DNA from: Candidatus Rokubacteria bacterium 13_1_40CM_69_27
Lineage (GTDB): Bacteria > Methylomirabilota > Methylomirabilia > Rokubacteriales > CSP1-6
Reading direction: 5' to 3'
Assembly (NCBI GenBank): GCA_001917535.1
Contig: MNEF01000042.1
Span: 1 to 48,424 of the forward strand
Length of the DNA: 48,424 nt
Shown one piece after another: positions 1 through 48,424 of the stretch. Under the pieces are notes generated by a model, which worked only from the letters and a program-made list of their open reading frames with translations, ran no database searches and was not told the DNA's origin. The stretch's first letter is position 1. Each line of letters begins with the position of its first letter. The translations under genes and the position numbers were made by a program.

Positions 1-521
1 TCCGGGCCGGCGACGCGCGCGCCTTCGAGGACCTGGTCGTGGCCTACCAGCACCGTGTCTTCAGCATCGCCTACCGCATGCTGGGCAGCCGCGCCGAGGC
101 CGAAGAAGCCGCGCAGGAGGTGTTTCTCCGCGTTCACCGGGGGATCGCCGAGTTTCGGGGGGAGTCCAAGCTCTCCACCTGGCTCTACGCGATCACCTCG
201 CGCCTGTGCCTCAACCGGCTCGCCTCCGGCGAGCGGCGGATGGCGCGGGCCCGGGAGGCGGAGGAGACGCTGACCGGTCTGCCGAGCGCCGATGGCGACG
301 CGGCGGCCCGGATGGAGCGGAGCGAGACGGAGGCCGCGCTCCACCGGGCGATCGCCGAGCTGCCCGACGAGCGCCGCATCGTGGTCGTCCTGCGCGATCT
401 GGAGGGCCTGTCCTACGAGGAGATCGCCGACACGCTCGGGCTGACGCTCGGCACCGTGCGCTCGCGCCTGCACCGGGCGCGCCTGGAGCTCAGAGAGAGG
501 CTGGAGAAGTTCCTGCCATGA
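1..521 (+). CDS. ECF-type RNA polymerase sigma factor (5' partial)
   Basis: The reading frame is open from the window edge (frame begins at base 3), so the true start lies upstream; the GTG at 39 is internal because residues before it (GDARAFEDLV) already match sigma region 2. Region 2 contains the YRMLGSRAEAEEAAQEVF and FRGESKLSTWLYAI segments typical of sigma-70 family ECF factors. Region 4 (ELPDERRIVVVLRDLEGLSY, then an EEIADTLGLTLGTVRSRLHRA-like helix-turn-helix) is complete. The stop overlaps the start of the next gene (ATGA), so the two are translationally coupled as a sigma/anti-sigma pair. It would direct core polymerase to a small stress regulon. Confidence 0.93.
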   Translation, partial: RAGDARAFEDLVVAYQHRVFSIAYRMLGSRAEAEEAAQEVFLRVHRGIAEFRGESKLSTWLYAITSRLCLNRLASGERRMARAREAEETLTGLPSADGDAAARMERSETEAALHRAIAELPDERRIVVVLRDLEGLSYEEIADTLGLTLGTVRSRLHRARLELRERLEKFLP

Positions 522-1414
522 CCTGCGACCACGCGCGCGCCATGTTCTCGGAGCTGACCGACCGGGCCCTCCCCGACGCCGAGCGTGCCGCCTGCGAGGC
601 GCATCTGGCGGCGTGCCCCGACTGCCGGCGCGAGTGGGAGACCTTTCAGCGCATGCTGGCGCTCCTCCACGGGATGCCGCGCCTGCGCGCGCCGGCAGGC
701 TTCGCCGATCGCGTCCTCGCCGCCGCCCATCCGACGCCGTGGCACCGGCGCCTGCTGCGCAGGCTCTTCGTGCCGCTGCCGGTGAAGCTGCCCCTCGAGG
801 CCGCCGCGCTCGTCCTGGTCGCCGTCGGCGCCGTCTACCTCGTGCAGCGCTCGCCGGAGCTGCAGCAGGCGGCGCGCCGGCAGACGCCACCACCGCCGCT
901 GCGCGAGGAGAAGGCTCAGGCGCCGGTACGCGAGCCGGCCCGGACGCGCCAGTCTGCCGACGAGCCTGCCGTCGCCAGCCAGCCCGCCGCCGAGCGGCGA
1001 GCACCGACCCCCGCGCGCAAGGAAGCGCCGGCAACGGCGCGCGACCAGGCGGCCATCCAGCGCTATACGGCGCCCGAACCCAAGACGCGGGACAGGCCCG
1101 CGGCGGCACCGGAGAGGAGCGATCACGAGCGGTTCCTGGCCCGCGCGCCGGCTCCGCCGACGGTGTCGGGGCGGCTCGTGGTGCAGGATCGCGACACCGC
1201 CGAGCTGGCGCTGGCCGAGCTCGCCGCGCGCGTCGGCGCCACCGAGGTCTCCCGCTGGCGGGCCGAGGAGGCGACGATCGTGGAGCTCGAGCTCCCGCGC
1301 TCGGCCTACCCGGAGCTCGCGCGGGCCCTCGGCCGTCTGGGCGCCTGGTCCCCCGACCGCGAGCCCGCCGAGCTGCCCGCTCGGGTGCGCGTCGTCCTCC
1401 GCCTCACGCGCTGA
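518..1414 (+). CDS. Membrane-anchored zinc-finger anti-sigma factor
   Basis: 298 aa starting at the ATG that overlaps the sigma stop. The N-terminus carries the anti-sigma zinc-binding motif Hx3Cx2C (H29, C33, C36). One transmembrane segment is visible at about residues 89-110. It is followed by a long Pro/Ala/Arg-rich linker (about 115-215) and a folded C-terminal domain (about 215-298) that looks like an exported sensor module. By family knowledge the cytoplasmic zinc finger holds the partner sigma inactive and the extracytoplasmic part senses a signal. The C-terminal domain is not one I can name; zf-HC2 proteins with DUF2275-like tails are a possible comparison. Confidence 0.85.
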   Translation: MTCDHARAMFSELTDRALPDAERAACEAHLAACPDCRREWETFQRMLALLHGMPRLRAPAGFADRVLAAAHPTPWHRRLLRRLFVPLPVKLPLEAAALVLVAVGAVYLVQRSPELQQAARRQTPPPPLREEKAQAPVREPARTRQSADEPAVASQPAAERRAPTPARKEAPATARDQAAIQRYTAPEPKTRDRPAAAPERSDHERFLARAPAPPTVSGRLVVQDRDTAELALAELAARVGATEVSRWRAEEATIVELELPRSAYPELARALGRLGAWSPDREPAELPARVRVVLRLTR

Positions 1415-1436
1415 GCGCCACCCTGCCCCAGCGTCC

Positions 1437-1464
1437 GAAACGTTCCCGGAAGGGTCCTGTCTAA
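1437..1464 (+). promoter_or_regulatory. Candidate ECF-sigma promoter
   Basis: GAAAC (1437-1441) and GTCTAA (1459-1464) are separated by 17 bases, resembling the AAC-type -35 and GTC-type -10 elements of RpoE-like sigma factors. It lies between the anti-sigma stop and the DUF6569 gene, where a target promoter of the upstream sigma factor would be expected. Motif match only. Confidence 0.3.
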
Positions 1465-1500
1465 CCAGGCGAAGACACTCTTTGCCGAGGAGACGGAACG

Positions 1501-2535
1501 ATGACCAAGCGAGAGTTCCTGCGTGGCCTCACCGTGGGCGCTGCCGCCCTCACCGCCAGGCCGGCGGTCGCGCTGGCCGAGCGCATCCGGATCCTTCCCG
1601 CCGACTCCGACGTCGGCCCCATCCCGACCGGCATGGTCAGTCCCGAGCTCCAGCGGTTGGTCACCAGCGTGCGGGTGGGAGAGGCGCGCGCCCACGGCGC
1701 GCTGCTCGTGTTCTGGCTCCACGCGGTGACCACGGCGCCACCGCTGGCAGTGGCCACACTGGAGGAGGCGCGCTCGCGCGGCGATCTCGTCATCACGGAG
1801 CGCGAGCAGGCCACGGTCCCGTCGCTCGTCGTGGAGAACCGCGGCAAGATCCACGCGCTCCTGCTCGCCGGCGAGATCCTGCTCGGCGGCAAGCAGAATC
1901 GTGTCGTGACCGAGGACATCCTGCTGCCGCCGCTGAGCGGCCCGCTCACCATCACCGTCTACTGTGTCGAGCAGGGGCGCTGGAGGGGGCGCGCCCAGCA
2001 CTTCGAGAGCAAGGGCAGCTTCGCGGCGCCCGGGCTGCGCGCCCGCGTCATGGAGCGCGCGGACCAGGGACGGGTCTGGGCGGAGGTGAGCAAGTACGCC
2101 GCCCGCGCCGCCGCGCCCTCGGAGACGGGGAGCTACCAGGCCATCTACGACAAGCCCGAGGTCAAGGAGCACCAGCAAGAGGTCGAACGGACCCTCGATC
2201 ATCGCGCCGCCCCGGGGGCGCGGGGGGCGGCCGTGTTCGTGGGCCAGAGCCTGGCCGGCCTCGATCTCTTCGAGGACGCCGGCCTCTTCGCGCGCCAGTG
2301 GCCGAAGCTCCTGCGCGCCCACGCGCTGGAGGCGTACGGTCGCCACTCCGAGGCCGACGGCTGGGAGGGGCGCCTGCGCCAGTCGGTGCAGAGTCTCCTG
2401 CAGAACGTGGCCAAGACCGAGGGGACGCTGAGGCGGAACGCCGGGGCCGGGCGGCTCTTCGAGTTCCGTGTCGACGGCGCCCGCGGCGCGGCGCTGGTGG
2501 CCGAAGCCCAGGTGGTGCACGCCGCTTGCCTTTGA
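1501..2535 (+). CDS. DUF6569 (ARPP-1-like) exported protein
   Basis: 344 aa with a good ribosome binding site (GAGGAG, 7 nt before ATG). The N-terminus (KREFLRGL followed by an Ala-rich stretch ending near residue 26) resembles a Tat or Sec signal peptide, so it is probably exported. The central region has the hallmarks of the ARPP-1/DUF6569 domain: LLLAGEILLGGKQNRVV and, about 30 residues later, a CVEQGRW motif. The biochemical function of this domain is unknown to me. It follows the sigma/anti-sigma pair by 87 bases, behind a possible ECF promoter, so it may belong to that regulon. Confidence 0.75.
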   Translation: MTKREFLRGLTVGAAALTARPAVALAERIRILPADSDVGPIPTGMVSPELQRLVTSVRVGEARAHGALLVFWLHAVTTAPPLAVATLEEARSRGDLVITEREQATVPSLVVENRGKIHALLLAGEILLGGKQNRVVTEDILLPPLSGPLTITVYCVEQGRWRGRAQHFESKGSFAAPGLRARVMERADQGRVWAEVSKYAARAAAPSETGSYQAIYDKPEVKEHQQEVERTLDHRAAPGARGAAVFVGQSLAGLDLFEDAGLFARQWPKLLRAHALEAYGRHSEADGWEGRLRQSVQSLLQNVAKTEGTLRRNAGAGRLFEFRVDGARGAALVAEAQVVHAACL

Positions 2536-2550
2536 TGCTACAGAGACGAC

Positions 2551-3654
2551 ATGCGCCACCCTTGTCGCTGGATCGCCGGCATCGCGGTCGCCGCCACCGT
2601 CCTCGCCGCAGGGCTGACCCTCCGCTTCGGGCCCGCTCTGGCCTTCTCGCTGGCGCTGGCCGCGCCCGGCGCCGAGCCGTGGCTGGCTCCGCTCGCGTCC
2701 GAGTGGACGCGCGAGGAGATCCGCCTTTCGGTCGACGGTCGCTCCCTCGACGCCGACCTCTATCGACCCACGAAGCCCCGCGGCGCGCTTCTGCTGGTCC
2801 ATGGTCTGTCACTCGCTGGGCGCCGTCACCCCGACCTCGAGCGCCTGGCACGCCTGCTGGCCCGGCAGGGGCAGCTCGTTCTTGTCCCGCACTTCGAGGG
2901 GCTCGCGGCCTTCCGGCTGAGCGGGCGCGAGGTGGCCGAGATCCGGGCCGCGATCGAGCACCTCCGCCGGACGAGCCAGAGCGTCGGCATCGCCGGATTC
3001 TCCTTCGGCGCCGGGCCCGCCCTGCTGGCCGCCGCCGACACACCGGGCCTGGGCGTGGTCGGCTCCTTCGGCGGGTACGCCGATCTCCGCAACGTCATCA
3101 CGTTCGTCACCACCGGCGTGCACACGTGGCAGGGCCGGCGGTACGTGGAGCGGCAGGAGGAGTACAACCGCTGGAAGCTGCTGGCGCTCCTGGGCGGCTT
3201 CGTCGATGACGCGCGCGACCGGCGACAGCTCGAGGAGCTCGTGACGCGAAAGCTCGCCAACCCCCTCGCCGACACCCGGGCGTTGGAGAGCACCCTGGGC
3301 GCGGAGGGGCGCGCGGTGCTGACGCTCGTCGTCAATCGCCGCGAAGAGGCGGTCCCGGCGCTCCTGGCGGCGCTCCCCGCCGACGCCCGCGACGCGCTCG
3401 CGCGCCTGTCACCCCTCACCGTGCTGCCGGGCTTCCGCGCCCGGCTTCTGATCGCCCACGGCATCGGCGACGACTCCATCCCCTTCACCGAAAGCCGGCG
3501 CCTGGCCGCCGCCGTCCCCACCCCGGCCCGGCTCGTCCTCTTCCACACCTTCCACCACACCGGTCCCCGGCCGGCCTGGCGGTCGCTGACCGAGCGCGCG
3601 CAGGACGGCTGGCACCTGCTCGGGCTGGCCGACGAGCTGCTTTCACAACGGTAG
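2551..3654 (+). CDS. Alpha/beta hydrolase with N-terminal membrane segment
   Basis: 367 aa. A hydrophobic N-terminal stretch (about residues 7-38) suggests an anchor or signal. The alpha/beta hydrolase fold is shown by an oxyanion HG motif (LLVHGLSLAG, about 81-90), the nucleophile elbow GFSFGAG with Ser151, an acid candidate in IAHGIGDDSIPF and a His in FHTFHHTG near the C-terminus. The substrate cannot be read from the sequence. It starts 15 bases after the DUF6569 stop, so it is probably in the same transcript. Confidence 0.85.
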   Translation: MRHPCRWIAGIAVAATVLAAGLTLRFGPALAFSLALAAPGAEPWLAPLASEWTREEIRLSVDGRSLDADLYRPTKPRGALLLVHGLSLAGRRHPDLERLARLLARQGQLVLVPHFEGLAAFRLSGREVAEIRAAIEHLRRTSQSVGIAGFSFGAGPALLAAADTPGLGVVGSFGGYADLRNVITFVTTGVHTWQGRRYVERQEEYNRWKLLALLGGFVDDARDRRQLEELVTRKLANPLADTRALESTLGAEGRAVLTLVVNRREEAVPALLAALPADARDALARLSPLTVLPGFRARLLIAHGIGDDSIPFTESRRLAAAVPTPARLVLFHTFHHTGPRPAWRSLTERAQDGWHLLGLADELLSQR

Positions 3655-3678
3655 GACTTCGGTGTTTTATAGAGCGGG

Positions 3679-4206
3679 ATGGGTCAACAACCCTTCGAGA
3701 CGATCCTGGAGGCACACCACGCGGAGATCTATCGCTACCTCCTCCGGGTGACCGCGCGCGCTAGCGAGTCGGACGATCTCGCCCAGGAGACCTTCCTCCG
3801 CGCCTACAAGGCCTACCGGGCGCTGGCGCCGGACGCGAACGTGCGCGCCTGGCTGTTCACGATCGCGACCAACCTGGCTCGGAACCATTTCCGGGCCGAG
3901 CGGCGCCGGCGGAACGCCCACGCGGCCGTGCGGGCCACGCGGGCCGAGACGGACGGGACCGGCCCCGAGGGCGAGACCCTCTTCAAGGAGACGCGGGCGC
4001 ATCTCGACCGCGCCGTCGCCCGCCTGCCCCTCAAGCAGCGGCTGGCCTTCGTGTTGAGAAAGGTTCATGACCTCGACTACGATGCGATTGCGCGAAACCT
4101 CGACTGCTCGGCGGAGAGCGCCCGGGCGCACGTCTTCCACGCGCTCAAGAAGATCCGCCAGGAGCTCCAGGCCTTCGCGCCGCCGCGGATGGAGCTCCAG
4201 CAATGA
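3679..4206 (+). CDS. ECF-type RNA polymerase sigma factor paired with Ada/MGMT anti-sigma
   Basis: 175 aa, complete. Region 2 spans about residues 6-75 (HHAEIYRYLLRVTARASESD, DLAQETFLRAYKAYR, WLFTIATNLARNHFRAE) and region 4 about 112-165 (LPLKQRLAFVLRKVHDLDYD followed by the recognition helix). Length and domain order are normal for the family. The ATG has a weak site (GAGCGGG) and a TATAGA box lies just upstream at 3668-3673. The stop codon overlaps the start of the next gene, the usual arrangement for a sigma factor and its inhibitor; here the partner is a DNA-alkylation repair fusion, so the regulon is likely alkylation-responsive (inference). Confidence 0.92.
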   Translation: MGQQPFETILEAHHAEIYRYLLRVTARASESDDLAQETFLRAYKAYRALAPDANVRAWLFTIATNLARNHFRAERRRRNAHAAVRATRAETDGTGPEGETLFKETRAHLDRAVARLPLKQRLAFVLRKVHDLDYDAIARNLDCSAESARAHVFHALKKIRQELQAFAPPRMELQQ

Positions 4207-5174
4207 TGCGACTGCCAAAGGTCTGCGCCGACATCGAGTCCGACATCATCGCCGCGGCGACGGGCGAGGCCGACCCGGCCACCGACCGTCGCGTGCAAGA
4301 GCACGTGGGTGTCTGCCCCCCTTGCGGCGGTGAGTTCGAGCGTTACCGAGCCATCGATCGCGCGGCCGGTGCCTGGCGCCAGGCGCCGACTCCGGTCGCG
4401 GCGCTCGCGCGCATGCGAAAGCGGCTCGAGTCCCGGCTCTCCGACCTCAAGCGCCGCACCTTCACCTACCGCGTGTTCCCCTCCCCGCTCGGCAACATCC
4501 TCATCGCCGTATCGGAGCAGGGCGTCTCCCTCATCGAGTACCTGGGGCGCGCGCACACGCTCAGCCAGTCCCGTCTGGCCCGCCTGGCCGGCGTGGAGGC
4601 CATCGAGGACGGCGCCGAGCTGGAGGCGCTCTCCCGCGAGCTGCTCGAGTACCTCGAGGGCAAGCGCACGCGGCTCGACTGGCCCCTCGACCTCCGATTG
4701 GCCCGGAGCGACTTCCACCGCACGGTGCTCCAGACCACGGCCAGCATTCCCTACGGCGCGGTGATGTCGTACGCGGGCGTCGCCTGCGAGGTCGGCAAGC
4801 CGGCGGCCACGCGTGCCGTGGCCCAGGCGCTGCGCTGGAATCCGCTGCCGATCGTCGTGCCCTGCCACCGCGTCGTCGGCACCTCCGGCTCGCTCACCGG
4901 CTATGCCGGCAACAAGATCGAGCTCAAGCAGCGGCTGCTCGCCACCGAGGGGATCCCGACGGTGAAGGCCCACGACGAGTTCCAGATTCCCCGCGACACG
5001 ATGTACGCGCGCTACCCGGGCGACGATTCCTACTGCCTGCCGACCTGCCCCTCGCTCAGCACCCTGGAGCATCCGCACCAGGTCGTCTTCTTCGGCTCGC
5101 GCGCGCGCGCCGAAGCGGCCGGGCTTCAGCCCTGCACGACCTGCCGACCGGACCTCCACCCGCTCGCGCGGTAG
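4203..5174 (+). CDS. Anti-sigma zinc finger / O6-alkylguanine-DNA alkyltransferase / Ada-type Cys4 fusion
   Basis: 323 aa in one uninterrupted frame. Residues 1-60 form an anti-sigma zinc-finger (zf-HC2) with Hx3Cx2C at H34, C38, C41. Residues about 87-250 are a complete MGMT/Ogt domain: IPYGAVMSY helix, RAVAQALRWNP, active-site PCHRV with Cys221, and GSLTGYAGN. Residues about 265-323 match the Ada N-terminal zinc domain (AdaA), with the four cysteines kept (C278, C282, C311, C314; YCLPTC and PCTTCRPD). In E. coli Ada the Cys4 domain accepts methyl from DNA phosphotriesters and becomes an activator through an AraC helix-turn-helix; here that output is absent and an anti-sigma domain sits at the other end, next to its sigma factor. 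No transmembrane segment is seen, so it is cytoplasmic. Domain calls are strong; the sensing mechanism is inferred. Confidence 0.93.
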   Translation: MMRLPKVCADIESDIIAAATGEADPATDRRVQEHVGVCPPCGGEFERYRAIDRAAGAWRQAPTPVAALARMRKRLESRLSDLKRRTFTYRVFPSPLGNILIAVSEQGVSLIEYLGRAHTLSQSRLARLAGVEAIEDGAELEALSRELLEYLEGKRTRLDWPLDLRLARSDFHRTVLQTTASIPYGAVMSYAGVACEVGKPAATRAVAQALRWNPLPIVVPCHRVVGTSGSLTGYAGNKIELKQRLLATEGIPTVKAHDEFQIPRDTMYARYPGDDSYCLPTCPSLSTLEHPHQVVFFGSRARAEAAGLQPCTTCRPDLHPLAR

Positions 5175-5241
5175 CGATCTCCCGCTCGCGATTTCACGCC
5201 GCCCGCCCTGCGGTGTCGTACCGGATGGAGGGAGGCGCACC

Positions 5242-5607
5242 ATGCTGAACCTGCTGGGGCCGATCATCGTCGCGATCGTTCCGCTCGCTTCCGTCGTCGC
5301 CTTGCTGCTCCTCGTGACGCGCAGGGAGCGCGTGCGTGACGCGCTCGTCGCGTGCCAGGTGGCCGTGACCGACGCGATCCACCAGGAGCTCGGCGCCATC
5401 GTCTCGCCCACGATGAGAAAGCGCTCCTGGGGGCGCTGTCAGCTGGTCATCGCCGTGCCGCTCGAGCGTCCGGCGGTGGTGGGCCGGGTGCTCACCCTGG
5501 CGCACGGGGCCCTGGACCGTGGCGGCGGGATCGCCGGCCGGCGCGTCGAGATCGTCCTCATCCCCCAGCCCGAGCGCGGTCATGCCGCCGGCGAGCGCGC
5601 AGCGTAA
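5242..5607 (+). CDS. Small single-pass membrane protein of unknown function
   Basis: 121 aa with a strong ribosome binding site (GGAGGGAGG) before the ATG. Residues about 4-27 form one hydrophobic segment (IIVAIVPLASVVALLLLV), followed by basic RRERVR, which predicts the remainder is cytoplasmic. The soluble part contains hydrophobic strands (CQLVIAVPLE, RRVEIVLIPQ) but no motif I recognise. Its 3' end overlaps the broken EamA reading frame. Confidence 0.6.
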   Translation: MLNLLGPIIVAIVPLASVVALLLLVTRRERVRDALVACQVAVTDAIHQELGAIVSPTMRKRSWGRCQLVIAVPLERPAVVGRVLTLAHGALDRGGGIAGRRVEIVLIPQPERGHAAGERAA

Positions 5608-6379
5608 GCCGTGGGCGGCGTTCGGGCTCCTGGCGCTGCTGTTCGGTTCGGCGTTCCTGTGGAACAAGCTGGCGCTGGCCGAGATCGCCATCCTGGGGGC
5701 GGCGGCATCGTACGGGGCGGCCGCCGTCTTCGCGCGCCGGCACCTGCGCGGTCAGTCGGCGCTGGCCCAGGCCACGATGGTGTTGCTGATCGCTGACGGG
5801 CTGGCGTGGGGCGCGGCGCTCGGCCTGGAGCGTCCGCTCCGGGTGCCGGCGCTTCCGCTGACGTGGGTCGCGCTGATCGCGCTGGGCGTCTTCGGCTCGT
5901 GCCTCGCCTACCTGCTCTACTTCTACCTGATCCGCGCATGGGACGCGACGCGCGCCTCCACGGTCACCTACCTCGTACCGGTGGTCGGGCTGCTGCTCGG
6001 CGTGACAGTGCTCGGGGAGGCGGCCGACGGGCGCCTCCTCGCCGGCGCCGCGCTCGTCGTCGCCGGCGTCGCCATCACCCACGCGCGCGGAATTTCACGC
6101 GAGCGACTCCAGGGGGGTCTTAGCAGGCAAAGGAGTCGCGATGGACTTCAACGAGTATTACGCCGAGCACCTGATCAAGGACCGTCTCGCCGATCTGTAC
6201 GCCGAGGCGCAGCGCGACCGTCTTCGGCGTCTGGCCCGCACGCCCCACCGCCCGCTGCGGGTGGCGCTGGGCACGGCCCTCATCAAAATCGGCGCCTGGC
6301 TGCTGCGCGACGACTACGTCAGCCCCTCAGCGCTCTGAGCACCTCCACCGTGCGCGCCGGCTCCGGCCGGTGCGTGTAG
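5582..6379 (+). pseudogene. EamA/DMT transporter with internal deletion and lost stop
   Basis: The frame opens with a typical first EamA helix (FGLLALLFGSAFLWNKLALAE) but jumps at about residue 37 straight into the second EamA repeat (ILGAAASYGAAAVFARR ... VVGLLLGVTVLGE, ending near THARG at about 6095). Family members are about 290 aa with ten helices; roughly 110 residues (helices 2-5) are missing. After the natural end the frame runs on as Arg/Ala/Pro-rich sequence that overlaps the gene at 6141-6338 in another frame, so the original stop also appears lost. Either a decaying gene, a half-size transporter, or an assembly deletion. Confidence 0.7.
6141..6338 (+). CDS. Small basic hypothetical protein
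   Basis: 65 aa with a clear ribosome binding site (AAAGGAG, 6 nt before ATG). The N-terminal half is a charged helix (EYYAEHLIKDRLADLYAEAQ), followed by an Arg-rich stretch and a short hydrophobic helix (ALGTALIKIGAWLL), suggesting peripheral membrane association. The ribosome binding site and codon pattern favour this frame over the overlapping EamA run-on. It converges with, and overlaps by 20 bases, the peroxiredoxin gene on the other strand. Confidence 0.6.
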   Translation: MDFNEYYAEHLIKDRLADLYAEAQRDRLRRLARTPHRPLRVALGTALIKIGAWLLRDDYVSPSAL

Positions 6380-6969
6380 TCCGGGTCGGCGTCGGCCGCG
6401 CGGACGATGCCCGGGCGGTCGACGACGAAGCGGGCCGGCATCGGCAGCGTCCACGAGTCGTCGCCGTTGGCCCGGGCGAGGTCGATCCCGAACTTCAGGT
6501 AGAGCTGCTTGAGATCGTCCGGGAGCTTGAAGACCAGACTGTACTGAGCGGCGACCTTGTTGCCCTGGTCACGCAGCATCGTGAAGGGCAGCGGCTTCTG
6601 GTCCTCGGGCTCCCGGGTGGTCCGCTGGGCCTGCGGCGAGATGACGGCGAGGGTGGCGCCGGCGGCGGCGATCTCGGGCAGCGCCTGCTGCAGAGCGTCC
6701 AGCTCTGCGGCGCAGTACGGTCACCACCGGCCGCGATAGAAGCTCAGGACCACGGGGCCCCTGGCCCGCAGGCCGCTGAGGCTCACCGGCCGGCCGTGAG
6801 CGTCGGGCAGCGTGAAGTCGGGCGCCCGGTCGCCGACCTTCGGCACACGCGCCAGGATCCCCGACCGGCGCACGTCCTCGACGCCGCGTTGCATGATGGC
6901 CTGGGCCTCCGGGGGAATCCGCGTTTTCGACTGCGCCTTGATGGCGTCGAGCTTCTCCTGGAGCGTCAT
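6319..6969 (-). CDS. Peroxiredoxin-like (AhpC/TSA) protein, probable selenoprotein with in-frame TGA at codon 83
   Basis: 216 residues if TGA (6721-6723) is read through. N-terminal part: [19 protein letters not shown] and [10 protein letters not shown], then TGA, then [11 protein letters not shown] and a normal thioredoxin-fold C-terminus ([24 protein letters not shown]). In this peroxiredoxin-like family the motif is W-C-P-Y-C; the TGA sits exactly at the first Cys, giving U83-x-x-C86. There is no other stop and both halves are in the same frame. A perfect hairpin follows the TGA at the distance expected of a bacterial SECIS. Start has ribosome binding site GGGAGGGAG. It lies 37 bases after livF. 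Alternative: a Cys-to-stop mutation or base error. Confidence 0.82.
6681..6713 (-). promoter_or_regulatory. SECIS-like hairpin downstream of in-frame TGA
   Basis: On the minus strand GCAGAGC (6708-6702) pairs perfectly with GCTCTGC (6696-6690) around the five-base loop TGGAC, with a G in the second loop position. A lower stem GCGCC (6713-6709) / GGCGC (6685-6681) continues it across a four-base 3' bulge. The apical loop begins 19 nt after the TGA, inside the range known for bacterial SECIS elements, which bind SelB within the coding region. Confidence 0.7.
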
Positions 6970-7006
6970 GAGGCTCCCTCCCGAGGTCGGCTGGGCGTGG
7001 GGACGC

Positions 7007-7701
<695 letters not shown>

Positions 7702-7705
<4 letters not shown>

Positions 7706-8451
7706 GGCGCGACGATCCCCCCCAGGTAGGCCCGCCGCACCTCGGCGTGGCGCTGGATCTCCGCCGGCGTACCCTCGGCGATGAGGCTTCCGAAGTGCAT
7801 GACGGAGACTCGGTCCGAGATCGTCATGATGATGTCCATCTTGTGCTCGATCAGCACGATCGTATACCGCCCCTTGAGGCCGCGCACGAGCGCCACCATC
7901 TTTCGCGTCTCGTCGGGCGACAGCCCGGCGGCGGGCTCGTCGAGCAGGAGCAGGCGGGGCGCGGCGGCCAGCGCGATGGCCAGCTCGAGTTGGCGCTGCT
8001 CGCCGTGCGAGAGCTCGCGGGCGGCCCGGCGGGCGTTGTCCCCTAACCCGACTTCCCCCAGCGCCGCCAGCGCGCGCTCGGTGAGATCCGGGTACCGGTC
8101 GGCCGGGCGCCAGCCGAGCCCGCGGCGGCGGCTGCGCGCGAAGACCGCCACCCAGACGTTGTCCAGGACGGAGAGGGCGGGAAACACGTTCGTGCGCTGA
8201 AAGGAGCGGGCGATCCCCAGGTGGGCGATGCGCTGGGGCGGGGTGCCGGTGATGTCGCGGCCGTCGAAGAGGATGCGGCCCGAGGTCGGCGGCGCCTGAC
8301 CCGTCAGGAGATTGAACAGGGTGGTCTTGCCGGCGCCGTTGGGCCCGATGATCGAGTGGAGCGTCCCCTCTTCGACGGCGAGCGTCACGCGGTTCACCGC
8401 CGTGAGCGCCCCGAAGGTCTTGGTGACGTCCTCGGTCCGCAGCAACGCCAT
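7702..8451 (-). CDS. livG: Branched-chain-type ABC transporter ATP-binding protein LivG
   Basis: 249 aa from the ATG at 8451 (MALLRTEDVTKTFGALTAV); the frame is open further upstream but that part is antisense-like run-on into livM. Walker A GPNGAGKTT, signature LSHGEQRQLE, Walker B LLLLDEPAAGLSPDE and the IEHKMDIIM segment mark it as LivG. The start overlaps the livM stop by one base and the stop overlaps livF, so the genes are translationally coupled. Confidence 0.93.
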
Positions 8452-9392
8452 CAGGTCTCCGCCACGCCGCGCAGGCGCCGTACGCTCCACCACGTCGCCA
8501 GCCGGTCCCAGGCCTCCACCAGGCCGCCGCGGAAGAAGAGGACGACGATCACGAACGCCACGCCCAGGAGCAGCGGCCAACGCTGCCAGATCACGCTGAC
8601 AGACTCCGAGAGCCAGATGAAGACGAAGGCGCCGATGACGGGACCGTAGAGCGAGCCGCTGCCGCCGATCAGGGTCCCGAACACCACGTTGCCGGAGAAG
8701 ACGAAGCCGATGGCCTCCAGGGGCACGATGCCAAAGAGCATGGCATAGAGGACGCCGGCCAGCCCCGAGAAGGCGCCGCCGATCACGAAAGCCAGGAGCT
8801 TGAAGCGTCGCGCGTCATAGCCGATGGCCTGCGCCCGCACCTCGTTCTCCCGGATGGCCTGGAGGATTTTCCCCAGCGGCGATTCCACAACGCGCTTCAT
8901 GATCCCCAGCGCGATGACGAAGCAGGCGGCCACGAAGACGTAGTAGGCCAGCGGCTCGCTCAGCCGGAGGCCCAGGAATGCCGGGCGCGGGATGCCGGGC
9001 ATGCCGTCCTCACCGCCGGTCACCGAGGTCCACTGATAGGCGGTGAAGTAGAACATCTGGTTCAGCGCGAATGTCAGCATGATGAAGTAGAGCCCCGACC
9101 GCTGCACGCAGAGGTAGCCGACCGCCGCCGCGGAGACCGCCCCCACGACGATGCCGAGCGCCAGCACGAGCAGGACGTTGACGCCCCCGTGCTTGAGGAG
9201 GTAGCCGCCGACATAGGCGGCGGAGCCGAAGAACGTCGCCTGGCCGAAGGAGAGCAGGCCCGTGTAGCCCAACAACAGATTCAGGCCCAGCCCGAAGATC
9301 GCGAAGATCCAGATCTCCGTCGCGATCGCGTGCCGCACCAGCATGGGCAGCAGGACGACCGCGGCCAGGATCGCGATCCAGGCGCGGCTCAT
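8451..9392 (-). CDS. livM: Branched-chain-type ABC transporter permease LivM
   Basis: 313 aa from the ATG at 9392, which overlaps the livH stop. Multiple hydrophobic helices and the family motif NLLLGYTGLLSFGQATFFG near the N-terminus, plus the cytoplasmic coupling loop (GKILQAIRENEVRAQAIGYD), identify LivM. A further motif GTLIGGSGSLYGPVIGA precedes the last helices. Forms the transmembrane channel with LivH. Confidence 0.93.
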   Translation of the reverse strand: MSRAWIAILAAVVLLPMLVRHAIATEIWIFAIFGLGLNLLLGYTGLLSFGQATFFGSAAYVGGYLLKHGGVNVLLVLALGIVVGAVSAAAVGYLCVQRSGLYFIMLTFALNQMFYFTAYQWTSVTGGEDGMPGIPRPAFLGLRLSEPLAYYVFVAACFVIALGIMKRVVESPLGKILQAIRENEVRAQAIGYDARRFKLLAFVIGGAFSGLAGVLYAMLFGIVPLEAIGFVFSGNVVFGTLIGGSGSLYGPVIGAFVFIWLSESVSVIWQRWPLLLGVAFVIVVLFFRGGLVEAWDRLATWWSVRRLRGVAET

Positions 9393-10252
9393 CGGATCCC
9401 GAACAACCCCTGGGGGCGCACCAGCAGCACCGCCGCCATGACGGCGAAGATCACGGCCACCGACGCCTCGGGCCAGACGAGGGCGACCAGGCTCTGGGCC
9501 ACCCCGATCATCAGCCCGGCCACGATGGCGCCGGGCAGGTTGCCGAGCCCGCCCAGCGCCACGACCACGAACGCGATCCCCAGCATGTCGACGCCCATCA
9601 GGGGATTGAGCCCGCGGATGGGCGCCGTGAGGGCGCCGGAGATCCCGGCCAGGTACGCGCCCAGGCCGAAGGCAGCGGTGAAGAGCCGGTGGATGTCGAT
9701 GCCGAGCAGCGACACCATCTCCTTGTCCTCGATGCCGGCGCGCATGATGGCCCCGTAGCGCGTCTTCTCGAGGAACAGCCAGGCGCCCAGCACCAGGAGC
9801 CCGGCCATGGCCATGACGAAGAGACGGTATTTCGGATAGATCGTGATCCCCAGATCGACGCCGCCGCGCAGGAGGGCCGGCGGGAGCTGGCTCATCCCGA
9901 TCGGGCCCCACACGACGATGATGCCCTCGGTGATGATCAGCGACAGGCCGAAGGTGAGCAGGAGCTGGTAGTCGTGCCCGGCCCGGTACAGCGGGCGGAT
10001 GCCGGCGTACTCGATGAGCAGGCCCAGCAACGCCACCCCCAGCGGGGCGACGGCCAGGGCGAGCCAGAAATTCCCGAGCGCCTGGATGACCGTGTAGATC
10101 AGGTAGGCGCCGAGCGCGAACAGGGCGCCGTGGGCGAAGTTCGGGATGTTGAGGATGCCCGTGATGATCGACAGCCCGATCCCCATGAGGGCGTAGAGCA
10201 TCCCCGTCACGATGCCATTCAGAATCTGGCTGAACAGCAGGCTCGGGTTCAC
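9389..10252 (-). CDS. livH: Branched-chain-type ABC transporter permease LivH
   Basis: 287 aa with about eight hydrophobic helices. Family features are the N-terminal NGIVTGMLYALMGIGLSI segment, NIPNFAHGALFALGAYL, the coupling loop (RYGAIMRAGIEDKEMVSLLGI) and VVALGGLGNLPGAIVAGL. First permease gene of the operon, followed by overlapping livM. It is separated from the upstream binding-protein gene by a 138-base hairpin-rich spacer, which would let the binding protein be made in excess. Confidence 0.93.
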   Translation of the reverse strand: MNPSLLFSQILNGIVTGMLYALMGIGLSIITGILNIPNFAHGALFALGAYLIYTVIQALGNFWLALAVAPLGVALLGLLIEYAGIRPLYRAGHDYQLLLTFGLSLIITEGIIVVWGPIGMSQLPPALLRGGVDLGITIYPKYRLFVMAMAGLLVLGAWLFLEKTRYGAIMRAGIEDKEMVSLLGIDIHRLFTAAFGLGAYLAGISGALTAPIRGLNPLMGVDMLGIAFVVVALGGLGNLPGAIVAGLMIGVAQSLVALVWPEASVAVIFAVMAAVLLVRPQGLFGIR

Positions 10253-10283
10253 CGCGTCAAGCGGTGGTGCGACGCCGGTTCGA

Positions 10284-10386
10284 GCGCGGGCTTCGCCCGC
10301 GCAATCCTCCCGGGGGGAGGCAGGTCGAAGCGCGGGCCACGCGGCCCGCGCTCGACCGTCGGAGGGGGCCGTCGAGGCCCCCTCCG
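10284..10386. repeat. Four consecutive inverted repeats between binding-protein gene and livH
   Basis: Perfect stems in order: GCGCGGGC 10284-10291/10295-10302 (loop TTC), CCTCCC 10306-10311/10315-10320, GCGCGGGCC 10330-10338/10343-10351, and CGGAGGGGGCC 10360-10370/10376-10386. The last has a close relative at 19954-19980. The arrangement looks like a composite REP-type intergenic element that may stabilise the upstream mRNA segment. Confidence 0.65.
10360..10386 (-). terminator. Hairpin just after the binding-protein stop codon (attenuator/terminator-like)
   Basis: An 11-bp perfect GC stem with a 5-base loop begins 4 bases after the stop of the binding-protein gene. No long U run follows, so partial termination or mRNA protection fits better than strong intrinsic termination. 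Confidence 0.5.
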
Positions 10387-10390
10387 AGTT

Positions 10391-11611
10391 TTACAGCGAG
10401 CCGATATCTTTGCAGGCGCTGTACTCGGGCGGCAGCGGCGTCGAGCCCGTGGCCACGATGTCGGCGAAGTCCGTCGGGTGCTGCATGGCATCCTTTTTCT
10501 TGCAGCGCATGAAGAAGTACGGACGAAGCGTCTGGTGGGTCTTGGCATCGACGCGCATCTTGCCAACGAGGTCCTCGACCTCGATGCCCTCGAGCGCCTT
10601 GATGACGTCCACGTGGTCGGTCGACCTGGCCCTGTCCATGCCGTGAAGCACCATCCGCGTCATGCCGTAGGCGGCGGCCGGCGCGTACCCGGGCGGGTTA
10701 CCGAACTTGGCCTGGTAGTTCTTCACGAACTCCTTCGCCACCGGCGTATCCGCCGTGTAGTAGAAGTTCGAGCCCACCCACATGTTCTCGCGCATCTCGG
10801 GGCTCAGCTGGACGAGCTCCTCCACGCCCGAGGACCAGGTGAGGATGAGCGGGATCTTGGGCGTGAGACCGAAGTTGAAGATCTCGCGGGCGGCGGTGAC
10901 CGTGTCCAGGCCGAAGTTGACCATCGCGACGACGTCGGGCTTGTTGCCGGCCGCCTTGGTCACATAGTTGGAGAACTCGCGCTCGCCGAGCGGGTGGCGA
11001 TCGGCCCCCACGAACTCGATCCCGTGGGTCTTGCCGACCTCCTTGACGTACTTCTCTACCGACCAGCCGAAGGCGTAGTCGGCGACCAACAGGTGCCAGC
11101 GCTTGGCCCGGGGGTTGGCCTTCATGAACGTGTCCACCACCGTCTTGGCGGCCGTGTAGGGGCTGGCGGCCCACTGGAAGGAGTAGCGGTGGCAGCGGGC
11201 GCCCGAGATGTCCTCGGTGCCGCCGCTGAAGTAGTGGAGGACCTTCTTGCGCTTGGCTACCTCGGAGACCGCCAGCGCCACGCCCGAGGACCAGGGGCCG
11301 ATGATGTATTTCACGGCCTCGCCGTCCACCGCCTCCTCGGCGCGCCGGGTGGCGGAGCCCGCTTTGGTCTCATCGTCGCGCGTGACGTACTTGATCGGCT
11401 TGCCCTGGGCCTTCATCCCTCGCTCCTCGAGGGCCATCCGCATTCCCCGATCGAGGATCGGCCCGACGTCGGCGAAGGCCCCGGTGAAGGACCAGAGGCC
11501 GAGCATCACGACCTCGTTGGCCTGGGCCCCGCCCCGGGCCGGGACGCCGAGGGCCGAAGCGGCCCCGGCCGCACCAAGCTTCAAGAAGTCCCGTCGTCTC
11601 AGTCCGCTCAT
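10391..11611 (-). CDS. ABC transporter substrate-binding protein (Peripla_BP_6/LivK-like)
   Basis: 406 aa from the ATG at 11611, which has the ribosome binding site GGAGGAG; a TTG six bases upstream is less likely. The N-terminus is a twin-arginine signal (LRRRDFLKLGAAGAASALG), so the protein is exported folded. The mature part is a type-I periplasmic binding protein (MLGLWSFTGAFADVGP, DDETKAGSATRRAEE, IIGPWSSGVALAVSE). It heads the first liv operon. A TACTAT box at 11673-11678 (minus strand) may be its -10. The Tat route is unusual for classic LivJ/K but common in soil-bacterial relatives that take up organic acids and amides. Confidence 0.9.
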   Translation of the reverse strand: MSGLRRRDFLKLGAAGAASALGVPARGGAQANEVVMLGLWSFTGAFADVGPILDRGMRMALEERGMKAQGKPIKYVTRDDETKAGSATRRAEEAVDGEAVKYIIGPWSSGVALAVSEVAKRKKVLHYFSGGTEDISGARCHRYSFQWAASPYTAAKTVVDTFMKANPRAKRWHLLVADYAFGWSVEKYVKEVGKTHGIEFVGADRHPLGEREFSNYVTKAAGNKPDVVAMVNFGLDTVTAAREIFNFGLTPKIPLILTWSSGVEELVQLSPEMRENMWVGSNFYYTADTPVAKEFVKNYQAKFGNPPGYAPAAAYGMTRMVLHGMDRARSTDHVDVIKALEGIEVEDLVGKMRVDAKTHQTLRPYFFMRCKKKDAMQHPTDFADIVATGSTPLPPEYSACKDIGSL

Positions 11612-11702
11612 CGTCAACTCCTCCGCGTGGTGACGCCGGGTGGTGCCGTGAGGTGCGGCGAATGACCCGGGGATAGTAGCAGAAAACGGCCGCTGGCCCG
11701 GG

Positions 11703-12806
11703 TCAGAACGTCACCACGCTGCGCGCGACCTCGCCGCGCTCCAGCGCCGCGTACGCCTCGTTGATCTCCTTGAACGGATAGGTGCGGGTCAGCAACTCGT
11801 CCAGCTTCAGCGTGCCCGCCCGGTAGAGGTCGATCAGCTTCGGGATGTCGATGCGCGGGCGGCTGGAGCCGTAGATCGAGCCCGTCAGCACGCGCTCCTC
11901 GAAGACCAGCGACATCACCGGCACCGCGACCTCCGTCGTCATCGGCGTGACGCCGACCACGACCGCCATCCCACGCTTGGCCAGACAGTCGTAAGCCTGG
12001 CGGATCGTCTTGGGTAGCCCGATCACTTCGAAGGCGTAGTCCACCCCGCGGCCGCCCGTGAGTGCGCGCACCTGGGCCACCGGGTCGCCCTGGGCGGCGT
12101 TGACCGTGTGGGTGGCGCCGAACTTCTTCGCGAACTCGAGCTTCCGGTCGAGCAGGTCCACGGCCACGATCTTCTCCGCGCCGGCGATGCGGGCGCCCTG
12201 GACGGCGTTGAGCCCCACCCCGCCCGTGCCGAAGACGACCACGCTGCTCCCGGGCCTGACCCGGGCGCAGTTAATCACCGCGCCCACGCCCGTGATCACC
12301 GCGCAGCCGAGCAGCGCCGCGCGGTCGAGCGGCAGCTCCGGCGGGATTTTGAGTACCGCCCCCTCGGGCACGACCGAGTACTCGGAGAACGTCGACACGC
12401 CGGCAAAGTGCTTGATCTCCTTCCCGTCGAGGCTGAAGCGCGTGGTGCCGTCGGGCAGGCGTCCGGTCATCCGCACCTGCATCCCGGCGTTGCAGAGCGC
12501 CGGCCGCCCATCGCTGCAGTACTCGCAGACACCGCACGACAGACGCCACAGCGGAATGACGTGGTCGCCGGGCTTGACCGACGTCACCCCCGGCCCGACG
12601 TCGGCGACGACGCCGGCGCCCTCGTGGCCGAGGATCGCCGGCAGCGCCACCACCAGGTGGCCCGTCATCGCGTGGAGGTCGCTGTGGCAGACGCCGCCCG
12701 CCGCCATCCGGATCAGCACCTCGCCCGCGCGAGGCGCCTGCACGTCCACCTCGCGGATGTCGAGCCTCTGTCCCACCTCGAAGAGCACGGCCGCCTTGGC
12801 TTTCAT
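11703..12806 (-). CDS. Zinc-dependent alcohol dehydrogenase (class III-like MDR)
   Basis: 367 aa starting at the ATG (12806) that overlaps the upstream hydrolase stop. Catalytic-zinc motifs are GGVCHSDLHAMTGH and GHEGAGVV; the structural-zinc cysteines are in CGVCEYCSDGRPALC. The NAD-binding Rossmann motif is VVFGTGGVGLNAVQGAR. Oxidises an alcohol or adduct to an aldehyde/acid using NAD(P); the loop between structural Cys and the Rossmann domain is of class III type. Substrate unknown. Last gene of the 15323-11703 operon. Confidence 0.9.
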   Translation of the reverse strand: MKAKAAVLFEVGQRLDIREVDVQAPRAGEVLIRMAAGGVCHSDLHAMTGHLVVALPAILGHEGAGVVADVGPGVTSVKPGDHVIPLWRLSCGVCEYCSDGRPALCNAGMQVRMTGRLPDGTTRFSLDGKEIKHFAGVSTFSEYSVVPEGAVLKIPPELPLDRAALLGCAVITGVGAVINCARVRPGSSVVVFGTGGVGLNAVQGARIAGAEKIVAVDLLDRKLEFAKKFGATHTVNAAQGDPVAQVRALTGGRGVDYAFEVIGLPKTIRQAYDCLAKRGMAVVVGVTPMTTEVAVPVMSLVFEERVLTGSIYGSSRPRIDIPKLIDLYRAGTLKLDELLTRTYPFKEINEAYAALERGEVARSVVTF

Positions 12807-13642
12807 GGGCTCGTCTCCTTCTGCGCTCCCGCCAGCCACTTCGTCACGATCGCGACGAAGCCCGGCGGATCGTCCAGGACCAGGTGATGATACGCGCTCG
12901 GCAGCTCCGCGAACTGCCCGCGGCGCACGGCCATGGCCACGCGCTGCCAGGCCGCTCGGTCCATCACGACGCTCCCCTGCCCGCGGACAACCAGCGTGGG
13001 CGCCGCCACCTGCGGCAGGAACGGCCACGGATCGATCGGAGGATGGAGAAAGACCTGGGGGTCGAAGACGCGCGTCCAGACTCCGGGCGCGCGCTCCTGC
13101 ACGCCCGTCTCGCCCAGGTGCTGGAGCCACTCGGCCGGCGCGCGCGTGTCGGGCGGCGCCAGCCGAAAGCGTTTGCCCGCCTCGGCCGGGCTCGCGAACT
13201 CCGCGCGCGGGCGAGCCGCCTGGGCCTGGGCGTACGCGTTCAATGCCTCGCTCCAGGAGGTGAGCATGTCGGCGATCACCAGCGCCCCGACGCGCGCGGG
13301 ATGGCGCGCGGCCAGATAGGCGCCGAGGTAGCTGCCCATCGAGTGGCCGATCACCAGCGGCGCCCGCCAGCCGAGCGCCTCCAGCGCCGCCGCGATGTCC
13401 GCCACGTAGTCCGTGAACCGATAGCTCGGCGGCTCGACCCACGCGCTGCCGCCGTGGCCCCTCAGATCGAGCGCGACGACGTGGAAGCGCTCCGCCAGCA
13501 GCGGCGCCGCCCAGTCCCACCAGTGGCTGTGCGCGGCCAGCGAGTGCAGCAGCAGCGCCGGCGACCCTCCCGGCGCGCCCCACTGGTAGGCCTGAAGCGC
13601 GACGCCGTTGGCGTGGACGAGCCGCGGGGATCCGCAGGGCAC
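12803..13642 (-). CDS. Alpha/beta hydrolase
   Basis: 279 aa from a GTG at 13642. The fold is shown by oxyanion-region LLLHSLAAHSHWWD, LDLRGHGGS, nucleophile elbow GHSMGS and a catalytic His in SAYHHLVLDDP. Lacks a signal peptide, so cytoplasmic. The ATGA overlap with the dehydrogenase downstream implies joint expression, perhaps hydrolysis of an ester followed by oxidation of the released alcohol (inference). A TAGAGT box lies 6 bases before the GTG. Confidence 0.87.
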   Translation of the reverse strand: MPCGSPRLVHANGVALQAYQWGAPGGSPALLLHSLAAHSHWWDWAAPLLAERFHVVALDLRGHGGSAWVEPPSYRFTDYVADIAAALEALGWRAPLVIGHSMGSYLGAYLAARHPARVGALVIADMLTSWSEALNAYAQAQAARPRAEFASPAEAGKRFRLAPPDTRAPAEWLQHLGETGVQERAPGVWTRVFDPQVFLHPPIDPWPFLPQVAAPTLVVRGQGSVVMDRAAWQRVAMAVRRGQFAELPSAYHHLVLDDPPGFVAIVTKWLAGAQKETSP

Positions 13643-13648
13643 GGGGGA

Positions 13649-13654
13649 ACTCTA
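13649..13654 (-). promoter_or_regulatory. Candidate -10 box giving a leaderless start
   Basis: TAGAGT on the minus strand ends 6 bases before the GTG of the hydrolase gene. A transcript from it would begin at or next to the start codon. The MFS gene stops at 13657, so this would be an internal promoter. Confidence 0.35.
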
Positions 13655-13656
13655 CA

Positions 13657-14850
13657 CTAGCTCGCGCCGCGCTGAACCAGCGGCTGCAGGCGGGCCAGCG
13701 CGGCGGCGACGAGCACGGCCATCGCCGCCAGACCGAGCCAGGGCGGCGCGTAGGAGCCGGTCGCCTCCAGCGCGAGGCCGTAGAGCGGCGGCCCCACCAG
13801 CACGCCCGACCAGGCGAAGGCGACGGCGACGCCCGTGAGCAGCCCGGCGTATCGCGCGCCCCCGATCTCCGCCACCAGCGCGAAGTAGAGCCCGACCCAG
13901 CCGAAGGCCCCGGCGCCGGCGACCAGCACCAGCACCGCGATCAACGGGCCGGGCAGCGAGGGGCCGAGCGCGAAGGCCACGTACGCGGCGGCGCCCAGGA
14001 GTGCGGTGACGACGACGCCGGGGCGGCGGCGGCCGCCGAAGAAGCGGTCGCTGATCCAGCCCCAGGCGAGGCGGCTGGCCGTGCCGCCGGCCTGGGCGAG
14101 CGCCAGCAGCTGTCCGGCCGCCACGGCGGAGATCGCGAAGCTCTCCTTGGCGTAGAGCACGAGGTAGGCGAGCAGCGAGGACTGCGCCATCGAGAGCGCC
14201 AGCCCGCAGCCGAAGAGCACGAGCACCCCGGGACGGCGCAGGAAACCGCCGAGCTCCGCGAGCCGCGGCCACGCCGCCGGCGGCGCGCCCCCGCCCCCCA
14301 CCGGCGTGCGATAGGCGATCGCGACCACGATCGCGCAAACGAGCGATGACGCGCCCGCCAGCGCCAGGGCGTCGCGCCAGCCCAGGGCCAGCGCCAGCGG
14401 CGGCAGCGCCAGCGCCGCGCCGATACCGCCGAGCGTGAGCCCGGTCTGCTTGATGCCCATCGCCACGCCGCGCTCCCGCGGCGGGAACCATTCGATGACC
14501 GCCTTGCCCGTGGCCGGATTGCCCGCGCTGAAGCCGAAGCCGCCCACGACCAGACAGGCCAGCAGCAGCGGCAGGCTGGACGTCAGCGACGCCAGCACGA
14601 CCATGGCGCCGGTCAGGGCCTGGCCGAGCGCCAGCGTGAGCCGAACGCCGAGCCGGTCGGTGAGCCATCCCGCCGGCAGCGACATGAGCACGCCACCGAG
14701 ATAGAGCGCGGGCAGGAAAAGCCCCACCTGCGCGCGCGAGAGGTGCAGGGCGTCGAGGAGGAATGGCGCGAGCGGGGCTACGGCCAGCGCCGAGAGCGCG
14801 CTACCCGCGTAGGCGAGCGTGACCAGGGCCAGGACGGCCCAGCGGGTCAG
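13657..14850 (-). CDS. MFS transporter
   Basis: About 397 aa with twelve hydrophobic helices. MFS signatures are GWLTDRLGVRLTL between helices 2 and 3 and a matching GWISDRFFGGRRRPG in the second half. FGFSAGNPATGKAVIEWFP is typical of the nitrate/sugar-phosphate-like branch. No ATG or GTG lies at the right place; the best start is the CTG at 14850, which overlaps the previous stop as CTGA, exactly like the ATGA couplings elsewhere here. The frame is open far upstream but that sequence is antisense-like. Confidence 0.85.
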   Translation of the reverse strand: MTRWAVLALVTLAYAGSALSALAVAPLAPFLLDALHLSRAQVGLFLPALYLGGVLMSLPAGWLTDRLGVRLTLALGQALTGAMVVLASLTSSLPLLLACLVVGGFGFSAGNPATGKAVIEWFPPRERGVAMGIKQTGLTLGGIGAALALPPLALALGWRDALALAGASSLVCAIVVAIAYRTPVGGGGAPPAAWPRLAELGGFLRRPGVLVLFGCGLALSMAQSSLLAYLVLYAKESFAISAVAAGQLLALAQAGGTASRLAWGWISDRFFGGRRRPGVVVTALLGAAAYVAFALGPSLPGPLIAVLVLVAGAGAFGWVGLYFALVAEIGGARYAGLLTGVAVAFAWSGVLVGPPLYGLALEATGSYAPPWLGLAAMAVLVAAALARLQPLVQRGAS

Positions 14851-15323
14851 CCGTCCACCGCCCCGATGTCCAGCGCCTCGGTGAGCGTCTTGAGGAGCAG
14901 GAACAGGTTCGTCTTCACCTGCGTGTCGTGTCCGCCGTCGCCCCCGTAGAAAACGGACATGATGTAGGAAAGCAGGCTCGCATGGGCGCCGGCCGGGAGC
15001 GTGTCGAGCAGGCTCTCCGCCCCCGCCTCCGTCCCGCTCAGCCAGCCCACGTTCGCTTCGTAGGCCTGCTGGATCCGCTCCTCGGCCAGCAGGGGAAACG
15101 GCCGTCCCAAGCTCTGCTCGAGGACCTTGAAAAGGAGGAAGCAGAGCCCGAACGCCGCCTGCTGCACGGGCTCCTCGAACTGCTTCATGAGGACGGCGGC
15201 GAACGTCGCGACGTGCGGCTGCTGCTCGAGGAAGCCCCGGGCCTCCGCCTGAACCCGCTCGGGCGGGTAGCGGGAGATGTCCCGCCACACCTCGTCGACG
15301 AGCGCCGGGCCGATGGGGCGCAT
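14847..15323 (-). CDS. Helical hypothetical protein
   Basis: 158 aa from the ATG at 15323 (MRPIGPALVDEVWRDISRYP). Mostly helical and soluble with no recognised motif; the segment QQAAFGLCFLLFKVLEQSLG is amphipathic rather than a clear membrane helix. A TACACT box sits 7 bases upstream of the ATG, which suggests a leaderless start of the 15323-11703 operon. Its stop overlaps the transporter start. Function not recognised. Confidence 0.65.
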   Translation of the reverse strand: MRPIGPALVDEVWRDISRYPPERVQAEARGFLEQQPHVATFAAVLMKQFEEPVQQAAFGLCFLLFKVLEQSLGRPFPLLAEERIQQAYEANVGWLSGTEAGAESLLDTLPAGAHASLLSYIMSVFYGGDGGHDTQVKTNLFLLLKTLTEALDIGAVDG

Positions 15324-15330
15324 GCGACGT

Positions 15331-15336
15331 AGTGTA
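15331..15336 (-). promoter_or_regulatory. Candidate -10 box giving a leaderless start
   Basis: TACACT on the minus strand, 7 bases before the ATG at 15323. No good -35 match is visible 16-18 bases further upstream. Confidence 0.4.
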
Positions 15337-15376
15337 GCGCCATCCCCGCGCCCGCCCACTCCCGCCGACCCCTCGC

Positions 15377-15405
15377 TTGACAGCCACGCCCAGCCTGCCT
15401 ACCGT
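15377..15405 (+). promoter_or_regulatory. Sigma-70-type promoter of the methyltransferase gene
   Basis: TTGACA (15377-15382), 17-base spacer, TACCGT (15400-15405). The -35 is a perfect match. The expected start of transcription is about 12 bases before the ATG at 15425, leaving room for the ribosome binding site GGAAGGCGGG. Confidence 0.6.
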
Positions 15406-15424
15406 CCCGACTGAGGAAGGCGGG

Positions 15425-16036
15425 ATGACGCGAAGCCCCTGGGCTCGGGAGTACGTCCGGACGCCGACGTCCTACATCTGGGGCACGGAGCCGTCCTCGT
15501 TCGCCCGGGAGGTGGGCGCGCGCCTGCTACCCGGGGCCCGCGTCCTCGACCTCGGCTGCGGCGAAGGACGCGACAGCGTCTTCTTCGCCGCCCGGGGATT
15601 CGACGTGACCGGAGTGGACGTCTCCGGCGCCGGGCTCCGCAAGGCTGAGCGGCTCGCGCGCGAGCAGGGCGTCGCCGTCCGCTGGGTGCGCGGCGACATG
15701 GCGCGGCTGCGCGTCGCCGGCCCCTTCGACCTGGTCTACTCCTGCGGGACCATCCACTACGTGCCCCGGGCCGCGCGGGGCCGGCTCCTCGCCCGACTGC
15801 GGGCGCTCACGCGCCCGGGCGGCCTGCACGCCCACATCGTGTTCACCGACCGCGCGGTCTACGTGGAGCTGGGCGAGGCCATCGACTACTTCGCCCCCGG
15901 CGAGCTGCGCGCGGCCTACGCCGGCTGGCGGATCCTCAAGCGCCAGCAGGGGGTGATCCCCTGCTCACGCGACGGGACGCCCCATCGCCACAGCATCGAA
16001 CAGGTCCTCGCAAAGGCGGTCGGCCATGGCCCCTGA
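15425..16036 (+). CDS. Class I SAM-dependent methyltransferase
   Basis: 203 aa from the ATG at 15425, chosen over an upstream in-frame start because of its ribosome binding site and promoter. SAM-binding motif I is VLDLGCGEGRDSVFFA; the acidic end of strand 2 is VTGVDVSGAGL; motif IV is FDLVYSCGTIHYVP. Resembles TehB/thiopurine-type small-molecule methyltransferases. Substrate not deducible. Overlaps the start of the next gene by 11 bases. Confidence 0.85.
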   Translation: MTRSPWAREYVRTPTSYIWGTEPSSFAREVGARLLPGARVLDLGCGEGRDSVFFAARGFDVTGVDVSGAGLRKAERLAREQGVAVRWVRGDMARLRVAGPFDLVYSCGTIHYVPRAARGRLLARLRALTRPGGLHAHIVFTDRAVYVELGEAIDYFAPGELRAAYAGWRILKRQQGVIPCSRDGTPHRHSIEQVLAKAVGHGP

Positions 16037-16295
16037 GCGCAAGATCGGCGTCGTCACCGACTACTTCACGAAGATCGGCGTGGCGGCGGTCCGCCTCACC
16101 GACGGCGACCTCCAGGTCGGCGACATGATCCGCGTCCGGGGGCACACCACCGACTTCGCCCAGACCGTGGACTCGCTGCAGGTCGAGCACCAGGCGGTCC
16201 AGCGGGCCGAGCGCGGCAGCGAGGTCGCGCTGAAGGTGCGCGGGCGCGCGCGCCGGCATGACGAGGTGCTCCGCGTGGAAGGCGGGGGATCCTGA
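16026..16295 (+). CDS. EF-Tu domain 2-like small protein
   Basis: 89 aa. The pattern KIGVVTDYFTKIGVAAVRLT, then DLQVGDMIRVRG and DSLQVEHQAVQRAERGSEV matches the second beta-barrel of translational GTPases, as a stand-alone protein without a GTPase domain. Such short elongation-factor-like proteins occur widely in archaea and some bacteria; their role is not established. Co-expressed with the methyltransferase. Confidence 0.75.
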   Translation: MAPERKIGVVTDYFTKIGVAAVRLTDGDLQVGDMIRVRGHTTDFAQTVDSLQVEHQAVQRAERGSEVALKVRGRARRHDEVLRVEGGGS

Positions 16296-16307
16296 ACGAT
16301 CGCGCTC

Positions 16308-16529
16308 TCAGGCGCCGCGGACGGGGGCGCCGGGTTGCTCGGCTTCGTCGATCACCACAAAGGTGCTGCAATCATGGCAGTAGAGCACCACGAAGACCCG
16401 GCCGGGCCTCCACCGCCCGCGCAGGGAGGGAACGGTGGCCACCTGCTCGTACTTGAACTGCCTCTCTTGCCGCTCGATCCGATGTCCCTGGTGGTCGGCT
16501 CGGAACAACTCCGTCGACGAAAGCTTCAT
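16308..16529 (-). CDS. Small hypothetical protein with CxxC
   Basis: 73 aa. The ATG overlaps the PilZ gene stop (ATGA), which argues that it is real and coupled to it. It contains one CHDC pair in a hydrophobic strand (VFVVLYCHDCSTFVVIDE); the rest is basic. No family recognised. Confidence 0.55.
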   Translation of the reverse strand: MKLSSTELFRADHQGHRIERQERQFKYEQVATVPSLRGRWRPGRVFVVLYCHDCSTFVVIDEAEQPGAPVRGA

Positions 16530-16888
16530 AGCGACCCGGCGCTGGCGATATCTCGCGCGTCTCTCACGCTCTCGGTCGCGTCCGTCGGGAACTCGCCGAT
16601 GAGGTCAACGGGCAGCGGCTCTCTGATGTAGAGGCCGATGCCCTGATGGCCGACATGCCGAACCTCTCCGACACGGGTGACCGCGCTCTCCGTCTCGGGA
16701 TGAAAAATCTCGACGCGCCGGGGGTGACCGACCTCCAGCCCTCTGGGAGAGCAGTCGTCGGTGAGAGCGATACGCATCCCGTGGAGACTCGCGTCCACGG
16801 CGCGGGCCCCGACGAACGAGCCTTCATCGAGCCACAGACGAACGTACCAGGAGACCGGATAGCGGGCGTACCGGCGACGTTCCTCCAT
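16526..16888 (-). CDS. PilZ domain protein (c-di-GMP binding)
   Basis: 120 aa, a single PilZ domain. Both ligand motifs are visible: an RRRYARYP segment near the N-terminus (RxxxR type) and DASLHGMRI (D/NxSxxG), with the expected beta-strands between them. Predicted to bind cyclic di-GMP and pass the signal to an unknown target. The start at 16888 (ATGGAGGAACG) has no obvious Shine-Dalgarno sequence and a TAGTGT box lies directly before it. The upstream sequence is rich in hairpins. Confidence 0.85.
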   Translation of the reverse strand: MEERRRYARYPVSWYVRLWLDEGSFVGARAVDASLHGMRIALTDDCSPRGLEVGHPRRVEIFHPETESAVTRVGEVRHVGHQGIGLYIREPLPVDLIGEFPTDATESVRDARDIASAGSL

Positions 16889-17208
16889 AGACACTACCCC
16901 GCTCAGAAACGCAGCAAGGAGAGTGCCGGACCGCCCAGACGCCGAAACCACCGTCAGTTGCGTCTGGGTGGGCGGCCGAGCGGCCCATCTGGCACGCCAT
17001 GCCGGCAGGCGTGTTACCACGATGACGGTCCCCCCCATTCGGGGGTCTGACCATGCGACCTCCCCACAACGCCTGGCCCCTCTCTTGAGCGGCACCACTA
17101 TCCGTCGGGAATCGTTATTGATGAGTGAATTCGAGCGCCAACCCTCAAGAATGAAAGCTGAGTAGCGGCGAACCTTGGCCCGGCAGTGGCAGGCCGAGAG
17201 GAGGCCTG
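16889..17208. other. 320-base gene-free stretch with inverted repeats upstream of the PilZ gene
   Basis: No convincing gene on either strand. It holds a 9-bp inverted repeat CCCAGACGC 16934-16942 / GCGTCTGGG 16960-16968, a nested palindrome around TGCCGGCA (about 16996-17012) and a C-run/G-run hairpin near 17031-17046. These would form a structured leader for the PilZ mRNA, or a divergent control region shared with the gene at 17209. Confidence 0.4.
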
Positions 17209-17445
17209 GTGGCAGCGCGAGTCGAGGAGATGCTGGCCCGCTTTCTGACTAGATGTCCCGGAGTGGACTTCTGCGACGACTGCGTCGCCGCCGAGCTGAG
17301 GGTGACGCGGTTTGACGCCGAAGAGGCGGCCGGTCGGCTCGCCACGCTGACTGATTTTCTCCGCGACGTCTGGCAGTGCGCCCGCTGCGGCCGACGGACG
17401 AAGGTGACCCGGGCCCTGTTCCGCCAGCACCTCACGGTCCGATGA
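17209..17445 (+). CDS. Small Cys-rich (zinc-binding-like) hypothetical protein
   Basis: 78 aa from a GTG preceded by GAGGAGG. Cysteines occur as CPGVDFCDDC near residue 16-25 and CARCG near residue 57-60, spaced like a structural zinc site. The middle part (DAEEAAGRLATLTDFLRDVW) is helical. The stop overlaps the next start (ATGA). Function unknown. Confidence 0.55.
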   Translation: MAARVEEMLARFLTRCPGVDFCDDCVAAELRVTRFDAEEAAGRLATLTDFLRDVWQCARCGRRTKVTRALFRQHLTVR

Positions 17446-17702
17446 ACCACCGGTCGCGTCCGCTCCTCATCATCGTGTCGCGGCATGAGCTTCTGGTGTA
17501 CGCCCATCTCTTCCAGGTTTTCGCGGACAGCGAGCACGTCGAGGTCGTCCTCGACCGTCGTCTGGATGGACGGCGCTCGCCGGATGGACAATCTGGATCC
17601 GCGCATGACCGGCGCCAGCACGACATCAGCTCATCCCTGAACACGCTCGGCTGGGCGATCGTGAGACGGTCGACTCCGGCCTCGCGAGGTCGGGCCGCCT
17701 AG
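17442..17702 (+). CDS. Hypothetical protein with receiver-like strand
   Basis: 86 aa from the ATG overlapping the previous stop. The N-terminus alternates strand-helix-strand (LLIIVSRHELLVYAHLFQVF, then HVEVVLDRRLDGRR), a pattern seen in small conserved proteins that end a strand with VVLDRR. The C-terminal third is low-complexity and may be a degraded tail. No named family. Confidence 0.45.
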   Translation: MNHRSRPLLIIVSRHELLVYAHLFQVFADSEHVEVVLDRRLDGRRSPDGQSGSAHDRRQHDISSSLNTLGWAIVRRSTPASRGRAA

Positions 17703-17709
17703 CTTCGGT

Positions 17710-17738
17710 TTGACGCCGCCCGCGCGCGCGCCCATACT
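17710..17738 (+). promoter_or_regulatory. Sigma-70-type promoter of the SDR gene
   Basis: TTGACG (17710-17715), 17-base spacer, CATACT (17733-17738), about 55 bases before the SDR start codon. Confidence 0.5.
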
Positions 17739-17792
17739 GCCCTCCACTTCACGACGAGCACGGTACCGTCCGGCCATTCTGGGGAGGATGCC

Positions 17793-18596
17793 ATGTGGCT
17801 CAAGGGCAGGCGCGCGCTGATCACGGGAAGCTCACGGGGCATCGGGCGGGGCATCGCGGTGAAGCTGGCGCAAGAGGGCGTCCGCGTCGCCGTGCACTAC
17901 CACAAGAACGAGGCGGCAGCCAAGGACACGCTCGAACGGATCCGCAAGCACGGGGCCGACGGCCTCGTCGTCCGGGCTGACGTCTCTCGCCCCGATGACG
18001 TCCGTCAGATGTTCGCGGGGGTGAAGCGCGAGTTCGGCGGGCTGGACATCTTCGTGAGCAACGCCCGACCCGACCTGCCGGCGTTCTATCAGGCCCCGAT
18101 GGACATTACGCTGGACAAGTGGGATATGGCCTTTGACTCCCAGGCCAAGGCTTTCTTCGTCGGCGTGCGCGAGGCGGCGCCCCTCATGGGCCAGGGGGGT
18201 CGAATCATCGCCATCACCTACGCTCCCAGCGCGCGGACCGGAAGCTGGCAGCCTTGGATCGCGATGGGATCGGCCAAGGCCGCGCTGGAATCGGCGGTGC
18301 GCTACTTCGCGGTCGCGCTGGCCCGACGGGGCATCACCGTCAACGCGCTCAGCCCCGGCCTCACCGACGACAGCGTGTTGAACACGTTGCCGAAGGAGGT
18401 CCAGGACCTGAGCCGGGCCTGGCACGAGAGTGGGTGGACGCCGATGGGGCGGTTGACGAGCCCGGAGGACGTCGGCAACGCCGTCGCCCTTCTCAGCTCC
18501 GAACAAGCGGCGTGGATCACCGGGCAGGTCATCGCGGTGGACGGCGGCTCGTCCCTTATGGACACCGTCTTCCCACTCGACATTCAGCGAGGGTAA
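17793..18596 (+). CDS. Short-chain dehydrogenase/reductase, enoyl-reductase-like, lacking the catalytic Tyr
   Basis: 267 aa with ribosome binding site GGGGAGGA. Cofactor motif TGSSRGIG (11-18), and C-terminal GQVIAVDGG. In classical SDRs the active site is YxxxK; here that position is MGSAK (Met158, Lys162). The pattern MGxAKAxLExxVRYxA is that of FabI/FabL enoyl-ACP reductases, where the Tyr lies seven residues before Lys, but that position is Trp155; Tyr143 in ITYAPS may substitute for the first FabI tyrosine. It could be an enoyl reductase variant or a non-catalytic SDR. Confidence 0.85.
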   Translation: MWLKGRRALITGSSRGIGRGIAVKLAQEGVRVAVHYHKNEAAAKDTLERIRKHGADGLVVRADVSRPDDVRQMFAGVKREFGGLDIFVSNARPDLPAFYQAPMDITLDKWDMAFDSQAKAFFVGVREAAPLMGQGGRIIAITYAPSARTGSWQPWIAMGSAKAALESAVRYFAVALARRGITVNALSPGLTDDSVLNTLPKEVQDLSRAWHESGWTPMGRLTSPEDVGNAVALLSSEQAAWITGQVIAVDGGSSLMDTVFPLDIQRG

Positions 18597-18645
18597 GCGG
18601 CCTCCCGAAACGCCCGGGATTTCTTCCCAGCTTCTTCCGATTCCA

Positions 18646-18668
18646 GCCGCCCTCCGGGCCAGGGCGGC
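18646..18668 (+). terminator. Hairpin downstream of the SDR gene
   Basis: Eight-bp stem GCCGCCCT (18646-18653) / AGGGCGGC (18661-18668) with a 7-base loop, 50 bases after the SDR stop. A T-rich stretch appears only about 25 bases later, so termination may be weak. Confidence 0.4.
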
Positions 18669-18769
18669 CGGAGCCGGCCCGAGGTTAAGTCTCTGTCTTT
18701 TCGGTGAAAAGAAGACTCGGCGGCCCGACTTCGGCCGTCTGGTACCGGGTTTGCTCTTTCCAGGGTGTC

Positions 18770-18961
18770 ATGGTTGTCAGCTCGGTCCTCCTGGTGGTTG
18801 CGCGGGTCCCGGTGCCGCTGCGGAATCTCGCCGTGTGCACCGCCTGCGACGAATGCTTCGAGCTTGGGCCCGAGGTATGCCCCACCTGCGGGAGCGAGCA
18901 ACACCGGCCGCTGGCGGAGTTGTGGGAAGAGCGAGTCCTCAACGTCACTGGACTGAACTGA
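18770..18961 (+). CDS. Small zinc-ribbon protein
   Basis: 63 aa from the ATG at 18770 (a GTG at 18704 would add 22 residues but has no ribosome site). The N-terminal stretch is hydrophobic (VVSSVLLVVARVPVPL); then a four-Cys ribbon CTACDECF ... CPTCGS. Ends with a helix (PLAELWEERV). Likely a structural zinc protein; role unknown. Confidence 0.5.
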   Translation: MVVSSVLLVVARVPVPLRNLAVCTACDECFELGPEVCPTCGSEQHRPLAELWEERVLNVTGLN

Positions 18962-18971
18962 GGGCGCGGGT

Positions 18972-19229
18972 ATGGACATCACCATCAGAAAAGTTCTCGG
19001 CCACATGTGGGGTCCCCAGGGAGAATGCGTGCTCGTCGTCGACGCCGAGCTCTGCGGAACGGTGCGGCAAGCGCTTCAGATCGTGCTGTCGACCGAGGCG
19101 GAAACCGCGGCGTTCAAGGCGATCCTCGACGCCCACGACCATCACCTGTCGGCCTCATCGAACAACGGGTCGCCGCAGCGGGCGTCAGCCAGCGCATTCG
19201 TGAAGGGCGAGCTGCTGCAGACGCCCTGA
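18972..19229 (+). CDS. Hypothetical protein
   Basis: 85 aa starting 10 bases after the zinc-ribbon gene, so likely co-transcribed. Contains a helical middle (CGTVRQALQIVLSTEAETAAFKAILDAHD) and no recognisable motif. The C-terminus is Ser/Ala-rich. Confidence 0.4.
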   Translation: MDITIRKVLGHMWGPQGECVLVVDAELCGTVRQALQIVLSTEAETAAFKAILDAHDHHLSASSNNGSPQRASASAFVKGELLQTP

Positions 19230-19324
19230 CGCATCGCGCGCAGCGCCACCGCGCGCCGCACCTACCCTCAGCCCGACCTGCCTGGAGTGAGCCGCCCTGA
19301 GCGGAGCCCGCGAGCCCGAGTCCG

Positions 19325-19759
19325 TTATCTGGGCGGGCTAGGGACGTACGAAAAGAAGACGAGGTAGGCGCGGGCCACGACCCCGAGCGTGTAGAGCGAC
19401 GTGGGCAACCACATCTCGCGCACCACATACGTCGCGTAGGCCACCGCCGTGAGGACGAGCGGCATGGACGCCCACTCGGGAAGGCGCAATTTGAACAGCA
19501 CGAGCTCGAACACCTTCACGACGAACACGATCAGCATGAGGAGCAGGCAGACGGCGATCGGAGTCAGGATCGCGACGGTGATCAGGACGATCAGCGCGTC
19601 GGTGCTGCCGCCTTGCGACGCGAACGCCGTCCGCACGTCGGGCTGGCTCGCCAGCCACCGGACGCGGGCACGCATCGCGGCGGAGGAGCTGGCCCACGAG
19701 AAGAGCGCCGCCGCCACCCCCAAACCCACCAGCAGCCAGCGCTTCCAGCGGAATTGCAT
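19325..19759 (-). CDS. Small multi-pass membrane protein
   Basis: 144 aa. Four hydrophobic segments are visible: about 7-25, 54-82 (IVLITVAILTPIAVCLLLML), 98-116 and 122-140. The loop between helices 1 and 2 is basic. No family recognised. An overlapping longer frame exists but is Arg/Pro-rich and implausible. Confidence 0.6.
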   Translation of the reverse strand: MQFRWKRWLLVGLGVAAALFSWASSSAAMRARVRWLASQPDVRTAFASQGGSTDALIVLITVAILTPIAVCLLLMLIVFVVKVFELVLFKLRLPEWASMPLVLTAVAYATYVVREMWLPTSLYTLGVVARAYLVFFSYVPSPPR

Positions 19760-19953
19760 GCCTCACGGGGTAGCAAAGCTGATACCACGGCTCGACGCCC
19801 CCGCGGTGCGCGATAAATCTCGACAGGAAAACACCGGTGGCGATGCCCGGGAAGCAAAACGGCACGAGCGAGCGACCAAATGGGCACGAAGAGTGACGGA
19901 AAACGTCAGGCTTCGGTGCTCGCCCGGAGCGCGGCGCGCGGTCTAGAGATCAT

Positions 19954-19980
19954 CGGAGGGGACCTCGACGGCCCCCTCCG
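19954..19980 (-). terminator. Hairpin related to the one at 10360-10386
   Basis: CGGAGGGG (19954-19961) pairs with CCCCTCCG (19973-19980) around a CTCGACGG-containing loop. Like the 10360 copy it lies just downstream of a minus-strand gene stop (19989) and shares most of its sequence with it. Confidence 0.5.
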
Positions 19981-19988
19981 ACAGGTGT

Positions 19989-20102
19989 CTAGAGGGTCGA
20001 GAGCGCGGTGTAGATCACGTAGGCGAAATCGAAGACGAGCATCGCAAGCAGAACCACCGACAGAATATTGAGCAGCGTCTGCGTGCGCGCTTCATCCATC
20101 AT
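19989..20102 (-). CDS. 37-aa single-helix membrane microprotein
   Basis: Starts ATGATGGATGAAGCG with ribosome site GGGAGG eight bases upstream. The product begins MMDEARTQTLLNIL and consists mostly of one hydrophobic helix (SVVLLAMLVFDFAYVIYTAL). Too short for usual gene calls, but the start signal, helix and downstream hairpin support it. Function unknown. Confidence 0.5.
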   Translation of the reverse strand: MMDEARTQTLLNILSVVLLAMLVFDFAYVIYTALSTL

Positions 20103-20153
20103 GGTCGCGACCTCCCTCGCGAGAAGGAGGATATCACCTCGAATCCACTTCGA

Positions 20154-20621
20154 TCAGCCAGGTCCTTTTCGGCCGAGCATCTGCCTGAGGCGGGCCAGCA
20201 TGCGGTCGGCGTGGCTGCCCGCCCAGTAGACCCTACCGCAGCCCGGGCAGCCCATGAACTCGCTCTCCGCGCCGAAGATGCGCTCAGGGAGCAGCTTCTT
20301 CACCTCGTCCTTGGCCCGGGGCTCCAGCCGCGCGTTGCACTCGAGGCAGCGCGAGAGCCACTCCGCCTCGGGCGGCGCCAGCCCGAGCTTCTCCACCGTC
20401 TCCAGTAGCTGATCGTCCACCTCCGCGGCGCGGATGAGGCAGCCCCGGGCTTCCGCCAGCCGGGCGAGCCTGACGTCGCGGGTGACGAGGATCCGGTCCT
20501 CGCCGAGGGCGAGCTGCAGCAGCCGGCGGTCGTCGGCGGGCCCGAGGCAGAGGGTGTCGTAGCCCATGGCCCGGAGCCAGTGGGCCAGCCGTCCCAGCAT
20601 CGTGTCGACGACGAAGCGCAC
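20154..20621 (-). CDS. Mut7-C RNase domain protein with zinc ribbon
   Basis: 155 aa from a GTG at 20621. The N-terminal PIN-like part has FVVDTMLGRLAHWLRAMGYDT and ILVTRDVRLARLA, typical of Mut7-C; the C-terminal part is a four-Cys zinc ribbon (CLECNARLEP ... GCPGCGRVYWAGSH). This combination is a widespread conserved protein family (DUF82 plus zinc ribbon), predicted RNase. It follows the LLM oxidoreductase by 11 bases. Confidence 0.85.
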   Translation of the reverse strand: MRFVVDTMLGRLAHWLRAMGYDTLCLGPADDRRLLQLALGEDRILVTRDVRLARLAEARGCLIRAAEVDDQLLETVEKLGLAPPEAEWLSRCLECNARLEPRAKDEVKKLLPERIFGAESEFMGCPGCGRVYWAGSHADRMLARLRQMLGRKGPG

Positions 20622-20632
20622 TCCCTCGGCGC

Positions 20633-21562
20633 TCAGGTCTCGAGCGCGGGCAGGACCTCGCGCGCGAAGCGCTCGATCTGCTCCTGGCGCTCCGGCCAGC
20701 GGGGCACCATGAATTGGAGCGCCATGTGCCCCACGCCGATCTTCTGGAACGCCCGCAGCGCGACGGTGATCTGCTCGGGGTTGCCCAGCAGGCGATCCTC
20801 CTCCTGGGGTACCGGCCCTTGCCTCAGCTCGATCGGCTGGCAGCACGACAGGCGAATCTGCCCCGGATCGCGGCCCGCCTCCGCCGCCCAGCGCCGGACG
20901 TTGTCGAAGCGGGCGGCGAGCTCGCGGGGCGTGATCCTCACGAAGTAGGGAAACCACGCGTCGCCGTAGCGCGCCGCCCGCCTCTGGGCCCGCGCGCCTT
21001 CCCCGCCAACCCAGAGGGGGATCCGCGGCGTCTGGAGCGGCTTGGGGGAGAACCCCACCTCGCGGAACCGGTAGTACCGTCCCTCGAAGCTCGGCTTGGC
21101 CTCCCCCCAGAGCCGGCGGAGCACCTCGTGCTGCTCGTCGGCCACCGCCCCGCGCTCCTTGAAGGGGGCGCCGAGCGCGTCGAACTCCTCCGCCATCCAG
21201 CCCACGCCCACGCCAAGGATCAGCCGCCCCCTGGAGAGGTGGTCGATCGTCGTGGCGATCTTGGCCCAGTAGAGCGGATGGCGATAGGGCATCACCAGCA
21301 CGCTCATTCCGAGGGCGATCTTCTCGGTGCCGCCGGCCAGATAGGCCAGGCAGGTCAGCGGCTCCAGGAACGGCGCGTCCGGCGGCACGATGAAGCGCTG
21401 ATCGGCGCTGTACGGGTAGGGGGTGTCGATCTGCCAGGGGGTGACGATGCGATCGGCCGCCCAGACCGAGGCGAAGCCCAGGGCCTCGGCGCGGCGCGCC
21501 GCCTCCATCAGGACCCCGCTGGCCGCGCGGCCAGAGACCGGGAGAAAGACGCCGACCTTCAT
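20633..21562 (-). CDS. LLM-class (F420-type) flavin-dependent oxidoreductase
   Basis: 309 aa. Bacterial luciferase-like TIM barrel: MKVGVFLPVSG, AEALGFASVWAADRI, GMSVLVMPYRHPLYWAKIATTIDHLS and LGVGVGWMAEEFDALG. Sequence style matches the TIGR03619 F420-dependent branch; cofactor F420 versus FMN cannot be settled by eye. A GATAAT box is 9 bases upstream of the ATG, so the transcript may be nearly leaderless. Confidence 0.9.
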   Translation of the reverse strand: MKVGVFLPVSGRAASGVLMEAARRAEALGFASVWAADRIVTPWQIDTPYPYSADQRFIVPPDAPFLEPLTCLAYLAGGTEKIALGMSVLVMPYRHPLYWAKIATTIDHLSRGRLILGVGVGWMAEEFDALGAPFKERGAVADEQHEVLRRLWGEAKPSFEGRYYRFREVGFSPKPLQTPRIPLWVGGEGARAQRRAARYGDAWFPYFVRITPRELAARFDNVRRWAAEAGRDPGQIRLSCCQPIELRQGPVPQEEDRLLGNPEQITVALRAFQKIGVGHMALQFMVPRWPERQEQIERFAREVLPALET

Positions 21563-21571
21563 GGCGCGACA

Positions 21572-21604
21572 ATTATCCTCGACCCGCGTGGGGGGCGCTA
21601 GAAT
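21572..21604. promoter_or_regulatory. Divergent -10 boxes with leaderless-type spacing
   Basis: Minus strand: GATAAT at 21577-21572, 9 bases before the LLM gene ATG (21562). Plus strand: TAGAAT at 21599-21604, 8 bases before the ATG at 21613. The two divergent promoters share a 50-base intergenic region. Confidence 0.45.
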
Positions 21605-21612
21605 ACGCCGCG

Positions 21613-21906
21613 ATGGCGTCCAAGCGGAAGCCGAGCGTGAAAACGTTTTCGCTGCACTGGGGACGCGGGATCATCGAGGAGGAAGCGCAGATCGAGACCA
21701 AGTACCACCGCCCTACGATCCAGCTCTTGAAGTTCACCGAGGGCGACGCCGCCGGAACCTATGAGCTGAGGTTCTGCCACTACGACCACCGGGGGCGCTT
21801 TCAGCGCTCGCCGCTGATCGTCGACGTCAAGGATCTCCCGCAGCTCGCCGCGGCGCTTCAGAAAACGCCCAAGCTGCGGCGGCTGCTCTCGAAGCTCGGC
21901 CGCTAG
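21613..21906 (+). CDS. Small conserved-looking hypothetical protein
   Basis: 97 aa. A basic start (MASKRKPSVKTFSLHW) is followed by beta-rich sequence (TYELRFCHYDHRGRFQRSPLIV) and a helical end (DLPQLAAALQKTPKLRRLLSKLG). No motif recognised. Soluble. Overlaps the stop of the convergent propeller gene by four bases. Confidence 0.6.
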   Translation: MASKRKPSVKTFSLHWGRGIIEEEAQIETKYHRPTIQLLKFTEGDAAGTYELRFCHYDHRGRFQRSPLIVDVKDLPQLAAALQKTPKLRRLLSKLGR

Positions 21907-23519
21907 CGGCGCCCGGACTGCCGCCCGCTCCACCAGCGCTGCCATGCCGCCACGTCGTAGCCGAAGCCCTCGCCGGTCAGCGCGCTGAGGGCGCCGACGA
22001 AATCGCCCACCAGCCACAGCGGCTGGTCGGCGACGTCCAGGCGCGCGACCAGGGCGGCCAGCGTTTCCTCGTCCGCCTGGCCGAGCTGAGCCACGGCCCA
22101 GGCCGCGGCCGGCGCCGCCTCGACGTACTTCTCGGCGCGGTTCGGGCGCGCCGTCCAGGGCTCGGCGAGCAGCGCCGGAGGAATCCGCTCGCGACCGCCC
22201 AGCGCGATGGCCCAGAGCAGGTACCAGCGCGCCACCTTGGCGGCCGGCGCCGTGAGCCCGCCGCCGAACAGGCGCACCTGGACGTCGGGGAACGGGCCGC
22301 CCAGGCGCTGCACCAGCGTGGGCCCGACTTCGGCAAGCCCGTTGAGCGCGAGCGGGGCCACGGCGGCGCGAACGCGCGCGGCGGAGCCTTCGTAGCTCGT
22401 GGGGTCCTTGAGGACGCGATCGAGGACCGCCAGCGCATCGTCCACCTCCGGCGCCAGCCGCTGCGGCAACGGCGGGAGTGGACGGGGGGCGACCGGGGGA
22501 TCGACGGGAGCGGGAGGGCGCGGCCCCCAGAGCGTGCCACGCTCGCCGGGACCGCGCGTGCCCACGTAGACGCGGCCGGCATAGACCGTGAGCGCGAGCG
22601 GCTCGGCGCTCGGGAAGCGCTGGGCCGCTCTCCAGGCGACCCCGTCGGGGCTCCGCCAGAGCGTCCCACGGCCCTCGCGTGCGCCGATGGCCCAGAGGGC
22701 GTCGGGACCCGCAGCCAGCGCGCGGATCGGCTCGCCGTCGAGCGCCCGCACGCGCTCCGCCGCCGTGCCTCGCCAACGCCACACCGCGCTCTCGTCGCCG
22801 TTGCGGTTCACGCCATAGAGCCAGCCGCGGTACGCCGCCAGCGTGGACACGCTCTCGCCCCACGGCCAACCCGTGGTCGGGCGCAGGGTGTCGTGGGCCA
22901 CCCGCAGAAGATTGACGCCGATCCGCCCGTACGTCGTCAGCCCCGCGTAGAGCGTGTCGTCGAGGGCCGCGAATGCCGTGATGCGGCTGACCCGGCGCGG
23001 CGGCATCGGATGGTCGTAGATCGCCTGCCAGGTCGCGCCCTCGTCGTCCGAGCGCTGGAGCCCCGCGTGCCAGGCCGAGGTGGCGGCGTAGAGCGCTCCG
23101 CCATTGGCGGCCATGGCGTGGACGTGGAACACCTCGCCTTCGGGCAGCGCGCACCATTGCCAGTCCCGGCCGTTGGTGACGAGATACTCGCCACGGCCCG
23201 TCGAGAAGCGTCCATTGGCGAACGGCCAGTAGAGGAGCCCGCCGGCGACCACGGGATCGCCGGCGTCCTGGCTGAAGAGATGGCGCCCGTAGCGCGCCTC
23301 GCCGGTGGCGGGATGGTAGCTCCAGACATCGGCGGAGTTGTGATCGACGAACCTCACGCTGTTGACGAACCAGAGCCGCGCGCCGTAGCCGATGAGGCCG
23401 GAGACGCCCGACCAGGGGCCGGGCTGGGCGAGCGGGACGAGCGGGTCGGCGCGTCCGACGCGCGGCGCCAGGAGCAGCGCGCCGAGCGCCAGCGCCGTCG
23501 CGAGCGGGAGGAGCCTCAC
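21903..23519 (-). CDS. Exported beta-propeller (sialidase/BNR-like) protein with helical C-terminus
   Basis: 538 aa from a GTG at 23519 overlapping the upstream stop (GTGA). Residues 1-24 form a signal peptide ending near VGRA. About residues 25-340 contain repeated strands with LYAATSAWHAGLQRSDDEG, an Asp-box-like SDDEGATW, LYAGLTTYGRIG and VYVGTRG, typical of seven-bladed BNR/Vps10-type propellers. After a Pro-rich linker (PAPVDPPVAPRPLPPLP) comes a helical HEAT-like region (about 365-525). No sialidase catalytic set is evident, so a binding or scaffold role is more likely. The same frame stays open far upstream across pruA, which is a GC artefact. Confidence 0.75.
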   Translation of the reverse strand: MRLLPLATALALGALLLAPRVGRADPLVPLAQPGPWSGVSGLIGYGARLWFVNSVRFVDHNSADVWSYHPATGEARYGRHLFSQDAGDPVVAGGLLYWPFANGRFSTGRGEYLVTNGRDWQWCALPEGEVFHVHAMAANGGALYAATSAWHAGLQRSDDEGATWQAIYDHPMPPRRVSRITAFAALDDTLYAGLTTYGRIGVNLLRVAHDTLRPTTGWPWGESVSTLAAYRGWLYGVNRNGDESAVWRWRGTAAERVRALDGEPIRALAAGPDALWAIGAREGRGTLWRSPDGVAWRAAQRFPSAEPLALTVYAGRVYVGTRGPGERGTLWGPRPPAPVDPPVAPRPLPPLPQRLAPEVDDALAVLDRVLKDPTSYEGSAARVRAAVAPLALNGLAEVGPTLVQRLGGPFPDVQVRLFGGGLTAPAAKVARWYLLWAIALGGRERIPPALLAEPWTARPNRAEKYVEAAPAAAWAVAQLGQADEETLAALVARLDVADQPLWLVGDFVGALSALTGEGFGYDVAAWQRWWSGRQSGRR

Positions 23520-25150
23520 TCCTCGGGCTGCAGGAAGGGGTAGCGGAAGTCCGTCGGCGGGACGAACGTCTCCTTGATCGCCCGCGGGCTCACCCAGCGG
23601 AGCAGGTTCAGCACGCTGCCGGCCTTGTCGTTGGTCCCCGAGGCCCGCGCGCCGCCGAAGGGTTGCTGGCCCACCACCGCGCCGGTCGGCTTGTCGTTGA
23701 TGTAGAAGTTGCCGGCCGCGTGGGTGAGCGCCTCGGCGATCCTCACGATCGCCGCGCGGTCCTGGGCGAAGACCGCGCCGGTCAGAGCGTAGGGCGTGCC
23801 CCGGTCGCAGATCCCCAGCGTCTCCTCGAGGTCGCGGTCGTCGTACACCCACACGGTCAGGACGGGGCCGAAGATCTCCTCCCGCATCAGCGTGACGTCG
23901 GGCTTCCGGGCCCGCACCACGGTGGGCTCGATGAAGTACCCCTTGCCGTCGTCGCAGTGGCCGCCGACCAGCAGCTCGCAGTCGGATGATGCCCGCGCGA
24001 AGTCGACGTAGCCCTTGATGTTGCCGAAGGCGTGGCGGTCGATCACCGCGCCCATGAAGTTGCTGAAGTCGGCGGGGTCGCCCACGCGGATCTCGGCGAC
24101 CTGCGCGCGCAGCACTGTCTCCACGCGCGGCCAGAGCGAGGCGGGGATGAAGGCGCGCGAGGCGGCCGAGCACTTCTGGCCCTGGTACTCGAAGGCGCCG
24201 CGCGTGAGCGCCGTCGCCAGCGCGGGCACCTCCGCGGAGGCGTGGGCGAAGACGAAGTCCTTGCCGCCCGTCTCGCCGACGATCCGCGGGTAGGACCGGT
24301 AGCGGCGGATGTTGCGGCCGACCGTCTCCCACATCCCCTGGAAGGTTCCGGTGGAGCCGGTGAAGTGGATGCCCGCCAGATCCGGCGACGCCAGCGCCGG
24401 GTCGCCCACCTCGGCGCCGCTTCCCGGAACGATGTTGATCACGCCCGGAGGAAGCCCGGCAGCCTCCAGCACCTCCATGATGAAGTGCGCCGAGTAGATC
24501 GCCGAGGAGGCCGGCTTCCACACCACCGTGTTGCCCATGATCACCGGCGCCGTCGGCAGGTTGCCGCCGATGGACGTGAAGTTGAACGGTGTCACCGCGA
24601 AGACGAACCCCTCCAGCGGCCGGTGCTCCAGATAGTTCCATGTGCCCGGCGCCGAGAGGGGCTGCTGACGGTAGATCTGCTCGGCGTAGTGGACGTTGAA
24701 GCGCCAGAAGTCGATCAGCTCGCACGCCGCATCGATCTCGGCCTGGTGCGCCGTCTTCGACTGCCCCAGCATCGTCGCGGCGTTGAGGACCTGGCGGTAG
24801 GGGCCGGCGAGCAGGTCGGCCGCCTTGAGGAAGATCGCCGCGCGGGCGTGCCACGGCATGCGCGACCAGGCCGGCTGGGCGGCGAGCGCGGCGTCGATGG
24901 CCTGCTGGACTTCCCGCGCCCCCGCCTGGTGCCACACGGCCAGCACGTGGCGATGGTCGTGGGGCATGACGGCCTCGGCCGTCTTGCCCGTCGTGATCTT
25001 CCGGCCGCCGATGCGCGACGTGATCTCGATGACCTCGCCTGCCATCTTCTTGAGCTGAGCGCTCAACGCGCGGCGCTCGGGGGTACCGGGGGCGTAGCCG
25101 AGGACGGGCTCGTTGCGGGGCTCGGGGACGCTCAAGACTGCATTGACCAT
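23516..25150 (-). CDS. pruA: L-glutamate gamma-semialdehyde (1-pyrroline-5-carboxylate) dehydrogenase
   Basis: 544 aa from the ATG at 25150, with ribosome site AGGAGGA. Aldehyde dehydrogenase fold: FAVTPFNFTSIGGNLPTAP (NAD site), WKPASSAIYSAH, GETGGKDFVFAH, and catalytic Cys in YQGQKCSAASR; EEIFGPVLTVWVYDD near the C-terminus. Length and these motifs match the stand-alone group-1 P5C dehydrogenase (TIGR01236 type), which converts proline-derived P5C/semialdehyde to glutamate. No proline dehydrogenase gene is in the window. Confidence 0.95.
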   Translation of the reverse strand: MVNAVLSVPEPRNEPVLGYAPGTPERRALSAQLKKMAGEVIEITSRIGGRKITTGKTAEAVMPHDHRHVLAVWHQAGAREVQQAIDAALAAQPAWSRMPWHARAAIFLKAADLLAGPYRQVLNAATMLGQSKTAHQAEIDAACELIDFWRFNVHYAEQIYRQQPLSAPGTWNYLEHRPLEGFVFAVTPFNFTSIGGNLPTAPVIMGNTVVWKPASSAIYSAHFIMEVLEAAGLPPGVINIVPGSGAEVGDPALASPDLAGIHFTGSTGTFQGMWETVGRNIRRYRSYPRIVGETGGKDFVFAHASAEVPALATALTRGAFEYQGQKCSAASRAFIPASLWPRVETVLRAQVAEIRVGDPADFSNFMGAVIDRHAFGNIKGYVDFARASSDCELLVGGHCDDGKGYFIEPTVVRARKPDVTLMREEIFGPVLTVWVYDDRDLEETLGICDRGTPYALTGAVFAQDRAAIVRIAEALTHAAGNFYINDKPTGAVVGQQPFGGARASGTNDKAGSVLNLLRWVSPRAIKETFVPPTDFRYPFLQPEE

Positions 25151-25266
25151 GATCGTCCTCCTGCTGACGGCCCCATTGTATCCCCCGTCCTGACAATTGC
25201 TCGCACGTCTGGGGGTAGTGCCGCCTGTCGGGGGTCCGGACGCGCTCGGACTGCCGGCCAATTTTC

Positions 25267-25296
25267 TTGGTGATTCCTGACGGCCGCTGCTAGACT
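25267..25296 (+). promoter_or_regulatory. Candidate promoter with leaderless-type spacing
   Basis: TTGGTG (25267-25272), 18-base spacer, TAGACT (25291-25296); the GTG start codon of the lipoprotein gene follows 6 bases later, and no ribosome binding site is present. Confidence 0.45.
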
Positions 25297-25302
25297 CTTG
25301 CC

Positions 25303-25878
25303 GTGAACACGCGCCGGTGGGTGGTCTTGATCCTGGTGGCGATGTCGGCCACGGCGTGCGCGACGTCGCGCTCCCGGCCGGTCTACGGCGAGTTCGAGGA
25401 TGTTCCGGTCCCCACCGGGCTGGTCTATCAGCCCACCCAGTCGATCATCATCGAGTCTCCGAGCGTCAGGGCTGCCCGTCTCGTCTATCGAGGCCGGGTC
25501 GACCCCGGCTCCTTGAGACTCGCCATGCGGACGATCATGGAGGCTAACGGCTGGGGCCACGTCAGCACCAGCACGACCGTCGAGCGGGGGACGGTCCAGG
25601 TCTACGAAAAGGCGGGCAACTCGCTCCAGGTCGCCATCTATGAGGGCTTCTGGTTCACCTACGTCGCCGTCGGTGCCTCCCGAGCGTTCCCGATCGCCCA
25701 GCCGACTGCAGCCGGCCCGCTTGAGAACAGTTTCGCCGCAACGGCTGCGGGTACCGCCTCCGAGAGCGTCGTCGAGACTGCAAGCGGCGCTCCCGGCCAG
25801 CCCAAGCCGGGGAAGAGCGCCTGGGAGAAGGCCAGAGACGAGGTCAAGAGCTTCTTCGACAAGCTCTTCTCGAACTAG
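25303..25878 (+). CDS. Putative lipoprotein
   Basis: 191 aa from a GTG. The N-terminus is a lipoprotein-type signal (basic MNTRRW, hydrophobic VVLILVAMSATA, Cys19), followed by a mixed alpha/beta domain: DVPVPTGLVYQPTQSIIIES, ARLVYRGRVDPGSLRLAMR, TVQVYEKAGNSLQVAIY. The same strand order is familiar from uncharacterised lipoproteins of deltaproteobacteria. The end is Ala/Ser-rich and finishes with a charged helix. Function unknown. Confidence 0.65.
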   Translation: MNTRRWVVLILVAMSATACATSRSRPVYGEFEDVPVPTGLVYQPTQSIIIESPSVRAARLVYRGRVDPGSLRLAMRTIMEANGWGHVSTSTTVERGTVQVYEKAGNSLQVAIYEGFWFTYVAVGASRAFPIAQPTAAGPLENSFAATAAGTASESVVETASGAPGQPKPGKSAWEKARDEVKSFFDKLFSN

Positions 25879-26014
25879 GGCGGACCACCCGAGCACCTCT
25901 CCGCACCCCCGAGCGCCGCCCCGGGGCGAATTCGTCGTCCTCAGGACCGCCGCACTCCCCTCCATGCATCAAGGGCTCCGTCATTGGGAAACTTATGAAG
26001 GAAGGAGCACGGCC

Positions 26015-26212
26015 ATGGCGGAACGGACGAGGAAAGGAACGTCACCCGAGCGTCGAGCGCCGACGGAAACGCTGGACGGGCTGAGCCACCACGAGATCGC
26101 GGTGCGCGCCTACGAAATCTATCTCGCCCGGGGTGGGAACGAGGTCGATAACTGGCTGGAGGCGGAACGGGAAGTCCGCCGTTTGCGGGGCGGGTCTCAT
26201 GCCGGAAGATGA
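26015..26212 (+). CDS. DUF2934 family protein
   Basis: 65 aa from the ATG at 26015, preceded by AAGGAAGGAG. The DUF2934 signature is clear: EIAVRAYEIYLARGG, then DNWLEAEREVRRL. Basic N-terminus (AERTRKGTSPERR). The role of DUF2934 proteins is not known; they are common small proteins in proteobacteria and acidobacteria. Confidence 0.8.
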   Translation: MAERTRKGTSPERRAPTETLDGLSHHEIAVRAYEIYLARGGNEVDNWLEAEREVRRLRGGSHAGR

Positions 26213-26458
26213 GCACGATTCCTGCGCCGACTCCATGACGCCCTGATCGCCATCGAGCGGCGGGAAGCCATTCAGCGGCATGCGGTCGCGAGGCAGGAGC
26301 TCTGGAAACTTCGGCAAATGGTGGCGGAGCGACTGGGCTCTTCGGTGTCCAGGCGGTCGTCAACGCGGCGACGCGTCATCCGGCTGGGTGGCTCGTCGCC
26401 CCCTCCCGGGCCCGGAGGCTCTCGCGGGGGCAGCGGTCCTGCGTGATTGGACAGCGAC

Positions 26459-27379
26459 TCACGCGAAGACGGCCGCCTCTGGTCCCGCCCACTCCGGATG
26501 CACGCCGATCCGGGCCAGCTTCGCCATGACGCGGCGAGGCTCTCCGAGGTCGTCCCACTCCACGCCGCTCAAGCCCAGCACGGCCAGGTTGGCCGGGCAG
26601 GTGGCGAGCACGTGCCGGGAGAAGTCGATCGAGGGGATCTGAGCGTAGAGCGCCTCCACGGCCTCGCTCTCACTCGACGTCCCGATCGCGGGCTGGATGG
26701 CGGCGAACAGTTCATACAGCTCGGGGAGCGCCTCCTTGACCAGGGCCAGGAGCGTGTGGACGGACGCGACCATCACGAACGTATTCCATACGCACCCCAG
26801 GGCCAGGAGCCTGCGGGCCAGTGCCGGAGGCGGCTTTTCCCAGAATCGGCGGACGCGAGAGAGCCGGCCCCGCGGCTCGATCGGCATCGCATAGGCAGGT
26901 TCGATCCACCCGTACTCCGGCTCCGGGGTGCTCGGAACGCTGCCCAGCAGGATGACCAGGTCTGGCCGGAGACGAGCCGCGTGGAACGCCGCTCCCACGT
27001 GGGCCATGAACCGATCGTCGTCCGAAACGTAATGGTCGGACGGCAAGATGGCCACGGCGCTCGCCGGCGCCACCGCGGCGAGGCAGAGGAGACCATAGAG
27101 GATCGCGGGAGCCGTCCCTCGATTTTCCGGCTGGATGACGAGGCCCGGTGCCGGGACGCCGGCGAGGAGCGGGGCATAGAACCGTTCGTGAGCGCGAACA
27201 ACGACGGTCAGGGTCTGCTCGGGGGGGATCAGCCGGCCGGCACGCCGGAGGGTCTGCTCCAGCAGAGTCTCTCTGTGGAGGAGACGACAGAACTGCTTCG
27301 GCCGCTCATCGCCGGCGATCCGGCGCGTCAGTGGTCGGAGCCTCGTGCCGTCCCCGCCCGCCAAGATGAGTCCCGCCAT
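26459..27379 (-). CDS. Mannose-1-phosphate guanylyltransferase-like nucleotidyltransferase
   Basis: 306 aa. Signature LILAGGDGTRLRPLTRR and DERPKQF at the N-terminus, ENRGTAPAI, ILPSDHYVSDDDRF, YGWIEP and a catalytic-lysine EKPP motif. It is the pyrophosphorylase domain only; the isomerase domain of bifunctional ManC is absent. The AGG-(D)-GTR variant and GTAPAI fit GDP-mannose rather than glucose pyrophosphorylases. Likely makes GDP-mannose for surface glycans; no other glycan genes flank it. Confidence 0.85.
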   Translation of the reverse strand: MAGLILAGGDGTRLRPLTRRIAGDERPKQFCRLLHRETLLEQTLRRAGRLIPPEQTLTVVVRAHERFYAPLLAGVPAPGLVIQPENRGTAPAILYGLLCLAAVAPASAVAILPSDHYVSDDDRFMAHVGAAFHAARLRPDLVILLGSVPSTPEPEYGWIEPAYAMPIEPRGRLSRVRRFWEKPPPALARRLLALGCVWNTFVMVASVHTLLALVKEALPELYELFAAIQPAIGTSSESEAVEALYAQIPSIDFSRHVLATCPANLAVLGLSGVEWDDLGEPRRVMAKLARIGVHPEWAGPEAAVFA

Positions 27380-27384
27380 GAATC

Positions 27385-27633
27385 CTAGTCTTTCGCGAGC
27401 TTTTCGATCTCCCTCTTCGGCATGGTCTGCAACCGCGACAGGAGGCCTTTCACCTTCCGCTCGGACGCGTCATCGGCCAGGATGAGTTTCTTCGACTTTG
27501 TTCCCACGATGTAGGCCACCCAGTCGTCCAGGTTCGGCGTTCCGCGCCAGGCGATCGTGAGACCGCTGTGGCGCAGCCGACGACGCCCTTCGACCTTTGC
27601 CAGCGGCTTTCTTTTGCCCTCTGTCCGTTCCAT
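27385..27633 (-). CDS. Small basic hypothetical protein
   Basis: 82 aa, Lys/Arg-rich (MERTEGKRKPLAKVEGRRRL). The middle has IAWRGTPNLDDWVAYIVG and the end is a charged helix (SRLQTMPKREIEKLAKD). It stops 5 bases before the guanylyltransferase start, so the two are probably co-transcribed. Upstream is a small palindrome CCTGACGATCAGG (27655-27667). No family recognised. Confidence 0.5.
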   Translation of the reverse strand: MERTEGKRKPLAKVEGRRRLRHSGLTIAWRGTPNLDDWVAYIVGTKSKKLILADDASERKVKGLLSRLQTMPKREIEKLAKD

Positions 27634-27876
27634 TGTGTAGGGCGCAACTACGGACCCTGACGATCAGGCTGTCAACGTTTCGTTTGCCCGCATCAAACGC
27701 GCGTCCGCGCCGGCCAAGGCGCCGACGACCTCATCGAATCGGAGAATTCTTGGGCCGGTGCTCGCCGCGGGCTGGCCCACCGTCACTTTTCATGGGTGAG
27801 AGCCGCGAGGCCGCGTCACGCCGTGCAATTCTGATGATTGTGGATAGCGGTGGAAATGTGGACAAGGCCGCCGCCG

Positions 27877-28752
27877 CTACCCCGTCGCGAAGCGCACCAC
27901 GACGGCGACGCCCGCGACGATCAGCCCGGCCGCGACGGCGATCGGCCATGTGACCCGCTCGAGGTCGCGCAGGAAGATCGCGGCGAGCGCGACCGCGAAG
28001 ATCGATTGGGCGTTGATCAGCGGCGAGACGATCGACACGTCGCCCAGGGCCAGCGCGCGCCACATCGTCATGTAGGCCAGGCCCTCCGACAGCCCCGACA
28101 GCGCCAGGAAGCCGAGCCCGGCCCGTTCGAGTCGCAGGCGCCCGCCGCGCCCGGCCTCGAGGCCGGCGAAGAGCCACATCACGACCAGGGACGTCAGCGT
28201 GGCGGCGGCCGCGGCCGTCAGCGGGTCCGAGTACTCACGAAACCCGTAGCGGCTGATGTTGTCGCGTAGCGCGAAGCCCAGGGCCCCCAGCATCGGAAAG
28301 ACCAGGTCGCGCCGCCGCCAGGCCCGGTCCGCCGCGCGCCGCTGCGAGAGCAGGACGCCGCCCGTCACGATGCAGGCGGCGCCGACCAGGAGCATCCACG
28401 AGGGCCGCTCCCCCAGGAAGAGGATGGCCATGACCACGGAAAAGAGCGGCGCCGTGGCCACCAGCGGCGCGGCGCGCGCCACGCCGATCCGGTCCACGCC
28501 GACGAAGACCGCGAGGCGTGCCAGGCCGGGCGCGACCAGCCCCGCGATCAGAAACGGCAGGATCTTCCCGGTCAGCAGCAGCGAGAGCTCGGTGGTGACG
28601 GCGGCCACGAGCCAGACGAGGCCCGTGGTGAAGGTGACGGAGACGAGCGCGGCGGTGAGCGGCGTCGCGTACTGGAGCCCGCGCTTGAGCAGCACGCCGG
28701 CGATGCTGAACGCGAACGCCGCCAGCAGCGCCAGCAGCGCGGGCCAGGTCAT
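27877..28752 (-). CDS. EamA/DMT family transporter
   Basis: 291 aa with ten hydrophobic helices arranged as two EamA repeats (about 1-135 and 148-288). Typical features are the second-repeat GLSEGLAYMTMWRALALGDVSIVSPLINAQSIFAVALAAIFL and the C-terminal IAVAAGLIVAGVAVVV. It is full length, in contrast to the broken relative at 5582. Substrate unknown; drug/metabolite exporter family. Confidence 0.88.
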   Translation of the reverse strand: MTWPALLALLAAFAFSIAGVLLKRGLQYATPLTAALVSVTFTTGLVWLVAAVTTELSLLLTGKILPFLIAGLVAPGLARLAVFVGVDRIGVARAAPLVATAPLFSVVMAILFLGERPSWMLLVGAACIVTGGVLLSQRRAADRAWRRRDLVFPMLGALGFALRDNISRYGFREYSDPLTAAAAATLTSLVVMWLFAGLEAGRGGRLRLERAGLGFLALSGLSEGLAYMTMWRALALGDVSIVSPLINAQSIFAVALAAIFLRDLERVTWPIAVAAGLIVAGVAVVVRFATG

Positions 28753-28803
28753 GGGCGCGGCGCCGCTAGATGCGCGCCACGATGCAAGGCCGCCGGAGCC
28801 GTG

Positions 28804-28956
28804 TCAGCGCGCCGTCCGGCCGACGATCGCCGCCAGGCCATCGACCAGCTCGGCCGGATCGATCGGCTTGGCGAGCTGGAGCAGGTCGGCCTCGTCCTGC
28901 GTGAAGCGCCGCAGCATATCGGCGTTGGAAGACGAATCGCGAGCGCTGCTGTTCAT
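28804..28956 (-). CDS. 50-aa protein resembling the C-terminus of a response-regulator receiver
   Basis: ATG at 28956, stop at 28804. The product starts MNSSARDSSSNADMLRRF and ends LLQLAKPIDPAELVDGLAAIVG. The KPIDPAELVDGL stretch is the usual strand-5/helix-5 end of CheY-like receivers (conserved Lys-Pro). The phospho-acceptor part is missing, so this is either a remnant or a small unrelated protein. Confidence 0.4.
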   Translation of the reverse strand: MNSSARDSSSNADMLRRFTQDEADLLQLAKPIDPAELVDGLAAIVGRTAR

Positions 28957-29034
28957 CAGGGGAACGGCCCTCAGGCTAGCGAAGCGGAGCGCTCATTTCA
29001 AGGCCGTCGTCGTCACCTTCTACACTTGCCCGTA

Positions 29035-29040
29035 TATAAT
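29035..29040 (+). promoter_or_regulatory. Perfect -10 box directly before the radical SAM gene
   Basis: TATAAT ends 7 bases before the GTG at 29048 (and 1 base before an alternative GTG at 29042). No convincing -35. Suggests a leaderless transcript starting at the 29048 GTG. Confidence 0.5.
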
Positions 29041-29047
29041 TGTGCCC

Positions 29048-29941
29048 GTGCGGACGGAGTACCGTGAGGAGCCCTGCAAGGCCGCCCTGAACCGCGTGAC
29101 GGGGATGGGCTTCCGCTGGTCGCTCAACCCCTACATGGGCTGCGAGCACCAGTGTACCTTTTGCTACGTGCGCGCGTTCGAGCGGCGCGCCGACCGGCCC
29201 TGGGGCGAGCGCTACGGCCAGTCGATCCGCGTCAAGGTCAACGTGGCCGAGGTGCTGCGCCGGGAGCTGGGGCGCCCGTCGTGGAAGCGCGAGCTGGTCG
29301 CCATCGGTGCCGCGACCGATCCGTATCAGCCGGCCGAGGGGCGCTACCGCCTCACGCGCCAGTGTCTTGAAGTATTGGCCGCCGCACGCAATCCCTTCAG
29401 CCTGATCACGCGCGGGCCCATGATCGTGCGCGACATCGACGTGCTCCAGCAGGCCGCCCGCCGCGCCGAGGTGAACGTCACCTTCTCCATCCCCACCCTC
29501 GACGTCGAAGTCTGGCGCAAGACCGAGATCGGCACCGCGCCGCCCCGCCAGCGCCTGCGCGCGGTGCGCATGCTCGTGGACGCCGGCATCAAGGCCGGCA
29601 TCGGCCTGGCTCCGATCCTGCCCGGCATCTCCGACCGCCCCGAGCAGCTCGCCGAGGTCGTCCGCGCCGCCCGCGACGCCGGCGCCACCACTGTCTGGTG
29701 CAATCTGCTCTACCTGAAGCCCGGCACCCGCGAGCATTTCTTGGATTCTCTGGCCCGCGAATGGCCTGCGCTCCTGCCCCGCTACCAACGCCTCTACGCC
29801 AAGCCTTATCTGGACCAGCGCGTGTCCGAGCCGATCAAGCAGCAGGTAGCGGCGCTGCGCGAGGAGCTCGGGATCGCGGATCGGCGGGAGGCGAGGCTGG
29901 AGCCGGCGCCCGAGCCCGAGCAGCTCGGGCTGGCGATCTAG
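29048..29941 (+). CDS. SPL-like radical SAM protein (PA0069/Rv2578c type)
   Basis: 297 aa from the GTG at 29048. The Fe4S4-binding Cx3Cx2C is GCEHQCTFCYVRAF (C32, C36, C39). Other family features: NPYMGCEHQC context, IGAATDPYQPAEGRYRLTR, LITRGPMIVRDIDVL, APILPGISD, and YLKPGTREHFLD. These proteins resemble spore photoproduct lyase in sequence, but the reaction of this branch is not established. The frame is open far upstream, but the leaderless-type promoter and the motif order support this start. Confidence 0.85.
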   Translation: MRTEYREEPCKAALNRVTGMGFRWSLNPYMGCEHQCTFCYVRAFERRADRPWGERYGQSIRVKVNVAEVLRRELGRPSWKRELVAIGAATDPYQPAEGRYRLTRQCLEVLAAARNPFSLITRGPMIVRDIDVLQQAARRAEVNVTFSIPTLDVEVWRKTEIGTAPPRQRLRAVRMLVDAGIKAGIGLAPILPGISDRPEQLAEVVRAARDAGATTVWCNLLYLKPGTREHFLDSLAREWPALLPRYQRLYAKPYLDQRVSEPIKQQVAALREELGIADRREARLEPAPEPEQLGLAI

Positions 29942-30129
29942 GCCAAACCGGCTCGCGCCGTCAGGAAAGAATACGGGCAATCGACGCCGAAGTGTGTCAT
30001 GCTCCCCTCGTCTGGTGCGGCTGTCGGTTCATTGGTGAACCCCCTCCCTATCAGACTCGTTCCTGGCGCTCTCTTCCGCGTTCTAGGGGCGAGGCCCTCA
30101 CCGCGGGAGATCCCCGAGGGGGACACACA

Positions 30130-30426
30130 ATGGCACACAAGCTCTTCATCGGCAGTCTCTCTTTCTCCACATCCACGGAGCGTCTCCGGGAACTCTTTGC
30201 CGAGGCCGGCGCTGTAGAATCCGCCGCGGTCGTCGTCGATCGGGACACCGGCCGCTCGCGCGGGTTCGGCTTCGTCGAGATGGCGACGGCCGAGGAGGCC
30301 GACCAGGCGGTCGCGCGCTTCAACGGCCACGAGCTCGATGGCCGTCAGCTCAAGGTCGAGCTGGCCAAGGGCACTGGCACTGGTGGGGGACCGCGGCGCA
30401 CCGGCGGGCGCGGCGAGCGCTGGTAG
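30130..30426 (+). CDS. RRM-domain RNA-binding protein
   Basis: 98 aa, one RNA recognition motif. RNP2 is KLFIGSLSF (4-12), RNP1 is RGFGFVEM (about 44-51), followed by the usual DGRQLKVELA strand and a Gly/Arg-rich tail (TGTGGGPRRTGGRGERW). Ribosome site GAGGGGGA. Bacterial RRM proteins of this kind are known from cyanobacteria and many soil bacteria, often cold-inducible. A 188-base leader precedes it. Confidence 0.92.
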   Translation: MAHKLFIGSLSFSTSTERLRELFAEAGAVESAAVVVDRDTGRSRGFGFVEMATAEEADQAVARFNGHELDGRQLKVELAKGTGTGGGPRRTGGRGERW

Positions 30427-30430
30427 TCCC

Positions 30431-30646
30431 GTGCAAGTCGTCGCGTTCATGACGCCCGCGCGCCCGGAGTGGCGGTGGCGCATCGTCAACTACGCCGGGG
30501 AGATGGTCGAAGAATCGTCTCGCGTGTTCCCGACCATTGCCACGGCCGTGGCGGCGGGCTCGCAGCGGCTCGACGAGATGAACGCCGTCGATCTCTCGGT
30601 GCGCGCGAACCCGTACGGCTCGACGGCGCATCTGCGTGGCCGGTAA
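30431..30646 (+). CDS. Small conserved-looking hypothetical protein
   Basis: 71 aa from a GTG four bases after the RRM gene, so likely in the same transcript. Strand-rich WRWRIVNYAGEMVEESSRVF followed by a helix (TIATAVAAGSQRLDEMN) and an Arg-containing end. No named family. Confidence 0.5.
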   Translation: MQVVAFMTPARPEWRWRIVNYAGEMVEESSRVFPTIATAVAAGSQRLDEMNAVDLSVRANPYGSTAHLRGR

Positions 30647-30647
30647 C

Positions 30648-30920
30648 ATGGTCGACCCGGGCGACCGGAAGATGTTCGCGCCCGTGTTCAGGCGCCAGGC
30701 CCGATCACCGGAGGCCGAGGTGTACGCCGTTCTGGGCGCCTGCGAAGTCGGCTCCACGGCGGCGCGCTTGGCCGACGAGCTCGTTCGTTCGGGTCGGGCG
30801 ATCGGCGTCCGAGCCGCGGTCACCAAGCGCGTCGTGGAGCTTCTCGACGATCTGGAGCGCGTGGCGCAGGTCGAACGCATTCCCGATGGCCGCTACCGCG
30901 TGGTGAAGACCGGGCGGTGA
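30648..30920 (+). CDS. Hypothetical protein with winged-helix-like pattern
   Basis: 90 aa from the ATG one base after the previous stop (a GTG at 30636 is possible). The order helix (EVYAVLGACEVGSTAARLADEL), helix (AAVTKRVVELLDDLERV), then a beta-hairpin (AQVERIPDGRYRVVKTG) suggests a small winged-helix DNA-binding protein. Not a confident family match. Confidence 0.45.
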   Translation: MVDPGDRKMFAPVFRRQARSPEAEVYAVLGACEVGSTAARLADELVRSGRAIGVRAAVTKRVVELLDDLERVAQVERIPDGRYRVVKTGR

Positions 30921-30938
30921 GGCGGTCAGGGACGTCTG

Positions 30939-31526
30939 ATGCCGAGAATGCTCGTTGACCAGGCGGCGACCGCGCTGGCCCAGACCAGCGGGTTTTCCCG
31001 GGACGAACGGCACGCGATCATCACCCTCGTCAGTGAACAGGCGATCCGGGACCACGCGGTAGACGACGCCCTTTCCGCAGTGCTCGGTCAGATGGGCGCG
31101 CGGGACTTCGAGTGGCCCGAATTCGATCGCTGGCAGACCCTCTTCGAGCGGCGCGGCGCATTTCCGCCTCTGTGGGACGGGCTCGAGCAGCGGCCACGCC
31201 GTGGCGCGTCGCTCCCCGTCCAGGAGGCCTATCAGATGCGCAAGCTGTACCTGCTCATCGACTGGCTCCACGCGCTCGTGGCCACCCGCGCCGAGATGCG
31301 CGCCGCGCTGACGCGCTACACGGTCCGGGGCCTCCACGCGCAGATCAGGCGCCAGACCGCGGGCATCACCTGCCCCGCCTGCGATCCGCTGAACCACGAG
31401 AACGTGCCGCACGGCTCGCGGGAGGTCCCGCCCTTTCACCCCGGCTGCCGCTGCCTCATCCTGGCGAGCCACCCGACGGCGCCGTTGCCCCACGGCAAGA
31501 CGAACGGCGCCGCCACGCGGAGCTGA
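30939..31526 (+). CDS. Unknown protein ending in a phage-head-type Cys/His motif
   Basis: 195 aa. The N-terminal two thirds are helical with no recognised motif. The C-terminus has GITCPACDPLNHENV, then PPFHPGCRCLI, which resembles the Cx2C...HPxCRC metal site of phage Mu F / SPP1 gp7-like minor head proteins. No other phage gene is nearby and the protein is shorter than head-morphogenesis proteins. May be a domesticated domain or an independent zinc-site protein. Confidence 0.5.
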   Translation: MPRMLVDQAATALAQTSGFSRDERHAIITLVSEQAIRDHAVDDALSAVLGQMGARDFEWPEFDRWQTLFERRGAFPPLWDGLEQRPRRGASLPVQEAYQMRKLYLLIDWLHALVATRAEMRAALTRYTVRGLHAQIRRQTAGITCPACDPLNHENVPHGSREVPPFHPGCRCLILASHPTAPLPHGKTNGAATRS

Positions 31527-31717
31527 CTCCGGCCGGCAGGACGTGAAGCTGGGGCCCGTGCCGTCCTGGCCGGGGAGAAGACCTCTTGTCCCAGGGTATG
31601 AAGCACGGCCAGTTTCCGCTCGCTAAGGAATCCGAGCAGTTTTGCTCACGGAAATTTCTGGCACGAATCCTGCCATCCTCCCAAGCCTATCGGGCCCAGC
31701 CCGGGGGGAGGAATACG

Positions 31718-32242
31718 ATGAAGAGTCTTTTGTGGGTCACTGGCATCTGCGCCGGGGTCATTCTCGCTGCGTTCGCTGCCAACGCGCAGGACTTGAAAAC
31801 CGACCGGCAGGACATCCGGCAGGACGGCAAGGACGTCCGCGAGGACACCCGGGATATCCGCCAGGATCGCCGGGACATTCGCCGCGACACGCGCGACCTC
31901 AGACAGGACCGCAAAGACGTCCGCGAGGACACGCGCGAGATCCGCCAAGACCGGCGGGATATCATCAAAGACCGTCAGAAGCTACGCGACGCTTACAAGT
32001 CTGGCGACCCGGCCGCCATCAAGGCCGCGCGGGAGCAGCTGGAGAAAGATCGGCGCGAGCTGCGGGGCGACGTCAAGGATCGGCGTGGCGACGAGCGGGA
32101 CGTCCGGGAAGATCGGAAGGATCGGCGCGCGGACGAGCGAGACCTCCGCGAGGATCGTCAGGACCGCCGTGAAGACCGGCGGGACGTCCGCCAGGATCGG
32201 CGTGAGCTGAACCGCGACAGCGACGCGCGGCGCGGCCGGTAG
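31718..32242 (+). CDS. Exported, highly charged heptad-repeat protein
   Basis: 174 aa from the ATG at 31718, with ribosome site GGGGAGG. A cleavable signal peptide (residues 1-23, ending ANAQ). The mature protein is almost entirely Asp/Arg/Glu/Lys. From about residue 29 to 85 it repeats a heptad D-x-x-D-[IVL]-R-x; a short spacer with a helix (YKSGDPAAIKAAREQLEKD) follows; then a second, looser repeat block (about 115-168). The charge pattern suggests an alpha-helical polyampholyte in the periplasm. No enzyme motif. Confidence 0.8.
   Translation: MKSLLWVTGICAGVILAAFAANAQDLKTDRQDIRQDGKDVREDTRDIRQDRRDIRRDTRDLRQDRKDVREDTREIRQDRRDIIKDRQKLRDAYKSGDPAAIKAAREQLEKDRRELRGDVKDRRGDERDVREDRKDRRADERDLREDRQDRREDRRDVRQDRRELNRDSDARRGR
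31802..31972 (+). repeat. Tandem 21-base coding repeats
   Basis: About eight in-frame 21-base units encoding D-x-x-D-[IVL]-R-x, with a 42-base super-repeat (GACACG/CGCGAC and GATCGC alternation). Copies differ at third positions and at the variable residues. Confidence 0.7.
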
Positions 32243-32276
32243 CTCGCTCCTCGCCGCACCTCAGCGGCCGCCGGAC

Positions 32277-33257
32277 TCAGGTGCGGGGTCGAACAGTCAG
32301 GCGCGGCGCTCCGTCGAGCACACGCTCGGCGCTGACGGGCGTCGTGAGGGTACCGAGCCCCTCGATCTCTGCCGTCATCGTCGCCCCCGGCTTGAGGAAG
32401 ATCCCGCGGGCCATGCCGACCCCCGTCGGCGTCCCGGTGGCGATGAGATCTCCCGGCTCGAGCGTCAGGATGCAGGAGAGATACTCGATCTGCTCGCGGA
32501 TGTCGAAGATCATCTTGCCGGTGTCGGAGTCCTGCATGACCTCGTCGTTCACGGCCAGCTGCATGCGCAGCTTCTGCGGATCCGCGATGCAGGACCGCGG
32601 CACCAGCCAGGGGCCCACCGGCGCGAAGGTCTCGAAGCACTTGCCGTGGAACCAGTCGAACTTGAACGGGTAGTCGGATCGGACGTTGCAGTCGCGGGCG
32701 GAGACGTCGTTGACGATCGTGTAGCCCGCCACGTAATCGAGAGCCCGCGCGGCTCGGATCCGGCGACCGCGTCGCCCGATCACCACGCCGAGCTCGACTT
32801 CCCAGTCGACCTGGGCCGACTCGGGCGGGATCATCACCGGCGCTCCCGGACCGATCACGTTCTCGGGCAGCTTCAGGAAGAAGTAGGGCTTGCTCTGCGA
32901 CTTCGCCGCCAGGGCGCTCCCCATCTCCTGCGCGTGCTCGCGGTAATTCGCCGCGGCGCAGAAGATGCGGCGGGGCCGGAGCGGGGCCAGGAGCCGCGAG
33001 CCGCCCCGGGGCACGGGCTTCACCCGGCCGGCGGACAGCATCTCGGCCCCGCGCGCGGCGAGGCGGGCGACTGGGCGTTCGACCTCGGGCCATGCCGCCA
33101 GGAGAGCGTCGACCGTCATCGGCGCCCCGGTCCCCGTGCCCAGCGGCCGCCCGGCGGCCCGGTGCACGGTCTCGAGATCGAGGAGCTGGCCGTCGAGGAC
33201 CAGGCCGGCGCGGGGACCGCTGACCTCCTTGTAGGTCGCGAGCGCGAACGAGCTCAT
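32277..33257 (-). CDS. Fumarylacetoacetate hydrolase (FAH) family protein
   Basis: 326 aa with ribosome site GGAGGCGA. FAH core: RIFCAAANYREHAQEMG, VDWEVELGVVIGRRG (metal-binding acidic residues), GYTIVNDVSARD, FDWFHGKCFETFAPVGPWLV and GDLIATGTPTGVG. Family members hydrolyse or decarboxylate beta-diketo acids at the end of aromatic or sugar-acid pathways. It is the last gene of the second liv operon, which suggests use of a compound taken up by that transporter. Confidence 0.93.
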   Translation of the reverse strand: MSSFALATYKEVSGPRAGLVLDGQLLDLETVHRAAGRPLGTGTGAPMTVDALLAAWPEVERPVARLAARGAEMLSAGRVKPVPRGGSRLLAPLRPRRIFCAAANYREHAQEMGSALAAKSQSKPYFFLKLPENVIGPGAPVMIPPESAQVDWEVELGVVIGRRGRRIRAARALDYVAGYTIVNDVSARDCNVRSDYPFKFDWFHGKCFETFAPVGPWLVPRSCIADPQKLRMQLAVNDEVMQDSDTGKMIFDIREQIEYLSCILTLEPGDLIATGTPTGVGMARGIFLKPGATMTAEIEGLGTLTTPVSAERVLDGAPRLTVRPRT

Positions 33258-33270
33258 CGAGTCGCCTCCG

Positions 33271-34302
33271 TCATGGAATGAGGATCACTTTACCGAAGTT
33301 CTTGCGGTCGGCGACCCAGCGTTGCGCGGCCGCGGCCTCGGCGAGCGGAAAGGTCCGGTCGATAACCGCCTTGAGCCTGCCCTCGCCGGTGAGACGGATC
33401 ACCTCCTCCAGCGCGTCGCGGGTGAAGCCGGCCGTGAAGAGGAGGGAGGCGTGGCCGCGATAGAGCGCCCGGATGTCGATGCTGGCCTGGCTGCCGCCGT
33501 GGGTCCCACAGGTGACCACCCGGCCGGCTCTGGCGAGCGAGGCCAGGCTCCGGTCCCAGGTGGCGGCGCCGATGTTCTCGAAGACCACGTCCGCGCCCCA
33601 GCCGTCGGTGAGCCGGCGGACCTCCTTGGGAAGATCGCTCGTCGCGTAATTGATGCCGGCCTCAGCGCCGAGCCCTCGCGCGCGCTCGAGCTTCTCGTCG
33701 CTTCCCGCCGCGGCCAGCACCCGGGCGCCGCGGAGCCTGGCGATCTGGATCCCCGCCACGCCGAGACCGCTGCCCGCGGCCATGACCAGGACCGTCTCCC
33801 CCGACTGCACCCGGGCCAGCGTGACGAGGAGCTGCCAGGCCACCGCGTACGAGAGCGGCAGGCACGCGGCCTCCTCGAACGGCAGCGCCGCGGGGAGCGG
33901 GACGGCATTGGCGGCCGGGACCCGGACGCGCTCGGCGTACCCGCCATGCCGGTGCACGCCCACCACTTTCAGGTTGAGGCACGCGTTCTCGGCGCCCCGC
34001 CGGCACAGCGGGCAGGCGCCGCACGGCAGGAGCGGGCTCACGGCGACCCGGTCGCCCACCCGCGGGCCCGCCACGCCCGGCCCGGTCGCCAGGACCTCGC
34101 CGCAGGGGTCGGCGCCGGAGACGTGCGGGAGCGCGATGCCGAAGCCCGCGCCTTTCTCGCGCGCCTCGAGATCGAGCGTGCGGTTCACCGAGCAGGCGCG
34201 GACGCGGACGAGGACTTCGCCGGCCTCGGGGACCGGGTCGGGGAGGTCGCGATAGCGCAGGACCTCGGGTCCGCCGAACTCAGCGAAGACGACGGCTTTC
34301 AC
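33271..34302 (-). CDS. Zinc-binding MDR alcohol dehydrogenase / quinone oxidoreductase-like
   Basis: 343 aa from a GTG overlapping the binding-protein stop (GTGA). MDR fold with N-terminal MKAVVFAEFGGPEVLRYRD, structural-zinc cysteines in LLPCGACPLCRRGAENAC, and cofactor motif VLVMAAGSGLGVAGIQIAR. The catalytic-zinc Cys position reads ACSVNRTLD, so the catalytic zinc is probably missing, as in quinone/enoyl-thioester reductases that keep only part of the zinc sites. NADPH-dependent reductase or dehydrogenase; substrate unknown. Confidence 0.85.
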   Translation of the reverse strand: MKAVVFAEFGGPEVLRYRDLPDPVPEAGEVLVRVRACSVNRTLDLEAREKGAGFGIALPHVSGADPCGEVLATGPGVAGPRVGDRVAVSPLLPCGACPLCRRGAENACLNLKVVGVHRHGGYAERVRVPAANAVPLPAALPFEEAACLPLSYAVAWQLLVTLARVQSGETVLVMAAGSGLGVAGIQIARLRGARVLAAAGSDEKLERARGLGAEAGINYATSDLPKEVRRLTDGWGADVVFENIGAATWDRSLASLARAGRVVTCGTHGGSQASIDIRALYRGHASLLFTAGFTRDALEEVIRLTGEGRLKAVIDRTFPLAEAAAAQRWVADRKNFGKVILIP

Positions 34303-35513
34303 GGAGCCGGGTAGACGATCTTCGTGCCGGGCGCCGCAAACTCCTTCGGCCAGACGACCACCCAGCGCCCGTTCTGGATCTGCTTGACCTTGGTGTACTC
34401 GGGCCCGTAGTTGTTCGGGCCGTCGAAGCTCAGCTTGCCGTACACGGTGTCCACCTTGTTGGCCTTGAGCCAGGCCGCCAGGACCTTGTCGTCGAGGCTC
34501 CTGGTGGCGTTGACCGCGGCCTCGATCAGCTGCCACGACGCGAACGAGCTGGCCGCCTGCGTCTCGACGAACGGATAGGGCAAGCCCGCCTGCTTGGCGC
34601 GCTCGTGGAAGAGCCGGGAGAGCTCCTCGGCGGACGGATTGTTCGTCATCGGCGGGTGGGCCTCGAAGGAGGTGTAGGCGAAGGCGAACGCCGACCCCGG
34701 CGCGTTGATGAGCGGGCCCGGCGCGGGGAACAGGTGGTACTGGCCGCGCGGCTTGTAGCCGATCGTCTGGAACGCGTCGAGGAGCAGGTTGGCGTCGAGG
34801 CCGATGGCGCCGACCCACAGGAAATCGGGATTCGCCTCCTTGATGCGCGTCGCGATCGGCGCGAAGTCACGCGCTCCGAACTCGTACTCGAGGTACAGGA
34901 CCACCTTCAGCCCGCGGGCAGCGGCGACCTCCCGGGCGCCCACCGAGATGAAGTGGACCGACGAGAACTTGCTCGTCACGATGGCGATCGTCCTGGGCGC
35001 CTGCCCCGTCGACTCCATCGCTTCGAAGACCTTCTTGGGCAGACTCTTGTCCGGCTCGTTACCGAGCGCGCTCACCGGAATGTGCATCGGGTAGGTCGCG
35101 AGCTTGGGGATCCCGAAGGAGTGGTGGACTAGCATCTTCTGGTAGCGCTGGGCCACCGCCAGCGCGGAGAGGATGGCGTTGGTCGCGTAGGGGCCGACCA
35201 ACAGGTCCACCTTGTCGACGGTGATCAGACGCTCGTAGAGCGTGCGGGTCACGTCGGCCTTCGACTGGTCGTCGAGCAGGACCCACTCGACGGGCCGCCC
35301 GAGCAGGCCGTCGCGCTTGTTGATCTGCTCGATCGAGATCTCCCCCGCGATCTTGTGGACGAGGGACGTCGGGCCGAGGGGGCCTGTCAGGGCCAGCGTG
35401 CCGCCGATGCGGACGGGCGGGCCCGACGTCCCCGCGGCGGCGGGGGCCCAGGGCGCGATGATAAAAATGCCACCGAGCATGAGGATCAGGAGGGATCGGG
35501 GTATCGTGCTCAC
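34299..35513 (-). CDS. ABC transporter substrate-binding protein (Peripla_BP_6 type)
   Basis: 404 aa from a GTG at 35513 with ribosome site GAGGAGG. Signal peptide residues 1-24 (SLLILMLGGIFIIAPWAPAAAG). Type-I binding-protein fold: VRIGGTLALTGPLGP, INKRDGLLGRPVEWVLLDDQS, LLVGPYATNAILSALAVAQRY. Different in sequence from the Tat-exported protein at 10391, so the two operons probably take up different ligands. Located after livF, unusual but common in such operons. Confidence 0.9.
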   Translation of the reverse strand: MSTIPRSLLILMLGGIFIIAPWAPAAAGTSGPPVRIGGTLALTGPLGPTSLVHKIAGEISIEQINKRDGLLGRPVEWVLLDDQSKADVTRTLYERLITVDKVDLLVGPYATNAILSALAVAQRYQKMLVHHSFGIPKLATYPMHIPVSALGNEPDKSLPKKVFEAMESTGQAPRTIAIVTSKFSSVHFISVGAREVAAARGLKVVLYLEYEFGARDFAPIATRIKEANPDFLWVGAIGLDANLLLDAFQTIGYKPRGQYHLFPAPGPLINAPGSAFAFAYTSFEAHPPMTNNPSAEELSRLFHERAKQAGLPYPFVETQAASSFASWQLIEAAVNATRSLDDKVLAAWLKANKVDTVYGKLSFDGPNNYGPEYTKVKQIQNGRWVVVWPKEFAAPGTKIVYPAP

Positions 35514-35538
35514 AGGCACCTCCTCGAGGGGCCACATG

Positions 35539-36249
35539 CTAGCACTGCTGGCCGAGGTAGGCCTCCCGGATGCGGGCGTCCTGGGCGAGCTCCCGGGCCG
35601 CGCCCTCGGCGACGATCCGGCCCTGCTCGAGCACGTAGGCGCGGGCGGCGATGGCCAGGGCCTGGGCCACGTTCTGCTCCACCAGCAGCACCGCCACGCC
35701 ATCGCCGTGGATCGCGGCCACCACCTCGAACACGTGGTCCGCGATGACCGGCGCCAGGCCGAGCGACGGCTCGTCCAGCAGGAGCAGGCGCGGGCGGGCC
35801 ATGAGCGCTCGTCCGATCGCGAGCATCTGCTGCTCCCCGCCGGAGAGAGAGCCGGCGAGCTGGCGGCGCCGCTCCCGGAGAATCGGAAAGAGGCCGTAGA
35901 CGCGCTCGAGGCTCTGGGGCCGGTGCGCACGGGCCGCGGACGCGTAGCAGCCGATCTCGAGGTTCTCCTCGACCGTCATGCCGCCGAAGACCCGGCGGCC
36001 CTCGGGGACCAGCGCGATGCCGTGACGGCAGAACCGGTGCGACGGCAGCCGTCCGAGGTCCACCCCGTCGAAGCGCAGCGTCCCCGCCCGGATCGGCAGC
36101 AGGCCCGCCAGGGCGTTGATGAGCGTCGTCTTGCCGGCGCCGTTGGGGCCGACGACCGTGACGAGCTCGCGCTCGCCCATGACCAGGGAGACGTCCCACA
36201 CCGCGACGGCGTCGCCGTAGGCCACGGTCAGGTGATCGATCTCAAGCAT
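35539..36249 (-). CDS. livF: Branched-chain-type ABC transporter ATP-binding protein LivF (second operon)
   Basis: 236 aa. Walker A GPNGAGKTT, signature LSGGEQQML, Walker B LLLLDEPSLGLAP and the LVEQNVAQALAIAARAYVLEQG end. The start overlaps the fused LivM-LivG stop by 8 bases. Confidence 0.92.
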   Translation of the reverse strand: MLEIDHLTVAYGDAVAVWDVSLVMGERELVTVVGPNGAGKTTLINALAGLLPIRAGTLRFDGVDLGRLPSHRFCRHGIALVPEGRRVFGGMTVEENLEIGCYASAARAHRPQSLERVYGLFPILRERRRQLAGSLSGGEQQMLAIGRALMARPRLLLLDEPSLGLAPVIADHVFEVVAAIHGDGVAVLLVEQNVAQALAIAARAYVLEQGRIVAEGAARELAQDARIREAYLGQQC

Positions 36250-37984
36250 AGGCCCGTCCCAGATACGCGCGGATCACCTCGCGGTCCCGCATGACGTCGC
36301 GCGGCTTGCCTTCGGCCAGGACCCGGCCGTAGCTCAGGACCACGACCCGGTCGGCGAGGTCGATCACGGCCGGCATGATGTGCTCCACGAACACCACCGT
36401 CGTCCCCTGCTCGCGGATCTTCCGCACGAGCTGGAGGGCCTCGCCCATCTGGGTAGGCGTCAGCCCCGAGAGCACCTCGTCCATCAGCACCAGCTTCGGC
36501 TCCGAGGCCAGCGCGCGGGCCAGGTCGAGGAACTTGCGCTCGTGGAGGTTCAGCTCCTCGGGCAGGGCGGCGGCCCTGTCGGCGAGGCCCGTGAACGCGA
36601 GCCAGCGCCGCGCCTCGCGCCGGGCCGCTTCGCGACTGCGGGCGGGGGCGCCGAACATGGCCGCCAGGGCCACGTTGTCGAGCGCCGTCAGCCGGCGGAA
36701 CGATCTCGGGATCTGGTACGTGCGCGAGAGCCCCAGGCTCGCGATGCGATGGCCGTCGACGCCGGTGATCGAATGGCCATCGAAGGTCACGCGGCCGCCA
36801 TCCGACTGGTAGTAGCCGCTGACGACGTTGATGAGCGTGGACTTGCCCGAGCCGTTGGGGCCGATGAGCCCGAGGATCTCCCCGGCCCGCGCCTCCAGCG
36901 TCACGCCCGCGAGCGCCTGGAGGCCCCGGAAGGCCTTCCGCACGTCCGCGCATTGCAGCAGCGGCGTCCCGGCCGCGGCTCCCGGACGCGTGGGGAGAGC
37001 TATCACGCGCGCAGTCGTCACGACGACGGCCCCGGCCGGGCGGGCGAGCCGCTTGAGCCAGCGCGCCGCCCCGCCGGCGACACCGTCCGGCAGGAAGACG
37101 ATGACCGCGATCAAGATCGCGCCGATGAGCGCGCGGTTCAGGATCGCGCTCTGCCCGCCCGTGAGCGCCTGCGTGAGGGCGGTGACCAGCGCGGCGCCGA
37201 TCGCGGGCCCGAACCAGTAGCGCGTCCCGCCGAGCGCGGCCATCATGATCGCGTCGACGGCGAGACCGATCGAGAAGACGTCGGGCACGGTCACGTACGT
37301 GACGAAGATCGCGTAGATCCCGCCCACGACCCCGGCGATGAAGCAGCTGGCGGCGAAGGCGCAGAGCTTGTAGCGGTAGGTGGGGACGCCCAGCACTTCC
37401 GCCACGTCCTCGTCGTCGCGGATCGCGAAGAGGCCGGCGCCCCAGCGGGAGCGCTGGATCCCGTAGGCCGCCGCCACCGAGCCGAGCGCCACGATCAGCG
37501 AGAGCAGGTAGAGCGTCGCGTTCTGGGAGCCGAACCACCGCGGCACCGGCACCGCGGCCAGGAACACGCCGGGGCCGCCGTCGATCGGCGTGTTGAGGAC
37601 GATCGTAGACAGCACGAACGTGATCGCCAGTGTCAGAAGGGCGAACAGCTCGCCGCGTACCCCACGAACGCGGAAGACCACCGCGCCCGCGCCGGCGCCG
37701 AGGAGCGCCGCCACCAGCCCGGCCACGGGCAAGGTCCAGAGGAACGGCACCGCGTAGGTGGCGGTGAGCGTCGCGGTCGTGTAGACGCCGGCCCCGAAGA
37801 AGGCGGCGTGGCCGAAGCTGAAGTAGCCCGCGTACCCGCTGATCAGGTTCCAGCTCGTCGCCAGCGCGACCCAGAAGAACACGAGGTAGAGGACCGTCTC
37901 GTAGAAGGCGGGGGGATGGAGGGCGGGCAGCAGGGCGAGCAGGAGACCGCCGCCGAGGAACCCGAGGCCCGGCGCCAGCCTCAT
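36242..37984 (-). CDS. Fused LivM permease - LivG ATPase
   Basis: 580 aa from the ATG at 37984. Residues about 1-310 are LivM (NLISGYAGYFSFGHAAFFGAG, the cytoplasmic coupling loop FAIRDDEDVAEVLGVPT, MMAALGGTRYWFGPAIGA). A linker rich in Arg, Ala and Pro (about 311-345) leads to LivG (Walker A GPNGSGKST, TYQIPRSFRRLTALDNV, Walker B LVLMDEVLSGLTPTQ, FVEHIMPAVIDLADRVVVL). Usually these are two proteins. The Walker B sequence has DEV rather than DEP, still acidic. The start overlaps the livH stop. Confidence 0.92.
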   Translation of the reverse strand: MRLAPGLGFLGGGLLLALLPALHPPAFYETVLYLVFFWVALATSWNLISGYAGYFSFGHAAFFGAGVYTTATLTATYAVPFLWTLPVAGLVAALLGAGAGAVVFRVRGVRGELFALLTLAITFVLSTIVLNTPIDGGPGVFLAAVPVPRWFGSQNATLYLLSLIVALGSVAAAYGIQRSRWGAGLFAIRDDEDVAEVLGVPTYRYKLCAFAASCFIAGVVGGIYAIFVTYVTVPDVFSIGLAVDAIMMAALGGTRYWFGPAIGAALVTALTQALTGGQSAILNRALIGAILIAVIVFLPDGVAGGAARWLKRLARPAGAVVVTTARVIALPTRPGAAAGTPLLQCADVRKAFRGLQALAGVTLEARAGEILGLIGPNGSGKSTLINVVSGYYQSDGGRVTFDGHSITGVDGHRIASLGLSRTYQIPRSFRRLTALDNVALAAMFGAPARSREAARREARRWLAFTGLADRAAALPEELNLHERKFLDLARALASEPKLVLMDEVLSGLTPTQMGEALQLVRKIREQGTTVVFVEHIMPAVIDLADRVVVLSYGRVLAEGKPRDVMRDREVIRAYLGRAYA

Positions 37985-38829
37985 AGCTCGGGCCGGAGCA
38001 GGAGCACGACGATGAGGAGCGTGAACGAGACGAGCGGCGCCCAGCCAGGCGACGTCACCGCCATCGTCAGGGCCTCGCTGGCCGCGATCGCGATGGCGGC
38101 GGCGAGCAGCCCCAGCGCGTTGCCGAGCCGGCCGATGATGACCGCGGCGAAGACCACGCCCATCCAGGCGTAGATCTGCGAGGGCGCCAGCGTGTGGCTG
38201 AGCGCGATGAAGAGGCCGGCCACGGCGGCGTAGGCCGCGCTGAGGCCCGAGAGGAGCAGGGCCAGGCGCCGGCGGTCCACCCCGAACGCGGCCGCCATCG
38301 CGCCGTCCTCGGCGAGCGCCCGGGCCGCCTTGCCGAGGTAGCTCCAGCGGAGCCAGGCCCACGTCCCCAGCGTCAGCCCCGCGGCCGCCACGAAGCCCAG
38401 GAGGCCGCTGACGCCGACGTAGAGCGTGCCGACCTTCAGGGTGGCTCGCACGTAGGGCGTCTCCAGCCGCCGGAAGTCGGCGGTCCAGATCCACTGGATC
38501 AGGCTCTCGAGGATGACGGTGAGGCCGAAGGTCACGATGAGCGACACGAGCTCGCTGATCCCGAAGCGCTGGAAGCCGAGCTGCAGGACGACGCCCAGGA
38601 CGAAGAAGGCGGGCACGACGATCGCCAGCGTGAGGAACGGGTCGAGCCGGAGGGCCGTGGCGAGCTGGTAGCTGAGATAGGCCCCCAGGAAGGCCAGGGC
38701 GAAGTTGGCGAGGTTGATCACGCGGAGCAGGCCCCAGGTCAGGCTGAGGCCGAGCCCCAGCAGGGCGTAGAGGCCGCCCGTGAACAGGCCGGCCAGGAGC
38801 GCCTGGCCGAGGAGGTTCAGGCTAGGCAC
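37981..38829 (-). CDS. livH: Branched-chain-type ABC transporter permease LivH (second operon)
   Basis: 282 aa from a GTG at 38829. Typical LivH: GLFTGGLYALLGLGLSLTWGLLRVINLANFALAFLGAYLSY, coupling loop GKAARALAEDGAMAAAFGVD and VVFAAVIIGRLGNALG. First gene of the second liv operon; its promoter lies just upstream. Confidence 0.92.
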   Translation of the reverse strand: MPSLNLLGQALLAGLFTGGLYALLGLGLSLTWGLLRVINLANFALAFLGAYLSYQLATALRLDPFLTLAIVVPAFFVLGVVLQLGFQRFGISELVSLIVTFGLTVILESLIQWIWTADFRRLETPYVRATLKVGTLYVGVSGLLGFVAAAGLTLGTWAWLRWSYLGKAARALAEDGAMAAAFGVDRRRLALLLSGLSAAYAAVAGLFIALSHTLAPSQIYAWMGVVFAAVIIGRLGNALGLLAAAIAIAASEALTMAVTSPGWAPLVSFTLLIVVLLLRPEL

Positions 38830-38840
38830 GGTGGGGCGGG

Positions 38841-38870
38841 ATTATACTGACGGGCACGGGGGAGGGGCAA
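38841..38870 (-). promoter_or_regulatory. Sigma-70-type promoter of the second liv operon
   Basis: Minus strand TTGCCC (38870-38865), 18-base spacer, TATAAT (38846-38841), then 11 bases to the GTG of livH, leaving a leader of only a few bases. Confidence 0.6.
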
Positions 38871-38965
38871 ATGGACCGGCGCAACGCCGGGAAGGCGCTG
38901 CTCGTAGGACGGGCCTCCCCTGCCCGCTTGACTTTCCGCCCTTCGGGACTCACGCTACCGGCCTG

Positions 38966-39343
38966 ATGCGTCGCATGCGCGCTGTCTCATCGAGAAGCCG
39001 TCTCTGGTACGTCTTCTACGCGGTGTGCCTCGCGTTCGTCGTCTCTTTCGTTCTGTTCGAAGTTCTGGACATCGACGGGTCGGATTTCCGCTTCCTCACG
39101 ACGCCGGCCCGTGGCGCGTTGAAGTCGACGAACGAGGAGCACGAAGCGGATCTCCGACGCGCCTGTGTCCTGGCCGCCCAGCTGACGTCGCTCACCGCCG
39201 CCGTCGCCCCGCTCCAGGTCGTGACCATGACGACCCGCTTGGAGCATGTGGCCTCCGTCCCGCGCTTGGCGGTCGTGGTCGCGCACGAAAATCGCATCGC
39301 GCTCCCCCGGGCCTCGCTCGGCGAGGCCGCTCCCTCCGCCTAG
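38966..39343 (+). CDS. Single-pass membrane protein of unknown function
   Basis: 125 aa from the ATG at 38966. Basic N-terminus (MRRMRAVSSRSR) followed by one hydrophobic helix (LWYVFYAVCLAFVVSFVLFEVL) and a soluble part with helical and strand segments (LRRACVLAAQLTSLTAAVAPLQVV, RLAVVVAHENRIALPR). No motif recognised. It precedes the RND pump gene but its relation to it is unclear. Confidence 0.55.
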   Translation: MRRMRAVSSRSRLWYVFYAVCLAFVVSFVLFEVLDIDGSDFRFLTTPARGALKSTNEEHEADLRRACVLAAQLTSLTAAVAPLQVVTMTTRLEHVASVPRLAVVVAHENRIALPRASLGEAAPSA

Positions 39344-39361
39344 CCGTCCCTCGGCCCCGGT

Positions 39362-39395
39362 TCGTTCCTCGCGCGACCGCACCGGTCGCGAACGA
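39362..39395. repeat. Inverted repeat upstream of the RND pump gene
   Basis: Perfect 8-bp stem CGCGACCG (39372-39379) / CGGTCGCG (39383-39390) with 3-base loop, and outer arms TCGTT (39362-39366) / AACGA (39391-39395). Either a terminator of the upstream gene or an operator; it lies about 90 bases before the pump start. Confidence 0.5.
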
Positions 39396-39482
39396 CCGCT
39401 GACGCCGTGACCACGGCCCCGCTTGTCGGCGCGCGCGCCACCCGCGCGGCGCCGGCGGTTGGATCCAGGAGGCTGGAGCACC

Positions 39483-42477
39483 ATGATCGCCCGTATCGTC
39501 GCCTTCGCGCTGCACCAGCGCTTCATCACGCTGGCCCTCGCCCTCTTGCTGACGATTGGCGGTATCGTCTCCTTCCGCCGGCTGCCCATCGAGGCCTATC
39601 CCGATGTCGCCGACGTCGAGGTGGACGTAATCACCCTCTGGCCGGGCCACGCCGCCGAGGAGGTCGAGCGCTACATCACCATCCAGCTCGAGAAGGAGCT
39701 CAACGGCATCGCCGACGTCACCTTCCTCGGTCCAGGAGCGCATCGCCCAGGCCGAGATCCCCGCCGACGCCAAGCCTGCCCTGGGACCCCTGGCGAGCTC
39801 GATCGGCGAGGTCTACCGCTACACGCTCCACTCGAAGACGATGCCGCTCGTCGAGCTGAAGGCACTTCAAGATTGGGTGCTGGAGCGGGAGTTCCGAAAG
39901 GTGCCCGGCGTGGCCGACGTCGTGTCGTGGGGCGGGGGCATCAAGCAGTACGAGGTCACCGTCGACCCGGGACGGCTCCGCGGCTACAACCTCACGCTCA
40001 AGCAGGTGGTGGAGGCCGTCGCCAGCAACAACGCCAACGCCGGCGGCAGCTACATCCGGCAGGGGGACTACGCTCTCATGGTGCGTGGTATCGGCCTGCT
40101 CCAGTCGACCCGCGATATCGAAGACGTCGTGGTGGCCGCCCAGAAGGGCACGCCCATCCGCGTCCGCGACATTGGCCAGGTGGGGATCGGTCACTCGATT
40201 CGCTTCGGCGTCCTGGGCCGCGACCACGAGGACGACCTCGTCCAGGGCATCGTGCTGATGCGCAAGGGCGAGAACCCCGACGCCGTCATCACAGGCGTGA
40301 AGAAGAAGATCGAGGAGCTGAAGCGACAACTTCCCGCCGGCGTGGAGCTGCGCGATTACTACAGTCGCGATCGGCTGGTGAGGACCACGGTCACCACCGT
40401 CCTCCGGAACCTGGTCGAGGGGGCGGCGCTCGTCATCGTCCTCCTCTCGCTGTTCCTCTACAATCTGCGGGCGGCGTTCATCGTGGCGCTCACCATCCCC
40501 CTATCGCTCCTGTTCGCCTTCATCTTCATGGACCTGCGCGGGATTCCCGCCAACCTCCTGTCGCTGGGCGCCATCGACTTCGGCATCATCGTCGACGGCG
40601 CCGTCATCGTGGCGGAGAACATCATCCGCCACCTGAGCGCGCGGAAGCCGACCGGCCATCACGTCGTCCGCGAGGTCCAGCACGCCGCGCTGGAGGTGGC
40701 GCGGCCGCTGACCTTCGCCGTGCTGATCATCATGACGGTGTATGTGCCGATCCTCACCTTCCAACGGATCGAGGGCAAGCTTTTCCGACCGATGGCCGTG
40801 ACGATTTCCTTGGCTGTGATCGGCTCGCTGGTCCTCACGCTGACGCTGATCCCCGTGCTCACGAGCCTCTTCTTCCGGCGCCCGCCGTCGGAGCTCGAGA
40901 GCCCGCTGCTCGCCTGGCTCCGCCGGCCCTATCTGCCGGCCCTCCGCTTCTGCATCCGCCGGCCGCGCATCCCGATCCTCGGCGCCGGCGTCTTACTCGC
41001 GCTTGCGGTCTTCACGTTCGGCCTGCTGGGCAAGGAGTTTCTGCCCGAGCTGGACGAGGGGGATCTCTGGCTGCGGGTGAAGTTTCCAGTGGGGATCGCG
41101 CTGGAAGGCGCGCGGCCCTGGGTCCGCCAGATCCGGGAGCGGCTGCTGGCGTTCCCCGAGGTGCGGGTGGTGGTGTCCCAGCTCGGCGCGCCCGACGACG
41201 GCACCGATCCCAACGGGCCCGACAACTGCGAGTTCTACATCGGGCTCAAGCCGCGGGACGAGTGGAGAGTCAGGGACAAGGACAGGCTCGTGGAGGCCAT
41301 GGCGGGGGCGCTGGCCGCAATTCCCGGGATCACCATGAACTTCTCCCAGCCCATCAAGGACAACGTGGACGAGGCGCTGGCCGGCGTGAAGGGCGAGCTC
41401 GCTATCAAGCTCTACGGTCCCGACATCTTCATGCTGGAGGCGAAGGCCCGGGAGATCGCCGGCGTGCTGAGCACGGTTCGCGGCGTGGCCGACCTCGACT
41501 ACGACCACCTCGTGGGCCAGCCCCAGCTCCAGATCGTCGTCGATCGCAAGGCCACGGCCCGCTACGGCATCAACGTCCAGGACGTCGAGGACGCCATCGA
41601 GGCGGCGACCAAGGGCCGCGTCGTCACCCAGATCTTCGAAGGCGAGCGGCGTTTCAACCTGGTCGTGAAGCTCGCCCAGGCCGGCGAGCCCCTGGCCAAC
41701 GTGCGGGCGCTCACGATCAGCGCGCCGAGCGGCGAGCGCATCCCGATCACCCAGCTGGCCGAGATCACGAAGACCGAGGGATTCGCCCAGATCGTCCGGG
41801 AGGGCAACCTGCGGCGGATCGCCATCAAGTGGAGCGTCCGCGACCGCGATATGGGCGGGCTGGTAGCGGAGGCCATGCGGAAGGTGGACGCGGCGGTGAA
41901 GCTCGCCGACGGCTACTGGATGGTCTGGAGCGGCCGCTTCGAGGACCAACAGCGAGCGCTGGCGCGCCTGGCCATCATCGTGCCGCTCGTCATCTTCATC
42001 ATCTTCATCCTGCTCTTCAGTGCGTTCCAGTCGGTCCGCGACTCGCTCCTGATCATGCTCAACCTGCCCTTCGCCCTGATCGGCGGGACGCTGGGGCTCT
42101 ATCTCTGGGGAACCCACTTCAACATCTCGGCGGCGGTGGGCTACATCGCCGTCTTCGGCGTGAGCGTCCTGAACGGCGTCGTGCTCGTATCGTCGATCCG
42201 CCAGGCGCAGGCCGACGGGCTCTCCATCCGCGAGGCGATCGCCAGGGGGTGCGAGCTCCGCTTCCGGCCGATCGTCGTCTCGGCCATCGTCGCCGTCATC
42301 GGCTTCCTGCCGGCGGCGCTGTCCCACGGCATCGGCGCCGAGATCCAGCGCCCGCTGGCCCGGGTGGTGATCGGCGGTCTGCTTTCCTCGACCGCGCTGA
42401 CGCTCCTCGTGCTGCCGTCGGTTTACGCCCTCCGGTCGGGGGCCGAGCGACCTGAGCCGGAGGAGGAGCTCACTTAG
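39483..42477 (+). pseudogene. Heavy-metal efflux RND pump (CzcA/CusA type), interrupted by deletion/frameshift
   Basis: The ATG at 39483 has ribosome site AGGAGG. The first frame gives a normal N-terminus (RFITLALALLLTIGGIVSFR, GIADVTFL) up to about 39740; the remainder (VQERIAQAEIPADAK... to the stop at 42477) is in a different frame. Compared with CusA/CzcA, about 25-30 residues (the RSISLFGLS to FARQ stretch) are missing at the junction. Downstream the protein is otherwise intact, including the proton-relay motif DFGIIVDGAVIVAENI and twelve helices. No adaptor or outer-membrane gene is adjacent. Real mutation or assembly error. Confidence 0.8.
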
Positions 42478-42697
42478 GAGCTGGCCAAATCCAGCGCCCG
42501 GGCACCCAGACCGATTGGGAGCCGTGCCTGGAGGGCGCGAGCCTCGCCGGATCGAAGCTGCCGGGCGGCTGCACGCGTCCGTGGATCACGATCGGAGAAT
42601 CCCGAGGGATACGAACCGACTCCGCGCGCACGGGGGCGCGCACCGTCAGCACCAGCGCGGCGAACACGAGCAGAACGACGGTCGCGGGACCCCTCAC
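42470..42697 (-). CDS. Small exported protein with a WVPGxW motif
   Basis: 75 aa from a GTG overlapping the upstream stop (GTGA). Signal peptide 1-26 (TVVLLVFAALVLTVRAPVRAE). The mature part has a PIVIHGRVQPPGSFDP segment and ends VWVPGRWIWPAPK, similar to the WVPGHW repeats of YXWGXW-type envelope proteins. Overlaps the pump gene end by 8 bases, convergently. Confidence 0.55.
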   Translation of the reverse strand: MRGPATVVLLVFAALVLTVRAPVRAESVRIPRDSPIVIHGRVQPPGSFDPARLAPSRHGSQSVWVPGRWIWPAPK

Positions 42698-43068
42698 AGG
42701 ACCCCCTTGCCGCGCTGGAGCCACTCGAAGGACAGGACGGTCACGCGGTACGCAGCCGCTGCCCCCGGCACCGGCACCTCGAAGTAGGCCCGCATCCCCG
42801 GGGTCACCATGCCGGCCACGTAGCCGATGCTGGTGCTCACGACCTCGCCGCTCGGGCCCAGCGACTCGACACGCAGCCTCAGATCCTTGGCGGCGGCCCC
42901 CCAGTCGTTGAAGATGTAGCCGCGCACGATGGGCCGGCCGTTGCGCTGGCCCCCTTCCCAGTCGAGCTTGAAGAATTGATCGGCGCCGTACACCGCGTAA
43001 TTCTCGGCCCAGGCGGTCGAAGAAAGCGCAAGCGCCAGCAGGGCTCCGATGACGAGGATCCTGTTCAT
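42694..43068 (-). CDS. Exported hypothetical protein
   Basis: 124 aa from the ATG at 43068 with ribosome site ACGGAGGG. Signal peptide 1-21 (LVIGALLALALSSTAWA). The mature protein is beta-rich: FFKLDWEGGQ, RPIVRGYIFNDWG, LRLRVESLGPSGEVV, VPVPGAAAAYRVTVLSFEWLQRG, a pattern like a small immunoglobulin-type or DUF-type secreted domain. Function unknown. Confidence 0.65.
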   Translation of the reverse strand: MNRILVIGALLALALSSTAWAENYAVYGADQFFKLDWEGGQRNGRPIVRGYIFNDWGAAAKDLRLRVESLGPSGEVVSTSIGYVAGMVTPGMRAYFEVPVPGAAAAYRVTVLSFEWLQRGKGVL

Positions 43069-43132
43069 GCTGCCCTCCGTTCGTCGATTAGGTTCCCCCG
43101 GGTCCGATGATACCCCGGGTGAGACGCCGTGT

Positions 43133-43145
43133 CCCCCTTCGGGGG
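43133..43145 (-). terminator. Short GC hairpin after the 43149 gene
   Basis: CCCCC (43133-43137) / GGGGG (43141-43145) with a three-base loop, 4 bases past the stop of the gene at 43149. No U run, so a weak terminator at best. Confidence 0.35.
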
Positions 43146-43148
43146 CCT

Positions 43149-43421
43149 TCACGCGGCGCCGAACGCTTGGATCCGCTCAGAGGCCAACAACACGTGAGCA
43201 ATTTCATGTCCGTGCACACTACCGAGCACTTGGATGGCTTTCTCGGTCTCCTCGGGGTGGAGACCGATCTGCTCGAGGAGGCGCCTGAGGCCTTCGCGGC
43301 CCACACAGCGCCGCTCGAGCGTCCCACCACCGCTGACGCGCGGCACGAGGTGAACGAGGAATTCGGCGGAGCGCGGATCGGCACCCCGTCGACGTACGAG
43401 CAACTTACAGTCCACCTGCAT
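43149..43421 (-). CDS. Small hypothetical protein
   Basis: 90 aa from the ATG at 43421, preceded by GAGGGGAG. Starts MQVDCKLLVRRRG; contains strand-like FLVHLVPRV and a helical middle (REGLRRLLEQIGLHPEETEKAIQVL), ending with HGHEIAHVLLASERI. The HGHEIAH stretch looks metal-binding-like but there is not enough to call a metallohydrolase. The plus-strand frame over the same DNA lacks a ribosome site. Confidence 0.45.
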   Translation of the reverse strand: MQVDCKLLVRRRGADPRSAEFLVHLVPRVSGGGTLERRCVGREGLRRLLEQIGLHPEETEKAIQVLGSVHGHEIAHVLLASERIQAFGAA

Positions 43422-43477
43422 CGTCTCCCCTCCCATGCAAAATGAAACCCCGGCAGCCTCCATGGAGGTGCCGCTTC

Positions 43478-45379
43478 TCAGCTCCAGCGGGCGCACGGCA
43501 GGTATCGTTCGCGCCAGGCATCGAACATCATGAGCGCCCAGAGGATCTTCCGGTGGTCGCTCGAGCCCCCGAGGTGCGCGGCGACGAGGTGCCGCACGGC
43601 GGTGGGATCGAAGAGCCCAATGCGCCTGACGCGGCCCGGCGCCAAACGGTCCTCGAGCGCAGGCCGGAGCGGCCCTCGCAACCACGCCCCGATCGGGACG
43701 CCGAACCCCTGCTTGCGGCGGGCGAGAACGGCCTGGGGGAGGGCTCCGCAGAGCGCGCGCTTGAGGATGTACTTCGTTTCCCAGCCTCGGAGCTTCAGAG
43801 ACGAGGGGATCTGGCCCGCGAGCTCGACCAGCGCGCGATCCAAAAACGGCGCGCGGACCTCCAGACCACACGCCATGCTGGCCCGATCCACCGTCGCCAG
43901 GTTCTGATCGGCCAGATAGAACTTACAGTGCTGGTAGATCAGGCGATCAACAGGGTGGAGTCCGGGCACGTCCGCAACCGCGGTCGCGAGCTCCTCGTAG
44001 GGGTCGGACCCGGCGCAGGCAGCCCGCACGCCCGCCGAGAAGAGCCCCGACTGCTCCAGAACGGTCAGCCCCCCGAGGAGGAGCTGCGTCCGGATCTCGG
44101 GGGCGTAGGGGAGCCCGCGGAAAAACTGCTTGAGCAGAAACTCGACGCTCCCGTACCGGGACGAAGGCGGTAGGCGGTTCACGGCGTAGGTCGTCCAGCG
44201 CTGCAACCATCCCGGCAGGTGTCGCACCCACCGCGCCCCCCGCTCGGCCAAGAACGTGGGATAGCCGCAAAACAGCTCGTCCCCGCCGTCCCCACTCAGG
44301 ACGACCGTCACCGAGCGACGGGCCAAGCGCGAGAGGACATAGAGGGGCAGGAAGGATGTGTCGACGAGGGGTTCATCGAGGAGGCCGCCCACGTCTTCGA
44401 GGAGACCGAGCATGTCGTCAGGGGAAAACACGACCTCTTCGTGGTCCGTCCCGCACTGCTGAGCCACGGCACGGGCGAAGGGCCGCTCGTCGTAGCTACG
44501 CTCAGCAAAACCGACGGAGAAGGTCCGGAGCGGGCGAGTATCGTTCAGACGAGCGGCCACGGTGACAATGGCGCTCGAGTCAATCCCCCCGCTCAGGAAC
44601 ATGCCGAGCGGCACATCGCTGACCAGCTGTCGCCGGACCGACGTCTCCAGTTGCGTCCTCAAGCGCTCGGCCCACTCATGCTCGTCGAGGGAGTGGTCCG
44701 CTGAGAACGGCAGATCCCAGTAGCGCACGACGCGAGGCTTGCTCCCCGGAGCCGCGGTCAGCAGGTGGCCGGGCGGGAGCTTCGCGATGCCGGCGAGGAT
44801 CGAGTGCGGCGCTGGGACGTAGTCGAAGGCGAGATAGCGCGAGAGGCTTTCGAAGCTCAGCTGACGGGGCACGGCCGGATGCTCGAGGAGGGCCCGGAGT
44901 TCCGAGCCAAAGACGAAGGCGTCGGCGCCGGTCGAATAGTAGAGGGGCTTTTCCCCCATCCGGTCCCGGGCCAGCACCAGGCGACGCTCGGTGGCGTCCC
45001 AGAGGGCGAAGGCGAACATCCCGTCAAGGTGCCTCACGCAGTCGTCGCCGTATTCCTCGTAGGCGTGCGCGATGGCTTCGGTGTCGGACCGCGTGCGGAA
45101 GTGGTGGCCGAGCCGCTCCAGCCGGGCGCGCAGGTCGGCGAAGTTGTAGATCTCGCCGTTCTGCATGACCCACACCGTGCCATCCTCGTTGGACATCGGC
45201 TGGCGCCCGGTCTGAAGATCGATGACCCGCAGTCGACGAATCCCGAGCGCCACGTCCTCGTCGAGGTAGAACCCTTCCTCGTCCGGCCCACGGTGCCGCA
45301 GGGAGTCGGTCATCCGCCGCACGATCGGCCACTCGTGCTCGGGACGGTCGCGCACGAGGAAGCCCGCGATGCCACACAT
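43478..45379 (-). CDS. asnB: Asparagine synthase (glutamine-hydrolysing) family amidotransferase
   Basis: 633 aa. Starts MCGIAGF, so Cys2 is the glutaminase nucleophile after Met removal. Glutaminase domain: HRGPDEEGFYLDED, QNGEIYNFADLR, TRSDTEAIAHAYEEYG. Synthetase domain: FLSGGIDSSAIVTVA (ATP pyrophosphatase P-loop) and LSGDGGDELFCGYP. Length (over 600) and the REDTSFLPLYVLS-like region match the branch used in LPS/exopolysaccharide loci rather than free asparagine synthesis. Follows the glycosyltransferase by 4 bases. Confidence 0.92.
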   Translation of the reverse strand: MCGIAGFLVRDRPEHEWPIVRRMTDSLRHRGPDEEGFYLDEDVALGIRRLRVIDLQTGRQPMSNEDGTVWVMQNGEIYNFADLRARLERLGHHFRTRSDTEAIAHAYEEYGDDCVRHLDGMFAFALWDATERRLVLARDRMGEKPLYYSTGADAFVFGSELRALLEHPAVPRQLSFESLSRYLAFDYVPAPHSILAGIAKLPPGHLLTAAPGSKPRVVRYWDLPFSADHSLDEHEWAERLRTQLETSVRRQLVSDVPLGMFLSGGIDSSAIVTVAARLNDTRPLRTFSVGFAERSYDERPFARAVAQQCGTDHEEVVFSPDDMLGLLEDVGGLLDEPLVDTSFLPLYVLSRLARRSVTVVLSGDGGDELFCGYPTFLAERGARWVRHLPGWLQRWTTYAVNRLPPSSRYGSVEFLLKQFFRGLPYAPEIRTQLLLGGLTVLEQSGLFSAGVRAACAGSDPYEELATAVADVPGLHPVDRLIYQHCKFYLADQNLATVDRASMACGLEVRAPFLDRALVELAGQIPSSLKLRGWETKYILKRALCGALPQAVLARRKQGFGVPIGAWLRGPLRPALEDRLAPGRVRRIGLFDPTAVRHLVAAHLGGSSDHRKILWALMMFDAWRERYLPCARWS

Positions 45380-45383
45380 CGGG

Positions 45384-46919
45384 TTAGGCGTCGCCGGCGG
45401 GCGCCCAGCCCGCATGAGGGCGGCGTGCGAGGGGCCGGCCGTCCGATCCCACGGCAGGCGGCCCCCCGCACGACCCCCGGTCATCGGCAAAGACCGAGAG
45501 CGGCCGTCGAAGAAGACGACCGGTCGCAACCTGGCGGAGGTGTGAGGAGGTGAGCGATGCCGGGAGCGCGCGGTCGGCGATGATCAGATATGCGGGGCCT
45601 TCGTCGAGGCTGGCCTCGACATCGCCATAGGTCGCCCGCCACGCGACCGGCCGCTCGAGGTAAAAGGTGAAGACGAGCTCCGGGACCTCGACCGCATACA
45701 CGGGCGCGCGACACCCCCGCAGGGCCTCGAGCACGGCCTGAAGCTCCGTCGCGGCGTTGTACCGGGCTGCCGCCTGCACGTGCCAGACACCGAGTCCGAC
45801 GGCGACGAGGACCCACACGCCGCCGAATGCCATCGTCCGGCGGGGCACCCTCAGATCGGCCCACCAGACGGCGATCAGGACCGCCGCCGGCGGGCAGAGC
45901 GGCAAGTAGTAGCGCATCCGCTGTTGGTGCGAGACGGCGACGGCCACGAAGACGGTGGCCGCCCAGAGCACGATCAACCGAAGCCGGCGGGCCCGCGCCG
46001 CGTCCGTGGGGCGGCTGAGCGCCCAGAGCGCCACCGGCAGGGCGAGCGACCACGGCAGCAGGATCGTGAGGGCCTGGGCGAGGGGCTCGCTCAGGGCACG
46101 CCAATCGCCGGCGGCGGGCACGTACCAGAGCAGCCAGTCGGTGATCACGATCTCGCGGAGGAACCCGCCCTGCCCGGCGGCCGCCGCGAGGAGCCACCAC
46201 GGGAGGACGAGGAGCCCGAGCAGGACGAGGCCCGGCGTCGAGACCAGACGCCGCAGACCCGCCCGGCCGTAGGTCGTCAGCACGTCGAAGATGGCGACAG
46301 CGAGCGGGAGGAGGCCCGGCGGGCCCTTCGTCCAGACGGCCACGCCGACGAGGAGGTAAAAGGCGACGAGCGCGCCCCCGCGCCCAGCCACCTCGGCGGC
46401 CGCGTAGGCGGCCAGCGCGGCCGTCACGGCCGCGCAGAAGGTCATGTCTGGCATGGGCACCCGCGCCAGGGTGAAGACGCCGTACGTCGTGACGACGACG
46501 AGCCCGGCCACTGTCGCGACCGCGGCGCCGAAGAGCCACTTGGCGATCCACCACGTCGCGAGGACCACCCCGAGCGCGGCGAGCAGCGAGGGTATGGCGG
46601 CGCTGGCTTGCGTCACCGATCCCAGGGGCCAGGAGGCAAAGGCGATGAGCCAGGCATGAAGTGGCGGCTTGTTGAGATGCGGGGCGCCGTTGAGGCGGGG
46701 CAACAGCCAGTGACCGTGCGCGAGGATGTCCCGGGCCAACACCGGGAACCGCGTCTCGTCGTTGGTGGCGAGGACGCGGACGCCGAGGTCAAAAAAGAGC
46801 AGCAGGCAGCTGACCGAGACCAGCAGCGCCAGGCGTGGCATCCGGGCCAAGCGCGCGTTCTGGCGCCAGGAAACGGCGCCCGCGCCCGGCATCCCCTGAA
46901 CACGACTCCTCACAGTCAT
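45384..46919 (-). CDS. GT39-type (ArnT/PMT-like) membrane glycosyltransferase
   Basis: 511 aa from the ATG at 46919. N-terminal helix, then the first periplasmic loop ATNDETRFPVLARDILAHGHWLLPRLNG with the acidic DE pair used by GT-C enzymes, PHLNKPPLHAWLIAFAS, and about eleven hydrophobic helices up to residue 385, followed by a soluble end. Transfers a lipid-linked sugar to an acceptor on the periplasmic side. Coupled to the amidotransferase, pointing to glycan decoration. Confidence 0.87.
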   Translation of the reverse strand: MTVRSRVQGMPGAGAVSWRQNARLARMPRLALLVSVSCLLLFFDLGVRVLATNDETRFPVLARDILAHGHWLLPRLNGAPHLNKPPLHAWLIAFASWPLGSVTQASAAIPSLLAALGVVLATWWIAKWLFGAAVATVAGLVVVTTYGVFTLARVPMPDMTFCAAVTAALAAYAAAEVAGRGGALVAFYLLVGVAVWTKGPPGLLPLAVAIFDVLTTYGRAGLRRLVSTPGLVLLGLLVLPWWLLAAAAGQGGFLREIVITDWLLWYVPAAGDWRALSEPLAQALTILLPWSLALPVALWALSRPTDAARARRLRLIVLWAATVFVAVAVSHQQRMRYYLPLCPPAAVLIAVWWADLRVPRRTMAFGGVWVLVAVGLGVWHVQAAARYNAATELQAVLEALRGCRAPVYAVEVPELVFTFYLERPVAWRATYGDVEASLDEGPAYLIIADRALPASLTSSHLRQVATGRLLRRPLSVFADDRGSCGGPPAVGSDGRPLARRPHAGWAPAGDA

Positions 46920-47039
46920 GATGATCCTGACGGATGGATCCCCACGTCTGACGAACGTCTGGTACTGGGGACGACACGAGGACCGCGCCGGCACGGCCGC
47001 AGCCGCGCGTCGTCGAACAGGTCCGCTGAGTGAGAAGCG

Positions 47040-47330
47040 CTAAGGAGACGGGGGCGAGCGACTGTGGCTGAGGGAAAGCGAGGCGCTGACGCTTCCGACC
47101 GGATCGGCGTCGGCTACCGCTCCAACCACCACCGGCCAGTGGTCGACCTCAGTGAGCGGCGCGGGCTCAACGGCGCTGAAGGTGCCCGTGATGAACAGGA
47201 CGACGTTGTCGCTATCGTCGTCGTCCCAGAGCCCACCCCAGCCCGGGTCGACGTCGCTCGCGTACGCCATCGCCGAGAGCAGGAGGATCGCCCCGCAGAG
47301 AACGAACGCCAGCGGCCGCCGCGCGTTCAC
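47040..47330 (-). CDS. Small exported hypothetical protein
   Basis: 96 aa from a GTG at 47330. Signal peptide 1-24 (LAFVLCGAILLLSAMAYA). The mature part begins SDVDPGWGGLWDDDDSDNVVLFI, acidic, then PLTEVDHWPVVVGAVADAD and a Ser-rich tail. No family. A TATAAT box lies about 125 bases upstream. Confidence 0.45.
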   Translation of the reverse strand: MNARRPLAFVLCGAILLLSAMAYASDVDPGWGGLWDDDDSDNVVLFITGTFSAVEPAPLTEVDHWPVVVGAVADADPVGSVSASLSLSHSRSPPSP

Positions 47331-47453
47331 GGTCCGAGGATAGCCAGGCTGGTCAGGATTTTCAAGCACCTTGTCGGCGCCGTACGTCCAGGTCTCGCCG
47401 AGGACGGATCGCTCTACCGGAGCGAGGACCTCGTCGCGGAGTTTTGGGCCGCG

Positions 47454-47459
47454 ATTATA
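47454..47459 (-). promoter_or_regulatory. Candidate -10 box upstream of the small exported protein
   Basis: TATAAT on the minus strand. Its flanks share CNGCCAGTATAATC-like sequence with the liv-operon promoter at 38841. No clear -35. Confidence 0.35.
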
Positions 47460-47466
47460 CTGGCGG

Positions 47467-48414
47467 CTACGGGCAGACGCGCTGGATGAACTTCTCCGGC
47501 GGCGGTCCGCCCCACTGGGAGACCAGCGCTTTCTCCACCGGGAGCAGGTTGGAGCCGTTCTTCGCGTTCAGGCGGTCGCTGTCCGCCCAGTGCTCGTGCA
47601 CGCGGCCCCACGGGTCCGCCCAGTAGTCGTAGACCTGGCTGCCCAGGAGATGCCGCCCGATCCCCCACATGTGCTCGTACGTGCCCAGCGCCTCCAGATG
47701 CTGGTGGCCCATGAACACGTCGTCGACGTCCTGCACCTCGAACGACAGGTGATTGAGCCCCGCCCGCTCGTTCCGGATGCAGAAGAACACGTGGTGGTCG
47801 ACGTAGGTCTCGCCGCGGTCGCACCGGTTGAACGAGCCGATGATGTTGTCCTTGCTGCCCTCGTACACGTCGTCCGAGCAGATGAACCCGAGCGTCTCGC
47901 GGAACCACTGGACGGTCTCTACCACCTTGGGCGAGGCCATGACCCCGTGGCCGATCCGCTTCACCCGTGACGGGCCCTTCGGGAGCCGCATCAGCTCTCC
48001 GGCCCGCTTCAGCGGCTCCGGGCCCGAGTTCAGCGGCTGAAGCTCCACCCGGATCGCCGGCAGCGGCTTGATGCCGTACACGACCTCGATCTGGTAGCCG
48101 TTCGGCTCCTTCAGCCGGACCCGCTGGCCCCCGCCGGGCTCGTCGATGTCCTCGACCCCCGAGGCGCCGGGCGCCTTGGCCACGCGTTTCAGGTCGTCCT
48201 CGCTCGCCGCGTAGTAGGCGAGCCCCACGAAGCCGGGATCGCCCTTTTCCGTCACGTGGAGGTGGTGGGCGGCGTCCGTCCCCCGCATATAGAGCGCGTT
48301 CTTCGTCCGCTCCACCCTGGCCATCCCGAACTGGGTGAGAAACTCCTCCGCCGCGTCCAGATCCGGGGTGCGAAGCCGCCCGTACGCGAGATCCGTCACC
48401 TTGATCAGTGCCAT
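47467..48414 (-). CDS. VOC-family (extradiol dioxygenase-like) protein
   Basis: 315 aa with ribosome site GGAGAGGA. Two glyoxalase/bleomycin-type modules. The N-terminal module (DLAYGRLRTPDLDAAEEFL) has lost the usual metal His. The C-terminal module keeps a His-His-Glu set: GHGVMASP, LNHLSFEV and GRVHEHWADSD. Architecture and length match extradiol ring-cleaving dioxygenases of the 2,3-dihydroxybiphenyl type, in which only the C-terminal module is catalytic. Substrate unknown; no other ring-cleavage gene is adjacent. Confidence 0.85.
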   Translation of the reverse strand: MALIKVTDLAYGRLRTPDLDAAEEFLTQFGMARVERTKNALYMRGTDAAHHLHVTEKGDPGFVGLAYYAASEDDLKRVAKAPGASGVEDIDEPGGGQRVRLKEPNGYQIEVVYGIKPLPAIRVELQPLNSGPEPLKRAGELMRLPKGPSRVKRIGHGVMASPKVVETVQWFRETLGFICSDDVYEGSKDNIIGSFNRCDRGETYVDHHVFFCIRNERAGLNHLSFEVQDVDDVFMGHQHLEALGTYEHMWGIGRHLLGSQVYDYWADPWGRVHEHWADSDRLNAKNGSNLLPVEKALVSQWGGPPPEKFIQRVCP

Positions 48415-48424
48415 CGTCCTCTCC

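Follow-up and report, generated by a model that had tools for sequence, protein, structure and literature searches.

An ECF sigma factor encoded with a zinc domain-MGMT-Ada-type fusion protein in Methylomirabilota: a candidate alkylation-responsive switch

Introduction

Bacterial alkylation responses are understood mainly via Ada. Where a zinc anti-sigma domain is encoded right behind an ECF sigma gene, it keeps the sigma factor bound until a signal arrives (RsrA, ChrR), and a zf-HC2 gene in this position together with an autoregulatory-type promoter represents the classic sigma/anti-sigma layout. The ECF122 group of the Casas-Pastor classification, with a model member from Cellulomonas, is listed with a neighboring 6-O-methylguanine DNA methyltransferase (MGMT) gene, no anti-sigma factor and a mechanism given as unknown (PMC8999054). 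Alkyltransferases fused to another function are represented by AGT-EndoV and AGT2; a sigma-regulator fusion is not named in the review describing them, from which the word 'sigma' is absent (PMC10779285).

Here, we analyzed a locus of the soil Rokubacterium Candidatus Rokubacteria bacterium 13_1_40CM_69_27 within a stretch of 48,424 nucleotides (contig MNEF01000042.1, referred to as the window), in which an ECF sigma gene is followed by a gene encoding a predicted zinc anti-sigma-type domain, an MGMT domain and an Ada-type Cys4 domain in one polypeptide. With ECF122 it shares an ECF sigma gene adjoined by MGMT, and the Actinomycetota loci reported below also look like ECF122 by its description. 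However, MGMT is here not encoded separately but is part of the product of the next gene, fused to the zinc and Cys4 domains, and the organism belongs to another phylum. Like E. coli Ada, which acts in an autoregulated repair operon, the fusion combines MGMT and an Ada-type Cys4 domain in one putative regulatory protein, but its Cys4 domain is partial and located at the C-terminus (reversed order), an AraC-type DNA-binding domain is missing and the output would run through a sigma factor. RsrA/RshA and ChrR likewise have a zf-HC2-type zinc domain encoded directly after the sigma gene, and ChrR also a fused C-terminal domain; in the present case, however, a suicide DNA-repair enzyme would take the place of the fused cupin, and sensing would not be done by the zinc site itself. 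AGT-EndoV and AGT2 resemble it as alkyltransferase fusions, yet their partners are an endonuclease or histone-like (PMC10779285).

A preceding sequence-only reading of this DNA knew of no described system with this architecture. For the fused architecture this held in the literature searched: no description of a zinc-anti-sigma-MGMT-Ada fusion was found in open-access full texts, where absence is not proof, and the fused anti-sigma factor, the promoter and the regulon appear to be new there. MGMT beside ECF122 sigma factors, in contrast, had already been published (PMC8999054).

Results

The sigma and fusion genes overlap by the ATGA described in the sequence-only reading, as is evident from their coordinates (Table 1). 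In the 175-aa sigma factor, sigma2 and sigma4 regions are present and sigma3 is absent, as in ECF sigma factors. A Pfam scan of the 323-aa protein returned zf-HC2 at residues 8-41 (E 3.8e-5, above cut-off), Methyltransf_1N at 89-164 (E 2.8e-7), DNA_binding_1 at 170-251 (E 2e-28) and Ada_Zn_binding at 277-317 (E 1.8e-8), and no AraC-type helix-turn-helix. The Hx3Cx2C residues H34, C38 and C41 are where they had been placed, but that list was incomplete, as C8 is a fourth invariant ligand-type residue that gives a full C-H-C-C set and thereby the upstream ligand of a ZAS motif. The MGMT domain is complete, with the proposed acceptor Cys221 in PCHRV and its supporting residues. At the C-terminus the four predicted cysteines stood, the whole domain did not: the Ada_Zn_binding profile is matched in positions 27-65 of 65 alone and the Cys4 domain is thus partial, lacking the full metal-binding domain found at the N-terminus of Ada regulators. 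It is the sole Ada-type domain of the source genome.

Table 1. Features of the sigma-fusion locus, in window coordinates.
Feature	Position	Strand	Description
Promoter of sigma gene	3641..3669	+	-35 TTTCAC (3641-3646), 13-nt spacer, -10 CGGTGTT (3660-3666), TTA
ECF sigma factor, regions 2 and 4	3679..4206	+	175 aa; Sigma70_r2 E 1.2e-16, Sigma70_r4_2 E 1.2e-12 (Pfam)
Fusion protein, predicted anti-sigma zinc domain + MGMT + Ada-type Cys4	4203..5174	+	323 aa
N-terminal zinc anti-sigma-type domain, aa 1-85	4203..4457	+	Four helices; ligand set C8/H34/C38/C41
MGMT domain, aa 86-251	4458..4955	+	Acceptor Cys221 in PCHRV
Ada-type Cys4 domain, aa 273-317	5019..5153	+	C278/C282/C311/C314
Second promoter copy, directly 3' of fusion gene	5192..5220	+	Exact match in genome-wide pattern search
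Candidate regulon gene, small protein	5242..5607	+	N-terminal membrane helix + beta-beta-alpha-beta domain; present 3' of fusion gene in 26 loci
Weaker promoter variant TTTCACGCGAGCGACTCCAGGGGGGTCTTA	6093..6122	+	Exact form in sister genome G001, C62:4400-4428
Small ORF, 65 aa	6141..6338	+	Relatives at other loci; no family match

The AlphaFold model of the fusion protein (pLDDT 89.7, pTM 0.73) has four confidently predicted N-terminal helices (residues 6-19, 25-37, 39-60 and 65-85), the last of which continues into the first MGMT strand, and a small beta domain after the MGMT fold. MGMT identity was obtained from an hmmsearch of the PDB (7.8e-30) and from Foldseek (1sfe, E 5.5e-12; 4bhb also matched), where the result was dominated by this part of the model. 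The N-Ada structures 1adn and 1u8b were matched by sequence profile (E 4e-4 to 9e-4). For the N-terminal profile, the anti-sigma factors DdvA, RsiW and ChrR were among the best matches to solved structures, none of them significant (E 0.1-0.5).

The fusion was found in 47 of the 95 genomes of the phylum Methylomirabilota (E <= 1e-60). Fifty loci were fetched in addition to the window, and in all 48 with sufficient upstream contig the sigma gene lies immediately 5' of the fusion gene, with a 4-base overlap in 45 and a 4-base gap in 3. Fusion orthologues that were compared are ~52-86% identical to the window protein, and zf-HC2 was matched in 34 of 38 family members. The zinc ligands C8, H34, C38 and C41 are invariant in 49/49 sequences; across 46-49 sequences the same is true for the MGMT residues Y190, R204, N213, PCHR220-223, Y234, K242 and E249 and for the four C-terminal cysteines, confirming that the key residues are intact. 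A scan of genome contigs added three further Rokubacteria and otherwise distant MGMTs. The sequence-only reading had asked whether the pair is conserved and had named an assembly chimera as a possible origin of the fusion, which its presence in 47 genomes rules out; the upstream sigma gene at every testable locus and the invariant residues further demonstrate that the fusion is not a product of chance.

At 39-1414 of the window, 2 kb 5' of this locus, lies what looks like an ordinary further sigma/anti-sigma pair, in which an ECF sigma gene (39-521) is overlapped by a gene encoding a zf-HC2-like N-terminus (MTCDHARAMF...HLAACPDC).

Upstream of the sigma genes, mostly 9-15 nt 5' of the start codon, the consensus TTTCAC-N13-CGG(T/G)GT(C/T) was identified, with a spacer of 13 in 45/45 elements. 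The strict pattern stands 5' of the sigma gene in 43 of 46 loci and directly 3' of the fusion gene in 37 of 46; 508 kb searched on both strands contained 2 further matches, and Markov-shuffled sequence averaged 0.0. A slightly stricter pattern was then counted in 50 related genomes, 27 with and 23 without the fusion. It yielded 70 matches, 68 of them in fusion-bearing genomes, each of which had at least one (27/27), against 2 matches in 2/23 genomes without the fusion; the reversed-pattern control gave 2. One match in the source genome (C50:85420, CGGCGTT) looks like chance and was set aside. On the level of sequence, these counts support autoregulation of the sigma operon through the promoter at 3641-3669, which would presumably be read by the partner sigma factor.

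The promoter also precedes genes outside the locus, and 31 such sites in relatives and two in the source genome were read. About 15 precede DUF2652 genes, 10 precede genes of the DinB superfamily (DUF1706/ClbS-like, DinB_2, MDMPI_N) and two precede Usp genes, other genes having single sites. As background, 30 genomes contain 11 DUF2652 genes, 8 of them at promoter sites, and 25 DUF1706 genes, 4 of them at promoter sites. In the source genome, a DinB-like gene follows an off-locus site at C17:697-725 that has one mismatch. The sequence-only reading had suggested a search for a promoter shared between the sigma gene and alkylation-repair genes. Apart from the sigma gene itself, such a promoter was detected in G029 and G003 in front of a DinB gene followed by an MGMT gene (DinB-MGMT operons); AlkA/AlkB-type genes were not found behind it in Rokubacteria. 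DUF2652 is the commonest off-locus target (L133, L135, L137, L145, L148 and others), and its position at promoter sites is a lead to a role in alkylation or electrophile stress. Within the window, the product of 5242-5607, which sits behind the second promoter copy, belongs to no known family; its model (pLDDT 87) gave weak, OsmC/KH-like Foldseek matches (best E 2e-3, TM 0.32). The ORF at 6141-6338 is likely a further regulon member.

Among plasmid records, from which the distribution outside Methylomirabilota was taken and which give a lower bound, overlap between a sigma gene and an MGMT or MGMT-Ada gene was seen in Rubrobacter, Nonomuraea, Tsukamurella, Arthrobacter, Rhodococcus and Streptomyces. 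The reciprocal search with the window sigma factor brought these loci up again near the top, with 5 of the 6 top listed matches adjoining MGMT or MGMT-Ada genes. The operons of Tsukamurella, Rhodococcus and Arthrobacter also carry Oxygenase-NA, an AlkB-type oxygenase, an Ada-Zn protein or a methyladenine glycosylase. The zinc domain was absent from every sigma-linked plasmid partner scanned, so that the MGMT protein in Actinomycetota would need another hold on the sigma factor.

In Streptomyces, the MGMT domain of the sigma partner (L168 4528-5370, L169 4525-5346) is degenerate, with PCHR retained; the protein also carries Ada-Zn, and an intact MGMT gene comes next; metF is nearby, and in L168 metK as well. 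A degenerate domain keeping PCHR beside an intact MGMT gene is what would be expected of a sensor. Rokubacteria also possess a second sigma-MGMT-Ada pair (L173-L177, in G006, G020, G030, G036 and G023) with a different N-terminus and no zf-HC2; several of its sigma genes seem to share another element on their 5' side, similar to TTCCACCC-N16-CGTATA. At L179 (G004:C1:19000-23000), a DUF1706 (ClbS-type) gene lies directly 5' of an actinobacterial-type sigma-MGMT pair in Rokubacteria, which independently connects DinB-type proteins with MGMT-linked sigma factors.

In the sigma tree, the sigma factors of the fusion loci form one clade (95/85) beside those of the Tsukamurella type with AlkB operons (94/82, just below the support mark). 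The second-type Rokubacterial sigma factors stand apart (99/95), and deeper forks are weak. Given these separate positions, along with the pairs in Actinomycetota and the second Rokubacterial pair, the pairing of MGMT with ECF sigma factors seems to have happened on more than one occasion.

Discussion

The promoter distribution, the regulon genes and the actinobacterial AlkB/glycosylase operons provide good support for an autoregulated alkylation/electrophile-stress sigma system. The alkylation setting proposed by the sequence-only reading is recovered in the DinB/ClbS-type genes of the regulon, with MGMT in two genomes, and in the operons of the actinobacterial relatives. Sequence comparison thus establishes the pairing of sigma factor and fusion, the invariant residues, the common promoter with its genes and, among the relatives, the context of alkylation repair.

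As the best explanation we propose a soluble sigma/anti-sigma switch with a built-in sensor, in which alkyl transfer to Cys221 or the Cys4 site would free the sigma factor (probability roughly 0.55). In the unstressed cell, the zinc domain at the N-terminus of the fusion would hold the ECF sigma factor. Upon damage, Cys221 of the MGMT domain would accept an alkyl group from DNA, or methylation would occur at the Ada-like Cys4 site, and the alkylated protein would change shape, unfold or be degraded, thereby freeing the sigma factor. This would transcribe its own operon, giving more repair protein and resetting the response, as well as the small gene set behind TTTCAC-N13-CGG(T/G)GT(C/T). Release upon repair is suggested by combining the hold exerted by zinc anti-sigma domains with the destabilisation of alkylated AGT. 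In other organisms, alkylated AGT loses much of its stability and undergoes degradation, and methylated SsOGT has a melting point 20 degrees lower (PMC10779285, PMC4605297). The conserved pair and overlap, the invariant residues, the frequent zf-HC2 match and the four-helix N-terminus leading straight into MGMT also favor this reading, as does the lack of any other Ada-type domain in the source genome. Several observations argue against alkyl-dependent release: the N-terminal match to solved anti-sigma factors is weak, plain repair activity would equally keep the MGMT residues invariant, AlkA/AlkB-type genes are missing behind the Rokubacterial promoter, and the actinobacterial partners have no zinc domain. 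Moreover, DinB-superfamily proteins abound in the regulon and include thiol-transferase-like ones, which would suit a thiol/electrophile sensor too.

Such a sensor is the basis of the main rival, which we nevertheless regard as unlikely. Here, the zinc domain itself would sense as in RsrA/RshA, electrophiles or oxidants hitting its cysteines and freeing the sigma factor, and MGMT and Ada would be repair output on the same polypeptide. It draws on the DinB/MDMPI/ClbS-type proteins of the regulon and on the invariant C8-H34-C38-C41 set, the spacing of which we take to be equal to C11-H37-C41-C44 of RsrA. A precedent exists in SigH of C. glutamicum, which is freed when its anti-sigma factor undergoes thiol oxidation or alkylation, and which has an MGMT gene in its regulon (PMC3489674). 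However, thiol sensing leaves unexplained why zinc-less MGMT (with or without Ada) occurs beside related sigma factors in Actinomycetota and in the second Rokubacterial pair, and why PCHR is kept in the degenerate Streptomyces partner.

Sensing by the Ada-like Cys4 domain, responding to phosphotriesters or a free methylating agent with the MGMT part serving repair only, is improbable. Its four cysteines are invariant, the domain is kept in some actinobacterial and in the second-type partners, and E. coli Ada is methylated at C38, which sits in the matching domain, besides C321 (PMC4437013); yet the first 26 Ada profile positions are unmatched, and several sigma-linked partners (Tsukamurella, Rhodococcus, Arthrobacter, G004) lack the domain wholly. 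Equally doubtful is an ordinary repair enzyme that is co-transcribed with a stress sigma factor and does not sense, its zinc domain having another role such as DNA or protein contact: this agrees with the weak match to solved anti-sigma factors, but not with a zf-HC2 domain encoded directly 3' of an ECF sigma gene (overlap or 4-nt gap, 48/48) and an autoregulatory-type promoter.

Taking up alkyl-dependent release again, a broader version can be put forward more tentatively, at slightly under even odds. A suicide repair enzyme would serve as anti-sigma factor, each repair irreversibly spending one inhibitor and freeing one sigma factor, so that lesions would be counted stoichiometrically. This Ada-independent adaptive response would have more than one origin, involving different ECF sigma factors, and would be built with or without the zinc domain.

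The defined promoter and the candidate regulon make the sigma-alkyltransferase switch directly testable. If true, it would supply a mechanism for an ECF group for which this is listed as 'unknown', and the hold of an alkyltransferase on a sigma factor would represent a second route from irreversible DNA repair to a transcription signal.
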